From the IMG/VR virus record IMGVR_UViG_3300026097_000017, positions 1-64,000 of that record: a stretch of DNA of 64,000 bases. One strand, given 5' to 3'. Positions 1-64,000 of this stretch are shown piece by piece. The translations under genes were made by a program, and so were the position numbers. Origin of the DNA: a virus. The notes under the pieces were generated by a model that was not told where the DNA came from, made no database searches, and saw only the letters and a list, made by a program, of their open reading frames with translations. The first letter of the stretch is position 1; the number at the start of each line of letters is the position of its first letter.

Positions 1-8
1 AGTTTTAC

Positions 9-20
9 TCCCCCCCCCTA
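9..20. other. Poly-C homopolymer tract at window edge
   Basis: Nine consecutive C on the plus strand (10-18), read as a G run on the coding strand, directly follow the stop of the first small gene. A G-rich run ending in GAG could serve as a ribosome binding site for the next gene outside the window. Homopolymers of this length are also prone to sequencing error, so the exact length is uncertain. Confidence 0.5.
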
Positions 21-23
21 CCT

Positions 24-188
24 TTACCGATAGACCCGACGAGCTTCATAGCTATCGACAGGGACTACAAGACGTTCCCAGTTCTTTACCTTACTGAACT
101 GATTGCTAAGGAGCATGAACGCATGTGGCTCATAGTAGAATGTCTCACCACAATCAAACTCAACACGCATTACAGCAGTGTATTTCAT
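24..188 (-). CDS. Small hypothetical protein, 54 aa
   Basis: A 54-codon frame begins MKYTAVMRVEFDCGETFYYE and ends YEARRVYR before a TAA. Its ATG overlaps the TGA of the upstream 57-aa gene as ATGA, which is the main reason to accept it. No domain is recognised. It is the last gene of the leftmost early transcript in the window, probably translated by coupling to its neighbour. Confidence 0.6.
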   Translation of the reverse strand: MKYTAVMRVEFDCGETFYYEPHAFMLLSNQFSKVKNWERLVVPVDSYEARRVYR

Positions 189-358
189 ACAGCACTCCTT
201 GGTTCCATCGCATTCTCGAAGTCAGTCAGTTGTTGTTCCTTCTCAAGAAAGAGACGCTCAACAGCTTGCTTCATTGCTCGACGCTCATCAGCTGAACCAT
301 CTTCAATGACAGCAGCAATGTTTCGGAGCATTTCCATTTCTGAAATCAATTCATTCAT
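185..358 (-). CDS. Small helical hypothetical protein, 57 aa
   Basis: A 57-codon frame starts MNELISEMEMLRNIAAVIED and ends in TGA. It is rich in Glu, Arg and Leu and looks entirely helical, possibly a short coiled coil. The start codon overlaps the stop of the upstream gene and the stop overlaps the start of the next, so three genes are chained by 4-nt overlaps. The function is unknown. Confidence 0.65.
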   Translation of the reverse strand: MNELISEMEMLRNIAAVIEDGSADERRAMKQAVERLFLEKEQQLTDFENAMEPRSAV

Positions 359-624
359 CACACAGTCTCCTTAGTAGCGAACAGCTTTGCCATATTCTCA
401 AACACGACATTATAAGCAGAACACTCATAACCCCATGAATCAAAGAAGTCATCATCAGACTCAAACGGTGTCTCACCAGTGTGAGTAGCCTTGACATAAT
501 CAGACCAAACTTTTTGAATCGATTCCATGCCAGCCAGCAAGTCGCCAGCACCACGTCCTTCAACAATACGGATAGCTTCGTTCAGGTTAAAATCAACAAC
601 GTAGTAATCTAGCACATTAATCAT
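358..624 (-). CDS. Hypothetical acidic protein, 88 aa
   Basis: I prefer the ATG at 624, which has a GAGAG ribosome binding site 6 nt upstream, over a TTG two codons earlier. The protein (MINVLDYYVVDFNLNEAIRI...) is acidic and soluble, with no recognised domain. It is the first gene after the early promoter at 658-686 and starts the three-gene chain that runs off the left end. Function unknown. Confidence 0.75.
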   Translation of the reverse strand: MINVLDYYVVDFNLNEAIRIVEGRGAGDLLAGMESIQKVWSDYVKATHTGETPFESDDDFFDSWGYECSAYNVVFENMAKLFATKETV

Positions 625-657
625 AATCAACTCTCTCTTTTCTCAATCAACACATAT

Positions 658-686
658 AGTATGCATTATTGTCAGAAATAAGTCAA
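658..686 (-). promoter_or_regulatory. Sigma70-type early promoter P1
   Basis: The coding strand reads TTGACT (681-686), a 17-nt spacer, then CATACT (658-663), about 35 nt upstream of the 88-aa gene. The same -10 context (GCATACTATAT) recurs at 19544, so this is a phage early-promoter family read by host RNA polymerase. Confidence 0.75.
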
Positions 687-1303
687 GCACTTTCACGAAG
701 TTTTTTCATTTTATTTTTTGATTCCAACCACTCAAGAGGAGAGAGGATCTTGGCACGCACACTCATCTTGAGACCCATTGCTTTGAACTCATTCTTCAGT
801 GCCTTGGAAGCATCAACACCCATGAATCGAGAGACCAACTTCACGAGCGTCTGACGGAAAGTCACGTCATGATGCATGCAACCAGCACAGTGAGCCAGTT
901 CATGAAGAATGGTATACTTGGTAGAGTGACGAGGAGCCAACTGAATGGAGCGTCCATACGCACGTCCAGCAGTCGCAGCATGGTAGCCCATATCCTTCAT
1001 CATTTGAACATAGATCTCTTTCCCACCAGCCAACTCTTTCCAGAGCTTTGACTTGGTGACTCGAGACACATACTTGATTGCTTCTATTTCAGTCAGTGGA
1101 GCATCCTGGTCATAAGACGCTTGGAATTTCCACTCAGCTTGATAAACTTTACTCTTCGAGGAATCTTTATTGGCAGTACGACCAGTCTTCTTCTGCTGAC
1201 TCTTACGTTCAACATACTGACCATACTTCACTGCATCATCATAGTCCATGTACTGCTCAGCATCACGGAAGGCTTGCATACCAGTGGAAGAGAAGTAAGG
1301 CAT
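683..1303 (-). CDS. Putative zinc metallopeptidase-like protein (HELAH motif)
   Basis: The 206-aa protein carries a HELAH motif at residues 134-138, followed by CAGCMHHD with a candidate third zinc ligand at His144 or His145. This is the HExxH...H pattern of gluzincin or SprT-like metalloproteases. The N-terminal 60 residues are basic and low in complexity, and no signal peptide is present, so a cytoplasmic role is expected. It follows early promoter P2. Substrate unknown; an early takeover protease is possible but is inference. The stop overlaps the -35 box of P1. Confidence 0.7.
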   Translation of the reverse strand: MPYFSSTGMQAFRDAEQYMDYDDAVKYGQYVERKSQQKKTGRTANKDSSKSKVYQAEWKFQASYDQDAPLTEIEAIKYVSRVTKSKLWKELAGGKEIYVQMMKDMGYHAATAGRAYGRSIQLAPRHSTKYTILHELAHCAGCMHHDVTFRQTLVKLVSRFMGVDASKALKNEFKAMGLKMSVRAKILSPLEWLESKNKMKKLRESA

Positions 1304-1334
1304 TCACATTTCCTTTTCAATCAACTACAAAGTG

Positions 1335-1364
1335 ATTATACCTTAGATCGATAGAAAAAGTCAA
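1335..1364 (-). promoter_or_regulatory. Sigma70-type early promoter P2
   Basis: TTGACT (1359-1364), an 18-nt spacer and a perfect TATAAT (1335-1340) lie about 32 nt upstream of the metallopeptidase-like gene. It sits just past the stop of the next upstream gene, so it restarts transcription inside the array. Confidence 0.8.
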
Positions 1365-1367
1365 CAC

Positions 1368-1613
1368 TTATTTTTTCATTCTCATAACTTTCTTGTATTC
1401 TCTCCATAGAGTAGAGCGTTGATTGTATAGATCTTCTATTGTTTCCTCACGTGAGTAGATCTCATAGAACACCTCCTCAGTTTGATGCTTCTCATAGTAA
1501 GGCTCAACTTCACGCTCCTTGTGCTCTATCTGTCGAGTGAGGTTCTTCATCTTCCTTGAGAGACCTTCGAGAACTGCAGCTATACCACCATGATCAGGCT
1601 CATCCCAGTCCAT
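1368..1613 (-). CDS. Coiled-coil hypothetical protein, 81 aa
   Basis: MDWDEPDHGGIAAVLEGLSR begins an 81-aa, strongly charged protein whose residues 15-75 form a probable coiled coil rich in Glu, Arg and Lys. It has no recognised domain. The start is preceded by AAAGGAGTCGCTG, an excellent ribosome binding site. The 120 nt upstream contain only very short frames that I do not call. Confidence 0.75.
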   Translation of the reverse strand: MDWDEPDHGGIAAVLEGLSRKMKNLTRQIEHKEREVEPYYEKHQTEEVFYEIYSREETIEDLYNQRSTLWREYKKVMRMKK

Positions 1614-1735
1614 CAGCGACTCCTTTGAGTGTTATTAGTGTATTTAACACACACCTCCACACATCCACATCACTCACGCTCTCTTTCACCATAACCCTTT
1701 TTTAATCCATTTAATAAATGCATTGTTTGTTACAA

Positions 1736-2428
1736 TCACTCTCTAAAAACCACCTGTTCAGAGTACATTTCATCCCTCATTTCATACCATTCATCAGCAT
1801 AGTCAGTGTTCTTATAACCCTCATGCCAAGGTCCACCACAGGTATAGTGTAGAGCTGATTGTTTTCCTTCTTTATATTCTCCAACTAACCAGTTCCACTC
1901 CATTGGAATCACACCAATATCATCATCATGTACCCATTCAAATCGATGTAATGCTTTAGGAGAGAGATCATTTACTTTCTTTGGAGTTAATTGCTTTACA
2001 CTATCATGATTACAATTAAACACCATGAGACTTGACCAATTCTTTCTTGGATATCGATGTTGTACATTCCCATCAAACTTTCGATATGCATTAGGGAGAT
2101 AATCATGCTGTACCACTGACACTGCTTTTTCTTTATCAATACACTGTATCAGTTCATGTATATCATTGAGGAATAGAAAGTCACAATCACAGAATACTGA
2201 ATAACCTTCATAGTCAGAGAGATAAGGAGTGAGGAATCTTGTCATTGTAAACTCAGTTGATGCATCTTTGTCATGCTTTTGATACAGTCCACGATTTCTC
2301 ATTTCTTTACGTTTGATATAATGAATTTCAGTGGGGATTGTCGCATGCTTCTCGATGCTATACGCACACACATCAGCAGCGATGGGTTCACGACTGTCCC
2401 AGCCTATAAAAACTCTAACTGCTTGCAT
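1736..2428 (-). CDS. GT8-like glycosyltransferase
   Basis: The 230-aa protein starts VRVFIGWDSREP, typical of the GT-A fold of family 8-like transferases, and has the metal-binding CDCDF (DxD) motif near residue 84. Such enzymes move a sugar from a nucleotide sugar onto a glycan or protein; the acceptor cannot be inferred. It overlaps the next upstream gene by 14 nt. Another GT8-like protein lies at 22347-23084 and shares the IFIG start and the DCD motif, so the two may be paralogues. Confidence 0.7.
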   Translation of the reverse strand: MQAVRVFIGWDSREPIAADVCAYSIEKHATIPTEIHYIKRKEMRNRGLYQKHDKDASTEFTMTRFLTPYLSDYEGYSVFCDCDFLFLNDIHELIQCIDKEKAVSVVQHDYLPNAYRKFDGNVQHRYPRKNWSSLMVFNCNHDSVKQLTPKKVNDLSPKALHRFEWVHDDDIGVIPMEWNWLVGEYKEGKQSALHYTCGGPWHEGYKNTDYADEWYEMRDEMYSEQVVFRE

Positions 2429-2972
2429 ATGTACTCACCTGTTTGACACGTTGTAATGAGTCAATGTACTGCTTGTCCAGTTCAGGAGAGTGCACTGGAG
2501 CAACACGTGTCTTTCTCACTGGATTGATTTTGTAACGATCAAAGAAATCAAAGTTCAACAGTGTGATCTGACTGTTTGTATACTCATGAAACCAGTATGT
2601 TGCGATTGTTCCTGTCAATGGACGAGGGATGTTCATTCTCTCAGTCATTGTCTTCCATTCTGCTGGATCCCAAAAGAATGTGTGACTCTCCCATTCAGAT
2701 GGATAGTTGCGCTTCATGTTGACACCATCTCGATCACCATTGCCTCGAATGATGAATCGCTCATCCATGCCATTCTGACTTGCTTGGTATTCAAAGTAGT
2801 CAGTGCTGGTGTTGAGAAACCAAATATCACAGTCACCCCAGCGACGACTGGTGTTGAGACGAACAATGACACCATCAAATGAGATTGGCTGATTTGACAG
2901 ATCCACTGCCGCACCAACAATCAGAATGTCACGATCATCAATGTGTTCTTGTATTTGCTTCTTGGTAATCAT
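2415..2972 (-). CDS. GT29-like (sialyltransferase-type) protein
   Basis: About 185 aa from the chosen start (MITKKQIQEHIDDRDILIVG). Longer starts would run deep into the upstream gene. The pattern ILIVGAAVDL, FDGVIVRLNTS, GDCDIWF and the later LTGTIATYWFHEYTN with LLNFDFFD resembles the conserved blocks of family 29 transferases (nucleotide-binding Rossmann half, STG-like motif, GFDFF-like motif). It probably works with the adjacent GT8-like enzyme on a surface glycan. Family assignment comes from motif memory only. Confidence 0.6.
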   Translation of the reverse strand: MITKKQIQEHIDDRDILIVGAAVDLSNQPISFDGVIVRLNTSRRWGDCDIWFLNTSTDYFEYQASQNGMDERFIIRGNGDRDGVNMKRNYPSEWESHTFFWDPAEWKTMTERMNIPRPLTGTIATYWFHEYTNSQITLLNFDFFDRYKINPVRKTRVAPVHSPELDKQYIDSLQRVKQVSTYASS

Positions 2973-3387
2973 TGGGATCCCAGTGTTTTCGATTCTTGAC
3001 AAGTATATGAAAATCATTGTTTGACATGTGGATTTTTTCAATGTCATGATGATTCAATGCATGAAGTTGTTCATGTTCAATTAGCGGAAAGTTGATCTCA
3101 CTCCAATATTGTTCAGGATAGCTGATGATGCAGGGGACAGTGTTCAGCCCCAGCTCACGGCAAGCCCAAAAACGCTGACCACCATGTGTGCACTCGTATG
3201 TTCCTCTGTATAGAATGCATAATGGATAAGTCAGACCATTCTGCTGAATGCTTTGTTTCAACTGCTCAAGCACATACTTCCAGCCATCATGACGTTGCTC
3301 ATACCAGTCAGCAGGTCTTTTGTCATAAACAATCTGATCTATGCTCAACTCAGCAAAGGCAACCTTGAACTTTTGATTGTTTTGCAT
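2938..3387 (-). CDS. ParB-like nuclease-domain protein
   Basis: 149 aa with the ParB/Srx-type core: PLCILYRGTYECTHGGQRFWACRELGLNTVPCII at residues 56-89, where the GGQRFWACR box is the usual signature. In phages such proteins occur as DNA-binding or nucleotide-hydrolysing accessory factors. It overlaps the GT29-like gene by 35 nt. No helix-turn-helix partition domain follows, so a chromosome-partition role is unlikely. Confidence 0.7.
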   Translation of the reverse strand: MQNNQKFKVAFAELSIDQIVYDKRPADWYEQRHDGWKYVLEQLKQSIQQNGLTYPLCILYRGTYECTHGGQRFWACRELGLNTVPCIISYPEQYWSEINFPLIEHEQLHALNHHDIEKIHMSNNDFHILVKNRKHWDPNDYQEANTRTH

Positions 3388-3398
3388 ACTTGATGTTT

Positions 3399-3650
3399 CT
3401 ATTCTATTAGGTTGCTGTACTTCTTTAGTTTTTTTAGCTTTTCTGGAACTCTCTTTGCAACAGCATTCAGATCAATCACATCATGCATTGATGCAAGCAT
3501 GAGCATCGCAGCAACATCACCAATTTCTTTCTCTAGATTGCTCATGTCTTCATTGTTGAATCGTATCAACTTGGAGCATTCCTGTATCACCTCAGCGCAC
3601 TCTTCAGCAAGAATGATCAGAAGCTCTTTGTACTGTTCATCAGTCATCAT
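3399..3650 (-). CDS. MazG-like nucleotide pyrophosphohydrolase (short)
   Basis: 83 aa with the all-alpha NTP pyrophosphatase pattern: LAEECAEVIQECSK (EExxE) near residues 14-27 and EIGDVAAML (ExxD) near 41-49. MazG-family enzymes convert NTPs or dNTPs to monophosphates, and phage versions may tune nucleotide pools or alarmone levels. It overlaps the second MazG-type gene by 4 nt, so the two are translationally coupled. Confidence 0.8.
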   Translation of the reverse strand: MMTDEQYKELLIILAEECAEVIQECSKLIRFNNEDMSNLEKEIGDVAAMLMLASMHDVIDLNAVAKRVPEKLKKLKKYSNLIE

Positions 3651-4015
3651 GAGAGAATGTGTTGTTTCAAATCAGGAGGAGTCCAACCATCAGGCTTCAG
3701 GACTTTGCCATCTGCACGTTTCTTGACTTTCCCTGTTGTAGGATCAATCTTCGCGAAGTTGGTCTTCATCACTTCATTCCACGCATCTTCAGGTTTGACA
3801 CCGAGTGAGTGTAATGCACCAGTTGTAACAACAAGAATGTCAACCAATGCATCCAGTGTTTCAATCTTGTCCTCTGCTCTCAATGCAGCTGAGAGTTCAG
3901 CACATTCCTCAGCAATCAGTTCAACATACAGTGCCAGCTGATTGCCATTGGTCACATCAACTGTTTGATCACATGCTACCATGAACTTCTTTTGATCTTC
4001 AAATATGTTTGTCAT
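3647..4015 (-). CDS. PRA-PH/MazG-like pyrophosphohydrolase
   Basis: 122 aa with LIAEECAELSAAL and DALVDILVVTTGALHSLG, the two acidic helices of phosphoribosyl-ATP pyrophosphohydrolase-like proteins. A C-terminal block follows (NFAKID, KKRADGKVLKPDGWTPPDL), typical of the phage and bacterial PRA-PH-like subgroup. It likely hydrolyses a nucleoside triphosphate analogue; the substrate is unknown. Its ATG overlaps the preceding stop and its stop overlaps the next start. Confidence 0.8.
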   Translation of the reverse strand: MTNIFEDQKKFMVACDQTVDVTNGNQLALYVELIAEECAELSAALRAEDKIETLDALVDILVVTTGALHSLGVKPEDAWNEVMKTNFAKIDPTTGKVKKRADGKVLKPDGWTPPDLKQHILS

Positions 4016-4293
4016 TTTTTCTTCTCTTTCTCATCATGAATGTGTAGTTGAATCAAAGCATAATGTAATACTTTCATCAAATCTTTTCTTGCGTCTTCAG
4101 CTGATCCTTTGTTCCCATAACGCTGGGCATACTTTAACACATTACCAATACAAAATCCAGTGCCATGTCCACCATCAATAATGAACTCAGTGGCTTGAAA
4201 CTTGTTCTGAGAATAATGCGAAGTGTATGTGCTGTTGACATAATCAGTCAGCTCTTTCAGATTCTTTCCTTCATTGAACTTGTAATCAATCAT
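4012..4293 (-). CDS. DUF3310-like protein
   Basis: The start at 4293 (MIDYKFNEGKNLKELTDYVN) is preferred; five earlier in-frame codons exist. The block GTGFCIGNVLKYAQRYGNKGSAEDARKDLMKVLHYALIQL matches the phage DUF3310 family, whose hallmark is GNvlKYi.Ry..K...eDl.Ka.yY. About 93 aa, soluble, function unknown, often beside nucleotide-metabolism genes, as here. Confidence 0.7.
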   Translation of the reverse strand: MIDYKFNEGKNLKELTDYVNSTYTSHYSQNKFQATEFIIDGGHGTGFCIGNVLKYAQRYGNKGSAEDARKDLMKVLHYALIQLHIHDEKEKKK

Positions 4294-4312
4294 AAATCTT
4301 GATCCCAATGAT

Positions 4313-4642
4313 TTACCCTTCGCGACTTAAATCCCAGCGCACCTTGTTTGGTGGGGCTGGGCGTGTTTGCTTTTTTACGTTATGAAACACTCCCCATGTG
4401 ATGAACACACAAGCAATCAATGCGATATGCCCGATAATGCTATACCCAATAAAGAGCAGTTCTGCAGTATAAATGCCAAACGCAATGCACCACATACTCG
4501 CAAGCAAGCTCATCAATAAAAACCGATACTCACTCGGCGAATGCTTCAATGCATTCTTCGATCCATCTAATAGACCATAGGCGAACTTGCCTAAGTTAAT
4601 CCAACCCATCATTTTCTTTATCCTCTTGTTCTTTCCTATCAC
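4313..4642 (-). CDS. Small membrane protein, two TM helices
   Basis: 109 aa with two hydrophobic helices at about residues 42-60 and 62-86 (LLMSLLASMWCIAFGIYTAE, then LFIGYSIIGHIALIACVFIT), flanked by basic termini. Probably an inner-membrane protein. No family is recognised. Its start overlaps the stop of the upstream gene by 4 nt. Confidence 0.7.
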   Translation of the reverse strand: MIGKNKRIKKMMGWINLGKFAYGLLDGSKNALKHSPSEYRFLLMSLLASMWCIAFGIYTAELLFIGYSIIGHIALIACVFITWGVFHNVKKQTRPAPPNKVRWDLSREG

Positions 4643-4902
4643 TCATCAAACTCATAGGATTCATGATTCACAGAAAAGTAATCAAGAATCAGATCAAATG
4701 CTTCAATGCGACGACTGATTTCAAATGCATCTTCTTCAGCATTATTGACCACAAACACATTATTACTGTGACCAGCCTTTGCATTTTCATATTCGTTGAT
4801 CATTCCTTCACGTGCCTGCTTCAATCCATGGACAGTCAATGAGTCCACAACATCCAATACAGCACCACTCAACGTGTCATCATCGATATTAATATTGATC
4901 AT
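4639..4902 (-). CDS. Hypothetical acidic protein, 87 aa
   Basis: MININIDDDTLSGAVLDVVD begins an 87-aa acidic helical protein with no recognised domain. It overlaps both neighbours by a few nucleotides and belongs to a run of eight or more small soluble early genes (4.6-7.0 kb). The charge and size resemble phage host-takeover proteins, but no function can be assigned. Confidence 0.7.
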   Translation of the reverse strand: MININIDDDTLSGAVLDVVDSLTVHGLKQAREGMINEYENAKAGHSNNVFVVNNAEEDAFEISRRIEAFDLILDYFSVNHESYEFDE

Positions 4903-5173
4903 TACTCACCTCTACAAATACATCTCTTTTAATAAAAAGTCTTTTGATCGGACGTCCATCAATTTCCATTCCGATCGTGATATATGGACCACCACTTGGA
5001 TCATACATTCCAAGATCATTCATGTCCATCTTTTCTTGTCCCTCTTTTCCACCCCATCGAGCATAATTCGGTCCATTACTAGTCATATCAAATCGATAGG
5101 TATTCTCATCAATCACGATCCATGAATACTCATCGCCATATCGATTGGTATATGTCTTTCCTGATTCAAACAT
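4889..5173 (-). CDS. Hypothetical protein, 94 aa
   Basis: 94 aa (MFESGKTYTNRYGDEYSWIV...) with alternating hydrophobic residues and several Gly and Pro, suggesting a small beta-rich fold. The GKTY segment is not a P-loop because it lacks the upstream glycines. It overlaps the downstream start by 14 nt and the upstream stop by 8 nt. Unknown function. Confidence 0.7.
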   Translation of the reverse strand: MFESGKTYTNRYGDEYSWIVIDENTYRFDMTSNGPNYARWGGKEGQEKMDMNDLGMYDPSGGPYITIGMEIDGRPIKRLFIKRDVFVEVSNDQY

Positions 5174-5510
5174 TCCACTGATCCTCTTCCTCTTTCATCT
5201 TCGCTTGTTCGCTGTGACCGATCGGTGTAACATGATTCTTGACGATTACCGTATCGTCCCACTGACTAAACATAGGTTCGTCTTTGCGATACTGCGCAAT
5301 TGCCTCTTCAAGACTCACTTCACGAGTCGACACGATTGTCTCACCAAGATGGTGTTGTGTAAACTCCTTTGCTTCTTCGCACGTGACCATGTCCATTGCA
5401 TAGTTTTCTGGAGTACAAGGATACTCTCCCTTTTCAACATCATCTGGTACTTCAACAACGTATCTCATTCTAAATTGAGAGATAGTATCTACCATAATAT
5501 ATTTGCTCAT
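5166..5510 (-). CDS. Hypothetical protein, 114 aa
   Basis: 114 aa, beginning MSKYIMVDTISQFRMRYVVE with the segment VEVPDDVEKGEYPCTPENYAMDMV. It resembles small phage proteins with a beta strand at the start and charged helices after it; no domain is recognised. Overlaps both neighbours by 4-8 nt. Confidence 0.7.
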   Translation of the reverse strand: MSKYIMVDTISQFRMRYVVEVPDDVEKGEYPCTPENYAMDMVTCEEAKEFTQHHLGETIVSTREVSLEEAIAQYRKDEPMFSQWDDTVIVKNHVTPIGHSEQAKMKEEEDQWNV

Positions 5511-5839
5511 AACTCGACCAACTCTACCATATCACCGAACTCCTCTTTCAGTCGGTTGTATATTCCAGCATTGCTCATTCGCAATCCTTGAGATTCTTTT
5601 AATAAGTTATATGTGCTACCAGTTTCTGTGATTGCTGTTATCCACTCACTGTCAATGTCTATATTAAGTTCCTTTATAGGGCTGCTCATACGCCAACTAT
5701 CACCATCAAGATATCCACCACTCCAGCCACACAGAATCTTTTGAAACTGTTCACCTTCGTAGTTGACTTCTAAGATAACCCAACTGTTCGGAGTAATACC
5801 ATCTTCTCTAGGCATCTGCATTGTTTCATCAATCATCAT
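5507..5839 (-). CDS. Hypothetical SH3-like protein, 110 aa
   Basis: 110 aa. The first half reads PNSWVILEVNYEGEQFQKIL, CGWSGGYLDGDSWRMSSPI, a strand-turn pattern like small SH3 or Sm-like barrels, followed by a helical end. The fold is inference from the alternation only. It overlaps the upstream gene by 11 nt. Confidence 0.65.
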   Translation of the reverse strand: MMIDETMQMPREDGITPNSWVILEVNYEGEQFQKILCGWSGGYLDGDSWRMSSPIKELNIDIDSEWITAITETGSTYNLLKESQGLRMSNAGIYNRLKEEFGDMVELVEL

Positions 5840-6290
5840 TCAACCTCATCACTTCATCAATAAACACTTTTAAAGTTTTATCTTCATCTTGTAAACTATA
5901 CCTTACTTTTTGATCTTTGTCAAGGTATTTTACATACCCACGACCAGATTCATCAATCACCTCAAGACGATTCACTTGACGCATCGCTTGATAGTCTTCA
6001 CCATCACCAATCGCATTGTGTATTGCCATGAAACCGCAGTCCATGCCATTCCTATACATGCCACCATCAAAGCCAAACACATCGTACAATGCCCAACGAT
6101 AGGTGCCACGGTCTTGCAGTTCTGCTTTGTGAATACGCTTACAGACAGCGTAGAATGCCCACTCTCGCTCATCTTCGTGCAAGTTATTCCACCAATCATC
6201 TACTGCGGATTCGTGTAAAATTCTCTGTGTTTCCATTTCCTGACTAAAATCAGACAGTTCTTGTAGCCCCTTTTCAAGTTCTTCGTTCAT
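5829..6290 (-). CDS. Hypothetical protein, 153 aa
   Basis: 153 aa with an N-terminal charged helix (residues 1-30), an aromatic middle (NNLHEDEREWAFYAVCKRIH, YRWALYDVFGFDGGMYRNGM) and an acidic end. It contains several Cys and His but no clear metal site. It belongs to the small early-gene run. Unknown function. Confidence 0.7.
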   Translation of the reverse strand: MNEELEKGLQELSDFSQEMETQRILHESAVDDWWNNLHEDEREWAFYAVCKRIHKAELQDRGTYRWALYDVFGFDGGMYRNGMDCGFMAIHNAIGDGEDYQAMRQVNRLEVIDESGRGYVKYLDKDQKVRYSLQDEDKTLKVFIDEVMRLNDD

Positions 6291-6293
6291 CGA

Positions 6294-6500
6294 CTACTCC
6301 TTGTATGCGATCAGTGCGTTCAATGCTTCCCACTGACCCCAAGTCAAACTGAATCGTTGATCGCCATTTGAGTCAATCATCACATCAACACCCTCACCAT
6401 TACTCCACTCACATACTTCCATGTAGTCATTGTCTTTTGCAGTATGATCATACGGTTTTAGATATGTGAACTTGGCAGTTCTTTCACCAATTTCAATCAT
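6294..6500 (-). CDS. Hypothetical protein, 68 aa
   Basis: 68 aa starting MIEIGERTAKFTYLKPYDHT and ending FSLTWGQWEALNALIAYKE. The compact alternating hydrophobic pattern suggests a small alpha/beta domain. It sits 3 nt from the gene below and 10 nt from the one above. No family recognised. Confidence 0.65.
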   Translation of the reverse strand: MIEIGERTAKFTYLKPYDHTAKDNDYMEVCEWSNGEGVDVMIDSNGDQRFSLTWGQWEALNALIAYKE

Positions 6501-6510
6501 TTTCTAATCC

Positions 6511-6732
6511 TCAATATCCAGGAGCTGAGTATTCTGTGGTCTTAGTGTATACGGCAAAGCCATCTGACCCATAGGCTGGACACACCAAGATTTTCTCAGG
6601 CAATCCCACTTGATCTTTTTCACCACCTTCACCACAGATGAAATACCGTCCGCTCTGTTTAGGAGCACTGTGCATCCAAATGTTTTTGAGTCTCTCAAAC
6701 AACTCGTATTCTTTGTCAGTGATCGTTTTCAT
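6511..6732 (-). CDS. Hypothetical protein, 73 aa
   Basis: The start at 6732 (MKTITDKEYELFERLKNIWM) overlaps the upstream stop by 4 nt and is preferred over one four codons earlier. The protein has a segment SGRYFICGEGGEKDQVGLPE and ends TEYSAPGY. Unknown function. A competing frame at 6504-6698 is rejected. Confidence 0.65.
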   Translation of the reverse strand: MKTITDKEYELFERLKNIWMHSAPKQSGRYFICGEGGEKDQVGLPEKILVCPAYGSDGFAVYTKTTEYSAPGY

Positions 6733-7034
6733 TCGTCTGCCCACCGAATTTTTATTCCAGTCTCTTCTTCAAACGTGTCAATCAATTCATGATAGCCATA
6801 CAGTCTTTCTGTTTTAAAATTGTCCAACCAATCGCCGAGTTTGTTCCAGTCTTCACCGTGCATGGGAGCAAGACTGTATTCATTCCAGCCATCATAACCT
6901 TCTTTACTACTGTCACGAATATCAATACGACCTGCTGAATAGTATGTGGTAATTTTGTTATTTTCAACCAACCCACGTTCTTCGAACCATTGCATATTGA
7001 CTGGTCCCATCCAGTTAGTGCTGTAGGTGATCAT
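6729..7034 (-). CDS. Hypothetical protein, 101 aa
   Basis: 101 aa (MITYSTNWMGPVNMQWFEER...), rich in Trp, Tyr and Asp, ending in an acidic helix (LIDTFEEETGIKIRWADE). Similar small aromatic-rich proteins are common in cyanophage-like early regions. No known domain. It overlaps the downstream gene by 4 nt. Confidence 0.7.
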   Translation of the reverse strand: MITYSTNWMGPVNMQWFEERGLVENNKITTYYSAGRIDIRDSSKEGYDGWNEYSLAPMHGEDWNKLGDWLDNFKTERLYGYHELIDTFEEETGIKIRWADE

Positions 7035-7051
7035 AACTGCTCCATTTCTAC

Positions 7052-7771
7052 TCAGTCACTTCCATGTTCTTGTTCATATTCAAACCGATCTCTCGTTTCT
7101 AACAAAAGATCAGTCCAATCATTACGATTCTCAACAAACACCTGAGGTGTATCACCATCAACTGCAATCATCACAACCAAATTAGGAACAGCGATTCCCG
7201 TTCTTTCTTCAAACATTATACTATAAGCTGCACACTGAAGAAAGTAATTTCCGATCTGACTCTTTTTCTTAGGACGACTGCTCGTTTTGAAGTCAATGAT
7301 TGCGGGATGCTCACTACCAGCATAATGAGCGACGCAGTCAACACGTCCAGCCATGCGTAAATGATCAGAGTACAGTGGTGCTTCTTGCATATAGATTTGA
7401 TTAATGTTCTCATCGATCAGTGGCTTGATGCTTAGGAACATCTGCATATTGATCGGCATCTCTTCATCAACAGGGATCTCAACGTTGTTCAGGTAATCCT
7501 CACAAAGTTTGTGTACCTTCGTACCACGATTACTTGCCTTGGTAGATATCTCATTGGCTTTCTTTTCACCAACACGCTTCCGCCATGCCTTGATCGCTTT
7601 CTTTGTCAGAATAGAAAGTACAGTTGTCGCTGATGGATACTTATTACCATCAGGAGTCAAATAAAGACGTTTGCCGTTTTCGTTGGTTGTTTTCATTTCA
7701 GCGAGATTGTTATCCCACTGCGCATGCTCAAAGTTACCCTTGAGAATCTTTCCATTTTTTAATGATTTCAC
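7052..7771 (-). CDS. PD-(D/E)XK exonuclease (Cas4/RecB-like)
   Basis: 239 aa. The nuclease core reads RMAGRVDCVAHYAG, then HPAIIDFKTSSRPKKK near residues 137-170: the Asp of GRVD and the D-x-K of IIDFKTS are the catalytic acid and DxK pair. A helix with QCAAYSIMFEE follows, as in RecB-type nucleases. Marine T4-like phages carry homologues near replication genes, probably for recombination-end processing or host DNA breakdown. The start overlaps the upstream gene by 38 nt; Met26 is an alternative start. Confidence 0.8.
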   Translation of the reverse strand: MKSLKNGKILKGNFEHAQWDNNLAEMKTTNENGKRLYLTPDGNKYPSATTVLSILTKKAIKAWRKRVGEKKANEISTKASNRGTKVHKLCEDYLNNVEIPVDEEMPINMQMFLSIKPLIDENINQIYMQEAPLYSDHLRMAGRVDCVAHYAGSEHPAIIDFKTSSRPKKKSQIGNYFLQCAAYSIMFEERTGIAVPNLVVMIAVDGDTPQVFVENRNDWTDLLLETRDRFEYEQEHGSD

Positions 7772-8027
7772 GTTTCTTCACCGTAGTTGGGTCTTTACGA
7801 CCATATTTTTCAGCAATGGGTGTCGTAGGATTGGCGTCAGCAATGCGTGACATCATATCCTTAAACCCATCGTCATTTCTTAGTCCATTATTACTTACGA
7901 AACCAACAGGCTGTATTACTGTTGTAATGTGGGGATTGGCGTCGAGGAATCCATCGCGCTCAGCAATGGAACAACTTTCTTCCCAGACTTCATCTGTGTT
8001 TGTGTCTTTGAAAACATAGGTGGGCAT
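7734..8027 (-). CDS. FmdB-like small protein
   Basis: 97 aa beginning MPTYVFKDTNTDEVWEESCS. The MPTYxF start and following strand resemble the N-terminus of FmdB/zinc-ribbon regulators, but the paired cysteines are missing (only one Cys near residue 19). GAGAG lies 6 nt before the ATG. Its first 112 nt overlap the 3' part of the upstream gene in another frame. Confidence 0.65.
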   Translation of the reverse strand: MPTYVFKDTNTDEVWEESCSIAERDGFLDANPHITTVIQPVGFVSNNGLRNDDGFKDMMSRIADANPTTPIAEKYGRKDPTTVKKREIIKKWKDSQG

Positions 8028-8575
8028 TGTTCACTCTCACTATCAAACCATTTAGGAATAGGACGGTTAGTCCACTTCGCAAATCTTTTCTTCTCATTTA
8101 TGTAGTAGAACTTGTATGACTCAACAGAATCAGGACGCTTACAGTAGTCAGGCATCGCAGGAGGTGGATCACTGAACTCACCCTCAGGCATGTTGGTAGG
8201 AACACGATTGAGCACATCTTTCAATTTAGTGAATGTCAAATGCTCACGACCATACCGATGCTCATATTCATAACTCAATGCATACCACAACTCAAGCAAC
8301 CATATGTAATTCTTATCATTTTTCCTTGCCCACACTGCAGACGGATGATTGATATGACTAGCTTTGTATACGACTGCTTCGTCAGACGGATCTGGAAGAG
8401 TCCAACGACGCACACGTCGTCCAGTTTGAGTTCTGCCCTCATATTCTACACCATCGACAATGCGATGCGCAGTAGAAAGGAGTTGGGCATACTCAATCAC
8501 CATCTTGACAACATGCTTATCGCAGTGTTCGCGAGCACATTGCCAAGGATCATTATGTAAATAAAACACGTTCAT
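7916..8575 (-). CDS. Conserved phage protein of unknown function, 219 aa
   Basis: MNVFYLHNDPWQCAREHCDK starts a protein family I recall from many phages (CDKHVVKM, AQLLSTAHR, NHPSAVWAR, PPPAMPDYCK, YYINEKKRFAKWTNRPIPKWF). The biochemical role is unknown. His, Cys and acidic residues are concentrated at the N-terminus. The conserved part seems to end near KWFD; about 37 further codons run into the next gene in a different frame, so a lost stop codon is possible. Confidence 0.7.
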   Translation of the reverse strand: MNVFYLHNDPWQCAREHCDKHVVKMVIEYAQLLSTAHRIVDGVEYEGRTQTGRRVRRWTLPDPSDEAVVYKASHINHPSAVWARKNDKNYIWLLELWYALSYEYEHRYGREHLTFTKLKDVLNRVPTNMPEGEFSDPPPAMPDYCKRPDSVESYKFYYINEKKRFAKWTNRPIPKWFDSESEQCPPMFSKTQTQMKSGKKVVPLLSAMDSSTPIPTLQQ

Positions 8576-8769
8576 TAGAAAGGTATCTCATCGTTTGGGT
8601 CAAAGTTTGCCTGATCACCAGATTGTTCAGGATCAGGCAAACTTGATTGTAACGTAATTTCCTGATAAATGTCAAGATTATTTTTACCATGCTTTGCAAC
8701 AAACTGTTCCTGAGTCATATTCATGGCATCTTCTTGCATTTCAAAAAACGCATTACCCATCTTACTCAT
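8575..8769 (-). CDS. Small conserved phage protein, 64 aa
   Basis: The start at 8769 is chosen because GGAGG lies 6 nt upstream and its ATG overlaps the previous stop as ATGA. An earlier in-frame start would sit before this site. The sequence MSKMGNAFFEMQEDAMNMTQ ends in an acidic NFDPNDEIPF, similar to short cyanophage proteins. Function unknown. Confidence 0.7.
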   Translation of the reverse strand: MSKMGNAFFEMQEDAMNMTQEQFVAKHGKNNLDIYQEITLQSSLPDPEQSGDQANFDPNDEIPF

Positions 8770-8969
8770 ATCTCGCCTCCGCAATGTGGACATTTAGGTT
8801 TGATTTCTCTAATCGTGTCACGAAGATCTTTCGCTTCCACAATTAATTTCTTTAAACGTTCTTTTTGTCGATCACTCTTTGCTTTACTCAGTTCTTTCTT
8901 CAAATCATTCTTGAGAAGATTTAAACGCTGCTCAAAAACACCAGCAAAGGCAGTGATCTTTTTAGCCAT
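8766..8969 (-). CDS. Coiled-coil protein with terminal CPHCGG
   Basis: The start at 8969 (MAKKITAFAGVFEQRLNLLK) overlaps the upstream stop by 8 nt. A long basic coiled coil is followed by KPKCPHCGGEI at the C-terminus, half of a zinc ribbon. Such a single CxxC could bind zinc as a dimer. No function is known. Confidence 0.65.
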   Translation of the reverse strand: MAKKITAFAGVFEQRLNLLKNDLKKELSKAKSDRQKERLKKLIVEAKDLRDTIREIKPKCPHCGGEI

Positions 8970-9552
8970 TAGTGATAATCCTATGAACTTCTTTCCAATC
9001 CTGAACTCGTGTAACACTCAGATTCATGTTTTCAAAGTCAGCGTTATGACCATGAGCAATCAAAATGCTCTCTAGTCCACGAACAGCACCGACAACAGCA
9101 TTTTCAGGCTTGTCTTCAATCCAGTAGCAACCTGTTCCGCGATACTTATCCAACTCTTTGTCTTTATCAGCACCAGTGTCTAGGCAAATGACACGCTCAA
9201 TGGCAGTACCGAACAACGCACGCAAGTTCTTCTCACGCAACCGATTAGCAGCTTTATCAAGAGTTTGGCTAGTGATCACACGGAAGACATAACCATGTTC
9301 TTCATGCAGCTTCTTAACATACTTTACTGCATCACGGAATGGTGTCAAATGCTCAATCGTTGCGCTCTCATTGAAAGCACGGACGAGCCGACGTTTTTCT
9401 TCAGGAAGGAGATTATACTTCATAGCAATTTCATATTCTTTGACAGCAACATCATCAAGTGTGTACCCATGCTCACACATCCACTGGTGGAAGGCGAACT
9501 CCCAATCAAGGAGAACGCCATCAGCGTCAGTCAAAATAATTTTATCTTTCAC
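8962..9552 (-). CDS. HAD-family phosphatase (5'-nucleotidase-like)
   Basis: 196 aa with HAD motif I LTDADGVLLDW (nucleophile Asp8, acid Asp10), motif II VITSQT around residue 95 and motif IV IEDKPENA near residue 146. A helical cap between motifs I and II resembles 5'(3')-deoxyribonucleotidases, so a nucleotide or sugar phosphate is a likely substrate. It is the first gene after early promoter P3. Confidence 0.8.
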   Translation of the reverse strand: MKDKIILTDADGVLLDWEFAFHQWMCEHGYTLDDVAVKEYEIAMKYNLLPEEKRRLVRAFNESATIEHLTPFRDAVKYVKKLHEEHGYVFRVITSQTLDKAANRLREKNLRALFGTAIERVICLDTGADKDKELDKYRGTGCYWIEDKPENAVVGAVRGLESILIAHGHNADFENMNLSVTRVQDWKEVHRIITNG

Positions 9553-9578
9553 GTATTACCTCAATCAATTCAATATTC

Positions 9579-9607
9579 ATTATGAACTATTATGACAAAA
9601 AAAGCAA
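9579..9607 (-). promoter_or_regulatory. Sigma70-type early promoter P3
   Basis: TTGCTT (9602-9607), a 17-nt spacer and CATAAT (9579-9584), 27 nt upstream of the HAD phosphatase. The surrounding CGCTTGCTTTTTTTGTCA is shared almost exactly with P4 and P7. Confidence 0.8.
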
Positions 9608-9614
9608 GCGTTTT

Positions 9615-9896
9615 TTAACACCCAACAGAATTATTTTCAATTTCCCATTGTGATCTAATTTCTTCAGCTTGCTCTTTAGTAGCAACTGCAACCTGACGAA
9701 CTAAACCACCTTCAGTAGATTGCTCAACGACAACCCAACTGGTATCAGTACCACCTTCAGATAGGTTACTCAAAATTGAAATTACTGATGACATGTCATT
9801 TTCCTCGTGTTTGAAGATGCGATCCCAATTAGCTGAGAACGCATCCGTATTTACTTTTCTGAATGATGAGCCTTTGCCGCCATGCCACTTAGACAT
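9615..9896 (-). CDS. Hypothetical protein, 93 aa
   Basis: 93 aa beginning MSKWHGGKGSSFRKVNTDAF and containing DTSWVVVEQSTEGGLVRQVA followed by a helix. It looks like a small alpha/beta soluble protein. It overlaps the 33-aa membrane peptide gene above it by 8 nt. Function unknown. Confidence 0.7.
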   Translation of the reverse strand: MSKWHGGKGSSFRKVNTDAFSANWDRIFKHEENDMSSVISILSNLSEGGTDTSWVVVEQSTEGGLVRQVAVATKEQAEEIRSQWEIENNSVGC

Positions 9897-9990
9897 TCAT
9901 AAACACATTCAGTAGCATCATTCCGAAAACTGACGCTATCGTAACGGCAGCAATATATGCCAATGCTGCAACAGCCCAAAAGCTATTCAT
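9889..9990 (-). CDS. 33-aa single-TM peptide
   Basis: MNSFWAVAALAYIAAVTIAS continues into a hydrophobic helix and ends MMLLNVFMNV, so nearly the whole peptide is one membrane span. It starts 3 nt after the stop of the 42-aa gene and overlaps the next start by 8 nt. This tight packing supports a real gene below the usual size cut-off. Role unknown. Confidence 0.55.
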   Translation of the reverse strand: MNSFWAVAALAYIAAVTIASVFGMMLLNVFMNV

Positions 9991-9992
9991 AA

Positions 9993-10121
9993 TTAATCCG
10001 CCCTTAATTGCATTATTGTGAGTTTTCTTTCTAATTTTTGTGCCTTTTTTATTTTACCTTTAGTATATGCTTTCAGCATTTTGAAGTAGACTTCTTTGAT
10101 TTTATTGATAGCTTGAGTCAT
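9993..10121 (-). CDS. Basic 42-aa peptide
   Basis: MTQAINKIKEVYFKMLKAYT begins a 42-residue, Lys-rich helical peptide ending MQLRAD. A GAGGAG ribosome binding site lies 6 nt upstream. It fills the gap between the LpxH-like gene and the 33-aa peptide gene. It may bind nucleic acid by charge, but that is speculation. Confidence 0.6.
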   Translation of the reverse strand: MTQAINKIKEVYFKMLKAYTKGKIKKAQKLERKLTIMQLRAD

Positions 10122-10130
10122 TTTTACTCC

Positions 10131-10793
10131 TCAATGTTTTAGTAATTCCCATGTTCCATCATGGTGTTCTATTAATGCTGTACAATTAGTTACCCAATCC
10201 CCACAATTCATGTAAGTCTCTTTGATCTTAGGAGAGTGCGTGTGACCAGTGATTGTACAGTCATATCCTTTAACTTTTAAGTATTTCTTAATAGTTCGTT
10301 CTGTTCCGAGCAAGTTATACATTTTATCAGAAAAAGAATTATTTTCTTCTTTATGTGGTATGTAGTCCCATACATGCGCAGCGAAATTGATTACAGGTGT
10401 TGGGATCTTCATAGTAAGATCGAAGTAGTCTCCGTGTGTAACAAATATATTACGACCATCCAAACTTGTATAATCGAAACTATCAACAATCTGACACCGC
10501 CCAAATTGAAAATCATATTTGAAAAAAGGACGAATAAACTCGTCATGGTTACCAGCGACATATATAACATTCATTTTCTCCGAGAGTTTTAAAATTCTAC
10601 GAATTACTTCTGTCTGGGTTTTAGTCCAGTAGTGCCTGCGTCGCAATGCCCATCCATCAATAATGTCTCCGACTAAAAAAAGATTTTCTGCTGTGAATGT
10701 GTCTAGAAACTGATGTAGCTTTTTAGCTTTACATGCTTTAGTGCCAAGATGTACATCGCTAATGAATACTGATCTGTATTCAAGTTTTTCCAT
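10131..10793 (-). CDS. LpxH-like calcineurin-type phosphoesterase
   Basis: 220 aa with all metallophosphoesterase motifs in order: SDVHLG (13-18), GDIIDGW (42-48), GNHDEF (near 80), THGDYFDL and GHTHSP. The order and length match LpxH-type UDP-2,3-diacylglucosamine diphosphatases, which act on a lipid A precursor at the inner membrane. A phage copy could alter lipid A or LPS during infection, or act on another diphosphate. Its start overlaps the upstream stop by 1 nt. Confidence 0.8.
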   Translation of the reverse strand: MEKLEYRSVFISDVHLGTKACKAKKLHQFLDTFTAENLFLVGDIIDGWALRRRHYWTKTQTEVIRRILKLSEKMNVIYVAGNHDEFIRPFFKYDFQFGRCQIVDSFDYTSLDGRNIFVTHGDYFDLTMKIPTPVINFAAHVWDYIPHKEENNSFSDKMYNLLGTERTIKKYLKVKGYDCTITGHTHSPKIKETYMNCGDWVTNCTALIEHHDGTWELLKH

Positions 10794-11137
10794 CAGTTCC
10801 TTCTCATTTTCGATATATCTTCTGCAGATTTAGAGTCGAAAACTGGCACCATGTTAGACTTATGCATCGTTGCGATACCGAGGAGTTTGTCACCAGTATA
10901 CTGAGGTGACTCTTTCTTATCGGTGTTCCCCCTGCCTATTTCATATCGGCTCGGATAAGTTTTCGACTCTCTAATATATTTAGCTCGAGTCTGCTTCAGA
11001 TCCTTGAACTTGAACTCTACATGTTTGAGTTGGTCAGGGTGTATTCCGAGTTTCTTTAAACGTCTCTCTTCAGCTGCTTGTGCAGCCAATTTAGCACGCT
11101 GTCTCTTCAGGCTTGCTTTGCGCTTTTTTGATGACAT
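10793..11137 (-). CDS. Basic conserved phage protein, 114 aa
   Basis: The start at 11137 (MSSKKRKASLKRQRAKLAAQ) has AGGA 8 nt upstream and is preferred over a longer start inside the previous gene. The N-terminal half is a very basic helix. The C-terminal half (YPSRYEIGRGNTDKKESPQY, GDKLLGIATMHKSNMVPVFD) is a pattern I associate with T4-like cyanophages. Probably nucleic-acid binding; function unknown. Confidence 0.7.
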   Translation of the reverse strand: MSSKKRKASLKRQRAKLAAQAAEERRLKKLGIHPDQLKHVEFKFKDLKQTRAKYIRESKTYPSRYEIGRGNTDKKESPQYTGDKLLGIATMHKSNMVPVFDSKSAEDISKMRRN

Positions 11138-11742
11138 AATAAATCCTCTAGCTGATCGTAAAAACAACCAATCACATTGTTAGCAACCACTTGATAAATT
11201 GCTAATTCCATTCTAGGGTATACGAAGATGAACTTAATGTCAAGGTTTTTATTAGCGAACCACTCAAAATATTTCACACGCATTTGTGAAAACACTTTAT
11301 TGGTTCTTGTTTCTGGACCATAATTTTCAGTGCCATCATACATGTTACTCAAACCATAGTCCATATCTAACATAAAATCAAAACCCATTATCCATAGTTC
11401 TTTTTTATCATGGCGAATGGCTTCTTGCATGGCATTCATGCCTGCATTAGAACGATTGCGAGGAGAGAAGCGATACTCTGCAGATTCATAACATTCGTCA
11501 TTGGGAGGGAAAATGACTCGATCTTTCGGGAACGTGCTATTACTGATCTCATTCTTAATGCCATCGTCTATGGCGACAAGATAGTCTGGAAGATCATACT
11601 TTTGTAGATCTCGGTAGATAGCGTTACACCCATAAACAGGTGCAATACTCTTTAACTTAGAGGCATCAAAATCTTTACGACTTTTGCCGTTCCCCAATAT
11701 GAACGCTGTTTTCGAGTTCAGTGTCAAATTGCTCATCATCAT
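11107..11742 (-). CDS. Rossmann-fold glycan-associated protein (DUF115/GT29-like)
   Basis: About 211 aa. The N-terminus reads TAFILGNGKSRKDFDASKLK, APVYGCNAIYRDL, PDYLVAIDDG, the nucleotide-binding pattern shared by MptE/DUF115-like and some sialyltransferase-like proteins. A later LWIMGFDFMLD resembles the GFDF block of GT29. It is followed closely by other glycosyltransferase genes, so a glycan role is likely but unproven. ATG codons at 11742, 11739 and 11736 are all possible. Confidence 0.6.
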   Translation of the reverse strand: MMMSNLTLNSKTAFILGNGKSRKDFDASKLKSIAPVYGCNAIYRDLQKYDLPDYLVAIDDGIKNEISNSTFPKDRVIFPPNDECYESAEYRFSPRNRSNAGMNAMQEAIRHDKKELWIMGFDFMLDMDYGLSNMYDGTENYGPETRTNKVFSQMRVKYFEWFANKNLDIKFIFVYPRMELAIYQVVANNVIGCFYDQLEDLLCHQKSAKQA

Positions 11743-11860
11743 CCTCAGTAATATAATCAGCGAACTTTCTTAAGTTAGTCTTGTAATTATTTCTGTGTTC
11801 ATTTTGAACACGTCTAATACGTTTAAATTCATCGGCAACGTATCTTTTAGTCTTTGACAT
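11675..11860 (-). CDS. Basic hypothetical protein, 61 aa
   Basis: 61 aa (MSKTKRYVADEFKRIRRVQN...), basic at the N-terminus and acidic in the middle. It overlaps the gene above by 14 nt and the gene below by about 65 nt, more than usual here, so its 3' end may be unreliable. A GGTAAATAGGG site precedes the ATG. Function unknown. Confidence 0.5.
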   Translation of the reverse strand: MSKTKRYVADEFKRIRRVQNEHRNNYKTNLRKFADYITEDDDEQFDTELENSVHIGERQKS

Positions 11861-12302
11861 CCCTATTTACCTCAGGATCTTTCTCGAAAGTTTCAGGAAA
11901 TGCTTCTACGGCAAGTTTTTTGGTGATGTTTTTGATCTTAATATCACCGTCTTTAATTTGAATTAACAACTCAGCTTCGTCAGGTGAGACTGCCTCTAGA
12001 ATCTCGATAAACATTTGTTCTCTCTTCACGGACTTTAATCCATTACCCAAAACAAAGTATTGGAATTTCCTAGCTTCAGAAGGAAGTCTGTTATATCCCC
12101 AGTTATCTGGTACATCAAGTTTCCTGTATGGGGGAATGCCTTCAGGCAAATCCCAAACGATGTCACTGCGATAACAAAATTTCAGGCACTTTAAAATAAC
12201 TGGATTATTTTTTGCCTCTCTTCTTAGCGCATTAACTCTATCTTTGTAGGATTTGATATTACCCACTTCATTCAATAGCTCAGGAATATTCTTTGTTGTC
12301 AT
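11847..12302 (-). CDS. DUF6433-like conserved phage protein
   Basis: 151 aa with an N-terminal helical part (ELLNEVGNIKSYKDRVNALR), the segment IVWDLPEGIPPYRKLDVPDN, and an acidic end. I associate this layout with the DUF6433 family of T4-like cyanophages and related marine phages. Function is unknown. The family assignment is from memory and needs a profile search. Confidence 0.6.
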   Translation of the reverse strand: MTTKNIPELLNEVGNIKSYKDRVNALRREAKNNPVILKCLKFCYRSDIVWDLPEGIPPYRKLDVPDNWGYNRLPSEARKFQYFVLGNGLKSVKREQMFIEILEAVSPDEAELLIQIKDGDIKIKNITKKLAVEAFPETFEKDPEVNRDVKD

Positions 12303-12334
12303 AATCGATCCATTTTATTACTAATTCCTAATAT

Positions 12335-13330
12335 TTATTTAATGGCTTCCAGTAACCCAACCCACTCCTGAGTTCTCGCCTTCCAGTTGTAGAAAGTATT
12401 GAAGTAAACTCTTTGTAAGTCAAGCAGATCTTGAACTTCATTCTTGTTCAGATTATCGATCGCATGTTTTAAAATACCTGTGAATACATTAGCATGAGCT
12501 TGCTTGTCAGGATGCCAGTTATACATCCAAGCAAAATTAGCACAAGTTTCAGGTAATGCTGCATAGTTGGGGCATACTGTTAAACATCCTGCCGCCATCG
12601 CTTCAATAGCACAAATGCAAGAAGTTTCAGCCCAAGTTGACGGATAGGCAAATATATGTGCCTTAGTAAGAGCACTACGAATAGTAGCATTATCCACAGT
12701 ACCATGATAGTTGATTCCAGGATGTTGCTTACAGAACTCAAAAAGTTCTTGATAAGGTTTGTCGCGCTCAGCCCATCCATAAAGCTCGAAGCTCGAGTAC
12801 ACGTCGAGCTCAATGTCCTGCCTTTCTTCATAAAGTTTGGCGAAAGCCGCAACCAATATGTCAAGACCGCGATGCGGAGTCGAATGGTAAATAAGTCGAA
12901 TTTTATCTTTAGGTTTTTCATGACGCTCAATAGGCTCAATAGCATTTTTTAACACGATACCGTCTTGATATGGAACACCGAGACGATGGAAATATCTTTC
13001 TTGTTGCCAGTTACTGACAAAAACTAATTTAGAAAACTGCTTACGATACTCAGCATCTTTTAAATTCTGCACTTCAGGATCTTCTGCTAAATCATGTAGC
13101 CAAAGAATAGATGGGCGATCAGGATCTATCTCTCGAACGCGAGAACAAATAATCTGAGCCTTGTCCTTCAGGTTTGCTGGTAGCCTGTCATACAGACCAT
13201 ACTTCATCAACTCAGTGCCACCCATGGCATTCTTAGACAACTCATCAGTAGCAACACTTTTAGGTGGTGTTATCTTAAATGAGAATGTGTCGTCAGAACT
13301 AATTGCTCTCGCGCCTGCTTTTACGCTCAT
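12335..13330 (-). CDS. GT4-like GT-B glycosyltransferase
   Basis: 331 aa with a Rossmann-like N half (ILWLHDLAEDPEV, KLVFVSNWQQERYFHRLGVP) and the retaining GT-B donor half: IYHSTPHRGLDILVAAFAKL, FAYPSTWAETSCICAIEAMA, AAGCLTVCPNYAALPETCAN. The E-x7-E motif (ETSCICAIE) typical of family 4 is present. It transfers a hexose from a nucleotide sugar; the acceptor is unknown. Overlaps the upstream gene by 4 nt. Confidence 0.8.
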   Translation of the reverse strand: MSVKAGARAISSDDTFSFKITPPKSVATDELSKNAMGGTELMKYGLYDRLPANLKDKAQIICSRVREIDPDRPSILWLHDLAEDPEVQNLKDAEYRKQFSKLVFVSNWQQERYFHRLGVPYQDGIVLKNAIEPIERHEKPKDKIRLIYHSTPHRGLDILVAAFAKLYEERQDIELDVYSSFELYGWAERDKPYQELFEFCKQHPGINYHGTVDNATIRSALTKAHIFAYPSTWAETSCICAIEAMAAGCLTVCPNYAALPETCANFAWMYNWHPDKQAHANVFTGILKHAIDNLNKNEVQDLLDLQRVYFNTFYNWKARTQEWVGLLEAIK

Positions 13331-13944
13331 TCTTCTTCCTCTTCATTCGGTTCAACTTCACCATTTGTGACCCAGTCAGACCATTGATCTCTAGCTTCTT
13401 CTAACATGTCCCAATCCATTTCCATGCATTCTTCTTCATCAGGCTCATCAGTTTCTTCATTGATGGGATAAGTCAAATAATTTTCATGGATCAAGTCAGT
13501 ATTATCCAAAAAGTATTCATACTCATTACCATTCAAATACTGAAATCTTCCTACGAAATTATATGCCTCATCATCATGATCCATAATAAGTTCTGAATCA
13601 GGGTCTTCGGCAAAAGCATTTTCATAGATTCTTTTGAATAAATTACGTGGTGGAGACCAAGCGGAATATCCTGAGACGTTAAGAGTTGCTTCTCCACTAT
13701 CTTCCTCAAGATGATAGTCTACATCGTCAATATGACACCATTTAGCACCAACACATTCAATGAAGAAATTGTATTCGTTCTCAACTTCACCTTGATGGTC
13801 ATACAACTCTTTGATGACCTCTATAGGATCAGCTTCAGTAGTACCATCAATATTTGAACTGATCGATGTTAATTTATCAGATATATTCTTCAAGCACTTT
13901 GCTTTAGAATTGACAGTGACATAGTAATAAACATGATTAGCCAT
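13327..13944 (-). CDS. Api92-like ferredoxin-fold protein (DUF1281-like)
   Basis: 205 aa starting MANHVYYYVTVNSKAKCLKN. The start plus the middle GYSAWSPPRNLFKRIYENAF, with a very acidic C-terminus ending in five Glu, resembles the Api92-like/DUF1281 family of phage and plasmid proteins. The acidity suggests DNA mimicry or host-protein binding, but that is speculation. Confidence 0.6.
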   Translation of the reverse strand: MANHVYYYVTVNSKAKCLKNISDKLTSISSNIDGTTEADPIEVIKELYDHQGEVENEYNFFIECVGAKWCHIDDVDYHLEEDSGEATLNVSGYSAWSPPRNLFKRIYENAFAEDPDSELIMDHDDEAYNFVGRFQYLNGNEYEYFLDNTDLIHENYLTYPINEETDEPDEEECMEMDWDMLEEARDQWSDWVTNGEVEPNEEEEE

Positions 13945-14188
13945 ATTTTTTAGTCACCTCAAACGTATTGATCGAATCTACTCTGAACGAACGCCAATCT
14001 TTTTTCTCAAGATCATACACTGCAACAGCTTCTTCATTCTTTTTCTTACTGCTCTTTGACTCAGTTTTAGGCAGTAAGTCTTCACGCAATGTGCAAAGCA
14101 TATCTCTTGCTTCACCGTTAGCTTTTGTAAACGAAACTTTCACAACTTCATTCAACAACGTGTTTAAAATGAAATCTCTAGCGACCAT
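13937..14188 (-). CDS. WYL_2-like Sm/SH3-fold protein
   Basis: The start at 14188 (MVARDFILNTLLNEVVKVSF) is chosen because GGAG lies 6 nt upstream; ATG 14200 overlaps the thyX stop and is an alternative. The pattern VKVSFTKANGEARDMLCTLR, a Lys/Ser linker, then AVYDLEKKDWRSFRVDSINT fits the phage WYL_2 Sm-like SH3-barrel family of about 80 aa. Probably nucleic-acid binding. Function unknown. Confidence 0.7.
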   Translation of the reverse strand: MVARDFILNTLLNEVVKVSFTKANGEARDMLCTLREDLLPKTESKSSKKKNEEAVAVYDLEKKDWRSFRVDSINTFEVTKKYG

Positions 14189-14199
14189 AATATTCTCCA

Positions 14200-14874
14200 T
14201 CAGTCATTAACAAATTCTTCCATCATAGGGAAGATAGGTTGTAGTACATTAGCACATTCACGTGCCACTAACATATGTTCTTTTTGAGTACCATTACCCG
14301 ACCTCAAATCAATGTAATGCACCCAAGAACGCAAAGTACCATTCATATATAGACGAGACTTAGTGAGTCCTTCAGGCAGGAGTGCTCGAGCCTGTTCTTT
14401 AGCAATACCCATCTTGATTGCTCTACGATATTCACGGGATGCCATCCACTCAACACGACTCTGAATACGATACCAATCGCGTTCCATTTCTCCATCCTCG
14501 ACTGCTATACTATTCTGTCGATTCTTTAAGCACTGCAGACGTGCTTCACGTTTTTCAAACATCTCATCAAAGTCTTGATCAGGATTAGCATATCGCTGAC
14601 TAAACTCTTGAAATGAGAAAGAACGATGGCGAAGAATCTGCCGAGCAATATCCCGTGTCGTTTCAATCTCTAGACAAGCACTGACCATCTCGAGCGGGGA
14701 CCAGTGTCCATGTTTGACCAAGTATCGTATAAGTTTTTCCGATGTCTCAGTGTTAAGCTGGTTCGATGGATTGGAGACACGGGCTGCATACGCGATGAGC
14801 TCTTGGGCGTTATCGATTCCCTGTGCTGCAAGATCTGCAGGTGGCTGAGACCAGGATATAAGTTTAACATTCAT
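14200..14874 (-). CDS. thyX: Flavin-dependent thymidylate synthase ThyX
   Basis: 224 aa with the ThyX signature RHRSFSFQEFSQRY (RHRxxSxxxxSxRY) near residues 82-95, an N-terminal CLEIETTRDIARQILRHRSF, and a C-terminal ARALLPEGLTKSRLYMNGTL matching the substrate-binding block. ThyX makes dTMP from dUMP using FAD, NADPH and methylene-tetrahydrofolate. In this phage it feeds DNA synthesis alongside NrdA/NrdB. It overlaps the upstream gene by 1 nt. Confidence 0.95.
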   Translation of the reverse strand: MNVKLISWSQPPADLAAQGIDNAQELIAYAARVSNPSNQLNTETSEKLIRYLVKHGHWSPLEMVSACLEIETTRDIARQILRHRSFSFQEFSQRYANPDQDFDEMFEKREARLQCLKNRQNSIAVEDGEMERDWYRIQSRVEWMASREYRRAIKMGIAKEQARALLPEGLTKSRLYMNGTLRSWVHYIDLRSGNGTQKEHMLVARECANVLQPIFPMMEEFVND

Positions 14875-15344
14875 TAGATATCTCTTTTAGCGCAACAAAT
14901 TTCAAATGTATCAAACAGAGTTTCAAACTTGATCTGATATAACTTCTCAAGTCCAATTAGTATATTAGCTAATTCATCATCAGTCAACTCTCTTTTATCT
15001 AGATGAGTAGTGTAAATGAGTTTAATATCATCTACAATATTCCAGCAATGCATGATTTCCTGCTCTAAATCAAACCGAGTTTTTGGGCTCTGTCTTTGCC
15101 GCTCCACTTCACGAGTCAAATCAATGAATGCAGAGTTGTATGGACTAGCAGATTTAATTATACCAGTGCACCAATTTTCTGCACAATCTTCAGCATAATT
15201 TACGCTGTGATTTTCCATTGATCTTGTTTCAATTAGCAGATCACCTTCGTACATCTGAACAAAATATGTACCATTACTGATCGCTACTTTCGCGCTTCTT
15301 TTTGGATACTCTGCACTTCCCAGATACTCTGTTAGAATCTCCAT
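14874..15344 (-). CDS. Hypothetical protein, 156 aa
   Basis: Start at ATG 15344 (MEILTEYLGSAEYPKRSAKV); a GTG one codon earlier is possible. The N-terminal 50 residues form a beta-rich unit (AKVAISNGTYFVQMYEGDLL) and the rest is helical with several Cys. It ends 1 nt into thyX. Its start overlaps the upstream gene by about 70 nt. Function unknown. Confidence 0.65.
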   Translation of the reverse strand: MEILTEYLGSAEYPKRSAKVAISNGTYFVQMYEGDLLIETRSMENHSVNYAEDCAENWCTGIIKSASPYNSAFIDLTREVERQRQSPKTRFDLEQEIMHCWNIVDDIKLIYTTHLDKRELTDDELANILIGLEKLYQIKFETLFDTFEICCAKRDI

Positions 15345-15531
15345 CACTCTTTTCCACCTTTGGATTTAATTGTATTAATCTCACTTCAAGATGAGCAATG
15401 ACTTCTTCATAACGTTTCGTTAATCCACGATTGCCTCTTGAACGCCAAAACTCGAGGTTGCGCTCAGCAGCTCTAAGAGCATTACTGACGCCACCCCACT
15501 CACGAATAAAATGCTCAACAGCAACGTCCAT
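15274..15531 (-). CDS. Hypothetical protein, 85 aa
   Basis: 85 aa: a helical N-terminal 55 residues (MDVAVEHFIREWGGVSNALR...) followed by a basic, Ser-rich tail that lies wholly over the start of the next gene in another frame. The N-terminal half looks genuine; the tail may exist only because no stop occurs. Overlaps the upstream gene by 1 nt. Confidence 0.6.
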   Translation of the reverse strand: MDVAVEHFIREWGGVSNALRAAERNLEFWRSRGNRGLTKRYEEVIAHLEVRLIQLNPKVEKSDGDSNRVSGKCRVSKKKRESSDQ

Positions 15532-16019
15532 TAGCGCACCCGATAACTAACATTAACTGTCACATACGCACCAGGATCGCGATTCATGAACACGGTATAT
15601 TCTTGGTTGTTCATTTCATATCTCACGTTATAACCTTGAACACGCTCTTCATACTGATAGGTTGTTTGAGGAACGCAGTTCTGGACGTTTTTGTAACCGA
15701 CAATCGTACGATTACCACGCTTCGCTTGATCAGCACCCATGATAGCACCGAGGACAGTAGCAGCATCCTTACCTTTACCTTCCCCAACTTGATTACCGAT
15801 CGCTCCGCCAATCACTGCTCCGAGGAAAACATCACCAGTAGAAGCAGTGCTGTCATAAACAGGAACTTGACTAGTTGAACACACTTGAGTTGTTGTAGGA
15901 ACAGCAACTTGCGTCTTGATAGGAATTACCTGAGTAACAGGAGCTTGGAAAGTTTGGTTCTGAGCGAGCGCAGTACCAGAGAAAACGAGAGCCGAAGCCA
16001 AGATCATCAATTTTTTCAT
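15531..16019 (-). CDS. Glycine-zipper outer-membrane-type protein (SlyB/PcP-like)
   Basis: The start at 16019 gives a clean signal peptide (MKKLMILASALVFSGTALAQ) with AxA cleavage before Gln. The mature part has a glycine zipper, GDVFLGAVIGGAIGNQVGEG, typical of the 2TM glycine-zipper family (SlyB/PcP) of Gram-negative outer membranes. A Cys- and Tyr-rich end follows. No lipobox Cys is present. It is probably host-derived and exported to the envelope. Driven by P4. Confidence 0.75.
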   Translation of the reverse strand: MKKLMILASALVFSGTALAQNQTFQAPVTQVIPIKTQVAVPTTTQVCSTSQVPVYDSTASTGDVFLGAVIGGAIGNQVGEGKGKDAATVLGAIMGADQAKRGNRTIVGYKNVQNCVPQTTYQYEERVQGYNVRYEMNNQEYTVFMNRDPGAYVTVNVSYRVR

Positions 16020-16047
16020 TTCATCACCTTTAATCAATTCAGTATTA

Positions 16048-16076
16048 ATTATGCACTATTTATGGAAATAAAGCAA
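16048..16076 (-). promoter_or_regulatory. Sigma70-type early promoter P4
   Basis: TTGCTT (16071-16076), a 17-nt spacer and CATAAT (16048-16053), about 29 nt upstream of the glycine-zipper protein. The spacer contains CATAAATAG, which also resembles a T4-late element. Confidence 0.8.
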
Positions 16077-16082
16077 GCGTTT

Positions 16083-16469
16083 TTATGAAAAAAATTCTAA
16101 TAATTTTAGTCCGACTGCAGTAGCAGTGACAGCAGATCCTATCATAATTGCCTTATCGTTCCAGAGACCACCAACATATACCCAGCCAATTGCTGAAATG
16201 AAATAAGAGATAGTCCCGTAAAGTGCAAAAGAACTGCTCATCAAGAATATGCCCATGACACCAGTAATTACTGACATCCATTTTACTATCCAAGAAATAT
16301 CATCTCTGGGGGTAGCTGGAGTCAGAGCATCATTTTCAGCCTGTAAAGCAGTCAGCTCTTCATTCAATCGCTTTTTTTCTTTACTCAGCTCCATTGCGAG
16401 CTGAGCAGCTTTACTCATGACTGCTGGTGAATCCTCTTTAGGAGTTTCTTGATGAGCAGATTTTTCCAT
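16083..16469 (-). CDS. Membrane protein with coiled coil, 128 aa
   Basis: 128 aa: a charged N-terminal part with a coiled coil at about residues 20-48, then three hydrophobic helices (WIVKWMSVITGVMGIFLMSS; YGTISYFISAIGWVYVGGLW; AIMIGSAVTATAVGLKLLEF). An inner-membrane protein, possibly holin-like because of its size and three spans, but its early-region location argues against that. Role unknown. Confidence 0.7.
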   Translation of the reverse strand: MEKSAHQETPKEDSPAVMSKAAQLAMELSKEKKRLNEELTALQAENDALTPATPRDDISWIVKWMSVITGVMGIFLMSSSFALYGTISYFISAIGWVYVGGLWNDKAIMIGSAVTATAVGLKLLEFFS

Positions 16470-16739
16470 TTATGTAATCAATCCTGATGTTGCTTGCCGA
16501 TATGCCTTGACGACATCATCATTAGTGGCAGTATAGAACACATAATTTTGAATGGTGATCTCATCAGGATTGTCTTCGCCTGTCATACAGACTCCGCGAG
16601 CAAACCCCATGTTTCCACCTTCACCGTAAACTAACATGCGTGGGTCATCTAGAGTGATGGCTCCACCGCCTGTGTTATTTAACTTACCTACAAACTCACC
16701 TGCCATTGTGACGACAGAAACTACTTGACCTTTATTCAT
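16470..16739 (-). CDS. Conserved phage protein, Sm-like, 89 aa
   Basis: 89 aa (MNKGQVVSVVTMAGEFVGKL, NNTGGGAITLDDPRMLVYGE). Short strands separated by a Gly-rich turn look like an Sm or SH3-type barrel and resemble small cyanophage proteins. It lies directly upstream of the membrane protein without overlap. Function unknown. Confidence 0.65.
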   Translation of the reverse strand: MNKGQVVSVVTMAGEFVGKLNNTGGGAITLDDPRMLVYGEGGNMGFARGVCMTGEDNPDEITIQNYVFYTATNDDVVKAYRQATSGLIT

Positions 16740-16744
16740 CTTCT

Positions 16745-17278
16745 TTACCTTTTTAGCATTACTCTCAATTCATTGTGTCCATTCTTCAAAGTGTGAACGG
16801 CATGATCATCTATTTTACATCTATCAAGATGTTTAGTCAACTTTTCTAACCACCACTGTGGCTCTTTTATAATTATATGAGTGTTACGTCCATCAGGAAG
16901 TTTCTTTTGTGCTGGGTAACACGCAATGACCATATAAGCATGGCGATCGATCAGTTTATCCATACCTTGAACAATCTCAGCAAGATACTCAAATTCTAGA
17001 TGTTCCATTACATCAAGACAGAACATCATATCATAAGATTGTGTTGGATATTGGTGATACTTTTCTACTGCTGGATCATATCCATCAACTTGGATATCAG
17101 GAAAATCTTCTTTAAGTTTATTAACAAGATTTCCATGAGCGCAACCATAATCTAGAATAGATTTGGGATTATGCTTGGTAACAAAGTTGAATGCATCTTC
17201 ATATTCATTTAAACGTCCAGCAAACATATTACGCTGATGCATCGATGATAACTGCACTTTATAGTTTTCTGAAATCAT
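16745..17278 (-). CDS. Class I SAM-dependent methyltransferase
   Basis: About 177 aa from ATG 17278, chosen because AGGA lies about 9 nt upstream and the longer frame would read into structured non-coding DNA. The motif I variant SILDYGCAHGNLVNKL, acidic motif II VDGYDPAVEKYH and MFCLDVMEHLEF are typical SAM-methyltransferase blocks. No DNA-methylase NPPY/DPPY or PCQ motif is present, so a small-molecule, glycan or protein substrate is more likely than DNA. Confidence 0.75.
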   Translation of the reverse strand: MISENYKVQLSSMHQRNMFAGRLNEYEDAFNFVTKHNPKSILDYGCAHGNLVNKLKEDFPDIQVDGYDPAVEKYHQYPTQSYDMMFCLDVMEHLEFEYLAEIVQGMDKLIDRHAYMVIACYPAQKKLPDGRNTHIIIKEPQWWLEKLTKHLDRCKIDDHAVHTLKNGHNELRVMLKR

Positions 17279-17286
17279 TACATAAT

Positions 17287-17542
17287 TTCCTAGTGGAGCC
17301 AAGGACAGGAATCGAACATTCCAAAAATAAATGGCGGAACGGGGGGAATCGGGTAACCCCCAAGGAGGTACTATCTGATGTACCTTTCCGAATGGACCTC
17401 CTACAACTCGCAACCTCGCTAAAGGTATGGACGCTATCCCTTTGAGTTTACCTTATCCCCCATCAGCGAGAGATATTCGGTCACGTTCCTATCGGTGTTG
17501 CAATCACCGAACTCGGTTTGTCTAATGATTATTTCATTAGAC
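17287..17542 (-). ncRNA. Structured non-coding locus ending in a tRNA-like 3' end
   Basis: This 250-nt stretch has no believable gene but many paired segments. A perfect 9-bp hairpin (17520-17542) begins 6 nt after the tRNA-Asn CCA. Others are CGGTG/CACCG, GGAGGT (17364-17369) with ACCTCC (17396-17401), and a G5/C5 stem (17342-17361). The end (17294-17318) reads TTCGATTCCTGTCCTTGGC then TCCA, like the T-loop and 3' acceptor half of a tRNA, but no matching 5' half is seen. It could be a degraded tRNA or an uncharacterised RNA. Confidence 0.45.
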
Positions 17543-17548
17543 TGAAAA

Positions 17549-17624
17549 TGGCTGGGATAGTAGGGCTCGAACCTACGACCGAAGGATTAACAGTCCTTTG
17601 CTCTACCAACTGAGCTATATCCCA
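17549..17624 (-). tRNA. tRNA-Asn (GUU)
   Basis: A complete cloverleaf on the minus strand: acceptor TGGGATA pairs with TATCCCA, D-arm GCTCAGTTGGTAGAGC, anticodon stem AAGGA/TCCTT around a loop with GTT, T-arm GTAGG-TTCGAGC-CCTAC, discriminator G, and an encoded CCA. 76 nt. It lies 6 nt from the second tRNA, so both come from one transcript. Confidence 0.95.
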
Positions 17625-17630
17625 ATAAAT

Positions 17631-17707
17631 TGGCGTCCCCTGCAGGATTCGAACCTGCGACCCACAGCTTAGAAGGCTGTTGCTCTATCCAGCTGAGCTA
17701 AGGGGAC
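17631..17707 (-). tRNA. tRNA-Arg (UCU)
   Basis: A complete cloverleaf: acceptor GTCCCCT pairs with AGGGGAC, D-arm GCTCAGCTGGATAGAGC, anticodon stem ACAGC/GCTGT with TCT in the loop, T-arm GCAGG-TTCGAAT-CCTGC, discriminator G, encoded CCA. 77 nt. It reads AGA codons, a common phage supplement in AT-rich genomes. Confidence 0.95.
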
Positions 17708-17713
17708 AAAACT

Positions 17714-17812
17714 TTAAAACTTACAATCACTCTTTGCAATTAAATAGATAGCTGCTACAACGAGAACGCCACCAAGAAGAATCACATCAAGATAGTTTTG
17801 GGTGTATTCCAT
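17714..17812 (-). CDS. 32-aa single-TM peptide
   Basis: MEYTQNYLDVILLGGVLVVA continues AAIYLIAKSDCKF: one membrane helix with a short basic tail. GAGG lies 7-10 nt before the ATG, and the frame is directly downstream of promoter P5 and ahead of the two tRNAs. This placement supports a real leader gene of the tRNA transcript. Confidence 0.6.
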   Translation of the reverse strand: MEYTQNYLDVILLGGVLVVAAIYLIAKSDCKF

Positions 17813-17840
17813 AAAAACCTCATAACAAATCAACTATTCA

Positions 17841-17869
17841 ATTATAAGAGATACTCGCACAAAAAGCAA
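17841..17869 (-). promoter_or_regulatory. Sigma70-type early promoter P5
   Basis: TTGCTT (17864-17869), a 17-nt spacer and a perfect TATAAT (17841-17846). It serves the 32-aa peptide, the two tRNAs and the structured RNA locus. It follows directly after a terminator-like hairpin. Confidence 0.85.
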
Positions 17870-17878
17870 GCATTTTTT

Positions 17879-17913
17879 TTAAAAAAGATGGGGGGATTTA
17901 ACCCCCACCCATC
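17879..17913 (-). terminator. Rho-independent terminator of the DUF932 gene
   Basis: On the coding strand GATG-GGT-GGGGG, loop TTAAAT, then CCCCC-CATC is followed by TTTTTT. The stem starts over the stop codon of the DUF932 gene. Promoter P5 begins just beyond, so the hairpin insulates two transcription units. Confidence 0.8.
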
Positions 17914-18859
17914 AAGCTGCCTCAGCGAAATCAATCGCTGTTTCAAGAGCCTTCAACTTAGTCCGCTGGTTAGCACCGAACCAAGCAGAAGTCAGACGAG
18001 TATCAGTACTGCGTCCCAACTCATGGTCAGTCAGATAAGTCACAGCATTAAATGCCTGCCACCAAGAACCTTCCGCAAACTCAGCTCCTGGTTGAGTATG
18101 TAGCACTTCCTTCGCACGCAGAGCATTACGTGACACTTCCTTCTTACCAGAAGTTGGCCAAATCACATTGAAATAGTCATCAATGCTTTGATTGGTGAAA
18201 CGCTTATTACCAAGGAAGAAAGCCATATCCTTGTACTGCTCCATCTTCTCATGCGAGATACCCAGAGTTTCTTTCACCATGTCAGCATTAAATGCACGAC
18301 GGTGATTCACTGAAATCGCATTCAAAGAGTTACTGTTCAGAGAAGCAGTCAACGTATTGTTGCAGACTACACGGATCGGTGTGAACCGAATATTGATCCC
18401 TGAACCAAACTCATGAGGATTAGAGAACAGAAGATATCCTTCCATCTTATCGCCATTGAATAACTCAAATCCTTCATCCTTGAGTTTAGCGAGAACCCAT
18501 ACTAACTTACCCTCACGCAGAGAACCAGCCGTATGCATCTCCATAGAACCTTCATCTACAAACTCACGGAAGAACTCGAATGCTTCGCGGTTTTGTACAG
18601 GGTTCCAAGCATCAGAGATCTGAGACAAGAACTTGCCATCAGAATCACGAACCAATGCTTTCTTACCTGTTTTGACCATCTCGCCACCCAACTCATAAAA
18701 AGTATCGGTAGCATACACATTCCAGTCAAGACCAGATTTCACGAGCATGTCATCTACAGAGATGTCATTATTCACAGCTGTACCCAAGCCATGCCAAGGA
18801 GTTTCACCAGCATAAGCCATTTGGGCTTTCCCATTCACAAATTCTAAATTATGAGCCAT
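17912..18859 (-). CDS. DUF932 phage/plasmid-like protein
   Basis: 315 aa beginning MAHNLEFVNGKAQMAYAGET, then PWHGLGTAVNNDISVDDMLV and KSGLDWNV: the start typical of the phage/plasmid DUF932 family (about 310-340 aa). Conserved blocks GINIRFTPIRVVCNNTLTAS and the C-terminal EGSWWQAFNAVTYLTDHELG are also present. The family occurs on mobile elements with no settled biochemical role. It has its own promoter (P6) and terminator, so it is transcribed alone. Confidence 0.85.
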   Translation of the reverse strand: MAHNLEFVNGKAQMAYAGETPWHGLGTAVNNDISVDDMLVKSGLDWNVYATDTFYELGGEMVKTGKKALVRDSDGKFLSQISDAWNPVQNREAFEFFREFVDEGSMEMHTAGSLREGKLVWVLAKLKDEGFELFNGDKMEGYLLFSNPHEFGSGINIRFTPIRVVCNNTLTASLNSNSLNAISVNHRRAFNADMVKETLGISHEKMEQYKDMAFFLGNKRFTNQSIDDYFNVIWPTSGKKEVSRNALRAKEVLHTQPGAEFAEGSWWQAFNAVTYLTDHELGRSTDTRLTSAWFGANQRTKLKALETAIDFAEAA

Positions 18860-18890
18860 AATAAAATTTCCTTTTCACAATTGAACATAC

Positions 18891-18919
18891 ATTCTAATTT
18901 ATTCTGACAAAAAAGTCAA
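18891..18919 (-). promoter_or_regulatory. Sigma70-type early promoter P6
   Basis: TTGACT (18914-18919), a 17-nt spacer and TAGAAT (18891-18896), 32 nt upstream of the DUF932 gene. It overlaps the stop of the 66-aa gene. Confidence 0.8.
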
Positions 18920-19116
18920 GCATTTGGCAAAACTTTTTTTGTAATATTTTCAAATTTTCTACGAGACCGACTGAATGACAGCGGTTTATTGAAGAAGAAT
19001 GGTGCGCTTTCACCCTCACGCTTGAAGGCAACCAGTTTCCCACCCTCATTAAGATAATAAGTGTGTGGGTACAAACCTTCAGTCGTTTCTACTAGCACTT
19101 TGCAGTAGTCACTCAT
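18916..19116 (-). CDS. Hypothetical protein, 66 aa
   Basis: 66 aa (MSDYCKVLVETTEGLYPHTY...), basic in its C-terminal half (SFSRSRRKFENITKKVLPNA). It overlaps the upstream gene by 4 nt. No domain recognised. Confidence 0.7.
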   Translation of the reverse strand: MSDYCKVLVETTEGLYPHTYYLNEGGKLVAFKREGESAPFFFNKPLSFSRSRRKFENITKKVLPNA

Positions 19117-19511
19117 ACTGTCACCTCCAAGTCAGCATACTCTTCGTATGGAAGAGGCTCGCAATCATCAGGCAAACCTTTCTTCCACTCGGCAGCAAGA
19201 GCCTCAGCTTCTTGCTCTTGCTCAAACTGAAGACGGAGCTGGTAACAGATATTCTCGTAGGTCTGTTCCAGATCCTCAATATCCATTTCGTCCCAAGCAA
19301 GACGCATGCGGCAACCATAGAGGTCTTTCGACGCATCACTGATGCCATTGATCAGCTCATTACGCTTGAAGTCCTCTACAGTGTAGACACCCATCTCAGC
19401 CCAATGACTCAAGTCATCAGTGTACTTAGACATCCACAGTCCAGGTTCCTGCTCCATCATCAGATCAGCTTTAGCATTCAAGGACTCAATGTATTGAAGT
19501 AAACCAGACAT
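19113..19511 (-). CDS. Acidic helical protein, 132 aa
   Basis: Start at 19511 (MSGLLQYIESLNAKADLMME), with AAGAGG 8-9 nt upstream; nine further codons 5' run into the promoter and are excluded. The protein is acidic and almost all helix, with a coiled coil at about residues 80-115. Driven by P7 and coupled to the 66-aa gene. Function unknown. Confidence 0.75.
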   Translation of the reverse strand: MSGLLQYIESLNAKADLMMEQEPGLWMSKYTDDLSHWAEMGVYTVEDFKRNELINGISDASKDLYGCRMRLAWDEMDIEDLEQTYENICYQLRLQFEQEQEAEALAAEWKKGLPDDCEPLPYEEYADLEVTV

Positions 19512-19543
19512 AATAAAACCTCTTTTTCTCAACAACAAATATA

Positions 19544-19572
19544 GTATGCATCATTGTGAGAAAAAAAGCAAG
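19544..19572 (-). promoter_or_regulatory. Sigma70-type early promoter P7
   Basis: TTGCTT (19567-19572), a 17-nt spacer and CATACT (19544-19549), 33 nt upstream of the 132-aa gene. The core GCATACTATAT matches P1, and the upstream ACGCTTGCTTTTTTT matches P3 and P4. Confidence 0.8.
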
Positions 19573-19596
19573 CGTTTTTATGAAAAAAATTTAATT

Positions 19597-20400
19597 TTAT
19601 TCTATGCCCATTTCTTTACGGATTTTAGTGGCACTGATTTGCTCAATGTCTTCACCTAAATGTTCCTGTTCAATCTTATAGCCGACATCTCTACCATAGG
19701 TGATGTTGACGATATTAGGAACTACCATGATTTTGTATCTACCCTTATAATCCATGTCTAGTGCACGTGTGATCCTTTCTTTTACGAAATTGGGATCAAA
19801 GGGATTGCTGTCATTCCAGCCCTGACAATCACGAATCATGATGACGACTTGCCCATGTTTTGCGAGTGCCTTCTCAAATAGAGTCTGATGTCCTAAATGC
19901 CATGGCTGCCAGCGTCCAAGCATCTGTACAGTTTCTTTGCGATTATCCCACTCATATGGCTGAGTTTTTCCATTGATACGATCAGCAATTATCTCCGCAT
20001 ACTTATCTGCATTTTCTTCAGTCATCTCATATGAAAGTCTGAAATCATAGTTGTCAGGGTTTTTGAACTTTTTATTAGTGTCCTCAAACCTACCCTCATC
20101 AATCGTATCCATCCAAATAATCCAGTCTGGGTTAAACTCAGCTCTCAACAAATGCGTTGGGCAAACAAAATCAGCAATCGCATATTTTGTTGCTGATGTC
20201 TCACACAACTTACGCATTCTAGTTGCTTGACGCAGTCTTCCCAAATCAGAAAAGTCCCAGTCATCATACTTCTCGCGGACTTTGTCAGCATTAAACCACT
20301 CAGCATCGCCCAATATTTTCTGTAGCTTTTCAGCGAAATATGTTTTTCCTGATCCAGGCAAGCCCATGATGAGAATTTTGATTGGTTCAGCTTTGTTCAT
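19597..20400 (-). CDS. Fused APS-kinase-like kinase and nucleotidyltransferase
   Basis: About 267 aa from ATG 20400. The N-terminal half has Walker A GLPGSGKTYFAEKL and a pattern like adenylylsulfate kinases (WFNADKVREKYDDWDFSDLG; IADFVCPTHLLRAEF). The C-terminal half is a HxGH-type nucleotidyltransferase: GRWQPWHLGHQTLFEKALAK with a later ISATKIRKEM. NadR joins the same two folds in the opposite order. Substrates are not clear; a nucleotide cofactor or an activated sugar or alcohol for the adjacent glycan island is likely. Confidence 0.75.
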   Translation of the reverse strand: MNKAEPIKILIMGLPGSGKTYFAEKLQKILGDAEWFNADKVREKYDDWDFSDLGRLRQATRMRKLCETSATKYAIADFVCPTHLLRAEFNPDWIIWMDTIDEGRFEDTNKKFKNPDNYDFRLSYEMTEENADKYAEIIADRINGKTQPYEWDNRKETVQMLGRWQPWHLGHQTLFEKALAKHGQVVIMIRDCQGWNDSNPFDPNFVKERITRALDMDYKGRYKIMVVPNIVNITYGRDVGYKIEQEHLGEDIEQISATKIRKEMGIE

Positions 20401-20599
20401 GTTTACCCCATTTAATTTTAGCCCAACCACGTTCGTGGTAGTAATACAGAATTATTTTAGTTATGAACTCCAAGGAAGCGATACCTGTTGCTGCCGCAGG
20501 GTTCCCAGTGATCCACCAACTAATTAAGAATGTGCTAGCAGTTGCTATGAATCTCCAACTAGCAGTCTTAGCTATAGATCTTAGTTTGCTTTCCTTCAT
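20387..20599 (-). CDS. DUF2061-like membrane protein, 70 aa
   Basis: 70 aa with KLRSIAKTASWRFIATASTF, LISWWITGNPAAATGIASLE and the end YYYHERGWAKIKWG. This matches the DUF2061 pattern (WR..AT..T, tGn, E...K..YY.HERxW). Two short hydrophobic helices place it in the membrane. It overlaps the kinase gene by 14 nt and the heptosyltransferase-like gene by 32 nt. Confidence 0.8.
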   Translation of the reverse strand: MKESKLRSIAKTASWRFIATASTFLISWWITGNPAAATGIASLEFITKIILYYYHERGWAKIKWGKHEQS

Positions 20600-21413
20600 G
20601 AAAATCGCATATGTCCTGATAAATTTCTTCTGGATGAATTGAATTCATCGCATCCTTACAATGCGAGCAATTGATTTGCTTTCCGCAAGGTGTTTCTGGG
20701 TGATCATACACATAATATGTTTGATTACGATTACGATAACCTGTAATATTGGGAGTAATTACACCACCACAAATTACAAAGGCACGTTTATTTCTCGCTG
20801 CAGCAAAGTGATGCATTCCACCCTCTGTTGTTACGATTGCCTTTGACCATTCAGCGATAGCGAATGCATCACGAATATTATCAACCTCAATATTGTATGC
20901 ACCCTCAAGTTCTGGCTCATCGTATTCAACACGTCCTGACACATCAGTGTAGTTTCTAGAGGGAACTAATCTAACCACGTGGTATTTTCTACGAACTAGA
21001 TCACACAGTCGCTGCCACTTATCAAACCCCCAAACCTTATTGTCAGCGAGAGTTGTTCTTTTAGCATCAGGATTTAAAATGACAAATGGTTTATTATCTT
21101 GAATGATTCTGTTCAAAGTCACTATTGACCATAAACTTTCTTCATCAGAGATTGAATATGGTGCTGGGATTGGTTCATAAGGTTGATAGTGAATACAACC
21201 ATTACCCCAACCTTTTATATACCAACGATTGCCGTTGGGCTTTTCAGGAACATAAATCTTTTCACAATCAGTAACAGCGTCATGGTCGACAACCCAATTC
21301 AGATCATCCCAAATGATTGATTTTTTTCGGTTAGCATGCACGACAGAGGTTGGGTTCTTTTCCCAAACTTTCCTTGCCTCACCCAACCACATCAAGTCAT
21401 CACCCCAACCCAT
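20568..21413 (-). CDS. GT9/heptosyltransferase-like protein
   Basis: 281 aa. It starts with MGWGDDLMWLGEARKVWEKN, like the glycine-rich N-terminus of ADP-heptose:LPS heptosyltransferases. The C-half has FAIAEWSKAIVTTEGGMHHF followed by AFVICGGVITPNITGYRN, the donor-binding block of GT9. A CSHC motif follows near the end. Likely involved in LPS-type glycan synthesis or its mimicry. Its start overlaps the upstream stop as TAATG. Confidence 0.75.
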   Translation of the reverse strand: MGWGDDLMWLGEARKVWEKNPTSVVHANRKKSIIWDDLNWVVDHDAVTDCEKIYVPEKPNGNRWYIKGWGNGCIHYQPYEPIPAPYSISDEESLWSIVTLNRIIQDNKPFVILNPDAKRTTLADNKVWGFDKWQRLCDLVRRKYHVVRLVPSRNYTDVSGRVEYDEPELEGAYNIEVDNIRDAFAIAEWSKAIVTTEGGMHHFAAARNKRAFVICGGVITPNITGYRNRNQTYYVYDHPETPCGKQINCSHCKDAMNSIHPEEIYQDICDFHEGKQTKIYS

Positions 21414-22345
21414 TATACACCTCTCAAGTGTTCCCAGACTTTGCCGTTTTTAAGTTCTTTTTGATGCCATTGCGCATAAGACAAATCATACAACCACTGC
21501 ATACGCTCTTGTTCATTGACCATCTTAGGATCTAACAATGCATCGACGCTAGTGCTACTTATATCATAAGCAAAACTTCCAGGATCACAAGCGATGACAG
21601 GAACACCATTGACTACAGCATCAACTGCATAACCAGAAGAATACGTGAATGCAACCCAGCAATCTTTAAATGAATCCAGCAAGTTTTCCTTTGTTCCAAC
21701 TTCAAATTCGCAACCAAGTTCAATCATACCATCTATGTAACTCTGATCAAATTCACGCTGTAACTGTGGAGTTCTGACCACGATACGTCTTTCTAGTCCT
21801 AGTGTTAATAATATTTCTTTTACATCTTTGGCAGTTTCATATGCCCACTTAGAAATATTAGCACCTCTCAATGAGGCATCTCCTGGAAGTTGTAGAGCGA
21901 TAGTGATTCTATTACCTTCAGTTCGCCATGGCTTGACATCAATCTCCAAGTCTTTTTGTATTTTAGTCCAACGATCACTAGGACTGTTTACATTATTGAA
22001 GTTGCCAGTGTCTGCTAGGAATCCATTGACGCCAATACGATGATACACGTCAGACATAACGTTCTCAACTTTTTTTCTGCCGAGCAATGGTGTCTCAATA
22101 CAAATAAACTTTGCATTTTCACGTTTACAAAATCTAACTACTTCATTTTTAACTCTATGGTGTTCATCATCTCTTGACTTCCATGATCCCCAAATAACAT
22201 GATAATCTGCATAATCAGGAAATATGCTTCCATCAAAATGTAAATCTGCTACATCACCAAACTTATTGATGCTCTTAGCAAAGTCCCAAAGAATATCACG
22301 CTCAGCTTTATTTGGGGTAGAAAGCATATGAACTGCAACTTGCAT
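21413..22345 (-). CDS. GT-B-like capsule/LPS glycosyltransferase
   Basis: 310 aa. The N half is Rossmann-like (HVIWGSWKSRDDEHHRVKNE). The C-terminal block DCWVAFTYSSGYAVDAVVNG followed by VPVIACDPGSFAYDIS is the pattern of capsule polysaccharide transferases of the KpsC/LpsZ type. The order, with other transferases on both sides, indicates a pathway. The donor and acceptor are unknown. Confidence 0.65.
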   Translation of the reverse strand: MQVAVHMLSTPNKAERDILWDFAKSINKFGDVADLHFDGSIFPDYADYHVIWGSWKSRDDEHHRVKNEVVRFCKRENAKFICIETPLLGRKKVENVMSDVYHRIGVNGFLADTGNFNNVNSPSDRWTKIQKDLEIDVKPWRTEGNRITIALQLPGDASLRGANISKWAYETAKDVKEILLTLGLERRIVVRTPQLQREFDQSYIDGMIELGCEFEVGTKENLLDSFKDCWVAFTYSSGYAVDAVVNGVPVIACDPGSFAYDISSTSVDALLDPKMVNEQERMQWLYDLSYAQWHQKELKNGKVWEHLRGV

Positions 22346-22346
22346 T

Positions 22347-23084
22347 TTAACGTCCTATAATATTGTAGTCACCAAACTTTTCGTCAGGAATGCGTTTGGT
22401 ATGATCATAACCATTTTCTTCAGCTTCTTTTAGTGTGTCCCAGAACAAGTCTACAACATCTTGACGCGAATGCTGTTCTGGTGTTCCTGTAAACCAAGCA
22501 GGTTGCCATGGTTGGGTAGACATCTTAGTATAATGTAATTGAAAGATACTGTCAAGCGTATAATTTTCACCGTCTAGACAGTTCCACTTAGGATCTAGAT
22601 CTAAAACATATTCGGAACTTCCTGAGAACCGATTGATATTTCTATGGTGTGAATCTTCATTTCGTTTCATTCGTCGGACTGGTTGTAATAATTCACCTGC
22701 TTTCTCACAATCAATTAACATCACACAAAACTCATGCCCACCAAATCTTTGCCCTCTACGTGCAGCGAATGGTTTGCCTTCCATGTCTATGTCAAATAAA
22801 TGAGCAAAGTCAGTAATGTTAATCATATCACAATCAGTATAGATTGCTCTACCTTTAAATTCACAGGCTTCAGGAATAGCCCAACGGAATCCTGAAAATG
22901 GAGTAGACCATCTCCTAGTATCCCAACCACCCCAAATACTATTCTCATTTTGTGTTTGTTTCATCCAATGAATTTCTACTTCACGACTAGCATTCTTACG
23001 AATAGAATATTCATATGCTGTTTCAATTTTAGCGTCTTCACCATTAGCTGAAGTGCCAATAAAAATACGAATAGGATCACTCAT
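22347..23084 (-). CDS. GT8-like glycosyltransferase
   Basis: 245 aa beginning IRIFIGTSANGEDAKIETAY, with RAIYTDCDMINITDFAHLFD carrying the DxD metal site near residues 84-86. This resembles the protein at 1736-2428 (IFIG start, DCD motif, GxP-W-H end) and is probably a paralogue. It ends 1 nt from the GT-B gene and overlaps the methyltransferase by 4 nt. Confidence 0.7.
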   Translation of the reverse strand: MSDPIRIFIGTSANGEDAKIETAYEYSIRKNASREVEIHWMKQTQNENSIWGGWDTRRWSTPFSGFRWAIPEACEFKGRAIYTDCDMINITDFAHLFDIDMEGKPFAARRGQRFGGHEFCVMLIDCEKAGELLQPVRRMKRNEDSHHRNINRFSGSSEYVLDLDPKWNCLDGENYTLDSIFQLHYTKMSTQPWQPAWFTGTPEQHSRQDVVDLFWDTLKEAEENGYDHTKRIPDEKFGDYNIIGR

Positions 23085-23629
23085 AGCAAATTTTCCTTAA
23101 CAAATACCATACCTGTCTTTTCTAGCCAAGATTCCTTTCCTCGCTTTTTATCCATAGTAGAGTTCTCTAAAACTTCATCCAATATTTTTTGCGAGAACAC
23201 GAAACCATATTCTTTAAACTTCTCAATCCAATAATCACGCTCTTTGCAATTTACATGCAATGGACCAGGATCCATGTTACAAGTGCAGATTACATAATTA
23301 CATTTATCAAATATCTTCATATAATTATGCATATGCTCTTCAGGGACATGTTCTAGGAACTCTACTGACCAAGCCAAATCAAACGTCTTATCAGTTTCCC
23401 AAGTGCCAACAGTGAAGTCAAGTAAAACATCAGGATTTACCGTGTGATCACCATCAATACCGACTGCTTCTAAACCGATTCTCTTGGCGTGACTGACTTG
23501 CCCTCCTGGACCACAACCAACATCCACCATAGATTTCACACCATAGTTTTTCATCATCCATTTCAAAGAACCACGATCAAACCATGTCTTGTTACTGTGC
23601 CCACCTAAATGTGCTGCTAATTCACTCAT
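23081..23629 (-). CDS. Class I SAM methyltransferase (glycan island)
   Basis: 182 aa. Motif I SMVDVGCGPGGQVSHAKRIG, motif II AVGIDGD, motif IV-like DLAWSVEFLEHVPEEHM: a small-molecule or sugar methyltransferase type. DNA-methylase catalytic motifs are absent. It overlaps the NTP-transferase-HAD gene by 1 nt and the GT8-like gene by 4 nt, so it is translated with the glycan genes. Confidence 0.8.
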   Translation of the reverse strand: MSELAAHLGGHSNKTWFDRGSLKWMMKNYGVKSMVDVGCGPGGQVSHAKRIGLEAVGIDGDHTVNPDVLLDFTVGTWETDKTFDLAWSVEFLEHVPEEHMHNYMKIFDKCNYVICTCNMDPGPLHVNCKERDYWIEKFKEYGFVFSQKILDEVLENSTMDKKRGKESWLEKTGMVFVKENLL

Positions 23630-24654
23630 TAAAACTTACTCCAAAAATCGTCACTGTTTCTGGGAACATTAATTGCTGTTGCTGACGGATAAGGATTGCT
23701 GCTAGAATAATCATTAATTAATATTCGTTCGCCATGAGGAACATCTAGCATCACATTAAAATTGACGAAACCGTTGTCGATCAAAAAGTCACGAACCTTC
23801 TCTTCAGTATATCCAGGTCTGCTAGATACAAACATAAAGTAAGCACCATCATCATGCATCTGCTTTAGTTTCTTAACCGCATTCGGAATACCAACTATAT
23901 CTTCCTCAATACTGGGATAAAAATACTCTGACTGATGATTGATTAGCGTTCCATCTAAATCACAAAACACTACTGGATATTTTCTTTTGAGATCGTGCCA
24001 CTCTTTTGCCGTTCCCACATCAACGTAGTCATCAACCTCTACTGAAACAAATACTTCTGTTTCTAACAGTTTCTTGACAACATGCGAAACGAATCTTTCG
24101 TCATCCTGATTCAAAGACTCAAACGCATCACAGTATTCACCAGCGTTGTTGAAGCAGTAACCCCCTACAACAATATGATTACTCACCACTGACTTCTCTA
24201 CAATATTGGTGATGATATTTTGTTCGTTGGTGATTACGAAACTCTTTGCTGCAACATTCTGAACTTGTAAATTATTTCTTAGATCTACAGTGCAAATATA
24301 GTTTGCTGCATTAACTCGATCAAACTTGAAATGTGCATCGCAATCTTGAATAAACAATGGTTCCTGATCATTAATATTGATCGCTATCTGATAAACAGTA
24401 TCGGCTGGACCTGTTGTTTCATGATCCAAGATAACTACCTGTACAGCGTCACCAAATGCTTTGTTCAGTGCGTGCTCAGCATTATAGTATTTTGCATGCT
24501 CTCTCAGTATCGGGATGAATATAGTATCCTCACCCAACCACTGTTCTGCTGCGTGCTCAATCATCATTCTACCGTCTGGCATACTGAGTAGATATTTTGG
24601 TCTAGTTCCTGGAAACCTTGAGGATTTTCCAGCGCATGGAATTATTACAGCCAT
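23629..24654 (-). CDS. Fused sugar nucleotidyltransferase and HAD phosphatase
   Basis: 341 aa. Residues 1-220 form an NTP-transferase domain: AVIIPCAGKSSRFPGTRPKY (the G-x-G-xR...PK signature), FIQDCDAHF as a metal site, and VDVGTAKEWHDLK at its end. Residues 225-341 form a HAD domain: VVFCDLDGTLINHQ (motif I), FMFVSSRPG (II), ILINDYSSSNP (IV). This pairs synthesis of an activated sugar with removal of a phosphate. Substrates are unknown; the neighbours indicate a surface glycan. Confidence 0.8.
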   Translation of the reverse strand: MAVIIPCAGKSSRFPGTRPKYLLSMPDGRMMIEHAAEQWLGEDTIFIPILREHAKYYNAEHALNKAFGDAVQVVILDHETTGPADTVYQIAININDQEPLFIQDCDAHFKFDRVNAANYICTVDLRNNLQVQNVAAKSFVITNEQNIITNIVEKSVVSNHIVVGGYCFNNAGEYCDAFESLNQDDERFVSHVVKKLLETEVFVSVEVDDYVDVGTAKEWHDLKRKYPVVFCDLDGTLINHQSEYFYPSIEEDIVGIPNAVKKLKQMHDDGAYFMFVSSRPGYTEEKVRDFLIDNGFVNFNVMLDVPHGERILINDYSSSNPYPSATAINVPRNSDDFWSKF

Positions 24655-25454
24655 ACTTTAGTCAACTCCCTGTTAATCAGAGCTTTATTCTCTTTTTCAA
24701 TACAATATGCTCTTACTCTTAAAAGCATAAAACAATACAATGCCTGATTATTCATTTCACCATATTCTTCTTTCAATGATTTAGAAATTTTATCACAAAC
24801 AATTTTATGATTGACAGTATTAGTTTTCTTTCTTAAGAACCAGTGTCCGTCTAAATCTTGTCTTAGCTTTGCTGCATCAAAAACCCAACTGTTAAATTCT
24901 GTTGGGTTAGGATCTATTAGATAAAACTTACCTTTCTTGTAAATGATATTTTCTAGCGTAAAATCACCATGGATCGGTCCATATGGTAACACTTTGGGTA
25001 ATCGCTCAATTAAATCAGCAGCCAACAATGGAGTCGGATCATCTTCATCAAACGCATTGAATAATCTGCGAATCTTTTCTTCATACAGTTCACTGAAATC
25101 AAATGTCTCAGTTGCGTTTTCTTTAAAAGTATCTAACGACTTTTTCAAAAAAGCAATCAGCTTATCTAATTCTTCTATAGAAGCATACTCTATATAAGTG
25201 TACATGTCAATACCATCAATATGTTCCATGGTATAACAATCGTTAGAAACTTCATATATTTCAGGAGTATTAAATCCTAGATGACGTAAATGATTTTGAA
25301 GTGCCGCAGCATCTTTTAATTTGTTGCTTCCGCATTTTTCAACAGCATATCTGCCGTCAGGATATTGTATTAGTTTCACGACGCACCCCGAGTGTCCAGT
25401 AAAATGCTTAAGAGTGTTGTAAAAGTTTGAGGACAGTTTCCGCAGTTTTGGCAT
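24645..25454 (-). CDS. APH/choline-kinase-like small-molecule kinase
   Basis: 269 aa with catalytic loop GPIHGDFTLENIIYKKGKFY then LIDPNP (HGDxxxxN...IDxxxP) near residues 158-182, as in aminoglycoside phosphotransferase and choline kinase families. The N-terminal Gly-rich region is weak. It likely phosphorylates a sugar or amino-alcohol for the adjacent nucleotidyltransferase. It overlaps the next gene by 10 nt and the GT61-like gene by 47 nt. Confidence 0.75.
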   Translation of the reverse strand: MPKLRKLSSNFYNTLKHFTGHSGCVVKLIQYPDGRYAVEKCGSNKLKDAAALQNHLRHLGFNTPEIYEVSNDCYTMEHIDGIDMYTYIEYASIEELDKLIAFLKKSLDTFKENATETFDFSELYEEKIRRLFNAFDEDDPTPLLAADLIERLPKVLPYGPIHGDFTLENIIYKKGKFYLIDPNPTEFNSWVFDAAKLRQDLDGHWFLRKKTNTVNHKIVCDKISKSLKEEYGEMNNQALYCFMLLRVRAYCIEKENKALINRELTKVWL

Positions 25455-26508
25455 TTACAATCATGTTTCCATTTTTTGATTTAGGTCTTTCGCTCGATGG
25501 TGGTAAACTCTTTTCTGCCGCAATGGTATGCCAAGTAGCATTATTAACATCACCCAAGTTATTCCAACCACACTCCTCATTCACTTCAAATGCATGATTG
25601 AAGTCAATCACGTTAGGACTATTCGCAAACAACAGATGCGTAAATCCTGCACCAGTCGGACCAACAATATTCTCTGCTCCTGCGAATAAACTGATTTTTT
25701 CACACAATGTAAGACTTGTTAAATTATAACTCTTAAAGTCATATTTTTCAAGCACTTTCATGAGATCATTTTCATTTTCTATATGACGAGCATTAGCATC
25801 AGCTCTAGAAATGTAAATATTTTTAATACTGTACGCATACTCATCAGAAATCATATTCTGCTTCAGATATCTTGCTGCCCACTTAGCTGACTTTCCACGA
25901 TTAGATATTGAAGGATGAGTGAACACGTGTATTTCAGGAGAACGAAATGAACAAGGGATTTCAATTTCAATCATTCGCTCAAGTATGTCAGGGAAAAACT
26001 CAAGTGCCTCTTTCTGCCATGACTTTAGAGGATTGACTATGATCGGATAACTATTTTCTCTAAGTGCACGGATGGTAGGGAGGTCTTCACAAAAGTAATG
26101 CCAATAGTGTCCAGTTGTGGTAAACCACTGATTCACAGGCTCATTGAAAATATGCTGCCGATAATCTTCTATTTTGATATTGAATGATCTAGAATAATTA
26201 TCCCACATAGCTTGATTCGTTCGAAAGGCATTCGCCTGTTTACCAAATCCGCTGTTGTAAATTTTATCACCTTGAATTACTGACTGTAACCCACACTCAT
26301 CAAATCCTGAAGTACCTGATACACCAATAGCATCTTCAAACTTGATGTCGACTAGAGGTGGAGTGGTGTATTCAAAAACCTGTTCAATACACTCATTATC
26401 TTTCCAAATATTTGCTGTGTATTTTCTATGTTCACTTGGTTCAATTACTTTTATTTTGTCTTGATTATGATTGACGTAACCTTCGGTGTCACGCTCTCTG
26501 ACTTCCAT
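25408..26508 (-). CDS. GT61-like glycosyltransferase (DUF563)
   Basis: 366 aa. The C-half carries the conserved block of family 61: NIYISRADANARHIENENDL, a helix, then ISLFAGAENIVGPTGAGFTH, LLFANSP. Residues 120-170 contain GHYWHYFCEDLPTIRAL, also typical. Overlaps the RuvC-like gene by 20 nt. It is the most upstream member of the glycan island. Confidence 0.75.
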   Translation of the reverse strand: MEVRERDTEGYVNHNQDKIKVIEPSEHRKYTANIWKDNECIEQVFEYTTPPLVDIKFEDAIGVSGTSGFDECGLQSVIQGDKIYNSGFGKQANAFRTNQAMWDNYSRSFNIKIEDYRQHIFNEPVNQWFTTTGHYWHYFCEDLPTIRALRENSYPIIVNPLKSWQKEALEFFPDILERMIEIEIPCSFRSPEIHVFTHPSISNRGKSAKWAARYLKQNMISDEYAYSIKNIYISRADANARHIENENDLMKVLEKYDFKSYNLTSLTLCEKISLFAGAENIVGPTGAGFTHLLFANSPNVIDFNHAFEVNEECGWNNLGDVNNATWHTIAAEKSLPPSSERPKSKNGNMIVNAKTAETVLKLLQHS

Positions 26509-27061
26509 TTTCTAATTCCACTCCAGCTTTACAAATGTAAAACGCATCAATAATATCACCAGACGGATTCCAACTATTTTCTGTCTGCCCTAATAACTCT
26601 TTTAAATTTAATCCAGTTTCCTGAATAAATGTTTCTTGCATCAAGTTTTTGTCAGCATTACCTTTGCCAGTTGCTATTTTCTTGACAGCGGTAGGAGCTA
26701 CGGAATCGTGATCGATACCCTTTTGCCAAAGGCGATCTTTGAGAATAGCTGTATTTTCAGCGATGTGAAATACCCTACCCTTTGAGCCCATACTATATCC
26801 TTCAATGTATACCTTTTCTGCATTGAACATGTGCAGAACATACATCATAACCCAGTCAGCTATATTACTATATCTTTGCTGCTCTGTAAAGTATTCTTGG
26901 TGTTGAACACCTAAAATATTTTTATATTTCCCTTCAAACTTTTTCTTATCTGTCAGGAAATAAAATTTACAATTGTCAAATGTAATGTTTTCTTTATCTA
27001 AACATATACAAATTGCTGGTGATGTTAAAGAATAATCAACACCTGCTACGACTCGCCCCAT
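26489..27061 (-). CDS. RuvC-like Holliday-junction resolvase
   Basis: 190 aa with an RNase-H fold: VVAGVDYSLTSPAICI (first catalytic Asp), KVYIEGYSMGSKGRVFHIAE (catalytic Glu), and NPSGDIIDAFYICKAG (terminal acidic pair). A Lys-rich connector (PTAVKKIATGKGNADKNLMQ) matches phage and bacterial RuvC-type proteins. The T4 resolvase gp49 is not seen in this window, so this enzyme may resolve branched DNA before packaging. That functional swap is inference. Confidence 0.8.
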   Translation of the reverse strand: MGRVVAGVDYSLTSPAICICLDKENITFDNCKFYFLTDKKKFEGKYKNILGVQHQEYFTEQQRYSNIADWVMMYVLHMFNAEKVYIEGYSMGSKGRVFHIAENTAILKDRLWQKGIDHDSVAPTAVKKIATGKGNADKNLMQETFIQETGLNLKELLGQTENSWNPSGDIIDAFYICKAGVELENGSQRA

Positions 27062-27255
27062 TTGTAATCACCATCTGTCTCACCATATTCGTCTACTTCT
27101 ATGTAGTCATCCTCAGTGAGCTCGGCTGAGCAGAAGGGGCATGCCACTAGGGACATGCCTCCTTCGTCAGTATCGGTGAACTTTACAAAAAACCCAGTAT
27201 TACATTCTTCGCAAGTAACGTCAACGACACGAGTATCAGGCTGCATATGCTTCAT
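27046..27255 (-). CDS. Zinc-ribbon protein, 69 aa
   Basis: 69 aa with two CxxC pairs: VTCEECNTGF near residue 15 and VACPFCSAEL near residue 39, spaced as a zinc ribbon, and an acidic tail. The start may be at Met4 (MQPDTRVVDV). It overlaps nrdB by 20 nt and the resolvase by 16 nt. Probably a small nucleic-acid or protein-binding factor. Confidence 0.75.
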   Translation of the reverse strand: MKHMQPDTRVVDVTCEECNTGFFVKFTDTDEGGMSLVACPFCSAELTEDDYIEVDEYGETDGDYKWGES

Positions 27256-28477
27256 CCCATGAACCAGTCAATCCTGCAACTTCATACTCCGTCACTCTAT
27301 TTTCAAAGAAGTTGGTGTGATCAGCACCACTCAACACCCACTCCAACCATGGTAAAGGATTTTCCTTAACCTTGAAGTTTGGCTTCAAGCCAAGCTGAAG
27401 CAGACGTCTGTCAGTGATGTAACGAATATACTGCTTGACTTCTGCAGCATCAAGTCCCTCAATCGTTCCTATCTTGTAAGCCAGATCAATGAACTTATCT
27501 TCTAAGTCAACTGCCAGTCTTGACATTTCATAGATCTCTTTCTTAAATTCTTCATCTACGATTCTAGGATGCTCTGAACAGTATGATCTGAACAGCTTTG
27601 AGTTTCCTTCAACATGCATAGATTCATCACGGATTGACCACTCAACAACCTTGCCCATGCCTTTCATCTTACCGAAACGCTGGAAGTTTAACAACATAAC
27701 GAATGATGCAAACAGAGCAACACCCTCATTCATCACAGACTTAGCAAGAGCTAGTCCCAGTCCGCGAACAGTAGAAGGATCGGCATCAGTCATAAACTCA
27801 ACTTTGTCCACCATTTCAGTGTATTCAAGGAATGCGTGATATTCTGACGCTGGTAATCCCAAGGTCTCATTGAGAAGCGCATATGCCCGCTGATGGATTC
27901 CTTCACGTGCAGCAAAAGAGCCAAGCATATTACGCACCTCATTATTTTTAAACTTCGGAATGAACTGATCGTAATAGTTTTGCCCAACTGCAACATCTGA
28001 TTGTGTGAATAATCTCAATATGTTAGTGATGTACTCTTTCTCAACAACACTCATTTTACCTGACTTCCAGTCAGAAACATCTTCTGACAAATCAACCTCA
28101 TCTTCAATCCAATGTGCTTTTTCATGCCGAGTAGTAATCTCGACAGCCCACGGATAATGGAATGGTTTGAATGTAGTAGAGAACTGCGTGAGTCCACCAG
28201 ACTTCTTCTTTAAGATATCTTCAGCTTTACGCATCAACTGATCATAGCCTCCGATATGCTTACCCTCAATAAAGATTTGCGGAACTGAGTTCACTGCTCT
28301 AAACTCAGGACTTTCACCGATAGTATCTTGAATGCCATTAATTTTCTGATAAAATGCTAGACGCTGTTCTTCATCATCCAGCTTAACTTCGGTGTAATTA
28401 AATCCATGTTGTGTCAACCAATCTTTAGCTTTAACGCAGAATGGACAGTTAGACTTTGAATATACTTGAATTTCCAT
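27236..28477 (-). CDS. nrdB: Glutaredoxin-NrdB fusion (ribonucleotide reductase small subunit)
   Basis: 413 aa. Residues 1-90 are a glutaredoxin: SNCPFCVKAK (active-site CPFC), SVPQIFIEGKHIGGY (cis-Pro and GG). Residues 95-413 are a class I R2 subunit. AAREGIHQRAY gives two metal ligands (E, H) and the radical Tyr at the expected EGIH...Y spacing; NEGVALFASF and IRDESMHVEG provide the later Glu, Glu and His ligands. Class I reductases make dNDPs using a tyrosyl radical in R2. The fused glutaredoxin probably re-reduces the large subunit. Confidence 0.92.
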   Translation of the reverse strand: MEIQVYSKSNCPFCVKAKDWLTQHGFNYTEVKLDDEEQRLAFYQKINGIQDTIGESPEFRAVNSVPQIFIEGKHIGGYDQLMRKAEDILKKKSGGLTQFSTTFKPFHYPWAVEITTRHEKAHWIEDEVDLSEDVSDWKSGKMSVVEKEYITNILRLFTQSDVAVGQNYYDQFIPKFKNNEVRNMLGSFAAREGIHQRAYALLNETLGLPASEYHAFLEYTEMVDKVEFMTDADPSTVRGLGLALAKSVMNEGVALFASFVMLLNFQRFGKMKGMGKVVEWSIRDESMHVEGNSKLFRSYCSEHPRIVDEEFKKEIYEMSRLAVDLEDKFIDLAYKIGTIEGLDAAEVKQYIRYITDRRLLQLGLKPNFKVKENPLPWLEWVLSGADHTNFFENRVTEYEVAGLTGSWDEAYAA

Positions 28478-28485
28478 TTATTTCC

Positions 28486-30255
28486 CTACCCTTGACATGC
28501 AACGCATTCATCTTGCGACTCATTAGTTTCATTGAACTCTACCAATCTATCACGTTCAATTTTCTGAGCCACGTTTTCTGCTCTATTTGAAGTCTCAGTT
28601 CTTAAATAATACAAACCTTTACAACCATACTTCCAAGCATTATAGTGTGCTGTGTGCACATATGACTTTGGTGCACCTGCTGGGAAGAATAGATTTAATG
28701 ATTGCCCTTGGCACAAATACTTCTGCCGAGTACCGCCAAGATAAACAACCCAATCCTGATTAATCTCAATCGCAGTTTTGAATACTGCCTTTTGTTCATC
28801 AGTCAAAAATGCAAGATGCTGCACAGAACCACCATTGGTGATGATTGAACTCCATACATCTTGCGTGCTCTTATCTAGCGATTCTAATAATTGCTCTAGA
28901 TACTTATTCTTGACGAGATGTGAACCTGCTCTTGTTCGGTGCGTGTAAGCATTAGCTTTGATGGGCTCGATACTCGCACTAGTTCCACCAATGATAGAGC
29001 TGTTAGCATTCGGAGCAATCGCAAGTAAGTGTGCGTTGCGTCGACCAGTACCTACCATGTCTGGTGCTTCACCACGTTCCTTACCCATTAACAACGTTTC
29101 TTCAATAGCTTCGCTCTGAATATGCTTGAAAATGCTTTCATTAACTTCACGTGCTTCTTCAGATTCAAAGGCGACCATGTGCTTCTGCAAATATGAATGG
29201 AAGCCCATAGCTCCTAGTCCTAAAGATCTTTCTTGGCTTGCACTATAACGTGCACGTCCGATCTCTTCTCCTGCGTGATCAATGAAATACTGCAGGACGT
29301 TGTCAAGAAAGCGGATAAGATCACGAACAATAGTGGAATCCTTCCACTCATCAAATTTCTCCAAGTTTAATGAAGATAAACAACATACTGCCGTCCGATC
29401 TTCTGATGTTGGTAAATGAATTTCATTACATAAATTACTACCATGAATCTTCAATCCCTTTTTCTTCATGGTTTCTGGTAATGCATTATTAGCGGTGTCA
29501 ATAAAATTCAAATATGGCTCACCTGTACGGAAACGTGTTTCTAAGATTTGTTCCCACAACTTTCGAGCTTTCGCTGTTTCTCTAACTGACTTATCGCTAG
29601 GATCAATCAAATCCCAGTCAGCATCATCTTTAACTGCTTGCATAAATGCATCAGTCAAATTAACAGCATGATGCAGATTCAAACACTTACGATTGACATC
29701 CCCTGTTGGGATACGCATGTTCAGATACTCAATAATATCTGGGTGATCAATGTCGATGTATGCGGCATATGATCCTTTGCGTGTTTTGCCCTGACGATAC
29801 GCTGTCATGTCAGCATCAACTGTGTGCAAAAATGGCATTGGTCCAGGAGCTTTATCTGACACTGAACGCACATTGTTCCAGTGTCCTCCGACACCACCAC
29901 CCTTTACTGAAAGCCAACGCAGTTCGCTCGAGTGCTCAATCAACCCCTCTAGTGAATCTGGAACATATGCCAAAAAGCAAGAGATGGGGAGAGCTTTAAC
30001 CTTCTGTCCAGGCAAAACAGCATTCGATAAAATGGGTGATGAGAACATGAACCAACCCTTTGAGGCTCCGTCGTAGATCCTCTGAGCTAACTTCGTGTCA
30101 CCATAGGAATACGCTACTGCTGCTCTAGCATAAGCCTCCTGAGGAGAGTCTTCCCCATCAATCATGTAATAGTCTTGTAATAGTTTAAGTGCTTGATCTG
30201 TAAGAACTTTGTCTCTCGTTAGATCAATGGTAATACCAAGATGCTCTTTCTGCAT
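28486..30255 (-). CDS. nrdA: Ribonucleotide reductase large subunit NrdA
   Basis: About 589 aa from ATG 30255. It starts directly in the catalytic region, so the ATP-cone regulatory domain present in many NrdA proteins is absent. ALPISCFLAYV contains the first redox Cys; GSNLCNEIHL holds the catalytic N-C-E; AVCCLSSLN has the partner Cys. YYLRTETSN supplies a radical-transfer Tyr and the tail ends DECVACQG (shuttling Cys pair). It acts as a complex with the adjacent glutaredoxin-NrdB. Confidence 0.93.
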   Translation of the reverse strand: MQKEHLGITIDLTRDKVLTDQALKLLQDYYMIDGEDSPQEAYARAAVAYSYGDTKLAQRIYDGASKGWFMFSSPILSNAVLPGQKVKALPISCFLAYVPDSLEGLIEHSSELRWLSVKGGGVGGHWNNVRSVSDKAPGPMPFLHTVDADMTAYRQGKTRKGSYAAYIDIDHPDIIEYLNMRIPTGDVNRKCLNLHHAVNLTDAFMQAVKDDADWDLIDPSDKSVRETAKARKLWEQILETRFRTGEPYLNFIDTANNALPETMKKKGLKIHGSNLCNEIHLPTSEDRTAVCCLSSLNLEKFDEWKDSTIVRDLIRFLDNVLQYFIDHAGEEIGRARYSASQERSLGLGAMGFHSYLQKHMVAFESEEAREVNESIFKHIQSEAIEETLLMGKERGEAPDMVGTGRRNAHLLAIAPNANSSIIGGTSASIEPIKANAYTHRTRAGSHLVKNKYLEQLLESLDKSTQDVWSSIITNGGSVQHLAFLTDEQKAVFKTAIEINQDWVVYLGGTRQKYLCQGQSLNLFFPAGAPKSYVHTAHYNAWKYGCKGLYYLRTETSNRAENVAQKIERDRLVEFNETNESQDECVACQG

Positions 30256-30260
30256 TCTTA

Positions 30261-31259
30261 TTAACACCTTTTCCAGACATTCAAAGCCAGCAATGCTGCC
30301 ATCCCTGAATGTGTGTTTTTATCAATTAAAGACTGGATATCTGACGTACTGAAACCTGCCATTATCATATCGTTTATATCTTTAAACGGCATGTAATCTG
30401 GCCAAATACAAACTGAGTAGCCTGATTCGATAGTTTTTTCGATACGTTTAATGATTTCAGAGTTTCTTTTCTCATTGTCAAATACAAATACAGTCTTTCC
30501 CTTGTTTAAGTATGAAAGATTTATGTCGGCTCCTGCCATGGCTATGGCGTTGTACAAGAACATTGAATCGATTGGACCCTCTACAACATAGACAGTCTTA
30601 TTGATATTCAATGTATCCAAACCAAATACTTTTGGAGCTTCCTCATCGAGCATTATCGTAATGTATTTTGCATCACTTTTTGCTAGAGCCCTTCCTTGAA
30701 ACCCGATGAGTTTTTGCCGTTCATCAAAAAACGGTATGATTAATCTCGGCTCTTCTCTTTTTATATTTTTAAATTTTTCAGGGACGACGCTATTGACCCA
30801 CTCGAAAAATTTAGGTGCATAAAAAAGTTTCGCATGATACTTGTTAGGTATCTTGCGGTGTAGTATATATTTCTTTAGTGGATGCTCGTGGCTTAACTGA
30901 GAGACTTTCTGTATATTTTTTAAAGCCCCATGAACTTCATACTGCTTCCTTTTCGGAATCAGTTTATCTTCCTTCCGAGTTCTTCCCTCAGTAAATTTTT
31001 CTAGACTGTACTGGCGATAAAGCTCAGGATCAATGCGCTCAAGTAACTTTGAGAAACTCATGCTCTCATAACAATTGTGACACTTGAACACCAGTCGATC
31101 TTTGAATCGAAATAGGTATCCTCGTGTTTTGCTTTTGTTTTTCTGGGAGTCGCCGCAGATGGGGCAACGGAAGTTATAGAGATCGTTATCTTTTCTGCTG
31201 AACTTCTCTAGTTTAGGCGATAGAAATCCGATGAACTTATGATCAACCCACAACGACAT
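30261..31259 (-). CDS. 61: DNA primase (T4 gp61-like)
   Basis: About 332 aa from ATG 31259. An N-terminal zinc site FRCPICGDSQKNKSK ... VFKCHNCYES is followed by a linker and a TOPRIM domain: VYVVEGPIDSMFLYNAIAMA (catalytic Glu) and VFVFDNEKRN (acidic). This is the layout of gp61/DnaG-type primases, which make RNA primers for lagging-strand synthesis with gp41 helicase. Driven by P10. Confidence 0.9.
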   Translation of the reverse strand: MSLWVDHKFIGFLSPKLEKFSRKDNDLYNFRCPICGDSQKNKSKTRGYLFRFKDRLVFKCHNCYESMSFSKLLERIDPELYRQYSLEKFTEGRTRKEDKLIPKRKQYEVHGALKNIQKVSQLSHEHPLKKYILHRKIPNKYHAKLFYAPKFFEWVNSVVPEKFKNIKREEPRLIIPFFDERQKLIGFQGRALAKSDAKYITIMLDEEAPKVFGLDTLNINKTVYVVEGPIDSMFLYNAIAMAGADINLSYLNKGKTVFVFDNEKRNSEIIKRIEKTIESGYSVCIWPDYMPFKDINDMIMAGFSTSDIQSLIDKNTHSGMAALLALNVWKRC

Positions 31260-31286
31260 AATATACTCCAATAATTTAAGGGATCA

Positions 31287-31315
31287 AGTATATACTAAAC
31301 TAATCAAGAAAGCAA
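31287..31315 (-). promoter_or_regulatory. Sigma70-type promoter P10 (primase)
   Basis: TTGCTT (31310-31315), a 17-nt spacer and TATACT (31287-31292), about 28 nt upstream of the primase start. It begins the primase-NrdA-NrdB transcription unit. It overlaps the stop of the next upstream gene. Confidence 0.8.
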
Positions 31316-31606
31316 GGACTGAACTGCAGGAAGCTGGGCTATGACAAACCCAGCTGCAGTTGCGATACCGATTACAAACCACTTCCACTTTTCAAGTTCG
31401 TTGAGTCTTTTATCCATCTTTTCGTGATGAGTCTTAGACTCTTCTTTCATCTCTTTGATCTCTTTCATGATCTCTTTATGAGATGAGGCAACTTCTTCGT
31501 AAAGTTCGTCTCTCAAGGAACCAATCCTTTTGTGTAATGTTTCGTACTGTTCTTGCGCTTCCACGCGACGAGACTCCAGTAATCGTAGTATGTAATCCTG
31601 TTCCAT
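31304..31606 (-). CDS. Coiled-coil plus C-terminal TM protein (XhlA-like)
   Basis: About 100 aa from ATG 31606 (MEQDYILRLLESRRVEAQEQ). A long amphipathic helix (residues 5-70) precedes one TM span (WKWFVIGIATAAGFVIAQLP). The layout is like the XhlA-type phage lysis or membrane-association proteins. It sits immediately after the EF-hand membrane protein, so it may belong to the lysis cassette. Role inferred. Confidence 0.65.
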   Translation of the reverse strand: MEQDYILRLLESRRVEAQEQYETLHKRIGSLRDELYEEVASSHKEIMKEIKEMKEESKTHHEKMDKRLNELEKWKWFVIGIATAAGFVIAQLPAVQSLLS

Positions 31607-31614
31607 ATTTACCA

Positions 31615-31971
31615 TCACTTTTCGCTAGAAGATTTATTCTTACCTTTTTGCGCAATAGCATCCGCTCCAAAAAATGCTGATACTAATACAGCAATAGATG
31701 CAAAGTATGTTGGAGCAATGTCTGCGATTAATTGAGCAGCAGTATCTAAACCAAAAGCTGAGGTTAGGAATATGCCAATAGGATATAGTAAAAGTCCAAA
31801 TAAAGCAAACCATGCCATCTTACGAATAGCATCACGTTGAGCATCTTGATCTTCTAGTTCTTTGCGCTTAAATTCCAAGTGCATATCCATCTCTTCTTTA
31901 GAGATGTGCCCATCACCGTTAGTGTCAATACCTTCGACGCATGATGCATCAATTGTTTTAGTGTCAGCCAT
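31615..31971 (-). CDS. EF-hand membrane protein (possible holin)
   Basis: 118 aa with a canonical EF-hand loop DTNGDGHISKEEM at residues 16-28, a charged helix, then two TM spans (MAWFALFGLLLYPIGIFLTS; IAPTYFASIAVLVSAFFGAD) and a basic tail. A calcium-binding loop next to a two-span region is unusual for a phage protein, but I recall similar small membrane proteins in marine T4-like phages. Two spans, a basic end and adjacent spanins make a holin role plausible. Confidence 0.65.
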   Translation of the reverse strand: MADTKTIDASCVEGIDTNGDGHISKEEMDMHLEFKRKELEDQDAQRDAIRKMAWFALFGLLLYPIGIFLTSAFGLDTAAQLIADIAPTYFASIAVLVSAFFGADAIAQKGKNKSSSEK

Positions 31972-32035
31972 TAGATTTTCCTTCTTATTATAGATTCAAT
32001 CAGTTCCTATAACAAAGCATAATCTAACTAACTTC

Positions 32036-32041
32036 TATTTA
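32036..32041 (-). promoter_or_regulatory. Possible T4-like late promoter element
   Basis: The coding strand reads CAATAAATAGAAG, 65 nt upstream of the EF-hand membrane protein. It resembles the T4 late -10 element TATAAATA recognised by gp55. A weak sigma70-like TTGTTA-N17-TATAAT lies between it and the gene, so assignment is uncertain. Confidence 0.35.
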
Positions 32042-32461
32042 TTGCAATTTAGTTTCGCTGACAGTAACATCATCAGCATTCGGATTTACCGCATCCTCAT
32101 AGTAAACAATTATCTGTGTTTGTTGATTAATATACCTTCTCAGCTCACCAACGTTTAACGCCAAGTTTTCATAATCTCTGATAGATAATGCGACAAAAGC
32201 CAAATCACCATTTAGCTCTTGAAATTCTAAAATGAACTCTTCCAAGTTTTCTTTATTGACAACATGGATTCGAGTATCAACCAGCTGGACTGGCTTCGGT
32301 CTCTCCACTATCGGGACTTGCGTCTTCTCGATTTTGGTCACTACCTGTACTTTCGGTTCTGGCGTCGGGCTGAACAGGCTGCAACCAGTCAGGAAGAGCA
32401 GAGTCGCCATCGCCACCAGTGTCTTGTTCGATATCACGCCACAATTTTGCCGTTGCACCAT
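32039..32461 (-). CDS. Outer-membrane lipoprotein, o-spanin-like
   Basis: 140 aa with a signal peptide ending in a lipobox, LLFLTGCSLF, lipid-attached Cys at residue 27. Its first 185 nt lie within the 3' end of the i-spanin-like gene in another frame, the embedded Rz/Rz1 architecture. Outer-membrane spanins bridge the envelope with the inner-membrane partner and fuse the membranes at lysis. It is longer than classical Rz1. Confidence 0.75.
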   Translation of the reverse strand: MVQRQNCGVISNKTLVAMATLLFLTGCSLFSPTPEPKVQVVTKIEKTQVPIVERPKPVQLVDTRIHVVNKENLEEFILEFQELNGDLAFVALSIRDYENLALNVGELRRYINQQTQIIVYYEDAVNPNADDVTVSETKLQ

Positions 32462-32783
32462 TCATCTTACCTTCTAATAATTCTGGCTTAGTCTTAGCCA
32501 ATTCAGTTAAATTATGTCTTCTCAATTTATTTCTAAGTTCATCACCGTATGCCTCAGCCTTTTGAAGCTCACCCTGAAGTTTTCTATTAGATTCAGCAAA
32601 TCGTTCCATGTCATTCTGAAGCGATTTAATGCTATCTTCACTAATAGCGATAGCAGTTTCTAACTTAGCGTTATTTTCTCTGAGTACACCGATACGTTCT
32701 TGTGTGTCATTATAATACCAATAAAACGCACCACCCATAGCAAACATCAATACAGCCATTACAGCCGCAAGTTTCAATCCCAT
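32277..32783 (-). CDS. Inner-membrane spanin (Rz-like)
   Basis: 168 aa. One N-terminal TM span (LAAVMAVLMFAMGGAFYWYY) anchors a periplasmic coiled coil (residues 28-95: DTQERIGVLRENNAKLETAI and following). The C-terminal 60 residues are low-complexity, acidic and Ser-rich; they correspond to the part that overlaps the lipoprotein gene. The architecture is that of i-spanins. Role inferred from layout and the overlapping lipoprotein. Confidence 0.75.
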   Translation of the reverse strand: MGLKLAAVMAVLMFAMGGAFYWYYNDTQERIGVLRENNAKLETAIAISEDSIKSLQNDMERFAESNRKLQGELQKAEAYGDELRNKLRRHNLTELAKTKPELLEGKMNGATAKLWRDIEQDTGGDGDSALPDWLQPVQPDARTESTGSDQNREDASPDSGETEASPAG

Positions 32784-32884
32784 TACTTTTTAAACCTTTT
32801 CACAAAATCAATAATGCCATCAAGTTTCCAGCGAATAACCCATCCTGCGGCAAACCCTACGATAAATCCTAGTGTCATAAACAT
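32783..32884 (-). CDS. 33-aa membrane peptide upstream of spanins
   Basis: MFMTLGFIVGFAAGWVIRWK continues into a basic amphipathic end (DGIIDFVKRFKK). GAGGAG lies 6 nt upstream. Its stop overlaps the i-spanin start as TAATG, so it is translated together with the lysis genes. It may be a pinholin- or regulator-like peptide, unproven. Confidence 0.6.
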   Translation of the reverse strand: MFMTLGFIVGFAAGWVIRWKLDGIIDFVKRFKK

Positions 32885-32894
32885 ATTTAACTCC

Positions 32895-33788
32895 TCAAAT
32901 TTTTAATACTTGATTGGGCGTTTTGAAATCCTTTTTTCTCATCACTGTCTTAGCGACCAAATCAATTTCCTGATTATCTGAATCCCAGTTTAAAACGAAA
33001 GGAAGATTCACATCAGTTTGCATATCTTTAATTACTGCCTGCGCATCTGGACCAAGCTGTGCAATCTTTTTACCATACTTCCGATACGTTTGCTTAAACA
33101 AACGAACGAGTTCGGCTGGAGTAATATCTTTAAAGTTGCGAGCGTCATTAACACGGTCAATGAAATGGCGAGTAAATTCAACATCAATACCAACAGCTCT
33201 GAATAATTTGTCAGCATATTGTTCAACCTTCTTTAGATCACCAAGAGTAACCTTTTCCACCAAGTCTGCTTTTTTCTTTCTTCTTAGAATGCTAGAACCA
33301 TCAACGGGACTGCGGAATCTTTTACGATTTCCTTTCATACCCACTTGATATTTTGGTGATCTCCAGTGAACAGGATCATCACCTGTTCCTGCTACTGCAG
33401 CACCAGTAGACATAGTCGGTGCATCTTCTTTTACGCTCTCTGATAAAGTCTGCATATCCTGTTGATCTGCAAACTTCCAAAAATCTTCTTCAAGTGTTTT
33501 TAGAGATGTGTTCTTACCCTCTTTCAGCAAAAACAATGCAGCTGTGTAGCGACCAAGCATCGTTCTACCAAAAGGAACTTTGGCTAGCATCTTTTTTAGA
33601 TTGTTAACTAGAAGATCCATGTGAGTGAATGCTTCTTTTTCTTCACGTGTCTTCAGTTCTCTTCTTTTTCTGAGAACCTTTCCATCAGCATCAATGATTC
33701 CAAGCTGATATGCCTCTGTTTCCTCGAACGGAGTAGACAGTTTCTTGAGGAACTGATACGTGTAGAATGTTTCAAGCGGACTTTTCAT
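32895..33788 (-). CDS. Conserved T4-like phage structural-region protein
   Basis: 297 aa. Helical N-terminus (residues 1-110), a Gly/Pro-rich linker near 125-165 with basic RRKKKAD, and a C-terminal domain (VEFTRHFIDRVNDARNFKDI, TPAELVRLFKQTYRKYGKKI) that ends in beta strands. I do not recognise a named gene. The position after the lysis cassette and before virion genes suggests a head or tail assembly role. Overlaps the upstream gene by 17 nt. Confidence 0.6.
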   Translation of the reverse strand: MKSPLETFYTYQFLKKLSTPFEETEAYQLGIIDADGKVLRKRRELKTREEKEAFTHMDLLVNNLKKMLAKVPFGRTMLGRYTAALFLLKEGKNTSLKTLEEDFWKFADQQDMQTLSESVKEDAPTMSTGAAVAGTGDDPVHWRSPKYQVGMKGNRKRFRSPVDGSSILRRKKKADLVEKVTLGDLKKVEQYADKLFRAVGIDVEFTRHFIDRVNDARNFKDITPAELVRLFKQTYRKYGKKIAQLGPDAQAVIKDMQTDVNLPFVLNWDSDNQEIDLVAKTVMRKKDFKTPNQVLKI

Positions 33789-34185
33789 AGCTCTGTTCCA
33801 ATAACTCTCTTACTGTTTCGTCTTCTTCGATGTCACGCAAATAAATATCATCAGCATTCACGCCAATACCTTCTATTATGTTGACATCAATCCCCAAGAA
33901 CACTAAAAATGCTTTCAAATAACCATGATGTAAAGGATCAATTTTCAAAAACAACATTCTAGTTGCAGGATAATCACCAAAAAGATTGCGTAAAATTGTC
34001 ATATGAGTTATAATCAGTCTTGACTGTAACTCACCCTTATTCATAAAACGATTGAAGAGTCTTCTCAAATACTTGATTCTCTTCAAGTCATCCTGAAACT
34101 CCAACACACTTACACAATCAGGATTCTCATAATGTTTGGCAGCATATAGTTCAAAGTTCAAATCATCTAATCTTTCAAAACTCAT
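33772..34185 (-). CDS. Conserved phage protein, 137 aa
   Basis: 137 aa, almost all helical (FELYAAKHYENPDCVSVLEF; YLRRLFNRFMNKGELQSRLI) with an acidic tail. I recall similar proteins next to structural genes in marine T4-like phages, but no function. The start follows a TATTATAATG context. Confidence 0.65.
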   Translation of the reverse strand: MSFERLDDLNFELYAAKHYENPDCVSVLEFQDDLKRIKYLRRLFNRFMNKGELQSRLIITHMTILRNLFGDYPATRMLFLKIDPLHHGYLKAFLVFLGIDVNIIEGIGVNADDIYLRDIEEDETVRELLEQSYEKSA

Positions 34186-34193
34186 TATAATAG

Positions 34194-34457
34194 TTATTCT
34201 GTCGGCATTTCATCTTCAGGTTCATCTTCTTGGGGATACAAAAGATAATCCCTAGCAGATGAAATTGACTCCTTCGCTCTGCTAATCTTGTTCATCCACC
34301 AACTGGGGAGAACATGATCTTCAGCAGGAATAGACTCTAACTCTTCTAAAATTTCTTCAGCTTCATCTCCGATGATTTCAACCATACGTTTGGCAGAAGC
34401 CAAGTCCATATGCCCGCTTTCGGAAATGGTAGTCAAAAAGTCTTCAAACTTCTTCAT
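34194..34457 (-). CDS. Acidic helical protein, 87 aa
   Basis: 87 aa beginning MKKFEDFLTTISESGHMDLA and ending in a Glu/Pro/Asp-rich tail. The KKFEDFL start is a short module also present at the starts of the proteins encoded at 36817-37581 (LSFKQFDKQL) and 41817-43046 (KNFESYLEES). It may be a shared head-targeting or prohead-cleavage N-terminus. Confidence 0.65.
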   Translation of the reverse strand: MKKFEDFLTTISESGHMDLASAKRMVEIIGDEAEEILEELESIPAEDHVLPSWWMNKISRAKESISSARDYLLYPQEDEPEDEMPTE

Positions 34458-34458
34458 A

Positions 34459-34860
34459 TTAGAATACCTCTAATGCAACTCTTTTGATTACAGTATTAGA
34501 TACTGCAACATATAGATAGTTTTCATCCCAGAACAACTTGCCATCATGAGCAGCAACTGGTGAACCAAAAACTGTTGTAGCATTATTTGAGGCAGGTGTC
34601 TTGGCTGTATTGATCTGTACATGATCATTATTAGCAATCAACACACCAGTTACAGTTGTGTTTGCCTTAAAGAAGGACTTCGCTTCAATAATCGTATTCG
34701 CAGTAGTTCTCAACGTCCCTACTGCGATCGGATCAAAGAAGTTTTGTACAGTAACCTTCTTATTGGCTGGTGTTCCGCTTGGGTCATTGACCACATGTAC
34801 CAAGTCATCGCTCGATACTGCGGTCAACTCATCAAGCTGAGTGATCTTTTTATCAGCCAT
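34459..34860 (-). CDS. Fiber-associated structural protein, 133 aa
   Basis: 133 aa starting MADKKITQLDELTAVSSDDL, the start motif found on many phage tail-fiber and neck-appendage proteins. Repeated short beta segments follow (VTVQNFFDPIAVGTLRTTAN, KLFWDENYLYVAVSNTVIKR). Probably an exposed virion component. Directly downstream of the repeat-rich structural protein. Confidence 0.7.
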   Translation of the reverse strand: MADKKITQLDELTAVSSDDLVHVVNDPSGTPANKKVTVQNFFDPIAVGTLRTTANTIIEAKSFFKANTTVTGVLIANNDHVQINTAKTPASNNATTVFGSPVAAHDGKLFWDENYLYVAVSNTVIKRVALEVF

Positions 34861-34870
34861 CAGTTAATCC

Positions 34871-35845
34871 TTATGAATCAGGGAGTTCTACATCACCACT
34901 GTCATCATCACCGTCGCCAGTGATTGTCGACATAGCAACGAGTACTTCTGCTTTCTGACGTGTATTACCATTAGAATCAGTATATTGATCAGTGTAATGC
35001 ACCCATCCAGCGTGAGAAGAACGCTCAGAATCTCTTGCTTCTACAGTAGCAGTAGCAGTTGAACCTGAACCACCAGCTCCACCGAATGTTACAGCAGGTG
35101 CTGAAGTGTAGCCATATCCCGCTTCAGTGATTGTGATAGTAGAACCAACTCCGATTGTCAAATCCACAGTCAAAGCGTCATCGCCCGAACCATCAATCTT
35201 AGTTGTGGTTGCTTCATCAAGAGTAGGCAATACAGTATAAGAACCGCCATCTACGATAGTTAATGCTGTCACAACACCTGACGCATCAGTAGTGACTGTC
35301 GCGTTTGCTGATGTACCAGTTCCACCATCAACTTCAATCGAATCACCGTTAGCGTATCCAGATCCACCAGCATCACCAACTGCCATTGTGATTACAGTAC
35401 CTACCGCTGTAGCAGTAGCAGTTGTTCCACTAGTTGGTGCAGCAAGTGTTACAGTTGGACGAGCAGTGTATCCTGTACCTGCAGCAGTCAAAGTGATTGC
35501 AGTAACCTTGCCTTCATTTACACCCATTTCCGCTACAGAAACGCCATAAACTTGGTCACCATCAATTGACGTGTCGCCATCAATAACATATGCAGGCTTT
35601 TCACTTACAGTGTATGCCTTACCAGTCAATGTACCAGTAGTCAGTTCAGTGTTTGATACTAAAGTCATTGATGTTGCATTAGTGATTGCAGAAATCACTG
35701 CTTCCCCGCCAGCGTCAGCAATAGCGATGACATCACCTGCTGCATAGTTGTTAGCAAAAAATGTATCTGTTCCAGTAACAGTCAATCCGCTCAAAGCAAC
35801 TGTTCCTGGTGACGCAATATCGTCTTTATTTCCCCAGAGTGACAT
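34871..35845 (-). CDS. Repeat-rich virion surface protein, 324 aa
   Basis: 324 aa, very rich in Gly, Thr, Ala and Val. At least three related units occur: TAAGTGYTARPTVTLAAP, GGSYTVLPTL and EAGYGYTSAPAVTFGGAGGS. These form a GxGYTxxPxVT pattern that marks short beta-rich repeats, often in phage decoration or fiber proteins. The N-terminus MSLWGNKDDIASPGTVALSG is like structural proteins of marine T4-like phages. Likely displayed on the capsid or tail. Confidence 0.75.
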   Translation of the reverse strand: MSLWGNKDDIASPGTVALSGLTVTGTDTFFANNYAAGDVIAIADAGGEAVISAITNATSMTLVSNTELTTGTLTGKAYTVSEKPAYVIDGDTSIDGDQVYGVSVAEMGVNEGKVTAITLTAAGTGYTARPTVTLAAPTSGTTATATAVGTVITMAVGDAGGSGYANGDSIEVDGGTGTSANATVTTDASGVVTALTIVDGGSYTVLPTLDEATTTKIDGSGDDALTVDLTIGVGSTITITEAGYGYTSAPAVTFGGAGGSGSTATATVEARDSERSSHAGWVHYTDQYTDSNGNTRQKAEVLVAMSTITGDGDDDSGDVELPDS

Positions 35846-35871
35846 GTTTAGTCTCCTTTAATTAGTATTAT

Positions 35872-35877
35872 TATTTA
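35872..35877 (-). promoter_or_regulatory. Possible T4-like late promoter element
   Basis: The coding strand reads GAAATAAATAATAATAC, 27 nt upstream of the repeat-rich structural protein and overlapping the stop of the gene above. The AATAAATA core resembles a gp55-dependent late element. Confidence 0.4.
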
Positions 35878-36507
35878 TTTCTTTTCTTTAGCAAGCATAT
35901 CAGCAACTTTCTTATATGTTGCAATATCTTTCTTGCTGAGACCATAATCATTTGCTTTTCTTTCCAGATCAGCTATTCCTGGACCTTTGCCTTCGGAATG
36001 CGTACCACAAGAACCTTCGTGCACTTTACCACATTTTTCGCACATAGCTTCCATAGTTTCCCCAAACATAGACTTACGCAATTGATCTAGTTTCTTTGGA
36101 GAAACACCAAACTTAGCAATCGCATCTTTCTTAGACATGCCATCAAGCATTGCCTTCATTGCCGCAACTGCTTTTTTATCTTGCACACCTTCGTCTATTT
36201 CTACTTCAGGATTGACTTCTACTTTGTCTTCCTTTTTCTTTTCACTATCTTTGCCCATTGCTTCAGTCACTTTGTCTGGGTCCAGCTTGATTGTTACAGG
36301 AAACGTTTTTCCGCCAAACTCAAACTCTTTTTTCCCAGCCTTTTTGGCAGCTGCAGCCTTTACGATAAAGTCCTGAGCTGATTCAGTAGAAATTTCTTTT
36401 GGGATCTCTACTTTGATGCCATTTTTCTCAAAAACTTTCGTGCCAGTCATGACATTTTTAACAGCTTCTAGCATACCGCTAGAATAACTAAATTTAGAAC
36501 CGTACAT
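35875..36507 (-). CDS. Conserved structural-region protein with CxxC..C motifs
   Basis: 210 aa. An N-terminal part (MYGSKFSYSSGMLEAVKNVM), a central Ala/Lys-rich linker with an acidic stretch, a helix-turn-like segment (KDAIAKFGVSPKKLDQLRKS) and MCEKCGKVHEGSCGTH as a possible zinc knuckle near residues 155-170. Function unknown. Confidence 0.65.
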   Translation of the reverse strand: MYGSKFSYSSGMLEAVKNVMTGTKVFEKNGIKVEIPKEISTESAQDFIVKAAAAKKAGKKEFEFGGKTFPVTIKLDPDKVTEAMGKDSEKKKEDKVEVNPEVEIDEGVQDKKAVAAMKAMLDGMSKKDAIAKFGVSPKKLDQLRKSMFGETMEAMCEKCGKVHEGSCGTHSEGKGPGIADLERKANDYGLSKKDIATYKKVADMLAKEKK

Positions 36508-36802
36508 ATTTTTCTCCTATGAAATCCCGTTCTGTTATCTTTACGATTAAATTCGTAGTACCTTTAATAACCCGATGAAAGTCGTATGCCTTCACCAAAA
36601 TAGTCATACCCTCTTCTAACTCAAAGGGAACTTTATTGTCATACTGAAACTTCCATCCTGCACCACCCATAATTTCAATAATACGATCTTTTTTATCACG
36701 GTGCCAAATAAATTCGCTGTTAGACAAATTTACTGAAAATTCTCTCAAGAAGGATTTACTACCTTCTTCTCTCCAATCTTTGTATGGTATAGATTCACTC
36801 AT
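36494..36802 (-). CDS. Cupin-like small protein, about 102 aa
   Basis: Start at 36802 (MSESIPYKDWREEGSKSFLR), which avoids an extension into the gene above. The strand pattern WKFQYDNKVPFELEEGMTIL, VKAYDFHRVIKGTTNLIVKI resembles a cupin or dioxygenase-like barrel with a conserved His after the loop. Common beside structural genes of T4-like marine phages. Function unproven. Confidence 0.65.
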   Translation of the reverse strand: MSESIPYKDWREEGSKSFLREFSVNLSNSEFIWHRDKKDRIIEIMGGAGWKFQYDNKVPFELEEGMTILVKAYDFHRVIKGTTNLIVKITERDFIGEKYVRF

Positions 36803-36816
36803 TGCATTCTCCAGTA

Positions 36817-37581
36817 TCACCAAAAAAAGCTACCACCGCCTTCTAATCCCAACTCTTTAGCATAGTAAGGAAGACGACATGCCCAATATCCAGGCTTGGT
36901 ATTATCTTTCTTTTGATCGCACTTATGTCGAGCATTGAAAGATTTCCTAGCAGCAGGATCATTGAGTTTGACCTTCAATCCAGAAGTATCACCAAACTGC
37001 ACTTTAATGACATTACCCTTGTCATTTTTAACATACACATAGAACTTCTTGTCACCACCACGTTTGGGGCTGTTTAGTTCTACATCTCTTCCTTTATATT
37101 CAGCCTCAATTAACGGAATATCTAACGGAACTTCTTCACCTTCATAAATGCCGAGTTCTCCCGCATTTGATTCTAACAACATGCGATCAAAAGCATCATC
37201 GGTTTCTAACTTTCCTTCCTTCCACAATCTGCGACACTCTCTAAAAAACTCATAGTATGCCTCACTATGTGGACGGAATATATTTTCTTTAATTGACAAA
37301 TTATATTCAGTATGGTAATCGATGGCTTCAGAAATACTGTCATACCCTTCCACCATTGATGCTAGATCACGTGCATCCACACCTTGAAACTGTTTAGCAA
37401 TCTGCGCAGCATAATACTCGATACTATGTTGCAGTTTACCTTCTTTGCGCTTTTTGTTAACTACTTGTTGTAAAATATCTTTAGCAACTTTATATGTGCG
37501 AGGCTTGGTCACATAGCGTCTCATCAGCTTTGTGAACCAATCCTCCTCAAGTTGTTTATCAAATTGCTTAAAACTTAGCAT
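36817..37581 (-). CDS. Conserved head/structural-region protein with DUF5872-like end
   Basis: 254 aa. The N-terminal half is helical. The C-terminal 90 residues read KKFYVYVKNDKGNVIKVQFG ... SGLKVKLNDPAARKSFNARH KCDQ ... YWACRLPYY, a Cys/Lys-rich block I associate with DUF5872-type domains of T4-like phages. It overlaps the giant gene above by 1 nt. Possibly a capsid-internal or assembly protein. Confidence 0.65.
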   Translation of the reverse strand: MLSFKQFDKQLEEDWFTKLMRRYVTKPRTYKVAKDILQQVVNKKRKEGKLQHSIEYYAAQIAKQFQGVDARDLASMVEGYDSISEAIDYHTEYNLSIKENIFRPHSEAYYEFFRECRRLWKEGKLETDDAFDRMLLESNAGELGIYEGEEVPLDIPLIEAEYKGRDVELNSPKRGGDKKFYVYVKNDKGNVIKVQFGDTSGLKVKLNDPAARKSFNARHKCDQKKDNTKPGYWACRLPYYAKELGLEGGGSFFW

Positions 37582-40500
37582 TACTTACCTGTCGCCAATT
37601 TAAGTGCATTCATAAAGTCTTTCTTGCTTCTACCCATCATCTGCTGAAGAGCTTGCTTCTGAATTGGCTTAGCAAGTGCTTGGTGAAGATTCATCAGTAA
37701 TTTTGCATCTTTCGGGTCAATCTTCATGGTAGAACCATCAGCAAATTGTACTGGCTTCATACCTCTTAGATCAACAACTTTACGCAGCTGCATTACGATA
37801 TTTTCTTCTTCCTCTTCCTTTGGCTTACGACCTTCTTCAATATCTGACTTGACCATGTCTTTGACAGTATTCAAGTGTCCTTGATGATAGTCGTGCCCCA
37901 TTAAGCCTGCTTCTTTGATCTTGGCTTTGGCAATTTCAATACGACGAGTAATTTCATCAACATCACCTTGAGTAGCAAACCCACGATCTATCGCTTTACC
38001 TTCAATCTCAAGATACTGGTCAACAGCTTTCATTGCAGTTCTAACTTTAGGAACGTCGCCAACCTTTTCTAAGTCTTTCTTAAACTGCTCAACAGCAGCA
38101 GGACATAAATCCATGTATTCATATGTTTGCCCAGCTATTTCTACTTCTTCATTCATATTTTTCATGATATCATGTTGAGTTGCTGGCTTGATACCATAAT
38201 CATTAAATGCTTTCTTGATGTCAGCATCAGAAAACTTTTTGTCGTTACCACTCTTGAAGTTGAACTTTTTAGCTAGATCAGAAATGAACTTTGGATTGCC
38301 ACGCATCCAGTTAGCTTTGGTCAATGCCTTGTTGACATCATTCCAAGAATACTTTTCATCAAGTTCAAAGATTTCTTCTTCTGTCACTTCATCAAAAGAT
38401 GCTACTCGCTTCTCTTCCATCAAACCATTTTTCTTAAGAATACGGAATACAACTTCACGAACATCAGTATCCATATCCATTACGATTTTATTGAGTTGAT
38501 TCAGTAAGTCGCCTGAGTTGATCAGAGAAACCTTACCGAGCCGATCTAGGATAATAGCCAGCTTCTTCAGATTCGCACCCTCAATCGGATCCTTCACTGA
38601 ACGGAGTTCTTTAGATGCTCTTGAATATGCCTTAGAATCTTTTGATTCTTTCATCTTTATGCCACGCTTCGCAAGTTGTCTTGCTCTAGACATCCCTGAA
38701 GTCTTCGTTCCATCACTATTTCTTGGCGTCTTTTTAGGTTTGGGATCAGGATCGAAAGGTGGTTTTCCTTTAGCAGATTCCATCAAACCAGCCTTCTTTA
38801 ATGCTTTATCAAGTTCATCTTTAATATCTTTATTTTTAGCGAGGAGACCATAATCTTTATTCACACTAGCAATAAATCCACTAGCTTGTAAAATGTTAGG
38901 ACTCTTCGCAAGAGCTTCCATGTTTCTAATCATGTCATTAAAGGTCGCTTTCATATCTTTGGAAATCTGTAGACGGGAAACTTGCTTGACTCCTTCAGCA
39001 CCTTTCTTCCAGTTGGCAGAAATTTTTGCTGCCTCATCCAGTTCAACTTCTTCACGAATATCTGATACCATATGCAACTTATTATACATATCAACTTCCA
39101 CATTAGTGCCGTCTTTCGCTGTACCGAACAGAACAGCGTTGGCAACTTTATCGACAGTATATTGCTTGCCTTGATACTTGAACGTGTTACCTTTCCTGAA
39201 TGGCTCTCTGATCTTTATTTCTTCTAGATCAGCTTCTTCATTCTTTGGCTTTTCACCTTTCTCTTTCTTGGCAATGGCAATCGCTGCCTGTTGAGCAGGA
39301 CTTACTGCTTCTTTCTTGTCAGGAAGCCCCTTATGCTTCGTGCTAGCAAAATCTTCTAAATCCTTTTCTGACATAGAACCTGCCAGTTCTTTAACTTCAT
39401 CTGATACTTCATCATCACTCAGCTCACCACGCTTATATTGAAGCGCAAGTGCCATCAACTTTTGTTGAGCTACTGAAGTTGCCTTCTCTTCTAGTTCTAT
39501 GAACTCTTCAAAAATTCTGTCTAAAGATTCCACTGTAAATTCCTCTTTCTTAGCTTTTTTGGCCTTCGCCCATAAGTCTGCGTCAGCAGTTGTTCTAGTC
39601 TTTCCACCGACAATGAATGAATTGACGCGAGCAAATGCCCACTGATGTTGTGTTGCTCCAGGACGATGTCCTGTCTTCCAAGCTGCCATCCCTCTATCGT
39701 ACACTTTTTTCAGAATACCATAAGGAATGCCTGATTTTTTGGATTTTTTCTTCAGCCCTTCGATTTGTTTCTCAGTTACCAACTCAATCTCTTCGTTGAA
39801 TGCTTTCTCTTGCCACTCATAAGATCTATCATCTTTGGTGATTGGACCACCAGATGCCCAAGTGTCGCACGAACGCTTAGAATGACACTTGAAGTGATGC
39901 ATCCAGCAATAGCCCAACTCACCTGCACCCTCTGATACTTCTCCTGGCATACAATCTTTCATTCTTGGTGAAATATCAAATGCTACGCAACTTCCACAAT
40001 TAGATTTTTTAGCAGCATCAACAGTGGTGTTCCACTTATCTGCCAGTTTATTCCAGTAATCTCCTGGCTCGCTCACATTGAGAGGTCCATACATATGATT
40101 TCTGCGAGTTAAATTACGGTTTTTAGTATTAACATCTACATTTTGAGTTGCTGTAGGGCATGCAACTTCTTGCTCAACCATAGGTATTAATTGTATTTTT
40201 TCTTTGACGCAATTGGGCACAGGTTTTCCTCCCTTACCTTTCTTCATACCAACCTGCTTGTATCCATCCCAGCAAGGATCTTCATCTTCGCCATACATTT
40301 GCTTGTACTTCTTTGTATACTTACTTGGTTTAGTTTCTGCGTCAGCATCTCCAGGAGCAGGCTTATATGACTTAGGATCGTCATCAGGCAACTTGGCTCC
40401 ACGCTTGAACTGTTGCGCTCTACTTTTGGCAGTCTTTTTCTTCATACCTTTATAGTATTGAGCAGGCTGATCGCCTTTTACATCAGGCATTACATCTTCA

Positions 40501-41039
40501 GTCAGACGCATACCTTTACGGACTTTCATAAAAACCTCTTCTGCTCTTTTCTGGAGTGCTTTAGGTAATCCTAGTGTGAAACTTTTTAAATCACCATTCG
40601 CAGCAAGTTCTCTCATCTTTGAAGCTGACATACCTGACACGTCTTCAGCATCAGGATCTCTTGCTCCTGCCGAAACAACTTCAATACTGTCAAAAGTATA
40701 CTCTTTTTGATTGTAGTTGTTAAGCAGTTTATCAAATTTTTGCACACGATCTGAACCAACAACCATAATTACGTTGTCATATTCTTTATCGAGTTCTTTT
40801 AAAACTTCAATGACAGTGCGTGCTTTAGACACCTTGACAATTGGACCGAACGCAACTTTAGCGTAACGAACTTTGTCAAGATATGGGAGAGGATTCTTTT
40901 TAGGATCCTGCGACTGCGACAAATAAATTGCTACATCAGCACGTTTACGCAACGCAGTTTTTTTGAGTTTACTGACCAATAATTCATGACCAGTGGTTGG
41001 TGGATTGAGCCTACCAAATGTAAATACAATAGTTTTCAT
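37581..41039 (-). CDS. 1152-aa multidomain protein with N-terminal nucleotidyltransferase
   Basis: 1152 aa. Residues 1-170 are a HxGH nucleotidyltransferase: FTFGRLNPPTTGHELLVSKL, then VMVVGSDRVQKFD, and SGMSASKMRELAANGDLKSF near 145. Residues 300-395 form a Cys-rich unit (NCGSCVAFD, YCWMHHFKCHSKRSC, GGPI). Residues about 425-490 carry IPYGILKKVYDRGMAAWKTG followed by HRPGATQHQWAFARVNSF (DUF5824-type). The rest is helical and charged. It lies among structural genes, so it may be packaged or act during assembly. Confidence 0.7.
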   Translation of the reverse strand: MKTIVFTFGRLNPPTTGHELLVSKLKKTALRKRADVAIYLSQSQDPKKNPLPYLDKVRYAKVAFGPIVKVSKARTVIEVLKELDKEYDNVIMVVGSDRVQKFDKLLNNYNQKEYTFDSIEVVSAGARDPDAEDVSGMSASKMRELAANGDLKSFTLGLPKALQKRAEEVFMKVRKGMRLTEDVMPDVKGDQPAQYYKGMKKKTAKSRAQQFKRGAKLPDDDPKSYKPAPGDADAETKPSKYTKKYKQMYGEDEDPCWDGYKQVGMKKGKGGKPVPNCVKEKIQLIPMVEQEVACPTATQNVDVNTKNRNLTRRNHMYGPLNVSEPGDYWNKLADKWNTTVDAAKKSNCGSCVAFDISPRMKDCMPGEVSEGAGELGYCWMHHFKCHSKRSCDTWASGGPITKDDRSYEWQEKAFNEEIELVTEKQIEGLKKKSKKSGIPYGILKKVYDRGMAAWKTGHRPGATQHQWAFARVNSFIVGGKTRTTADADLWAKAKKAKKEEFTVESLDRIFEEFIELEEKATSVAQQKLMALALQYKRGELSDDEVSDEVKELAGSMSEKDLEDFASTKHKGLPDKKEAVSPAQQAAIAIAKKEKGEKPKNEEADLEEIKIREPFRKGNTFKYQGKQYTVDKVANAVLFGTAKDGTNVEVDMYNKLHMVSDIREEVELDEAAKISANWKKGAEGVKQVSRLQISKDMKATFNDMIRNMEALAKSPNILQASGFIASVNKDYGLLAKNKDIKDELDKALKKAGLMESAKGKPPFDPDPKPKKTPRNSDGTKTSGMSRARQLAKRGIKMKESKDSKAYSRASKELRSVKDPIEGANLKKLAIILDRLGKVSLINSGDLLNQLNKIVMDMDTDVREVVFRILKKNGLMEEKRVASFDEVTEEEIFELDEKYSWNDVNKALTKANWMRGNPKFISDLAKKFNFKSGNDKKFSDADIKKAFNDYGIKPATQHDIMKNMNEEVEIAGQTYEYMDLCPAAVEQFKKDLEKVGDVPKVRTAMKAVDQYLEIEGKAIDRGFATQGDVDEITRRIEIAKAKIKEAGLMGHDYHQGHLNTVKDMVKSDIEEGRKPKEEEEENIVMQLRKVVDLRGMKPVQFADGSTMKIDPKDAKLLMNLHQALAKPIQKQALQQMMGRSKKDFMNALKLATGK

Positions 41040-41081
41040 CCAGGTTTCCCGAAGTGCTAACTGGTTAATTAATTATGAATA

Positions 41082-41088
41082 TATTTAG
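41082..41088 (-). promoter_or_regulatory. Possible T4-like late promoter element
   Basis: The coding strand reads TTACTAAATATATTC about 43 nt upstream of the giant gene. The CTAAATA core is similar to the element at 44477-44483 and to T4 late TATAAATA. Confidence 0.45.
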
Positions 41089-41091
41089 TAA

Positions 41092-41817
41092 TTAGGATCT
41101 TTGACCTGTTCCTTCGTCATCTATCAATATACCTTCCCCAAATACACCATATTCCTGCGTGCCTGCGCTGGCTTTGCCCTGAAACTGAATATCTGTTTTT
41201 TCGCTATATGCAAAGGGATAATATCTTTGAATATTCATCTGTTCTAGGAATGAAGTTTCTGCAACATTAAACTCTACTCCCGCTGGCGTGACAGCTCTAT
41301 TTCTGAAAAATAATATACGATTGTTTAATGCTGCAGTAGCACTAAATGCGTCAATACGATTTAAATGGAAACTATGTCCAGCAGGAACTGTGAAAATTGA
41401 GGCTTGATTTCTACCAACTCTTGGATTTATTTGGCCATAGACTGTACTACCACCAGTTAATGTGATAGTGCCATTGGCTGTATTACCAGCAATAGTAATT
41501 AAATCATTGATTCTAAAAAACTCATTGGATAGAACGGTATTCGCTGTACCATCTACAGTGACATTTTCTGAAATGATTTCATAGTTAGAATCTAAACCAA
41601 CCACTCTAACTGTACAGCTATCAGTCCCATCATCACTAGTCATTCCCATAGCTGTATTCGCAGTGGGATAAGTGTATACAGTGTTATTTTCCCAAAGAGG
41701 AATATAGCTGGCACCTAGTGATGAATTGAAACCAAAAATGTTTCTGACACTAGCATTACGAACAAGTCCTCTAGCAACTGAAAGTCTTTCTTCATCTAAA
41801 TATCTTAAATACGGCAT
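41092..41817 (-). CDS. Virion structural protein, about 241 aa
   Basis: The ATG at 41817 (MPYLRYLDEERLSVARGLVR) overlaps the upstream stop as TAATG and is preferred over a TTG four codons earlier. The protein is Thr/Asn/Ala-rich and beta-rich, with FRINDLITIAGNTANGTITL and TVPAGHSFHLNRIDAFSATA. It resembles structural proteins of T4-like cyanophages. Precise virion position unknown. Confidence 0.7.
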   Translation of the reverse strand: MPYLRYLDEERLSVARGLVRNASVRNIFGFNSSLGASYIPLWENNTVYTYPTANTAMGMTSDDGTDSCTVRVVGLDSNYEIISENVTVDGTANTVLSNEFFRINDLITIAGNTANGTITLTGGSTVYGQINPRVGRNQASIFTVPAGHSFHLNRIDAFSATAALNNRILFFRNRAVTPAGVEFNVAETSFLEQMNIQRYYPFAYSEKTDIQFQGKASAGTQEYGVFGEGILIDDEGTGQRS

Positions 41818-43046
41818 TATCGTTGCCAACCTTTCTTAATATTCGGAGAGAAGTTATTGTAAGAAAACTCCATCCGATCAACGAGTTTCACTGCATCACC
41901 CTTTAGTTTGTCAATGGCGACGAAGCCTTCCTGTCCTGTCACTTTGTACCCATCATCAGTCAATACGAAAGTGCTCAGGCTCTTTACCTTATTTAGTTTT
42001 CCAATTAAAACCTGTTTAGCATCGACAAGGAGGTTCTGAAGTTCGAAGATCTTTTCAAGATTTTTCTTGTTGGTGTTCGAGAAAAAGCGCATGACCTGAG
42101 CTTTCTTGGCTCTGGGACCTGCCTTTCCTCTTTCGGTTTTTCGTTTTGATTCTTCTGCACCGTAGTACTCCAATATGTAATCGATTAATTCGTTGACATG
42201 ACGTTTCACATTCTTAACACGCTCGCCACTTCTCACCTTAGTATTATTGAACGTCTTTACTCGGAGTAATAACTCATCATCTGCAGATATGCCGTTGAGC
42301 GTCTTAGGATCTAGAGATTGAAATATTTTTCCAGCCTGTGACAATATCTTATTGACTTCAGTTGTTTCTGCCTTAGTCATTGTCGCTGCACCTGAGACAT
42401 CTTTGTACTCAGCATCAGTAGAAAATACAGCAGAACTATCTCTCAGAGTATCAGCAATATTCTTACCGAATGATGCTCTCATATTCTCAAATGACTCACC
42501 GTCATAGTTCGTGTGCCAAACAACTCCAATTTTAGATGACAGTATCTGCCGAGCAAGTTTAGACTTCGCAGGAACTGCGTAGACAATCGTGTTTGGATGG
42601 AACGTAATATATTCCTCACCATCAATCGTTGTTTTATCTACTGTATCATTAGAGAACAAAAAATCACCCTGAATCACGTTGGTAATTCCAAGATCAGGGA
42701 AATGCTTCAATGCCAAAATTAATTTATTTTGGAGATCTCCTGAAGTATCTGCTTTAACTTCTGCTTCTGTCTTGTAGATCTTAGGCTCTTTATTGAAAAT
42801 TCCTTTCTTGGCAACAAAAAACTTGCCGTCACGAGGATCGATACCAGCAAAAACGGCAGGAGCACCGTCCCACTTGACGGAAATATTAACTTTTGAATCA
42901 CTAGTACCAGCAAGCATGTCACGTACAGCTCTAAGAAAATTAATAGCTTCCCTAGCCCCTGCAACTCCTCCATTTAGGACGAGATCTTCCACATGTTCCA
43001 TATGAAGATTTTTAGATTCTTCGAGATATGATTCAAAATTCTTCAA
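41817..43046 (-). CDS. Ligase/nucleotidyltransferase-like protein (DUF6267-like)
   Basis: 409 aa with a motif set typical of covalent nucleotidyltransferases (ATP-dependent ligases): motif I VKWDGAPAVFAG (K58-W-D-G61), motif III-like NVIQGDFLFS near residue 130, motif IV GQEGFVAID (E373-G-F-V) and motif V GDAVKLVDR (K387). Order and spacing fit. No known DNA or RNA ligase is recognised, and the gene sits among structural genes. I recall homologues in T4-like marine phages as DUF6267. A sealing, capping or protein-AMPylating activity is possible; this is inference. Confidence 0.65.
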   Translation of the reverse strand: MKNFESYLEESKNLHMEHVEDLVLNGGVAGAREAINFLRAVRDMLAGTSDSKVNISVKWDGAPAVFAGIDPRDGKFFVAKKGIFNKEPKIYKTEAEVKADTSGDLQNKLILALKHFPDLGITNVIQGDFLFSNDTVDKTTIDGEEYITFHPNTIVYAVPAKSKLARQILSSKIGVVWHTNYDGESFENMRASFGKNIADTLRDSSAVFSTDAEYKDVSGAATMTKAETTEVNKILSQAGKIFQSLDPKTLNGISADDELLLRVKTFNNTKVRSGERVKNVKRHVNELIDYILEYYGAEESKRKTERGKAGPRAKKAQVMRFFSNTNKKNLEKIFELQNLLVDAKQVLIGKLNKVKSLSTFVLTDDGYKVTGQEGFVAIDKLKGDAVKLVDRMEFSYNNFSPNIKKGWQR

Positions 43047-44254
43047 GGTTGTAATCCTACTTTATCCGATGCCCGATTGGTTGAGTTTTTACTACGGAAT
43101 ACTACTTTCTTCACGCTGTCCTGTAACTCTGACATAATAACTGAAAAGTCACCAATCGGATTTGAATTGCCAATACTGTATTTAACGTATATCACCAGTC
43201 CTGAAGTTGCATCCTTAAAAATATTTGTAGGATTCGCATCTTTGTTTGCTTTAGCAATAATATACTTTTCAGTGTAATAAAAGATTTCGCCGATCTTTGG
43301 CTGTCCCTTTAAGTTTGGGATGTTGATTAAGTCAATTAGATCAGCGAACAATTCGTAATCATAGTTTGTTTTTTGAAAATCAGAAAACTTTATTTTACTT
43401 GCTGCCTGCAATGCTTTATTTGATAAAACATTCTTTCCTTCTATAGCATTGATTGCCTGAAAAGGAAACTGTACTGTAGAGTATTGAGTGATCATCTCAA
43501 GAATCTTTTTGACTGTAGAAGTATTGTATTTTCTCAAAAGATTTTTCTGCTCAAGTAATGTGATCACGTCAGCAGGTTTTAGTGTATTCGTAGTTGAACC
43601 ACTCTTAGCTGAAATACTGTAACGAACCTTAGAACTGTCTTGGATATAGTAGTCAACGATCGGCTCATTACCTCTGAGCGGAAAGACCAGTGTTGGGTTG
43701 GTAGATAACTTAATTTGAGGAGAAAGTATTTTGTGCTTCACACAAGCGATTGCTCCTAGCATCTCACCATAGTCTTTCTGTATTTCATTGACACCACGGA
43801 AGTCGCCGAATGTTTTACGAACATCTGCCGCAGTTGTATTGTCAATCTTAGCCCAATATTTGGTCAATGCGATTAAGTATGTTTTCAGATCGGCTTCTAA
43901 GTCTTGCCGTTCTTCAATCTCATCAATTAACCCTTTAGCAAGTTCATCTGCTTTAAGTGATTCTTTTTTGAGAAGTTTAAAATCTTGTGGTTTTAATTTG
44001 ATACCAGAAACCAGTTTACTCTTTGGCTTCTGGACATTATTGAATGTGACGTAGTATTTTTTGTCGCGATACTGAATCGGGCATTTTTCATTGTAGGTAT
44101 CGGTTGCCAGGAAAACGATTGGGGAACCAGCTTCAATATTACCAACGTTGCGCAATTGCTCATCAAGCAAAGGCGACTTCTTCTTCATTACGGTTTCAAT
44201 GTCACCTTTGCCTTTGAAGTGTTTTTCCCAAGCGTCTTTACCTGTCGATGCCAT
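43043..44254 (-). CDS. Structural-region protein, 403 aa (possible nuclease fold)
   Basis: 403 aa, mixed alpha/beta. A segment GNEPIVDYYIQDSSKVRYSISAKSGSTTN (residues about 195-225) looks like the D...(x)xK core of PD-(D/E)XK proteins, with Ser in place of the second acid. No other nuclease motif is clear. Overlaps the next gene by 4 nt and the 65-aa gene by 1 nt. It probably belongs to the same assembly unit as the ligase-like protein. Confidence 0.6.
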   Translation of the reverse strand: MASTGKDAWEKHFKGKGDIETVMKKKSPLLDEQLRNVGNIEAGSPIVFLATDTYNEKCPIQYRDKKYYVTFNNVQKPKSKLVSGIKLKPQDFKLLKKESLKADELAKGLIDEIEERQDLEADLKTYLIALTKYWAKIDNTTAADVRKTFGDFRGVNEIQKDYGEMLGAIACVKHKILSPQIKLSTNPTLVFPLRGNEPIVDYYIQDSSKVRYSISAKSGSTTNTLKPADVITLLEQKNLLRKYNTSTVKKILEMITQYSTVQFPFQAINAIEGKNVLSNKALQAASKIKFSDFQKTNYDYELFADLIDLINIPNLKGQPKIGEIFYYTEKYIIAKANKDANPTNIFKDATSGLVIYVKYSIGNSNPIGDFSVIMSELQDSVKKVVFRSKNSTNRASDKVGLQP

Positions 44255-44451
44255 TATTCGTTATCTGTTTGACCTTCTTCGTCTGCTTCAATGTTTTTAT
44301 CAGCATCAAATAATGATGACGCAATCTCAGCTCGTTTGGTATCCATTGCCAAACTAATACGCTGTAAGACTTCGTCCTCAAATGCTGATTTGAACGCAGA
44401 TGCTTGTTTGTTTTGGGCTGCATCAACCATTTTATTTAAATTCTCTGACAT
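44254..44451 (-). CDS. Prohead-core-like small protein, 65 aa
   Basis: 65 aa (MSENLNKMVDAAQNKQASAF...), helical, acidic at the end (DADKNIEADEEGQTDNE). Small acidic helical proteins in this position in T4-like genomes are often prohead core proteins (gp67/gp68 type), so that role is tentative. Directly below a CTAAATA late-like element. Confidence 0.5.
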   Translation of the reverse strand: MSENLNKMVDAAQNKQASAFKSAFEDEVLQRISLAMDTKRAEIASSLFDADKNIEADEEGQTDNE

Positions 44452-44476
44452 AGTATATCCTCCTCATAGATAGAAA

Positions 44477-44483
44477 TATTTAG
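44477..44483 (-). promoter_or_regulatory. Possible T4-like late promoter element
   Basis: The coding strand reads GCCTAAATATTTC, 26 nt upstream of the prohead-core-like gene and across the stop of the metallopeptidase-like gene. It shares CTAAATA with the element at 41082-41088. Confidence 0.4.
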
Positions 44484-44869
44484 GCACACACCGTAGCGAG
44501 TTCTTTCTCTTTAGAGTATGCCTCTTTCTCCCAAGGAAGTTCGTAGTATGGTACATTGTATTCCTTACCGTACCAGAGACGACCGTCCTCACTCAACTCT
44601 TGTTTAATGTACTGTTTAGCGTGGACTAGTTCGTGAGCCAAATGACAACGTAATTCCGCATCAGTGAAATCTTCTTTAGCGATTTCAATAATGATGTCGT
44701 CGTAATCAGTATCTGTACCACAGAAACCACCCATCTCACCGTCGACTGATTTGCTACCAATAATAGTAACTTCGCCTTCAGTTACGTCTAACGCAGAAAG
44801 AACTCGGTAAGCAAAGTCACCGAGTTCTGCGTTTTTCTTTCTACCGAAACCTTTTACTTCAACAAACAT
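44480..44869 (-). CDS. SprT-like zinc metallopeptidase protein, 129 aa
   Basis: Start at ATG 44869 (MFVEVKGFGRKKNAELGDFA), with GAGAGAAG about 6-9 nt upstream. The sequence HLAHELVHAKQY (H79-E-x-x-H83) is a HExxH zinc site, typical of small SprT-like or WLM-type peptidases, and the surrounding helix is amphipathic. It has its own early promoter (P8). It is distinct from the HELAH protein at 683-1303. Confidence 0.75.
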   Translation of the reverse strand: MFVEVKGFGRKKNAELGDFAYRVLSALDVTEGEVTIIGSKSVDGEMGGFCGTDTDYDDIIIEIAKEDFTDAELRCHLAHELVHAKQYIKQELSEDGRLWYGKEYNVPYYELPWEKEAYSKEKELATVCA

Positions 44870-44895
44870 TAACTTCTCTCTCAACCTATACATAT

Positions 44896-44924
44896 ATTGT
44901 AGTTTATTTCTGAGAAAAAGTCAA
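44896..44924 (-). promoter_or_regulatory. Sigma70-type early promoter P8
   Basis: TTGACT (44919-44924), a 17-nt spacer and TACAAT (44896-44901), about 27 nt upstream of the metallopeptidase-like gene. The upstream sequence ATGCTTGACTTTTT matches P6. Confidence 0.8.
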
Positions 44925-44927
44925 GCA

Positions 44928-45308
44928 TTATTTTTCACTTGGTTTCAACTTTGTTGTTGTTGCACCATAAGTGTCACTGAGATTGATCGTCAAAGCATCA
45001 GTATCTGAATCACCAATACCACTGATAGTGTATTCAAATGGATCGATGTCTGCATGATAACTTCCACCAGCACCATCAAAAACGAAATCTACTTCGCTAG
45101 AATCATATGAATTGATTTCATTCAAGGTGATCGGATCATCATACTGATCATCTCTAACTAAATCAAAATATTCTTCTTGATCAATAACGAACCCTGATGC
45201 CAACATGAATGTGCGGAACTCACTCACAATGTCCACCATGCTCTCAGCTTCAAATGTGATACTTGTACTTCTATCTTCATTGTACACAGAAAATGTATAA
45301 CTAGCCAT
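44928..45308 (-). CDS. Hypothetical beta-rich protein, 126 aa
   Basis: 126 aa (MASYTFSVYNEDRSTSITFE...), acidic, Ser/Asp/Tyr-rich and mostly beta strand, ending DTYGATTTKLKPSEK. It lies 9 nt after the gp41 helicase gene. No family recognised. Confidence 0.65.
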   Translation of the reverse strand: MASYTFSVYNEDRSTSITFEAESMVDIVSEFRTFMLASGFVIDQEEYFDLVRDDQYDDPITLNEINSYDSSEVDFVFDGAGGSYHADIDPFEYTISGIGDSDTDALTINLSDTYGATTTKLKPSEK

Positions 45309-45317
45309 ATTAAATCC

Positions 45318-46715
45318 TTATGTAATCCATCCAGAAAAATCTTTAACCGTATTCTTTACACTCTTCCCAAAGTCAGAGTTATCAAATACAGGCACATCTT
45401 GACCGCTGTCAATGATATCATCTTGAGCGGTTTGCTCTACATCATACAAGCGCATCTTAGAACGATCAATGCCAACTACGAAACGTTTGTTCATCGTTGG
45501 ATCATTATAACGATTCTTCAACTGCTTGATCATGATTTGGTTTAAACTCTCCATCTCTTCAGTGGAGATCATTGCAAACATAAAGTCAGCTGTCGCTGGC
45601 AGACCGAATGATTCAGATGTATCTTCAAGTCCGATATCGCTCGACACATATCCTGAGCGAGTCGTCTGAGTAGCTGATACAACGGGAAGATTAAACTCTA
45701 CCGCTAGTCCACGCAGTTCCTCAGCGATTGACTTGATGAGTGTGTAGGAGTTTACTGATCCACCCATCCGAATCCTTGAGGAAGAACAAATATTCAGATA
45801 ATCAATATAAATGATATCAGGAACAAAGTTCCGCTTCAAGTTCAGCTCATTCAATAAATGACGGAAGTGATTCACTGATGCTGACGCAGTAGGATATTCC
45901 TTCACGATCAGCTTTCCGCTTGTTTGCTTGTTAATTTTATCAATCTTGCTTTGATAAAGTTGCTCAGGCAAGTTGTACAAATCATTCAAAGAAACGTTCA
46001 TCAAGTTTGCGTCAATACGTTCAGCAATCTTTTCTTCAGCCATCTCCATCGTAATGTACAAAACATTGCGTCCCAACATTAAATTATTAGCAGCACAATG
46101 ACACATGAACAACGATTTACCGACACCTGTACCTGCCAGCGCAATATTCAATGATTTGCGGGACAACCCACCTTTAGTGATAGTATTCAGAAGTTCTATA
46201 TCAAACGGAATCTTATCTTCCTTCGTATGATAGAAAGCATATCGTTCAGCAGAATCTTCAATGAAATCGTGACCAACGTTTGTATCAAAGGCAACTGCCA
46301 AAGCATCCTGCAGAAGTTTAGGAATATGCCCCTTGTCATGGTTTTTGTCACGCCCATCAAGAATTTGAATTGAATCCATCACAGCATTGTAGACTGCTTT
46401 TTCTTGACAGTATTTTTCAGTTGAATCAATCAACCACTGATGATTAGGTTCATCCTCTACTGAACTAACTTCACCAAGCAGATCATTAATTTGTTTAAAC
46501 TCTTCTTCACGGAGATTGCTTAGATTATCAATCTCGATCTGTAGAGCTTCTTTAGTTGGAAGATTGTTATATTTTTCTACAAACGACTGTATTTCTTCAA
46601 ACAGTATTTTCTCAGCCCGACTATTAAAATAATCAGGCTGAATGAATGGTAGAACTTTTCTAGTGTATTCCTCATCAAACAGTAGATGACGAAGAATTAC
46701 TGTTTCAATCCTCAA
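45318..46715 (-). CDS. 41: Replicative DNA helicase (T4 gp41-like)
   Basis: About 465 aa. I choose TTG 46715 (then RIETVILRHLLFDEEYTRKV), because AGGAG lies 6 nt upstream and the start then matches T4 gp41; longer starts run into the gene above. Walker A is ALAGTGVGKSLFMC and Walker B is DIIYIDYLN; an SATQTTR block follows. It is a DnaB-type hexamer that unwinds DNA at the fork and activates the gp61 primase. Confidence 0.93.
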   Translation of the reverse strand: MRIETVILRHLLFDEEYTRKVLPFIQPDYFNSRAEKILFEEIQSFVEKYNNLPTKEALQIEIDNLSNLREEEFKQINDLLGEVSSVEDEPNHQWLIDSTEKYCQEKAVYNAVMDSIQILDGRDKNHDKGHIPKLLQDALAVAFDTNVGHDFIEDSAERYAFYHTKEDKIPFDIELLNTITKGGLSRKSLNIALAGTGVGKSLFMCHCAANNLMLGRNVLYITMEMAEEKIAERIDANLMNVSLNDLYNLPEQLYQSKIDKINKQTSGKLIVKEYPTASASVNHFRHLLNELNLKRNFVPDIIYIDYLNICSSSRIRMGGSVNSYTLIKSIAEELRGLAVEFNLPVVSATQTTRSGYVSSDIGLEDTSESFGLPATADFMFAMISTEEMESLNQIMIKQLKNRYNDPTMNKRFVVGIDRSKMRLYDVEQTAQDDIIDSGQDVPVFDNSDFGKSVKNTVKDFSGWIT

Positions 46716-47043
46716 CCTTATCTCCTTCAGCAACGACAGTTTCTGCATACGATGTAACAATATCTACCAGAATATCGCCCATATTATTTCTCAGTTCCGA
46801 GAATGGTTCTGGAGGAATATTGTCAACATCATACTCAAAGTCATCAGGAACTTCATGAATTTGATAACTGAATTTCAAATCACAAGAACCATCTTCATGC
46901 TCATCGCCGACTGAGATTTCACCATAAGAATATTTCAAACCCTTAAAGTTTCCATCTATAATTTCTACTATCGCTGTATTAGAAGTTTCTGAAATCACAT
47001 CAGAAACTTTGTACAGTTTACCCTCAAGTTCATACATCTTCAT
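46705..47043 (-). CDS. Conserved phage protein between UvsX and gp41, 112 aa
   Basis: 112 aa (MKMYELEGKLYKVSDVISET...), first half beta-rich, second half acidic and helical. The TGA overlaps the proposed gp41 start region. In marine T4-like genomes small genes commonly lie here. Function unknown; a helicase-loader role would be speculation. Confidence 0.65.
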   Translation of the reverse strand: MKMYELEGKLYKVSDVISETSNTAIVEIIDGNFKGLKYSYGEISVGDEHEDGSCDLKFSYQIHEVPDDFEYDVDNIPPEPFSELRNNMGDILVDIVTSYAETVVAEGDKVED

Positions 47044-47119
47044 TTTCCTTAGATTCTTTGGACCATGAATAGGTTTCTGTCAAAACTAAAACCGTTCCTG
47101 CTATTAGTAGCCAAACATT

Positions 47120-47148
47120 ATTATAAAAGAAACCTGACAAAAAAGCAA
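47120..47148 (-). promoter_or_regulatory. Sigma70-type early promoter P11
   Basis: TTGCTT (47143-47148), a 17-nt spacer and a perfect TATAAT (47120-47125). It drives the 112-aa gene, gp41 and genes below, about 77 nt upstream of the first start. It lies just past the uvsX stop. Confidence 0.85.
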
Positions 47149-47171
47149 GGTGTCCGATAAAAACACCGAGT

Positions 47172-48224
47172 CTATGACTCATCTTCAACTACCTCAGGCT
47201 CAACTTCCTCATTACCATAAGTGAACTCAGCTTGAGCAGCTAGATCTAGTTGATGCAGTAAGTCTTCAGTAAAGTATTTTTCAGGATTCTTATAGATCTC
47301 TTTACCAAACACTTTCGTACCATCAGGCATTTCATATCGAGTAGAAACCTTCTTGATGATATCATATTTCTCAGCAAGTTCAAGTAACCCATAATACCGA
47401 TCAAGTCCATTCGCATAAGACAGGCGAACCTCTACCTGACTATTTTCCTTTGTTAAACGCGACTTATGGAGTTTAGCTTTGATGATATTGCCTACGATAT
47501 CTGTACCTTCTTTGTCCTTTTTCTTAGAAAGATAAACGATTGTAGAAGCAGTATATTTTAACCCTGAACCACCAGACATTTCTTTCATAGGAATATACGA
47601 ACCGACCACATCATAAACATGGTTGGTTACAAGCAATGGTACTTGAATCTTAGCCAATGCTAGGTTAAGTACACGGAACGTTGCCTTGAGTACCTGAGAC
47701 TTGGTCATGTCTCTAGTTTCTTTACCGTCTGCAGTATCTTCAATCTCTTTAGTCGAAGATAACTGACCCAGAGAATCTAGCACCATCATCATTGGTTTGC
47801 GTGAATCTTCAGGCTGGTTTTTATACGTCTCGATGATTTTTAGCGCAGTATGACGAAACTTCTGAATTGTATCTGGTTCTGACACCGCAACTCTTGTAGT
47901 ATCAATACCACGCGACTCCATCATTTCTTTAGTGACTGCAGCCTCAGTATCAAAATAAATGACACCCCCTTCAGGATTATCCTTTAGAAACTGTTGCATC
48001 ACGCCAAGAACAAAGAATGTTTTACCAGTCGCTGATTCACCAGCAAATGTTGTAACTTTATTATTAGGAACACCACCATAGATTGTTCCTGACAACGCAG
48101 CATTTAGGATATATGAACCTGTATCAATATACCCACTAAACTCACCAGACGATTTGCCATCTGCTGCAATATTAGTATCTTCATCTTTAATTTGTGTGAC
48201 AATATCACGGAAAAAATCTGACAT
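47172..48224 (-). CDS. uvsX: UvsX RecA-like recombinase
   Basis: 350 aa. Walker A TFAGESATGKTFFVLG at residues 60-75, Walker B-like MMMVLDSLGQLSS near 147, LVTNHVYDVVGSYIPMKEMS (L1/L2 region) near 200. It is the phage strand-exchange protein used in recombination-dependent replication and repair. It is translated after the DNA-modification pair, with a 1-nt overlap. Confidence 0.93.
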   Translation of the reverse strand: MSDFFRDIVTQIKDEDTNIAADGKSSGEFSGYIDTGSYILNAALSGTIYGGVPNNKVTTFAGESATGKTFFVLGVMQQFLKDNPEGGVIYFDTEAAVTKEMMESRGIDTTRVAVSEPDTIQKFRHTALKIIETYKNQPEDSRKPMMMVLDSLGQLSSTKEIEDTADGKETRDMTKSQVLKATFRVLNLALAKIQVPLLVTNHVYDVVGSYIPMKEMSGGSGLKYTASTIVYLSKKKDKEGTDIVGNIIKAKLHKSRLTKENSQVEVRLSYANGLDRYYGLLELAEKYDIIKKVSTRYEMPDGTKVFGKEIYKNPEKYFTEDLLHQLDLAAQAEFTYGNEEVEPEVVEDES

Positions 48225-49012
48225 TAAAAAAATCCTTCAAGTGTTGCTGTTTCTTCCTGACGACGATCTTTGAGCCGCAGTTCCGCATGCCCTGTAGTTT
48301 CTCTAATATACATCGTACAAAGTTCAGGAAACATTTTGGCGATCCTACTGATTGAGTCATACACATACTCTTTGGTACGCACCTCTTGAAGACCACCTTC
48401 TTCTTTGTAATAATTACTTTTCACAGTATAGTTATCTAATCGGCAAAGCACGTCATTCTTGACATACTGACGGAGACTGTACTCATAGTCCTCACCATGA
48501 TTTGTCACTCTTGCCAAATAATCATCATGCTCTACGATCACACCGAACATCGATGCAATCACATAGCAGAGTTTAGTGTAAACACGATCTTTCATAAAGA
48601 ACGCATTTGAAGCTGCATAGATGCCGAACGTTTTAGCACCAACCTGCTCAGCTTCAGTGAACCCTCTTATTATAATCTCTTTTTCCAAATTGTCAATAGG
48701 TTCCAGCTTTTTATCATTCTTTCTTTGAACTTCTTGAACGTCATCATCAAACATCATCAAATATGTGCCTTCTGGATAATACCGTTCAATCCAGTTTCTT
48801 TGGGCTCCGATTGTAGGAACACCCTTTACAATATTTTGCCCATAAGGATTATCTTTTAGCGCATTTGAATATGTTTCAAACTCTTTATCATCAGCCACAA
48901 ATACAGTGACACGCTCTGGATCAATATTATGGTGTTCAAATACTTTGAACGTCTTTTCTTGAATTGTTTTCGTACGCTTATAGGATGGCACTGCAATTTT
49001 ATAATCAATCAT
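48224..49012 (-). CDS. TET/JBP-associated-type DNA glycosyltransferase (TAGT) with clamp-tail
   Basis: 262 aa. A GT-A-like fold: IDYKIAVPSYKRTKTIQEKT at the N-terminus, VTVFVADDKEF, YLMMFDDDVQEVQ with the DxD metal site near residue 89, GIYAASNAFFMK and NHGEDYEYSLRQ. This pattern matches what I recall of glycosyltransferases coded beside TET/JBP dioxygenases in phages. The C-terminus ends EETATLEGFF, close to the dioxygenase end and the polymerase tail. It likely puts a sugar on hydroxymethylated pyrimidines. Overlaps both neighbours by 1 nt. Confidence 0.75.
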   Translation of the reverse strand: MIDYKIAVPSYKRTKTIQEKTFKVFEHHNIDPERVTVFVADDKEFETYSNALKDNPYGQNIVKGVPTIGAQRNWIERYYPEGTYLMMFDDDVQEVQRKNDKKLEPIDNLEKEIIIRGFTEAEQVGAKTFGIYAASNAFFMKDRVYTKLCYVIASMFGVIVEHDDYLARVTNHGEDYEYSLRQYVKNDVLCRLDNYTVKSNYYKEEGGLQEVRTKEYVYDSISRIAKMFPELCTMYIRETTGHAELRLKDRRQEETATLEGFF

Positions 49013-50442
49013 TAAAAAAATCCTTCTAGACTCGCTTTTTCTTCAACTGCTTCAGGATGATATTTTGCTAGTGTATCACGTCCACCGTGATGCTCTAGAT
49101 ATTGATACCATTCTTTAGAATCCCACATTCCTGGACTCACACCGTTCCAGTATGGACGCCATAGTACATGGTGCTCATTCAAACGACGATCATCAACAAA
49201 CTGTCTTCGCAGTTTTTCATAATCATAAGAACCAAGCTGTAACATATCCTCGCGGAAATAAAACACCAAAGACATACGGAGGAAATCATCTTCACCTGAA
49301 TCAGGTGCTTCAATCGGAGTGTTCGCATGAATCACTCGCATATTATCAATCAGCAACAAATCCCCTGGACGAACATTGATTGCCGCACGAACTTCAGGAG
49401 CAACCAAATAACCACCTTTCCAACTCTTGCCTTCTTTAGTGACAACAGTCAGATTAGAGTATCCCTCATTCAAAGAACCTGCATCACGATGACTTGCCAT
49501 TCGTGCATTACGATCTTTAGTTGTAGTATTTACAGTAATTGTAGTCAGCGTAGTATCTTCGCCTATCAGGAATTTGTTGTCAATCGAGTCGGCACATTTT
49601 TTCTGCAACGCATAACGTTCAGGGAGCATCCGAGCAAACTCTTTATCAAGTTTCCTAGCAAATGGATAGCACTTTTCAAACTTCTCTAAGTTGTGTTCAG
49701 TGTAAGAAGTTGCTCGCCCATAAGGAATCCGAGGATATCTACCATAATACCCAGCGATACCTGACCAAATGGGAGTCGCATAAGAGGTTGCCGAGATCAT
49801 AGTCTTAGCAATTTTCAAAGCATACTTAGCTGCGTCATCTACTGACATTTCAGCGAGTCGTTTCATCGCCTCATCGAAAAAGCCTGTGTAGTTTTCAAAC
49901 TCGGCTTCTACCTTCGTACGCAACCAAACACCGCCACGTGTTTCATACTTTTCAGTTTTATGACGCTCTACAATTTCTTCTATCGGATCAGAGCCATCGA
50001 TATTTTGAGGTGAGCCATCAATGTAATAATCAAGAATATCTTGTTGAAAAGGTGTCACCCAATCACGATTACCTGACTGCTCTGATCTTGGTCCAGCGGC
50101 AAGTCCTCGGTTATTAGATTCAACTGCTGCATCAAACAATCCTTCATACGCACCTTTCTGTTCTTCTTCGGTGAATACGTTTTTACGGAACTTGAATGCA
50201 ATTTGCTGTTCACCTAGACAACCAATACATTGCCCATTACAATCTGTAGATTTGACTAAATCACAATCAGGTGGAAGATAAAAATCTGCATCATTGTCGA
50301 TTAGAATATCGTAATCATTCTCGTCTACATATTTACCGAGAAGATCTTCTTTGTTGTCAGCGAACAAGGCAATATAAACGTCTTGACCTTCGTCACCTTT
50401 ATACTTCTGCCAAGATCTGCCGCCAATGGTTACTGTTTCCAT
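49012..50442 (-). CDS. TET/JBP-like 2-oxoglutarate/Fe(II) DNA dioxygenase with clamp-tail
   Basis: 476 aa from ATG 50442, chosen because GGAG lies 9 nt upstream and just after promoter P12. Residues 310-400 hold the dioxygenase core: MASHRDAGSL (H318-x-D320 iron site), NLTVVTKEG, GGYLVAPEVRAAINVRPGDL, VIHANTPI (distal His372) and RMSLVFYFRED (2-oxoglutarate Arg389). This is the TET/JBP pattern, which oxidises 5-methylcytosine or thymine in DNA. A Cys-rich segment (CDLVKSTDCNGQCIGC) lies near residues 60-75. The end KASLEGFF resembles a clamp-binding tail. Confidence 0.85.
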   Translation of the reverse strand: METVTIGGRSWQKYKGDEGQDVYIALFADNKEDLLGKYVDENDYDILIDNDADFYLPPDCDLVKSTDCNGQCIGCLGEQQIAFKFRKNVFTEEEQKGAYEGLFDAAVESNNRGLAAGPRSEQSGNRDWVTPFQQDILDYYIDGSPQNIDGSDPIEEIVERHKTEKYETRGGVWLRTKVEAEFENYTGFFDEAMKRLAEMSVDDAAKYALKIAKTMISATSYATPIWSGIAGYYGRYPRIPYGRATSYTEHNLEKFEKCYPFARKLDKEFARMLPERYALQKKCADSIDNKFLIGEDTTLTTITVNTTTKDRNARMASHRDAGSLNEGYSNLTVVTKEGKSWKGGYLVAPEVRAAINVRPGDLLLIDNMRVIHANTPIEAPDSGEDDFLRMSLVFYFREDMLQLGSYDYEKLRRQFVDDRRLNEHHVLWRPYWNGVSPGMWDSKEWYQYLEHHGGRDTLAKYHPEAVEEKASLEGFF

Positions 50443-50465
50443 ATAAGTTCTCCATGTATGCAATC

Positions 50466-50494
50466 ATTATAACTTATTTACACAAACTTATCAA
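50466..50494 (-). promoter_or_regulatory. Sigma70-type early promoter P12 (dioxygenase)
   Basis: TTGATA (50489-50494), a 17-nt spacer and a perfect TATAAT (50466-50471), 24 nt upstream of the dioxygenase ATG. The -35 region lies in the last codons of the AT-hook membrane gene. It gives the DNA-modification pair and uvsX their own transcript. Confidence 0.8.
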
Positions 50495-51314
50495 GCAGTT
50501 TTTTCTTTTCTACTTTAGGTGGACGTCCACGCTTTTTAGGTTTGTGTTGTTCAATCAACTGTTGAGTTCTCACTTTTTTACGCTGTTCCTTCAGCGATAT
50601 ACTAGCAGCTATCACAAGCAGCACTGCTAATGGATCAAATACAAAAATAATAATCAGAATGACAAATCGTACTGCCTTCTCTAAAACTTGCTGATCAGGA
50701 TTGTCACCAAATATCAATTCTGCAATGAACGCAAGAGGACCGACTTCCGCTTTAAAAGCTGACACTTGAAGCTGAATCTGTGCCAACTCGTCTTGAAGCG
50801 AGATGATCTTATTGGACGCTTGATTGATGGATTCCTGGATTTTCTCACGTTCCTCAGTCTGACTTTCTCTTGCCTCAAGTCCCTTAGAAACTGCCCCAAG
50901 CTCGATATATCTTTGTAATGCATCATCAAGCTGTTCCAGAATGGCTTCATTCCGCTCGATTTCCCGATTCTCTCTCTGAATTCTGGTTTCAATCTGTGTC
51001 GCTTTGATGGTAGACTCATTTAAACCTGCTCCCTGATCAATATGTGCTTTCGATAAAAATCCAAAGATACCCATTGATGTGATAAACATCAACAGCACAA
51101 CTGCACCAGTGAGATAATATTTCAATGCTCTAGGTGCAACTTCCCAGTTTTGATGCAGCCATGCCGCAGTCAAAAGTTTACCTGCTTCCAACACGATACC
51201 CATGATCACAATCGCAGTAAAACTCGCAGCGAATATAGCTGTCAATCCAATGATTGAGTAATACGCAGCTACAGTAGCAATAGCAATCGCTGTAATTAAA
51301 GTTGCTATAACCAT
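50478..51314 (-). CDS. Membrane protein with AT-hook-like tail, 278 aa
   Basis: 278 aa. Three N-terminal TM spans (residues 1-25, 28-50, 65-88), a long coiled coil (95-185), one or two more spans (about 215-245), then a basic tail with KPKKRGRPPKVEKKK near residues 258-272. The RGRP core flanked by basic residues is an AT-hook, which binds AT-rich DNA in the minor groove. It may tether phage DNA to the membrane. It overlaps the 100-aa gene by 1 nt. Confidence 0.7.
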   Translation of the reverse strand: MVIATLITAIAIATVAAYYSIIGLTAIFAASFTAIVIMGIVLEAGKLLTAAWLHQNWEVAPRALKYYLTGAVVLLMFITSMGIFGFLSKAHIDQGAGLNESTIKATQIETRIQRENREIERNEAILEQLDDALQRYIELGAVSKGLEARESQTEEREKIQESINQASNKIISLQDELAQIQLQVSAFKAEVGPLAFIAELIFGDNPDQQVLEKAVRFVILIIIFVFDPLAVLLVIAASISLKEQRKKVRTQQLIEQHKPKKRGRPPKVEKKKLLDKFV

Positions 51315-51616
51315 TAACTTTCGCTTCTTGTGATTGCTAAGATATCCTCGATCTTCTCTTCAATAATTTGTTTACGTCCTGGCCAATAAATGTATTCTTT
51401 GTCAGATGTGTTTAGCAGATTGACTAACAAAGGCATTATCATTTGTTCAACCATTTGTAGTTTTTCGGCAGCAGATCTTTCTAAAGTATTGCGAACGCTG
51501 TCAACAACTTCTTCAATCTTGGTGTCAGTAGCAGCATTGTATTCTGCTTCACTAACTGCACTAAAACCAAAATCGTTATCATTTGACAAATATTCCTGTG
51601 GTATTTTAATAGCCAT
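51314..51616 (-). CDS. Conserved helical protein after gp43, 100 aa
   Basis: Start at 51616 (MAIKIPQEYLSNDNDFGFSA), which overlaps the gp43 stop as TAATG. Helical middle (EEVVDSVRNTLERSAAEKLQ) and an end KQIIEEKIEDILAITRSES. I recall small proteins like this next to the polymerase in marine T4-like phages. Function unknown. Confidence 0.7.
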   Translation of the reverse strand: MAIKIPQEYLSNDNDFGFSAVSEAEYNAATDTKIEEVVDSVRNTLERSAAEKLQMVEQMIMPLLVNLLNTSDKEYIYWPGRKQIIEEKIEDILAITRSES

Positions 51617-54090
51617 TAGAAAAAGCTCTCCAGTGTACTTTGTTTCTCTACATCCCAACCAATCTTAGAGGTGATCACCTTTAGTGGTTCTAGGAATGAC
51701 TTTTCGAATTGTGTATCATAATCAATATACTTATTTAAGTCAAGCTCTTCTGGCATGTTAGACAGAATAGAGATGACATTTTCACCGATACTATTTGGCG
51801 TTTTCAAATAACAGAATTTAATTTTCTCGCCTTCTTGGATCGGCTGATATTTTTTAGTCAATCCTTTTTTGTCAAGAAGATGATTAAACAGCAACGCACC
51901 TCTAACATGAATCGGTGTTCCTGATGAGTAGATATCTGAAGAATCAGCATACTTTGCTAATCCTTTAACTCCTCTCGGGAAAGCCACATCTTCAAACGGC
52001 ATCTTTTTAAACTTCTCACGGCTATCGGTAACAAACTGATGAAGTAATGATTCGTCGCCCTCCATAATAAGTTGCAGTGCTTCTTTAATCATTTCACGGC
52101 AAGCATATGGAGTTGAAGATTTTACAGCCTCAATACCCATCATCTTGAGTTTCGGTTCATTATACCTCACACCCTCAGAATCATGAACATTCAGAATGTA
52201 TCTTTTCTTAGCAGTCCAGATACCTTTATCAGCAATAACTTCTCGAGCCATCACCATCTTGTTCTGATAGGCTCCCATATAATTCGCAAGCTCTTCATAG
52301 GACTCAGTAATAAATTTCTCAAATCTTTCTTCACAAACAGTATTCAAAAAATCGACTGGACTTTTAGGATTGAACTTTTTGACCAACTCATCCATGCGGA
52401 CATAGATAGAATCAGTATCAATCGCAATCACATAATCTTCATCAGTGCCCAGCAACTTGTTCATGTACTGGTTTACTTTCTTTTCAATCCATCTGATTGA
52501 GAGTTGTCCTGAGATGGTGATTGCTTCTCCGAGTTTGACGTCGAAGAATCTGAAGTATTTGTTTCCGATTGCTCCATAGGCTGAGTTGAGGGAGATTTTT
52601 TTTGCCATCTGGATGTTATGGTATTTAGATATTGAGTTGCGTAGGCGAATCTTCTCCTTCTCATCAGCTGTACCTTTCTTGCTTTCCAGTTCCTTCTGCG
52701 CATTGATCATTTCCTTCTTATAGAAAACACGATCATTGTACATCTTCTGCATCAATTCAGGCAAGAACCCTTGGAAGTCCTTGCGGAAATAGTGACCATT
52801 TGCCGCCAAGCAGTATTCAGTTTCATTAGGATATTGTTCAGTCAAAAGTTTATTAACAGAGGTGTCAATATGTTTGCCTTCTACCAAAGTATCAGGCGAA
52901 ATATTATACTGCATCATTAAGTGAGGATACAGACTATTTAGGTCAAAGGAGACAACCCAGTCGTGCATTCCGACTTGCGGTTCTTTTACATAAGCACCTT
53001 CAATCTGACCATCTTTATCCCGATCCTCCATTTGAGGAACAACAACATTTTTAGAAAGTAGATGGTTATGAATGATTGTGTCCCACATCCGAACCTGTGT
53101 CATCACATCATTTAAATTCACCTTTGCGTCATACGCAAGAGCAAGCGCAAGTTCAATCAGCTTCAGCTTATCGTCTAGTTTCTGAACCAACTCAACGTCT
53201 TTGATGTTGTATTCAATAAACTTCTGATAGTCTTCTTTGTATAACTGGTGAAGAGAGTTGTATTCAGAATAATCAATCTTCTTTTCACCGAGCTCTACGA
53301 AAGCGATATTATCCAACCGATATGATTCTTGCTGAGTATAAGTAAACTTCTTATACATTTCAAGATAATCCAAACTAACGATGCCGCAAAGAACATACGC
53401 ATAGTTCTGCCTGTTCATCAGTCTCACGATGCGCTCTTCAACCTGCCCCCAAGGAGAAAGTTTTTTAGCCATGCGTTCATCAAACTTCTTTTCAATGCGA
53501 CGATACAGATAAGGAATATCAAAGAACTGAGTGTTCCAGCCTGTGATGATATCGACATCCATTTTCTGCCACATATCAAGGAATTTGAGTAACAGATCAT
53601 TCTCATTATTACAACGAATGTAACGGACATCTTCCCTATGCTGCTTGTATTCGCCTATACCGAGAACCCAATAAACTCCTTTAAAGTATATCGTGATTGC
53701 AGTGATCGGCTCAGCAACGTCCGCAGGATCAGGGAAACCAGACTCAGAGCCAACCTCAATATCAATATTGGCGACTCTAATTAAGTTTACATCGTAATCA
53801 ACTTTAGGATATTGTTCATTGATAAAACAATATTCATATTTGTTAGACCCATAGATTTCAAAGTTTTGTATATCACCATATTTGGCAATAAATTCTTTGG
53901 CATCTGAAATGGTGCCTTGTTTGACAGGTTCAACAGGAATACCTTTAACTGTTTTGAAGTTAGAAGGTTTGTTGGTCGGGATGTAGAGTGTTGGTGAGTA
54001 AGGAACACGTTCGTGGAACCGCTTTCCGTTGCGATAACCACGAACGTAGATTTTATCACCTCTACGAAGAAAGTTCGTATAAAATTCCAT
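51616..54090 (-). CDS. 43: DNA polymerase gp43 (family B)
   Basis: 824 aa, close to the T4 length. Exonuclease motifs: VANIDIEVGSESGFPDP (ExoI), WNTQFFDIPYL (ExoII). Polymerase motifs: DLNSLYPHLMMQYN (A), KKISLNSAYGAIGNKYFR (B) and IDTDSIYVRMD (C). The C-terminus QSTLESFF fits a sliding-clamp peptide (QxxLxxFF). It copies the genome at the fork with gp45. Driven by P9. Confidence 0.97.
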   Translation of the reverse strand: MEFYTNFLRRGDKIYVRGYRNGKRFHERVPYSPTLYIPTNKPSNFKTVKGIPVEPVKQGTISDAKEFIAKYGDIQNFEIYGSNKYEYCFINEQYPKVDYDVNLIRVANIDIEVGSESGFPDPADVAEPITAITIYFKGVYWVLGIGEYKQHREDVRYIRCNNENDLLLKFLDMWQKMDVDIITGWNTQFFDIPYLYRRIEKKFDERMAKKLSPWGQVEERIVRLMNRQNYAYVLCGIVSLDYLEMYKKFTYTQQESYRLDNIAFVELGEKKIDYSEYNSLHQLYKEDYQKFIEYNIKDVELVQKLDDKLKLIELALALAYDAKVNLNDVMTQVRMWDTIIHNHLLSKNVVVPQMEDRDKDGQIEGAYVKEPQVGMHDWVVSFDLNSLYPHLMMQYNISPDTLVEGKHIDTSVNKLLTEQYPNETEYCLAANGHYFRKDFQGFLPELMQKMYNDRVFYKKEMINAQKELESKKGTADEKEKIRLRNSISKYHNIQMAKKISLNSAYGAIGNKYFRFFDVKLGEAITISGQLSIRWIEKKVNQYMNKLLGTDEDYVIAIDTDSIYVRMDELVKKFNPKSPVDFLNTVCEERFEKFITESYEELANYMGAYQNKMVMAREVIADKGIWTAKKRYILNVHDSEGVRYNEPKLKMMGIEAVKSSTPYACREMIKEALQLIMEGDESLLHQFVTDSREKFKKMPFEDVAFPRGVKGLAKYADSSDIYSSGTPIHVRGALLFNHLLDKKGLTKKYQPIQEGEKIKFCYLKTPNSIGENVISILSNMPEELDLNKYIDYDTQFEKSFLEPLKVITSKIGWDVEKQSTLESFF

Positions 54091-54097
54091 GATGTAA

Positions 54098-54126
54098 ATT
54101 ATAACTCAGTTGAAGAATGAAAGCAA
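54098..54126 (-). promoter_or_regulatory. Sigma70-type promoter P9 (gp43)
   Basis: TTGCTT (54121-54126), a 17-nt spacer and a perfect TATAAT (54098-54103). The -10 box ends only 8 nt before the polymerase ATG at 54090, so a nearly leaderless transcript is predicted. Confidence 0.8.
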
Positions 54127-54131
54127 GGACT

Positions 54132-54566
54132 TTAACTATTTTCTTCCCTGTATGCATCCAAAGTCTTCTTGAATTTATTTGCGTGAGATCTTTCTGCTTT
54201 TGCTAGAGTCTCAAACCAATCAGCAATTTCATCATAACCTTCATCACGAGCAGTCTTAGCCATTCCTGGATACATGTCTGTATACTCATGAGTTTCACCT
54301 GCAATAGCAGACTCAAGAGCCTCTTCAACAGTTTTAGCTGGCAATCCAGTTTCAGGATCTCCTGCTCCACCGTCGATGAGATATTCCATATGTCCATGCG
54401 CATGACCAGTTTCGCCTTCCGCAGTATTACGGAAAACGTTCGCTACATCTGGTGCACCTTGTACGTCAGCTTCATTAGCAAAGTACAGGTAGCGACGGTT
54501 GGCTTTAGACTCACCTGCGAATGCATCTTTCAATGCTTGTTCAGTTTTAGTACCTTTCAAACTCAT
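54132..54566 (-). CDS. Rubrerythrin-like ferritin-fold protein
   Basis: 144 aa covering only the four-helix domain: AFAGESKANRRYLYFANEAD, FRNTAEGETGHAHGHMEYLI, SAIAGETHEYTDMYPGMAKT, TLAKAERSHANKFKKTLDAY. The repeated ExxH and E...Y pattern is that of rubrerythrin diiron ligands, but the rubredoxin domain is missing. Rubrerythrins detoxify peroxide using a diiron site. A phage copy could protect against oxidative stress, or supply or hold iron for NrdB or the dioxygenase. That link is speculation. Confidence 0.85.
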   Translation of the reverse strand: MSLKGTKTEQALKDAFAGESKANRRYLYFANEADVQGAPDVANVFRNTAEGETGHAHGHMEYLIDGGAGDPETGLPAKTVEEALESAIAGETHEYTDMYPGMAKTARDEGYDEIADWFETLAKAERSHANKFKKTLDAYREENS

Positions 54567-54591
54567 AATATTTCCTTATGTTAAAGTAGAA

Positions 54592-55056
54592 TTAAGCGTT
54601 AATCCCTTCACTATATTGCGTCTTTCCGTCTACGCGAGAGGCTGTGAGAATAGACTTTCGATTATCCCCATCAGCTTTATACGATACATGTACCCAACCA
54701 CTATCAGGGATACCAGGAGTATAAAACTCGAGAATGAGCTGATCAAAGTCAAGATTATCTCTAATCCACTCAGCAAGCTCCGCATTAGGAGTCCCTGGGA
54801 CTTCAATATCTGCCGCTTCACCCTTGCAATGCTGAGATCGAGAAGATCCCCCCACAGCATCATTAAGGTCGGGAGAGCGATAACCACTATTAATAACAGT
54901 TGGACCAAAATGGTCACGAACTTTTTGAACGACGTTTTCAAATAATGCAACAGCTGCATCCATGTGTTCTCCTTGTGGAGTATTATCAATACCTTTGCGC
55001 TCAGCAGTTTGAGACTTAGTAAATTCAGCGAGTGAAAAATTTTCAGAAAGTTTCAT
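54592..55056 (-). CDS. Peptidase M15-type peptidoglycan hydrolase
   Basis: 154 aa. NSGYRSPDLNDAVGGSSRSQ then HCKGEAADIEV (zinc His and Asp spaced by six) and GWVHVSYK (second His) form the M15 D-Ala-D-Ala peptidase core. No signal peptide is seen, consistent with holin-dependent release or virion association. A probable endolysin. It is just below a UUCG-loop hairpin. Confidence 0.85.
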   Translation of the reverse strand: MKLSENFSLAEFTKSQTAERKGIDNTPQGEHMDAAVALFENVVQKVRDHFGPTVINSGYRSPDLNDAVGGSSRSQHCKGEAADIEVPGTPNAELAEWIRDNLDFDQLILEFYTPGIPDSGWVHVSYKADGDNRKSILTASRVDGKTQYSEGINA

Positions 55057-55072
55057 ATCTTCTCCTGTAAAT

Positions 55073-55092
55073 GGGAGTCCCGAAGGACTCCC
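55073..55092 (-). terminator. UUCG-loop hairpin between hsp20 and the M15 peptidase
   Basis: A perfect 8-bp stem GGGAGTCC / GGACTCCC closes a UUCG loop on the coding strand, among the most stable RNA hairpins. It lacks a long T run, so it may be a partial terminator, an RNA-end protector or a processing site rather than an efficient stop. Confidence 0.6.
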
Positions 55093-55109
55093 TATTAGTT
55101 AACCAAAAA

Positions 55110-55541
55110 CTATTTGATTTCTACAGTTTTGGGTTTCTTAGCTTCTGGAATAATACGCTCCAAAGCAATCTTTAGCATGCCGTTGAGCATTTCCGCATTT
55201 TGAACCTCGACAGCATCGTTCAAATTGAACGTGCGAGTAAATGGACGGAAAGCCAGACCTTGATATAAAAATTCGTTTTTGTCATCCTGCGCAGCATTAC
55301 CTTTGACAGTTAGCTTATCGCCTGCTACATTGATTTCAATATCAGTCTTTCCGAAACCAGCAACAGCCATTTCAATGACATATGTGTTTTCATCAGTTTT
55401 CTTGATATTGTATGGTGGATAGTTGGGAATGTTTTTAGACATGTTGTCATGAAACTCATTGAGTTTGTTAAAAACATCGTCATAACCAATTAGAAACTTA
55501 TCAAGATCTTTATGCGTAAATGTTGGAAGTAATGTTGTCAT
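55110..55541 (-). CDS. Hsp20 small heat-shock protein
   Basis: 143 aa with an alpha-crystallin domain: YNIKKTDENTYVIEMAVAGF, IEINVAGDKLTVKGNAAQ, FLYQGLAFRPFTRTFNLND and AEMLNGMLKIALERIIPEAK. It is an ATP-independent holdase for unfolded proteins. Marine T4-like phages commonly encode one; it may help virion assembly. Preceded by AAAAGGAGAAG. Confidence 0.92.
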   Translation of the reverse strand: MTTLLPTFTHKDLDKFLIGYDDVFNKLNEFHDNMSKNIPNYPPYNIKKTDENTYVIEMAVAGFGKTDIEINVAGDKLTVKGNAAQDDKNEFLYQGLAFRPFTRTFNLNDAVEVQNAEMLNGMLKIALERIIPEAKKPKTVEIK

Positions 55542-55562
55542 ACTCTTCTCCTTTTCAGCGAG

Positions 55563-55597
55563 TTAACAATTAAGAGTCCCATTAGGCGACTCAATTT
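55563..55597 (-). terminator. Hairpin upstream of hsp20
   Basis: GAGTC-GCC-TAAT-GG-GACTC on the coding strand forms a stem with one bulged G just after the stop of the gene above. It lacks a T run. A CCTAAATAAA element overlaps its upstream side, so the segment could also be a late promoter region for hsp20. Confidence 0.35.
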
Positions 55598-55600
55598 TAT

Positions 55601-55831
55601 TTAGGCTGCTTTAGCCAATTCAACCTGTTGTTCAACTTTATCGTCATTAACAGGTGTTTTGTCTAACCATACAGGATGTTCCTCATCCATAATGGCTTGG
55701 ACTAGTTCGCTGTAAGACCAGTGCTTAAAATCACTATTATATGCCTTTAAATGTTCAGCGAGTCTAAATGCGGCTTGTAATTTGCGCGCATGAATTATGG
55801 AATCATAGATTCCACGAAAAAAGTTCAGCAT
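55601..55831 (-). CDS. Hypothetical protein, 76 aa
   Basis: Start at 55831 (MLNFFRGIYDSIIHARKLQA), with AGGAG 6 nt upstream; longer frames would read into regA. Mainly helical, ending DDKVEQQVELAKAA. It sits between regA and hsp20. Unknown function. Confidence 0.7.
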   Translation of the reverse strand: MLNFFRGIYDSIIHARKLQAAFRLAEHLKAYNSDFKHWSYSELVQAIMDEEHPVWLDKTPVNDDKVEQQVELAKAA

Positions 55832-55844
55832 TGTGTGCTCCTGT

Positions 55845-56249
55845 TTACTTTTTCTTGCCAATATTGTACTTGGCAACTAAATTCCACTCTTCACGTTCCT
55901 TGTAAGGAAGGATTTTAATTTGTGAGAGTGGGCTCGTTGGTGTAGCCGTTTTTGACGGATCCACCAAATCAATCAACTCCCATTCGGCGAGAAGATTGAT
56001 TACAGTATTCCGTCTGGCCATGTCATCTTCATTTGGCCAGTTAGTTGGTTTACCATCGAGAGCAAACAGTTCTTTAAAATGAACTATAAAATATCTGCCT
56101 TGCTTGTGTAGAATATGACAAGATTGAAATAATGTCTTATCTTTCTTTGAAGCAATGCCGATGCGAGTCAAAGTCTCTCGCACTTTCAAAAAGTCATCCT
56201 GTTCTTTTAATTTTATCTCAATCATTGAAGACATATCAAAGATTGTCAT
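55845..56249 (-). CDS. regA: RegA translational repressor
   Basis: 134 aa matching T4 RegA closely: MIEIKLKEQDDFLKVRETLT, RIGIASKKDKTLFQSCHILH, KQGRYFIVHFKELFALDGKP and a C-terminal WNLVAKYNIGK. RegA binds start regions of early mRNAs and represses their translation. The start at 56249 overlaps the gp62 stop and adds eight residues compared with T4; Met9 matches the T4 start. Confidence 0.95.
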   Translation of the reverse strand: MTIFDMSSMIEIKLKEQDDFLKVRETLTRIGIASKKDKTLFQSCHILHKQGRYFIVHFKELFALDGKPTNWPNEDDMARRNTVINLLAEWELIDLVDPSKTATPTSPLSQIKILPYKEREEWNLVAKYNIGKKK

Positions 56250-56620
56250 TTCATTCCACCTTTATCAAGTTTTGTTTTTATTAATTTTATTTGTTCTTTG
56301 GTGAGAACTTTCTCAGCGTCACATGCCTTAGTGTAAGAATAATTATAATATTCCATAAGCATTTCTACTGTGGCAGACTTACTTTTTTTATGCCATCCGA
56401 AACGTTTTCTTTTACGAACAGTATTTAGTAAAAACTCATATTGTAATTTATTGTCAATATGGTGGTAGAAATTCATCTCATTGCCATGATGCACAGTATC
56501 AATATGCATTGACATGGCACGATTAACAAGGAAGGAAGAATATTCTTTCTCCGCTTGCTTGTCAGTCATCAAATCCTTTTTACTTTCATTGATAGAATTT
56601 ACAAAATCAAATGGATTCAT
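56246..56620 (-). CDS. 62: Clamp loader small subunit gp62
   Basis: About 124 aa from ATG 56620 (MNPFDFVNSINESKKDLMTD), overlapping the upstream stop by 4 nt. The pattern and position between gp44 and regA match T4 gp62, which with gp44 loads the gp45 clamp onto primed DNA. It is shorter than T4 gp62 (187 aa), as in other marine T4-like phages. Confidence 0.85.
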   Translation of the reverse strand: MNPFDFVNSINESKKDLMTDKQAEKEYSSFLVNRAMSMHIDTVHHGNEMNFYHHIDNKLQYEFLLNTVRKRKRFGWHKKSKSATVEMLMEYYNYSYTKACDAEKVLTKEQIKLIKTKLDKGGMK

Positions 56621-56787
56621 AATCCCAATAATCCCCAACCGTGATTGGCTACAGCATTTAGGATAATAAAAATCCCAACAAAAAGCTCGAACACCACAAT
56701 AATAGTACGAACGATTGCAACTCTGTCAGCTTTACTGTCATCATCATATGCCTTAGATCCTAATGCTTTAGCCCAAATATTCCACAT
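56617..56787 (-). CDS. Small membrane protein between gp44 and gp62, 56 aa
   Basis: Start at 56787 (MWNIWAKALGSKAYDDDSKA), overlapping the gp44 stop as TAATG. One TM span (IVVFELFVGIFIILNAVANH) ends the protein. Insertion of a membrane protein inside the clamp-loader operon is unusual compared with T4 itself. Function unknown. Confidence 0.7.
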   Translation of the reverse strand: MWNIWAKALGSKAYDDDSKADRVAIVRTIIVVFELFVGIFIILNAVANHGWGLLGL

Positions 56788-57725
56788 TATTGAAACGCAC
56801 ATTCTGACATAATTTCAGTCAGACATGCTACGAGATTAACTTCTTGATCCGCAACGAATGCAGACTTGTAAGAATACTCAGCGACTATCAAGACCAAAGA
56901 TGGTACTGATTCAGGTTTCATGTAATCAGTTGCGGAGTCATATAGTTTACGATACATCATGACAGGATCATTGTCAATATTTTCCACAACCCATTTACGA
57001 ACTTCTTTGAAGTTCCTTTCTTTCATGTGTTGTATTAGACTTTTGATAGATACATCTACTAAATTTACTAGAATACCTGTGTCTATCTTTCCTGACACTG
57101 AATACCGCTGTAATTCATTCAGCACCCGACGGAAGTCAGGGAAGTGCTTCATGATTACCTGAGCAACAACCTTTTCTTCATACTCAATATGTTCTTGAGA
57201 AAGAATCCCATGAATACGCTTCATCAGCTGAGCTGCTAATTTTGGCTTTTCATTGTTAGGAATCTTGAACTCTATTACTGAGCACCTTGAATGGAGAGGA
57301 GATATAATGCGGTTAGCAAAATTACAAGTAAGTATAAACCCACAATTATTACTAAACTCCTCCATAAAGTTGCGAAGAGCAGGCTGAGTAGATTGGGGAT
57401 TGAGATAATCAGCCTCATCAAGGATGACATACTTACGACCACCATCAAAACTGACAGTGCTAGCAAAATTACGAATGTCATTCCGAAGAGTATCGATGTT
57501 TCCATTCATTGAACCATTGATAATAATATAATCACAACCGAGTTCTTCTAGCATGGCGCGAGCAACTGTAGTTTTGCCCATACCTGCTCCACCTGTGAGA
57601 AGAAGGTTAGGAACGTTTCCCTGTTTAATGAACTCTTTAAACGTTTCCTTCATCTCAGGTGAGAGAATCGTATCATCCACTGTGCGTGGGCGATACTTCT
57701 CTACCCATAAAAAATCATCTCTCAT
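56787..57725 (-). CDS. 44: Clamp loader ATPase gp44
   Basis: 312 aa AAA+ protein: Walker A LLTGGAGMGKTTVARAML, Walker B KYVILDEADYLNPQ, then ILTCNFANRIISPLHSRCSV with sensor 1 and the SRC arginine-finger motif. With gp62 it opens and loads the gp45 clamp using ATP. Confidence 0.95.
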   Translation of the reverse strand: MRDDFLWVEKYRPRTVDDTILSPEMKETFKEFIKQGNVPNLLLTGGAGMGKTTVARAMLEELGCDYIIINGSMNGNIDTLRNDIRNFASTVSFDGGRKYVILDEADYLNPQSTQPALRNFMEEFSNNCGFILTCNFANRIISPLHSRCSVIEFKIPNNEKPKLAAQLMKRIHGILSQEHIEYEEKVVAQVIMKHFPDFRRVLNELQRYSVSGKIDTGILVNLVDVSIKSLIQHMKERNFKEVRKWVVENIDNDPVMMYRKLYDSATDYMKPESVPSLVLIVAEYSYKSAFVADQEVNLVACLTEIMSECAFQ

Positions 57726-57742
57726 AATATAGACCTCAAAAA

Positions 57743-58411
57743 TTAAGAATTATACTGGGAATTAGATTCTAAAGCAATCCAGTATTCTAAATTTGCATCA
57801 ACTGATTTAAAATGCGAGATACCCTTTGAAGAGATCTGTACATTATAATCACCGTTGATCAGTTTGAGGTTTTCAGTTTTAAAGATCATGCGGAACTCAG
57901 CATCAGTTTCACCAACTGTCATGGAGAATGTGTCACTTGAGTCATTCTTAACATCAAGAGCAGTCAACTTGATAGTTTCACCATCACCCACTACAGCGAT
58001 TTCAGGCAAACTCATCACACCACAAGCACGTTGTACTTTCTGCAAAATATCATGACTCAGCTGGAACTGAATCTCTGCCTCAGGGAAGTTGGGACTCTTC
58101 TCTGGTGGCTTAGTGATGATAGATTCATCAGCATAACCATAGCGAGTCTTTTGCCCATTGTTATCTACAATCTCTAGACTAGTGTCATTCACATTCACTT
58201 CTGGCTCTTCGAACAAGTCAAGAACAGAAATGAAACGATTTAGTTCGTAGATACCAAAGTTGCGTTCAAAGTTCTCATCAACCTGCGCTTTGGCTAGAAT
58301 ATTTTTTCTAGGAGAAACTGTTGCCAGCGTATTTCCTTCTTTGAACATCATACTAGAATTAATAGTAGAAAAGTTCTTCAGGATGTTAATTGTATTTTCA
58401 CTAATTTTCAT
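57743..58411 (-). CDS. 45: Sliding clamp gp45
   Basis: About 222 aa (MKISENTINILKNFSTINSS) with the clamp fold pattern and a C-terminal FKSVDANLEYWIALES. It forms a trimeric ring that holds gp43 on DNA and, in T4, activates late transcription through gp55/gp33. It is the likely receptor for the SLEGFF-type tails seen in gp43 and the DNA-modification enzymes. Confidence 0.93.
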   Translation of the reverse strand: MKISENTINILKNFSTINSSMMFKEGNTLATVSPRKNILAKAQVDENFERNFGIYELNRFISVLDLFEEPEVNVNDTSLEIVDNNGQKTRYGYADESIITKPPEKSPNFPEAEIQFQLSHDILQKVQRACGVMSLPEIAVVGDGETIKLTALDVKNDSSDTFSMTVGETDAEFRMIFKTENLKLINGDYNVQISSKGISHFKSVDANLEYWIALESNSQYNS

Positions 58412-58418
58412 CATTACC

Positions 58419-59276
58419 TCACTTCTTCATTTTTTCAATCATATTTTGATCAGCTGTAGGAGATGCCCCAACAGCAGCCAATGCTTGTAGTGTTCCACCA
58501 AAAATGTACATACCTACATGCTTCAGTTCCATCCAAGGCAGATACCAAACTTTGGAATCTGATTCCCTCGCATATTGACAGAACATGTAATCTTCAGAAA
58601 GATAACGTTTAGTTTTGTCATCAATCAATGCTTGGAAGTACATCATGATTTCACGAGAGCCATCAAAGTTTTTCGTACGAACATGGTCAGGTTTGTATGA
58701 ATAGTCTGGCCATTTTTCAGCAAACCGATTAAACACCTTCTTCTTAATCATCATGAATCCTGTACCACCCTCAAGCACTTCGACAGGTTCATTCAGTTTA
58801 ATTTCAGTAGTTCCTGGAACTGGGTTGAAAACATAATCCCCAACAAAAGCATCTAGTGCTGAGGGATTGTCATCAGCATACCCCTTATCGACAGCTTTAG
58901 CAACCTTTTCCCATGCGATAGTTTTCTTAGGATATGGACCACAGAGAACATCATATTCATTATTCTCATCTTCATCATCCATCATTGCTGCCATGGTTAG
59001 GATATAGTTCGGATCAAATCCGATGTCACTATCAATAAACATGAGATGAGTACAGTCAGAACGAATGAACTCATCAACCAAATAGTTGCGAGCACGTGTA
59101 ATCAGTGACTCATTAAACAAGTAGAAAAACCGCACATCAATACCATACTTGGCTGCCAACGTAGCAAGTTCTGTACACGATTTAGTGTAAACCCCAGCAC
59201 ATTGTCCACCATACATTGGTGTCGCAACGAAGATTTTTTTCTTTCTCAACTCATCAACAGAAATTTCAACTTCCAT
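58419..59276 (-). CDS. GT-A-like glycosyltransferase beside gp45
   Basis: 285 aa. KIFVATPMYGGQCAGVYTKS, FNESLITRARNYLVDEFIRS, HLMFIDSDIGFDPNYILTM (DxD near residue 83) and LEGGTGFMMIKKKVFNRF. This is a known phage-type GT-A protein related to the Anp1-like group. It lies 4 nt from gp45 in the replication block. It may act on modified DNA or a surface glycan; it lacks the FF clamp tail. Confidence 0.75.
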   Translation of the reverse strand: MEVEISVDELRKKKIFVATPMYGGQCAGVYTKSCTELATLAAKYGIDVRFFYLFNESLITRARNYLVDEFIRSDCTHLMFIDSDIGFDPNYILTMAAMMDDEDENNEYDVLCGPYPKKTIAWEKVAKAVDKGYADDNPSALDAFVGDYVFNPVPGTTEIKLNEPVEVLEGGTGFMMIKKKVFNRFAEKWPDYSYKPDHVRTKNFDGSREIMMYFQALIDDKTKRYLSEDYMFCQYARESDSKVWYLPWMELKHVGMYIFGGTLQALAAVGASPTADQNMIEKMKK

Positions 59277-59277
59277 A

Positions 59278-59781
59278 CTATTTCCTTTTCAATTTTTTAG
59301 CTTGACGTACAGCTCTATCTAAATGAATTTTATTGGCTCTTTGTTTAAACACGATTCCATCTAAATGATCATACTCGTGCTGAAAGATTCTAGCAGTCAA
59401 GCCAGAGAACTTTTCTGTATGTGTCTCACCATTCGCATCTCGGAAACGCACACGGATTCCCAAAGGTCTTTTAATTTTAACCCATAATTGTTTAAAAGTC
59501 AAGCATCCTTCTTCATAATAATCAGTTTCTTCGCTGAAGTCGACTATCCTAGGATTAAACACTGGAATTATGGATTCAGGTTGGTCAGGATTACCTATGA
59601 TAAACACTCTAAGTGGAATCCCTGCTTGAATAGCAGATAGACCAATACCTTTGTTTGCACACATAGTATCAGTTAAGTTCTGAATTAACTCTTTAGGATC
59701 TGTTTGTGGATTATCAAAATCAAACATTTCAGAAACAGATTTTATTTTAGGATCTGTATCTGGTATCAAATCAAGTATCAT
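59278..59781 (-). CDS. def: Peptide deformylase
   Basis: 167 aa with all three motifs: KGIGLSAIQAG (GxGLAAxQ), EEGCLTF (EGCLS variant with Thr) and FQHEYDHLDG (QHExDHLxG). It removes the formyl group from new proteins using a metal ion. Marine phages encode compact versions; they may speed maturation of proteins made late in infection. Overlaps gp46 by 1 nt. Confidence 0.93.
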   Translation of the reverse strand: MILDLIPDTDPKIKSVSEMFDFDNPQTDPKELIQNLTDTMCANKGIGLSAIQAGIPLRVFIIGNPDQPESIIPVFNPRIVDFSEETDYYEEGCLTFKQLWVKIKRPLGIRVRFRDANGETHTEKFSGLTARIFQHEYDHLDGIVFKQRANKIHLDRAVRQAKKLKRK

Positions 59782-61499
59782 TATGCCACCATCTTACTAT
59801 AATTACCTTTCTTCTCAAATCGAATCACATCATTGAACCGATCCTGAAGAACATCACCTTTATGACTGATCACGAAGACATTAGTTTCTTCACCAAACGC
59901 ACGAAGAATCTTCATGAAATCTTCAGTACCATTCCCATCCAAACTACTGTCAAAGACTTCGTCTAGAATTAGTAGATTTGTACTCACTGAGTTTTTGAGC
60001 TTTGCGACGGATCTCCAAGTAAATAGGAGAGATAGATCAATCCGCATTTTTTCACCTTCTGAGAAGGAAGCATAACTAAACTCATTCCGATATCGACTGT
60101 TAATTGTTTCACTGAAGTTCTCATCAAGTTCAAAGTTGATATAGAAGTCCATTGAAGCCAAGTATTTATTCACCAACTTGTTAATAATAGGCACATACTG
60201 CTTAATAATTTTAGTTTTAATTCCTGAGTCTTTCAACATCATAGCAGCGAGATTCATCACTTCCCTTTCTTCTGACAAAACTGACTTGGTTCTCATCAGT
60301 CCTGTACCTTCTTCTACTAGAGCTTGCAATTTATCTTGCTCAGGTTGTACACCAGTATCATCATTCGTTGATAGAGATTGTATCTGTTTTTGAACCTGCC
60401 CGATGAAATGATTTTTCGAAGATATTTCAACATTATACTCCGAAATATTTTTTTGTAAAGTATTAATTTCATCAAGTATCTTTTGACGTTCATCTAGTTT
60501 CTCCGCAAGTTCAGTGATTTTTTTCTGTAACTCTTTATCAGCTTTATCCAACTCAGATATTTTATTTTCGTTGGTCTCGATAATTTCTTGCTTAAACTCA
60601 GATTGAATCTCTTGCTTACAACTTGGACAGTTATCATTTTCAGCATAGAACTTTTTCTCTTTCTTAGCTTGTTTGATTTTCTGCTTCAGATCAAAATCTA
60701 TTTCATTAGCTTTGCCTAGTCTGGTTTCCACTTCTCGAAAGTTGTCGGTACTTTTCCCAAGTTTCTCAATTTGTTGTTGAACCTTATTCGTTTTGCCCTC
60801 AAGAGCACTAATTTCTTTTTCAGTGTCTGATATGACTTTCTCATACTCTTTTTTCTTTTTCTCGTTATCATTCTTTAGAGTTTTGATATAGTCCTTTTGT
60901 AGCTTCACCTTCTCTTCAGTCAATGCGATTGCATTTTCATTTTGAGTTGTTCGCTCTTTTAGATCGGCAACTTTTTGCTTCAGAACTACATTCATCCTTG
61001 AAAAGATTTCAATATCAAGTAGATCTTCAATCACTTCACGACGATGCCCTGCTGGCAACTGCATGAATGGTACGAATGCTGATGAACCAAGTATTACAAT
61101 CTGAGTAAATGTTTTGAAGTTTAACTTCAGTATGTTTTTCTCAAGATATTCCTGCTGATCTCTCATAGCAGCTTGTTGATTCAATAATTCACCATTGATA
61201 TAAATCTCAAAGATGACAGGCTTCAAACCACGTATGACTTTGTAATCACGATTACCGATACGAAACTCAATTTCAGTAACCATGTCTCGATTGTTTGATG
61301 TATTCATCAACTGTGGTTTGTTAATCTTTCGGAATGGCTTACCAAACAAACTGAATGTCAAAGCATCCAGCATAGTTGATTTACCAGCACCATTTTGCCC
61401 CACAACTAAACAGCTTGGTTTATCGTCTAATTGTAGTTCCGTGAATGTATTTCCTGTTGAAAGAAAGTTCTTCCATCTAATCGTCTTGAAGTGTATCAC
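59781..61499 (-). CDS. 46: Recombination nuclease subunit gp46 (SbcC/Rad50-like)
   Basis: 572 aa. Walker A LVVGQNGAGKSTMLDALTFS at residues 32-51, long coiled coils around a CPSCKQEI zinc hook near residue 297, signature FSEGEKMRIDLSLLFT and Walker B LILDEVFDSSLD. It works with gp47 to resect DNA ends for recombination and host DNA breakdown. Confidence 0.95.
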   Translation of the reverse strand: MIHFKTIRWKNFLSTGNTFTELQLDDKPSCLVVGQNGAGKSTMLDALTFSLFGKPFRKINKPQLMNTSNNRDMVTEIEFRIGNRDYKVIRGLKPVIFEIYINGELLNQQAAMRDQQEYLEKNILKLNFKTFTQIVILGSSAFVPFMQLPAGHRREVIEDLLDIEIFSRMNVVLKQKVADLKERTTQNENAIALTEEKVKLQKDYIKTLKNDNEKKKKEYEKVISDTEKEISALEGKTNKVQQQIEKLGKSTDNFREVETRLGKANEIDFDLKQKIKQAKKEKKFYAENDNCPSCKQEIQSEFKQEIIETNENKISELDKADKELQKKITELAEKLDERQKILDEINTLQKNISEYNVEISSKNHFIGQVQKQIQSLSTNDDTGVQPEQDKLQALVEEGTGLMRTKSVLSEEREVMNLAAMMLKDSGIKTKIIKQYVPIINKLVNKYLASMDFYINFELDENFSETINSRYRNEFSYASFSEGEKMRIDLSLLFTWRSVAKLKNSVSTNLLILDEVFDSSLDGNGTEDFMKILRAFGEETNVFVISHKGDVLQDRFNDVIRFEKKGNYSKMVA

Positions 61500-62542
61500 T
61501 CGAGATCTAGTGCCTCATGGTATAAGTTTATCAATAATCCTTCTAACTTTTTCTGATTAGAAGTTTGCACACCGCTGACATATTTCTTCAAAATAGTCAT
61601 CGTATCTTCAGCTTCATTTACCAAATCATCATCATTGGTCTGATCAATATTCATATGGTCGTCCACCACTGCAACATCATAAACTCCACTACGATATAAC
61701 TTATCAAGGAAAATGTCAAACGCTGTGGGATCTTTTTTTGTTCGGACGATAACTTTCACAAAACACCCTTCATACAAATCGTATTCATGCTTTTGTGGTT
61801 TGCTGTCATCATAAATGATTTTGTAGAATAACCGATGAGGATTACGAACTTCCACCAAGTCTCCTGTATCAGTGTCAAAAATATGAAACCCACGCCAGTC
61901 ATTATAGTCTGACCATGTCATTTCATAAGGAGAGCCAAGATAAGTGAGATTGTCTCGAGACGATTTGTGATGAAAATGACCAGAAAATACTCTGTCGAAT
62001 TTACTGAATACATTAGTTTGTAGTCCATGATGATTTACCGATCCTCTATACATTTCAAACCCTTGCACTTCTAAATGACCAAATGCATACTTAGCATCAG
62101 TCTTGTTCAAAAGCTCAAAAGTTTCTTCTTCATTTTCAGGGCAGATCCAAGGAATCATCATCAATTTAGTATTGTCAATCGTGACTTCCTGTGGATCCAT
62201 TACTAGATTAAAACCATACTCAGATTTAGAATACAGTTCACGCAAAGCATTTACATGTATCGTGTTCTTGTAATATGAGTCATGATTTCCCACAATAAAA
62301 TGCGCTTCGATACCACGTTCATGGATCGGAAGCATCATATCATCTTCTAAATTTCTGGCAGTAACATAATTGATTTGTTTTCTTTTGTCAACTAGATCAC
62401 CAAGATGAATTAAATGTTTAATATTATGCTTGTCAAGATATGGGAAAAAGAACTCATGGTAGAACTTCTTCATATGATTCGCAAACACAATATTATCATT
62501 GCGCACACCAAAGTGTGTATCAGTAATTAAAGCAACTTTCAC
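61496..62542 (-). CDS. 47: Recombination nuclease subunit gp47 (SbcD/Mre11-like)
   Basis: 348 aa with Mre11-type metallophosphoesterase motifs: LITDTHFGVRNDN, IHLGDLVDKRKQINY, IVGNHDSYYKN and VFSGHFHHKSS. It is the nuclease partner of gp46 and overlaps it by 4 nt. Confidence 0.95.
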   Translation of the reverse strand: MKVALITDTHFGVRNDNIVFANHMKKFYHEFFFPYLDKHNIKHLIHLGDLVDKRKQINYVTARNLEDDMMLPIHERGIEAHFIVGNHDSYYKNTIHVNALRELYSKSEYGFNLVMDPQEVTIDNTKLMMIPWICPENEEETFELLNKTDAKYAFGHLEVQGFEMYRGSVNHHGLQTNVFSKFDRVFSGHFHHKSSRDNLTYLGSPYEMTWSDYNDWRGFHIFDTDTGDLVEVRNPHRLFYKIIYDDSKPQKHEYDLYEGCFVKVIVRTKKDPTAFDIFLDKLYRSGVYDVAVVDDHMNIDQTNDDDLVNEAEDTMTILKKYVSGVQTSNQKKLEGLLINLYHEALDLE

Positions 62543-63093
62543 TCTGCGTCATCCTCGATGAAGTTTTCTATTCCTACTTTCTTTTTCGCCTTTTTACGCT
62601 TTTCAAGATTAGACTCAAATGTTACCATAAAGTCATCCATATATTCCTGAGCATAATCATTATGAAATGGGCGATTCATTTCTGGAGTTGCTTCTTCAGC
62701 CTGAACCATCTCCATAATTGTAATATTCTTAGTGGAACTGTATTTGACGTAGAGCTGTTTCTTTTCTTTTTGAATCCTGCGTAAAAATGCATAATAGATT
62801 ATCTGCGTGAAATACGCAAAAGGATTACTACTTTTGTCAGGATTAAAATTATTGATGTATTGAACACAGTTCTCCACACCATCAGAGATCATATCTTCTC
62901 TAAATTGATAGCTTATGAAGTTTGGCTTGGTGGATAATCTTCGAGCGATCATCAAAAAACATTCACCCACATAATTGGGAATGATTGGTTTTTCCTTGCC
63001 TTCTTTTTCAGCCTGTTTTACTTTTTCTCGATACTCGATGAGTGAGTTGAGAAACTCTTTGTTGTTGATATAATGAGTTGATTTTCGTGCCAC
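62539..63093 (-). CDS. 55: Late-transcription sigma factor gp55
   Basis: 184 aa: THYINNKEFLNSLIEYREKV at the N-terminus, YQFREDMISDGVENCVQYIN and NPFAYFTQIIYYAFLRRIQK in the middle, the sigma-2-like helices of T4 gp55. It directs RNA polymerase to late promoters, coupled to the gp45 clamp. The C-terminus (GIENFIEDDAE) is short and acidic, with IENFI as a possible clamp contact. Confidence 0.9.
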   Translation of the reverse strand: MARKSTHYINNKEFLNSLIEYREKVKQAEKEGKEKPIIPNYVGECFLMIARRLSTKPNFISYQFREDMISDGVENCVQYINNFNPDKSSNPFAYFTQIIYYAFLRRIQKEKKQLYVKYSSTKNITIMEMVQAEEATPEMNRPFHNDYAQEYMDDFMVTFESNLEKRKKAKKKVGIENFIEDDAE

Positions 63094-63104
63094 TTAAAAA
63101 ACCT

Positions 63105-63133
63105 CTTGACTTTTTAGTTAATAGTCGGTATAA
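63105..63133 (+). promoter_or_regulatory. Plus-strand sigma70-type promoter P13
   Basis: TTGACT (63105-63110), a 17-nt spacer and a perfect TATAAT (63128-63133) on the plus strand. Every gene in the window is on the minus strand, so this points at an antisense or undetected transcript, starting near 63140 and reading across the 138-aa gene and uvsW. The consensus match is as good as the best forward promoters. Confidence 0.65.
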
Positions 63134-63160
63134 TTCTATATGCGGTTTTTAATAATAATA

Positions 63161-63577
63161 TTAATGCATAAAGTTATCGTTATTTCCAGAAGGTTGCCAT
63201 GCTTCTAACAACTTCTTATAAGATTCCTCATTCATTTTAGGGTGTTTCATAAGTTTGGTATTGGTTGCAAGGCTTTCCTCTTTCGAACTATTATACTCCT
63301 CATTACTCAAAATGTCAAACTCTTCAACGCATTCATTGTACAGTTCTTCTAGTTCTGAACTTATTCCACTTACTGTAATTAATTGACTATTGAATATTGG
63401 ATGAAAAGACCAAGTGCTTCGGGGCAGCCATGGGGTGAGCGAAAGAATTTTCTCACCATCTTCGAAATAAGATAAGACCTGCATGGGATCACTAACAAAC
63501 ATAAAACCACTTTCTTCAGTATCTACAATTTTAGCAACAATGTCTTCACCATTCGACAATTTCAAATATCTGATCAT
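63161..63577 (-). CDS. Conserved Sm-like phage protein, 138 aa
   Basis: 138 aa starting MIRYLKLSNGEDIVAKIVDT, then FMFVSDPMQVLSYFEDGEKI and SLTPWLPRSTWSFHPIF. The strand pattern and the SxTPWLP box resemble a small Sm-like family seen in marine T4-like phages near uvsW and gp55. Function unknown. Its ATG overlaps the uvsW stop. Confidence 0.7.
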   Translation of the reverse strand: MIRYLKLSNGEDIVAKIVDTEESGFMFVSDPMQVLSYFEDGEKILSLTPWLPRSTWSFHPIFNSQLITVSGISSELEELYNECVEEFDILSNEEYNSSKEESLATNTKLMKHPKMNEESYKKLLEAWQPSGNNDNFMH

Positions 63578-64000
63578 TGTTGTTCTCCCATCTTGATATT
63601 ATATATTCTGTACACAAACTTCTCTTGATTGTATATTTTCATTCGCTCAATAAAATGATTCAGTGTATAGTTATGGTTATCTCTATAACTCAAATCATCA
63701 ACAATGTCATATAAAGTTGCAACTTCTTTATTCTCACCCAACCGCAAAGCTCGACCAATCGATTGTAAAACTCTAACTTTAGATTTAGATGGGCTAGCAA
63801 AAATTATGTTGTGTAGATTGCGTATGTTAATCCCAGTAGAAAAAGTACCAAAGGAAGCAATAATAATGCCATCCGCTTCCTTCTCTGTGAACGATCTAAC
63901 TTCTTCGCGATCTGAAGAAGCGACTCCTCCGTGAATAAAGCTAACGGATCTTGATCCTGCTCGATTTTTGATGTCTTCATATAAGACTGCCCCATGACGA
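63574..64000 (-). CDS. uvsW: UvsW RNA/DNA helicase, C-terminal part (runs off window)
   Basis: The last 141 codons of a helicase: SVSFIHGGVASSDREEVRSF, IIIASFGTFSTGINIRNLHN (motif V) and IFASPSKSKVRVLQSIGRAL R (motif VI with QSIGRALR). This matches T4 UvsW, which unwinds R-loops and drives branch migration. Its 5' end lies beyond position 64000. The stop overlaps the next ATG. Confidence 0.9.
   Translation of the reverse strand, partial: RHGAVLYEDIKNRAGSRSVSFIHGGVASSDREEVRSFTEKEADGIIIASFGTFSTGINIRNLHNIIFASPSKSKVRVLQSIGRALRLGENKEVATLYDIVDDLSYRDNHNYTLNHFIERMKIYNQEKFVYRIYNIKMGEQQ

Follow-up and report, generated by a model that had tools for sequence, protein, structure and literature searches.

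A polymerase-type C-terminal tail on phage DNA-modifying enzymes is a likely sliding-clamp-binding peptide

We analysed a 64,000-nucleotide stretch of the virus record IMGVR_UViG_3300026097_000017 (referred to in full as the window), from a T4-like phage, which carries genes for a family B DNA polymerase, a sliding clamp, a clamp loader and a late sigma factor, together with neighbouring genes for two putative DNA-modifying enzymes (Table 1). The pocket of RB69 gp45 that accepts the polymerase tail has hydrophobic residues at Y39, I107, F109, W199 and V217 and basic residues at R32 and K204. In the window gp45 the pocket positions are mostly hydrophobic, with W199 replaced by S and V217 by W, such that the aromatic residue has moved from 199 to 217; the basic R32 and K204 are not kept, which counts against binding of a tail of this kind. 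By eye, the end of gp55 looks like PSLDFLYEAND, the clamp epitope of T4 gp55, which is likewise hydrophobic and acidic.

Table 1. Replication, late-transcription and DNA-modification genes of the window.
Feature	Position	Strand	Basis and remarks
TET-associated glycosyltransferase (TAGT, PF20691)	48224..49012	-	Pfam TAGT; tail ETATLEGFF
TET/JBP-type 2OG-Fe(II) DNA dioxygenase	49012..50463	-	Tet_JBP; tail EKASLEGFF
gp43 family B DNA polymerase	51616..54090	-	Pfam DNA_pol_B, phrog_262; tail EKQSTLESFF, last 33 bases before stop
gp62 clamp-loader subunit	56246..56638	-	phrog_225, 3.4e-39
gp44 clamp-loader ATPase	56787..57725	-	Gene order (ORF between gp45 and gp62), length, AAA+ sequence
gp45 sliding clamp, presumed docking partner	57743..58414	-	gp45-slide_C, phrog_223; homologous to RB69/T4 gp45
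gp55 late sigma factor	62539..63093	-	phrog_234, 8.3e-59; end VGIENFIEDDAE

The dioxygenase matches the Pfam family Tet_JBP (2.1e-14), its predicted fold is nearest to those of NgTET1, CcTET and TET2 (2OG-Fe(II) double-stranded beta-helix), and its HxD...H iron ligands (H325, D327 and H379) are invariant in an alignment of homologues. By homology the protein is a member of the TET/JBP DNA dioxygenase family and is predicted to oxidise 5mC; its annotated TTG start is probably too far upstream, with homology starting at about residue 5–8. Our scan of window ORFs identified no C5-methyltransferase, the virus record being partial. The gene for the glycosyltransferase adjoins that of the dioxygenase, and its product matches PF20691 above the cut-off (1e-16), with a predicted GT-A-like fold that is unrelated to the predicted TET fold. 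This differs from the alpha-glucosyltransferase (alpha-GT) family (PF11440, GT-B fold), to which the window enzyme does not belong; at most, it would work like a clamp-bound glucosyltransferase of the T4 alpha-GT type. The pair resembles the TET-TAGT cytosine hypermodification cassettes of phages, in which TET and TAGT genes of the same families are neighbours.

A sequence-only reading of this DNA had noted that gp43, the dioxygenase and the glycosyltransferase share a C-terminal FF tail. We confirmed the three ends and their coordinates: gp43 ends ...VEKQSTLESFF, with QSTLESFF as the part first noted, the dioxygenase ...VEEKASLEGFF and the glycosyltransferase ...QEETATLEGFF. These are the only minus-strand frames of at least 60 aa in the window with an LxxFF end; a 278-aa membrane-like protein encoded between gp43 and TET, which ends KKLLDKFV, was rejected as a further carrier because its homologue in a related record (L076) has no tail. 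The tails are near-identical to those of the T4 polymerase (KASLDFLFG, within the C-terminus EEKASLDFLFG) and the RB69 polymerase (KKASLFDMF), and in an alignment RB69 KKASLFD pairs with KQSTLES of the window gp43. Codons differ between the tail of gp43 (CTG GAG AGC TTT TTC), that of the dioxygenase (CTA GAA GGA TTT TTT) and that of the glycosyltransferase (CTT GAA GGA TTT TTT), which rules out recent copying of the tail DNA among the three genes.

Hydrophobic C-termini are not rare, and the loosest form of the motif is present in ~2% of background ORFs, as might be expected if the tail arose by chance; alternatively, it might have been inherited from one ancestral enzyme. The stricter motif [STNDG][LIM]xxFF(x), however, matched only 2 of 5220 antisense-type ORFs from related loci, so that two further matches among ~110 genes, exactly on both DNA-modifying enzymes, are not due to chance. 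The unrelated folds of the enzymes, this background and the permutation result described below refute chance and common descent alike, and we give them a negligible probability.

The tail was kept, with near variants counted, in 124 of 131 distinct TET C-termini, 52 of 63 distinct TAGT C-termini and 26 of 26 gp43 C-termini. Among 35 homologues of the dioxygenase, L479 is invariant, and E480, F482 and F483 are conserved in at least 90%. Codons vary freely at the fixed residues, with all six Leu codons and both Phe codons in use, and the tail is thus conserved at the protein level. In a relative of the window (L041; gp43 97%, TAGT 95%), the TET belongs to another clade (48%) and still ends STLEDFFA. 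The linker preceding the tail differs in length and sequence in both the TET and the TAGT alignments. The TAGT core stops at AELRLKD and is followed by a linker of variable length and then by the tail. A tail lying inside the fold had been named beforehand as evidence against a clamp peptide; the predicted structures instead place it outside the core of both enzymes, with low confidence at the end of the dioxygenase (pLDDT ~54) and at TAGT residues 251–262 (pLDDT ~46–52).

The suggestion that independent enzymes bear the tail held up, in that its carriers are unrelated; they are far more varied than the two enzymes first noticed, and in related contigs include ADDT, GNAT, GT1 and one DNA methyltransferase. 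An HNH protein, which is not a modification protein, also carries the tail in L021 and L022. Strict covariation of the tail inside the LxxFF lineage is no more than suggestive: in L046 all three proteins have FL, and L071 and L072 do not follow.

All three window tails run into the TAATG of the next gene, with GAAGGA at Shine-Dalgarno (SD) distance in TET and TAGT, and in 78 tailed TETs the end of the gene overlaps a start codon and an SD-like run is present. These features would fit a tail that is a by-product of translational coupling, whereby the E-G-F-F codons provide the SD sequence (GAAGGA) and a T-rich spacer for a gene whose ATG overlaps the stop. By contrast, an SD-like run is missing from 39 of 55 tailed TAGTs, and in 20 the next start is >40 nt away; the same is true of gp43. 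Moreover, codons differ at every fixed tail residue, and elsewhere the tail follows the polymerase as protein ([KR]LW, NLLSMM) with no SD readable there. Coupling is present in the window, but the TAGTs without an SD and the varied codons largely refute it as the general cause, and we consider this explanation very improbable.

We compared the presence of the tail with that of a T4-like clamp. All 30 gp45-positive records were tailed, and gp45 was found in none of 11 tailless records (Fisher 3e-4), with many of the gp45-negative records being fragments. Likewise, among 14 named phages, the nine with gp45 have polymerase-like tails and the five without gp45 carry no LxxFF. The tail depends on the genome also encoding a T4-like clamp. 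Homologues without a tail, which the sequence-only reading had listed as contrary evidence, do exist, yet we found no T4-like clamp in any of the records or genomes that have them; the TET-TAGT homologues of gp45-less phages that we examined end at the core, in contrast to the tailed pair of the window. Less favourable to the clamp reading are the Cr30 TET, which ends only ...GATLF, and S-CBWM1, which has TET and TAGT without gp45 and whose TAGT, ending HELEDLLP, is ambiguous. In phages without gp45, the host beta clamp may take its place, via QLEIF, QQTLF and NQxTLF ends; a search for a bacterial-type beta clamp (PF02768) found none across 22 tailless or DLF-tailed records. We dropped ...DLF tails as a mark of gp45-less phages because one such record (L232) has gp45; the contig stops short of its polymerase C-terminus, and it was left out of the polymerase matching described below.

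Records with gp45 normally have the whole T4-like replisome, so the presence of gp45 does not by itself single out gp45 as the partner, and that face of gp45 is contacted by the clamp loader and gp43 as well. The tail might then dock on another replisome part, such as the gp44/62 loader, gp32, the helicase or gp43. However, gp45 is the known ligand of the gp43/gp55/gp33 tail type (PMC2988020; 1b8h, PMC3012046), its pocket positions are mostly hydrophobic in every tailed lineage, and docking on gp43 is made unlikely by the same tail on gp43 itself. We therefore regard a partner other than gp45 as unlikely.

In other phages the tail sequence differs, yet modification enzymes copy the tail of their own phage's polymerase. 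In Vibrio phages, [KR]LW is found on the polymerase, two 5-hmdU kinases and ADDT: in D506, 1.255.O and K475 the polymerase ends ARKLW, HMUD2 KTK[KR]LW, ADDT KTRKLW and HMUDK TKRLW. The tail type in Vi01, phiMAM1 and KpS110 is NLLSMM/NLMSLL; in phiMAM1 the polymerase has VNLLSMMGKR, ADDT VNLLSMLGGKK and HMUD2 SNLLAMLLRNKK. In phiW-14 (LGxFF), the polymerase has AKLGAFFV and ADDT TGLGSFFR. A neighbour of the phiW-14 polymerase with LGGFFKG belongs to phrog_800 rather than to any known family of modification enzymes; we count it simply as another carrier. The HMUDK, HMUD2 and ADDT enzymes of Vi01-like phages and phiW-14 resemble the window pair in acting on DNA in gp45-bearing phages and in having tails matched to their own polymerase; they differ in chemistry (5-hmdU) and in tail type ([KR]LW, NLLSMM, LGxFF). 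For 22 enzyme entries, including the phiW-14 phrog_800 protein, the true enzyme-polymerase pairing beat shuffled pairings (permutation p=5e-5), and with entries collapsed to six lineages the true pairing was the best of 720 (1/720). This matching is the strongest evidence that the sequences provide, and is absent from the sequence-only reading. By contrast, in two Vibrio phages the pool enzymes examined, of the ThyA and dNMP-kinase types, have no tail, and neither does T4 dCMP hydroxymethylase. We lean slightly towards a general pattern in which phages with a gp45-type clamp have a replisome-tethered line of hypermodification, with TET, TAGT, ADDT, 5-hmdU kinases, acyl- and glycosyltransferases and some methyltransferases copying the polymerase tail and pool enzymes not doing so.

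Short peptides that hold a DNA-modifying enzyme on a replication clamp have a eukaryotic counterpart in DNMT1, which is tethered to PCNA through a PIP box; DNMT1 serves maintenance methylation and has its PIP box elsewhere in the protein, whereas the peptide described here copies the C-terminal tail of the phage polymerase. A closer likeness is to the tails of T4 gp43, gp55 and gp33, clamp epitopes that can replace one another and that follow a divergent linker (PMC2988020), and to the RB69 peptide seen in complex with gp45 (1b8h, PMC3012046). As in T4 and RB69, a divergent linker leads to a short hydrophobic-acidic peptide at the C-terminus of several proteins of one phage; there the epitopes serve polymerase processivity and late transcription, whereas here base-modifying enzymes would use them to bind gp45.

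The idea that replication-coupled modification through the clamp was not a described phage mechanism is too strong. In vitro, gp45 is bound by T4 alpha-GT (Sommer et al. 2004), as a pull-down tested again (PMC13216743), and replication-coupled glucosylation has been proposed for this enzyme. T4 alpha-GT thus offers a phage DNA-modifying transferase tied to the sliding clamp, with binding demonstrated in T4 and predicted here. It is a tailless GT-B enzyme, whereas the polymerase-type tail described here is on TET, TAGT, ADDT, kinases and others: inspection of the C-termini of T4 alpha-GT, which ends DIITK, and beta-GT found no clamp tail, indicating that post-replicative glucosylation does not in general require tethering by a tail of this kind.

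A tail bound to gp45 could also serve another end, such as recruitment to late transcription or packaging, or stability or localisation with no effect on modification. Consistent with this, late transcription relies on this epitope in gp55 and gp33 (PMC2988020), the 2026 paper (PMC13216743) reports that the alpha-GT-gp45 contact hardly affects the alpha/beta share and is not the main determinant of the in vivo alpha-glucose share in T4, and a few carriers, e.g. the HNH and phrog_800 proteins, lie outside modification. On the other hand, most carriers are enzymes whose expected substrates are DNA bases (TET, TAGT, ADDT, HMUDK, HMUD2, GNAT, GT1 and MTase), and none of the pool enzymes that we examined, from two Vibrio phages and T4, has the tail. 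We consider another end improbable, if less so than the other alternatives.

Conservation, a position beyond the folded domains, the link to gp45, tracking of the polymerase and carriage by unrelated enzymes are all what a clamp-binding peptide should show. We propose, with a probability of about 80%, that the tail is a peptide of the gp43/gp55/gp33 kind that docks TET and TAGT on gp45 for processive modification of nascent DNA. A flexible linker would carry the peptide at the C-terminus of enzymes that work on phage DNA once it has been synthesised; the tail would dock both enzymes on gp45 while the ring trails the polymerase; and methylcytosine of nascent DNA would be oxidised and then glycosylated, processively, ahead of host nucleases. 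The clamp peptide in the earlier proposal of modification behind the fork thus gains support from conservation, position outside the fold, the link to gp45 and polymerase tracking; physical binding to gp45, processive or fork-coupled action and value against restriction are what we infer from these.

Known hypermodification enzymes act after synthesis, yet modification of the genome is nearly complete, which raises the question of how phages finish it before host restriction sets in. If our reading is correct, enzymes that ride behind the fork would be a simple answer, testable by removing a few residues, and the conserved yet seemingly unstructured C-termini of such enzymes would be explained. 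A match to a phage's own polymerase tail would provide a sequence address for finding modification proteins and other clamp clients among unknown phage genes, and the T4 alpha-GT-gp45 contact would be one case, with another interface, of a wider strategy. The repeated copying of the polymerase tail in related phages suggests that their DNA is modified by enzymes riding on the replication machine.

The C-termini that the sequence-only reading had reported for gp43 (the family B DNA polymerase), the dioxygenase and the glycosyltransferase were all exact, and among the long minus-strand frames of the window only these three have LxxFF ends. The window gp43 tail aligns with the RB69 tail crystallised on the sliding clamp, gp45; the T4 gp43 C-terminus is EEKASLDFLFG. 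The 80-kb IMG/VR virus record containing the window has gp45, gp62, RegA, UvsX, gp55 and other T4-like genes. We identified the dioxygenase as a TET/JBP enzyme (TET; a Pfam Tet_JBP match with a predicted fold closest to those of NgTET1, CcTET and TET2) whose iron ligands H325, D327 and H379 are invariant in an alignment of homologues, and the transferase as a TET-associated glycosyltransferase (TAGT; PF20691) with a GT-A-like fold. Since TET, TAGT and gp43 are mutually unrelated, the tail was not inherited from a common ancestor. No C5-cytosine methyltransferase was recognised among the window ORFs scanned. The 278-aa protein encoded between gp43 and TET has no Pfam or PHROG match, is kept in the related locus L041 (83%) and, from its sequence, is probably membrane-associated.

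Coordinates and C-terminal ends of the features discussed
Feature	Location	Strand	C-terminal end
gp43	window 51616-54090	minus	STLESFF
TET	window 49012-50463	minus	ASLEGFF
TAGT	window 48224-49012	minus	ATLEGFF
278-aa protein	window 50478-51314		KKLLDKFV
ThyX-type thymidylate synthase	window 14200-14874		no clamp-like tail
Further glycosyltransferase	window 12335-13330		no clamp-like tail
Further glycosyltransferase	window 20568-21413		no clamp-like tail
Class I methyltransferase	window 16745-17413		no clamp-like tail
Tail and next-gene start overlaps	window 48220-49015, 51610-51660	minus	
phiW-14 phrog_800 protein	L296 3330-4133		THGLGGFFKG
Nonlabens phage P12024L TAGT	L260 3095-3853		NQLEIF
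P12024L neighbouring methyltransferase	L260 3855-4490		QQTLF
TAGT paralogue	L246 7661-8503		NQETLFS
TAGT paralogue	L246 8479-9294		NQKTLFDMI

Scans of viral contigs yielded about 190 loci, over which we counted distinct C-termini. Of these, 124 of 131 for TET, 52 of 63 for TAGT and 24 of 26 for gp43 fit the pattern L-x-x-[FL]-[FLM], with no more than two residues after it; the two gp43 exceptions (IEDFFG and LSAFFTNV) are near variants. Leu479 is invariant in a 35-sequence TET alignment and the residues directly preceding it are variable, while aligned TAGTs have a core up to AELRLKD, a linker of differing length and then the tail. At the fixed residues, leucine is encoded by all six of its codons and phenylalanine by both of its own, indicating that the peptide is the target of selection. 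AlphaFold2 models the TAGT tail with pLDDT of about 46-52 and the final TET residues with about 54; hence, neither fold confidently includes the tail, contrary to the buried placement that would have counted against the proposal. Between L041 and the window, gp43 and TAGT agree at 97% and 95% but TET, of a different clade, at only 48%, yet the L041 TET ends STLEDFFA; we interpret this as a TET gene swapped by recombination at the same place, with the tail retained. One subgroup of loci (L231, L232, L060-L062 and L076) has SLEDLF or TLGDLF ends on TET and TAGT alike; the L232 record carries gp45, and its polymerase C-terminus lies beyond the contig end.

The E-G-F-F of the tail could instead be a ribosome-binding sequence for the next gene, given that all three window tails end in TAATG, overlapping the next gene's start, and that GAAGGA lies at Shine-Dalgarno distance in those of TET and TAGT. 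However, homologues keep the tail even where the next gene is distant, and 39 of 55 tailed TAGTs have no Shine-Dalgarno-like run, so coupling does not account for the peptide. Translational coupling shapes codon choice in the window, where the tail codons double as a ribosome-binding sequence.

Homologues lacking the tail, which the sequence-only reading had named as evidence against its proposal, do exist, but gp45 was detected in none of the 11 such records. Of 60 IMG/VR records searched for gp45, 30 contain it, every one with a tailed TET or TAGT (30/30 versus 0/11; Fisher 3e-4, where any record may be a fragment and the 11 include one frameshifted and one truncated gene). Among 14 named phages, all nine with gp45 have polymerase-like tails on TET, TAGT, ADDT (amino acid:DNA transferase) or kinase, and none of the five without gp45 (P12024L, HTVC112P, Serendipitous, Altadena and S-CBWM1) has an LxxFF tail. 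The 139-kb Synechococcus phage S-CBWM1 has a TET and TAGT pair, with a tailless TET and a TAGT whose end, HELEDLLP, is ambiguous as a tail; searches of this phage gave no match to gp45 or to a family B polymerase. In the phages of P12024L and locus L246, gp45 was not detected, and the ends listed in the table look like QLxLF, the beta-clamp motif of bacteria; these phages may use the host clamp in place of gp45.

Extending beyond the original claim, we compared enzyme tails with the polymerase of the same phage. In other gp45-bearing phages, the tail sequence differs, yet it resembles the tail of the phage's own polymerase. Vibrio phage D506 has ARKLW on its polymerase, TKKLW and TKRLW on its 5-hmdU DNA kinases HMUD2 and HMUDK, and TRKLW on ADDT. 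As a check after this pattern was seen, we examined Vibrio phages 1.255.O and K475 and Klebsiella phage KpS110. Both Vibrio phages repeat the set, with polymerase, both kinases and ADDT ending [KR]LW, unlike all other clamp peptides met in the comparison; their thymidylate-synthase-like and dNMP-kinase pool enzymes lack the tail, as does T4 dCMP hydroxymethylase. KpS110 has VNLLAMMGKKG (polymerase), VNLMSLMKK (ADDT) and SNVLAIMLRK (HMUD2). The corresponding ends are VNLLSMMGKR, VNLLSMLGGKK and SNLLAMLLRNKK in phiMAM1; VNLLSMMGKKG and, for ADDT, VNLMSLLKR in Vi01; AKLGAFFV and, for ADDT, TGLGSFFR in phiW-14; and ADLSSLFD and, for TAGT, SDLSKLF in Cr30. When each enzyme tail was scored, ungapped, against all polymerases, the true pairing totalled 537 versus 322 +/- 46 for shuffled pairings (p=5e-5; 22 entries, one being a phiW-14 phrog_800 protein, not a known modification enzyme). 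Once related phages were merged into six lineages, the true pairing was the best of 720; for ADDT alone, its score was reached by 10 of 720 pairings, among which swaps between the three close Ackermannviridae would be expected.

Related contigs have the tail on ADDT (MGLEEFF and variants), GNAT acetyltransferases (NTLEAFF), GT1 glycosyltransferases (VATLDSFFG) and an HNH protein; phage C48C1 has it on a D12 DNA methyltransferase (STLDAFFG), and a second TAGT subfamily (DLP_6, SDLSSFFN) is also tailed. Most of these additional carriers are enzymes whose expected substrates are DNA bases. The 267-aa phrog_800 protein, described as a terminase small subunit and encoded adjoining the phiW-14 polymerase, has an end resembling that polymerase's tail, and is a putative clamp client outside the modification enzymes. 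The shared tail is real, and stronger and wider than had been claimed.

T4 gp43, gp55 and gp33 each end in a hydrophobic-acidic clamp epitope carried on a divergent linker, and these epitopes can be swapped in vitro (PMC2988020); the RB69 gp43 peptide occupies a hydrophobic pocket of gp45 (PMC3012046). Positions in the gp45 pocket stay largely hydrophobic across all tailed lineages, with a W199-to-S and V217-to-aromatic exchange; basic residues are not kept. The D506 pocket has Y39, P107, V109, V199 and F217, and the pockets of the [KR]LW Vibrio phages may have co-evolved with the tail.

Clamp-coupled modification, which had been thought undescribed, has a precedent: T4 alpha-GT binds gp45 (Sommer 2004, as cited in PMC13216743), as confirmed by pull-down, unlike T4 beta-GT, and coupling to replication has been proposed for alpha-GT. 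PMC13216743 concludes that the alpha share is set mainly by promoter strength and enzyme activity rather than by the alpha-GT-gp45 interaction. Clamp tethering is a known principle, and one phage DNA transferase is already known to bind the clamp. T4 alpha-GT, however, lacks a clamp tail, whereas the window TET and TAGT have a polymerase-type tail. We found no report of such tails on modification enzymes in the literature searched, which covers the central work incompletely, and it appears to be new that whole sets of base-modifying enzymes carry a tail matched to the polymerase. Most likely, TET and TAGT would dock on gp45 as the gp43, gp55 and gp33 tails do and, so docked, would modify DNA behind the fork; we infer binding, processivity and timing from the sequences.
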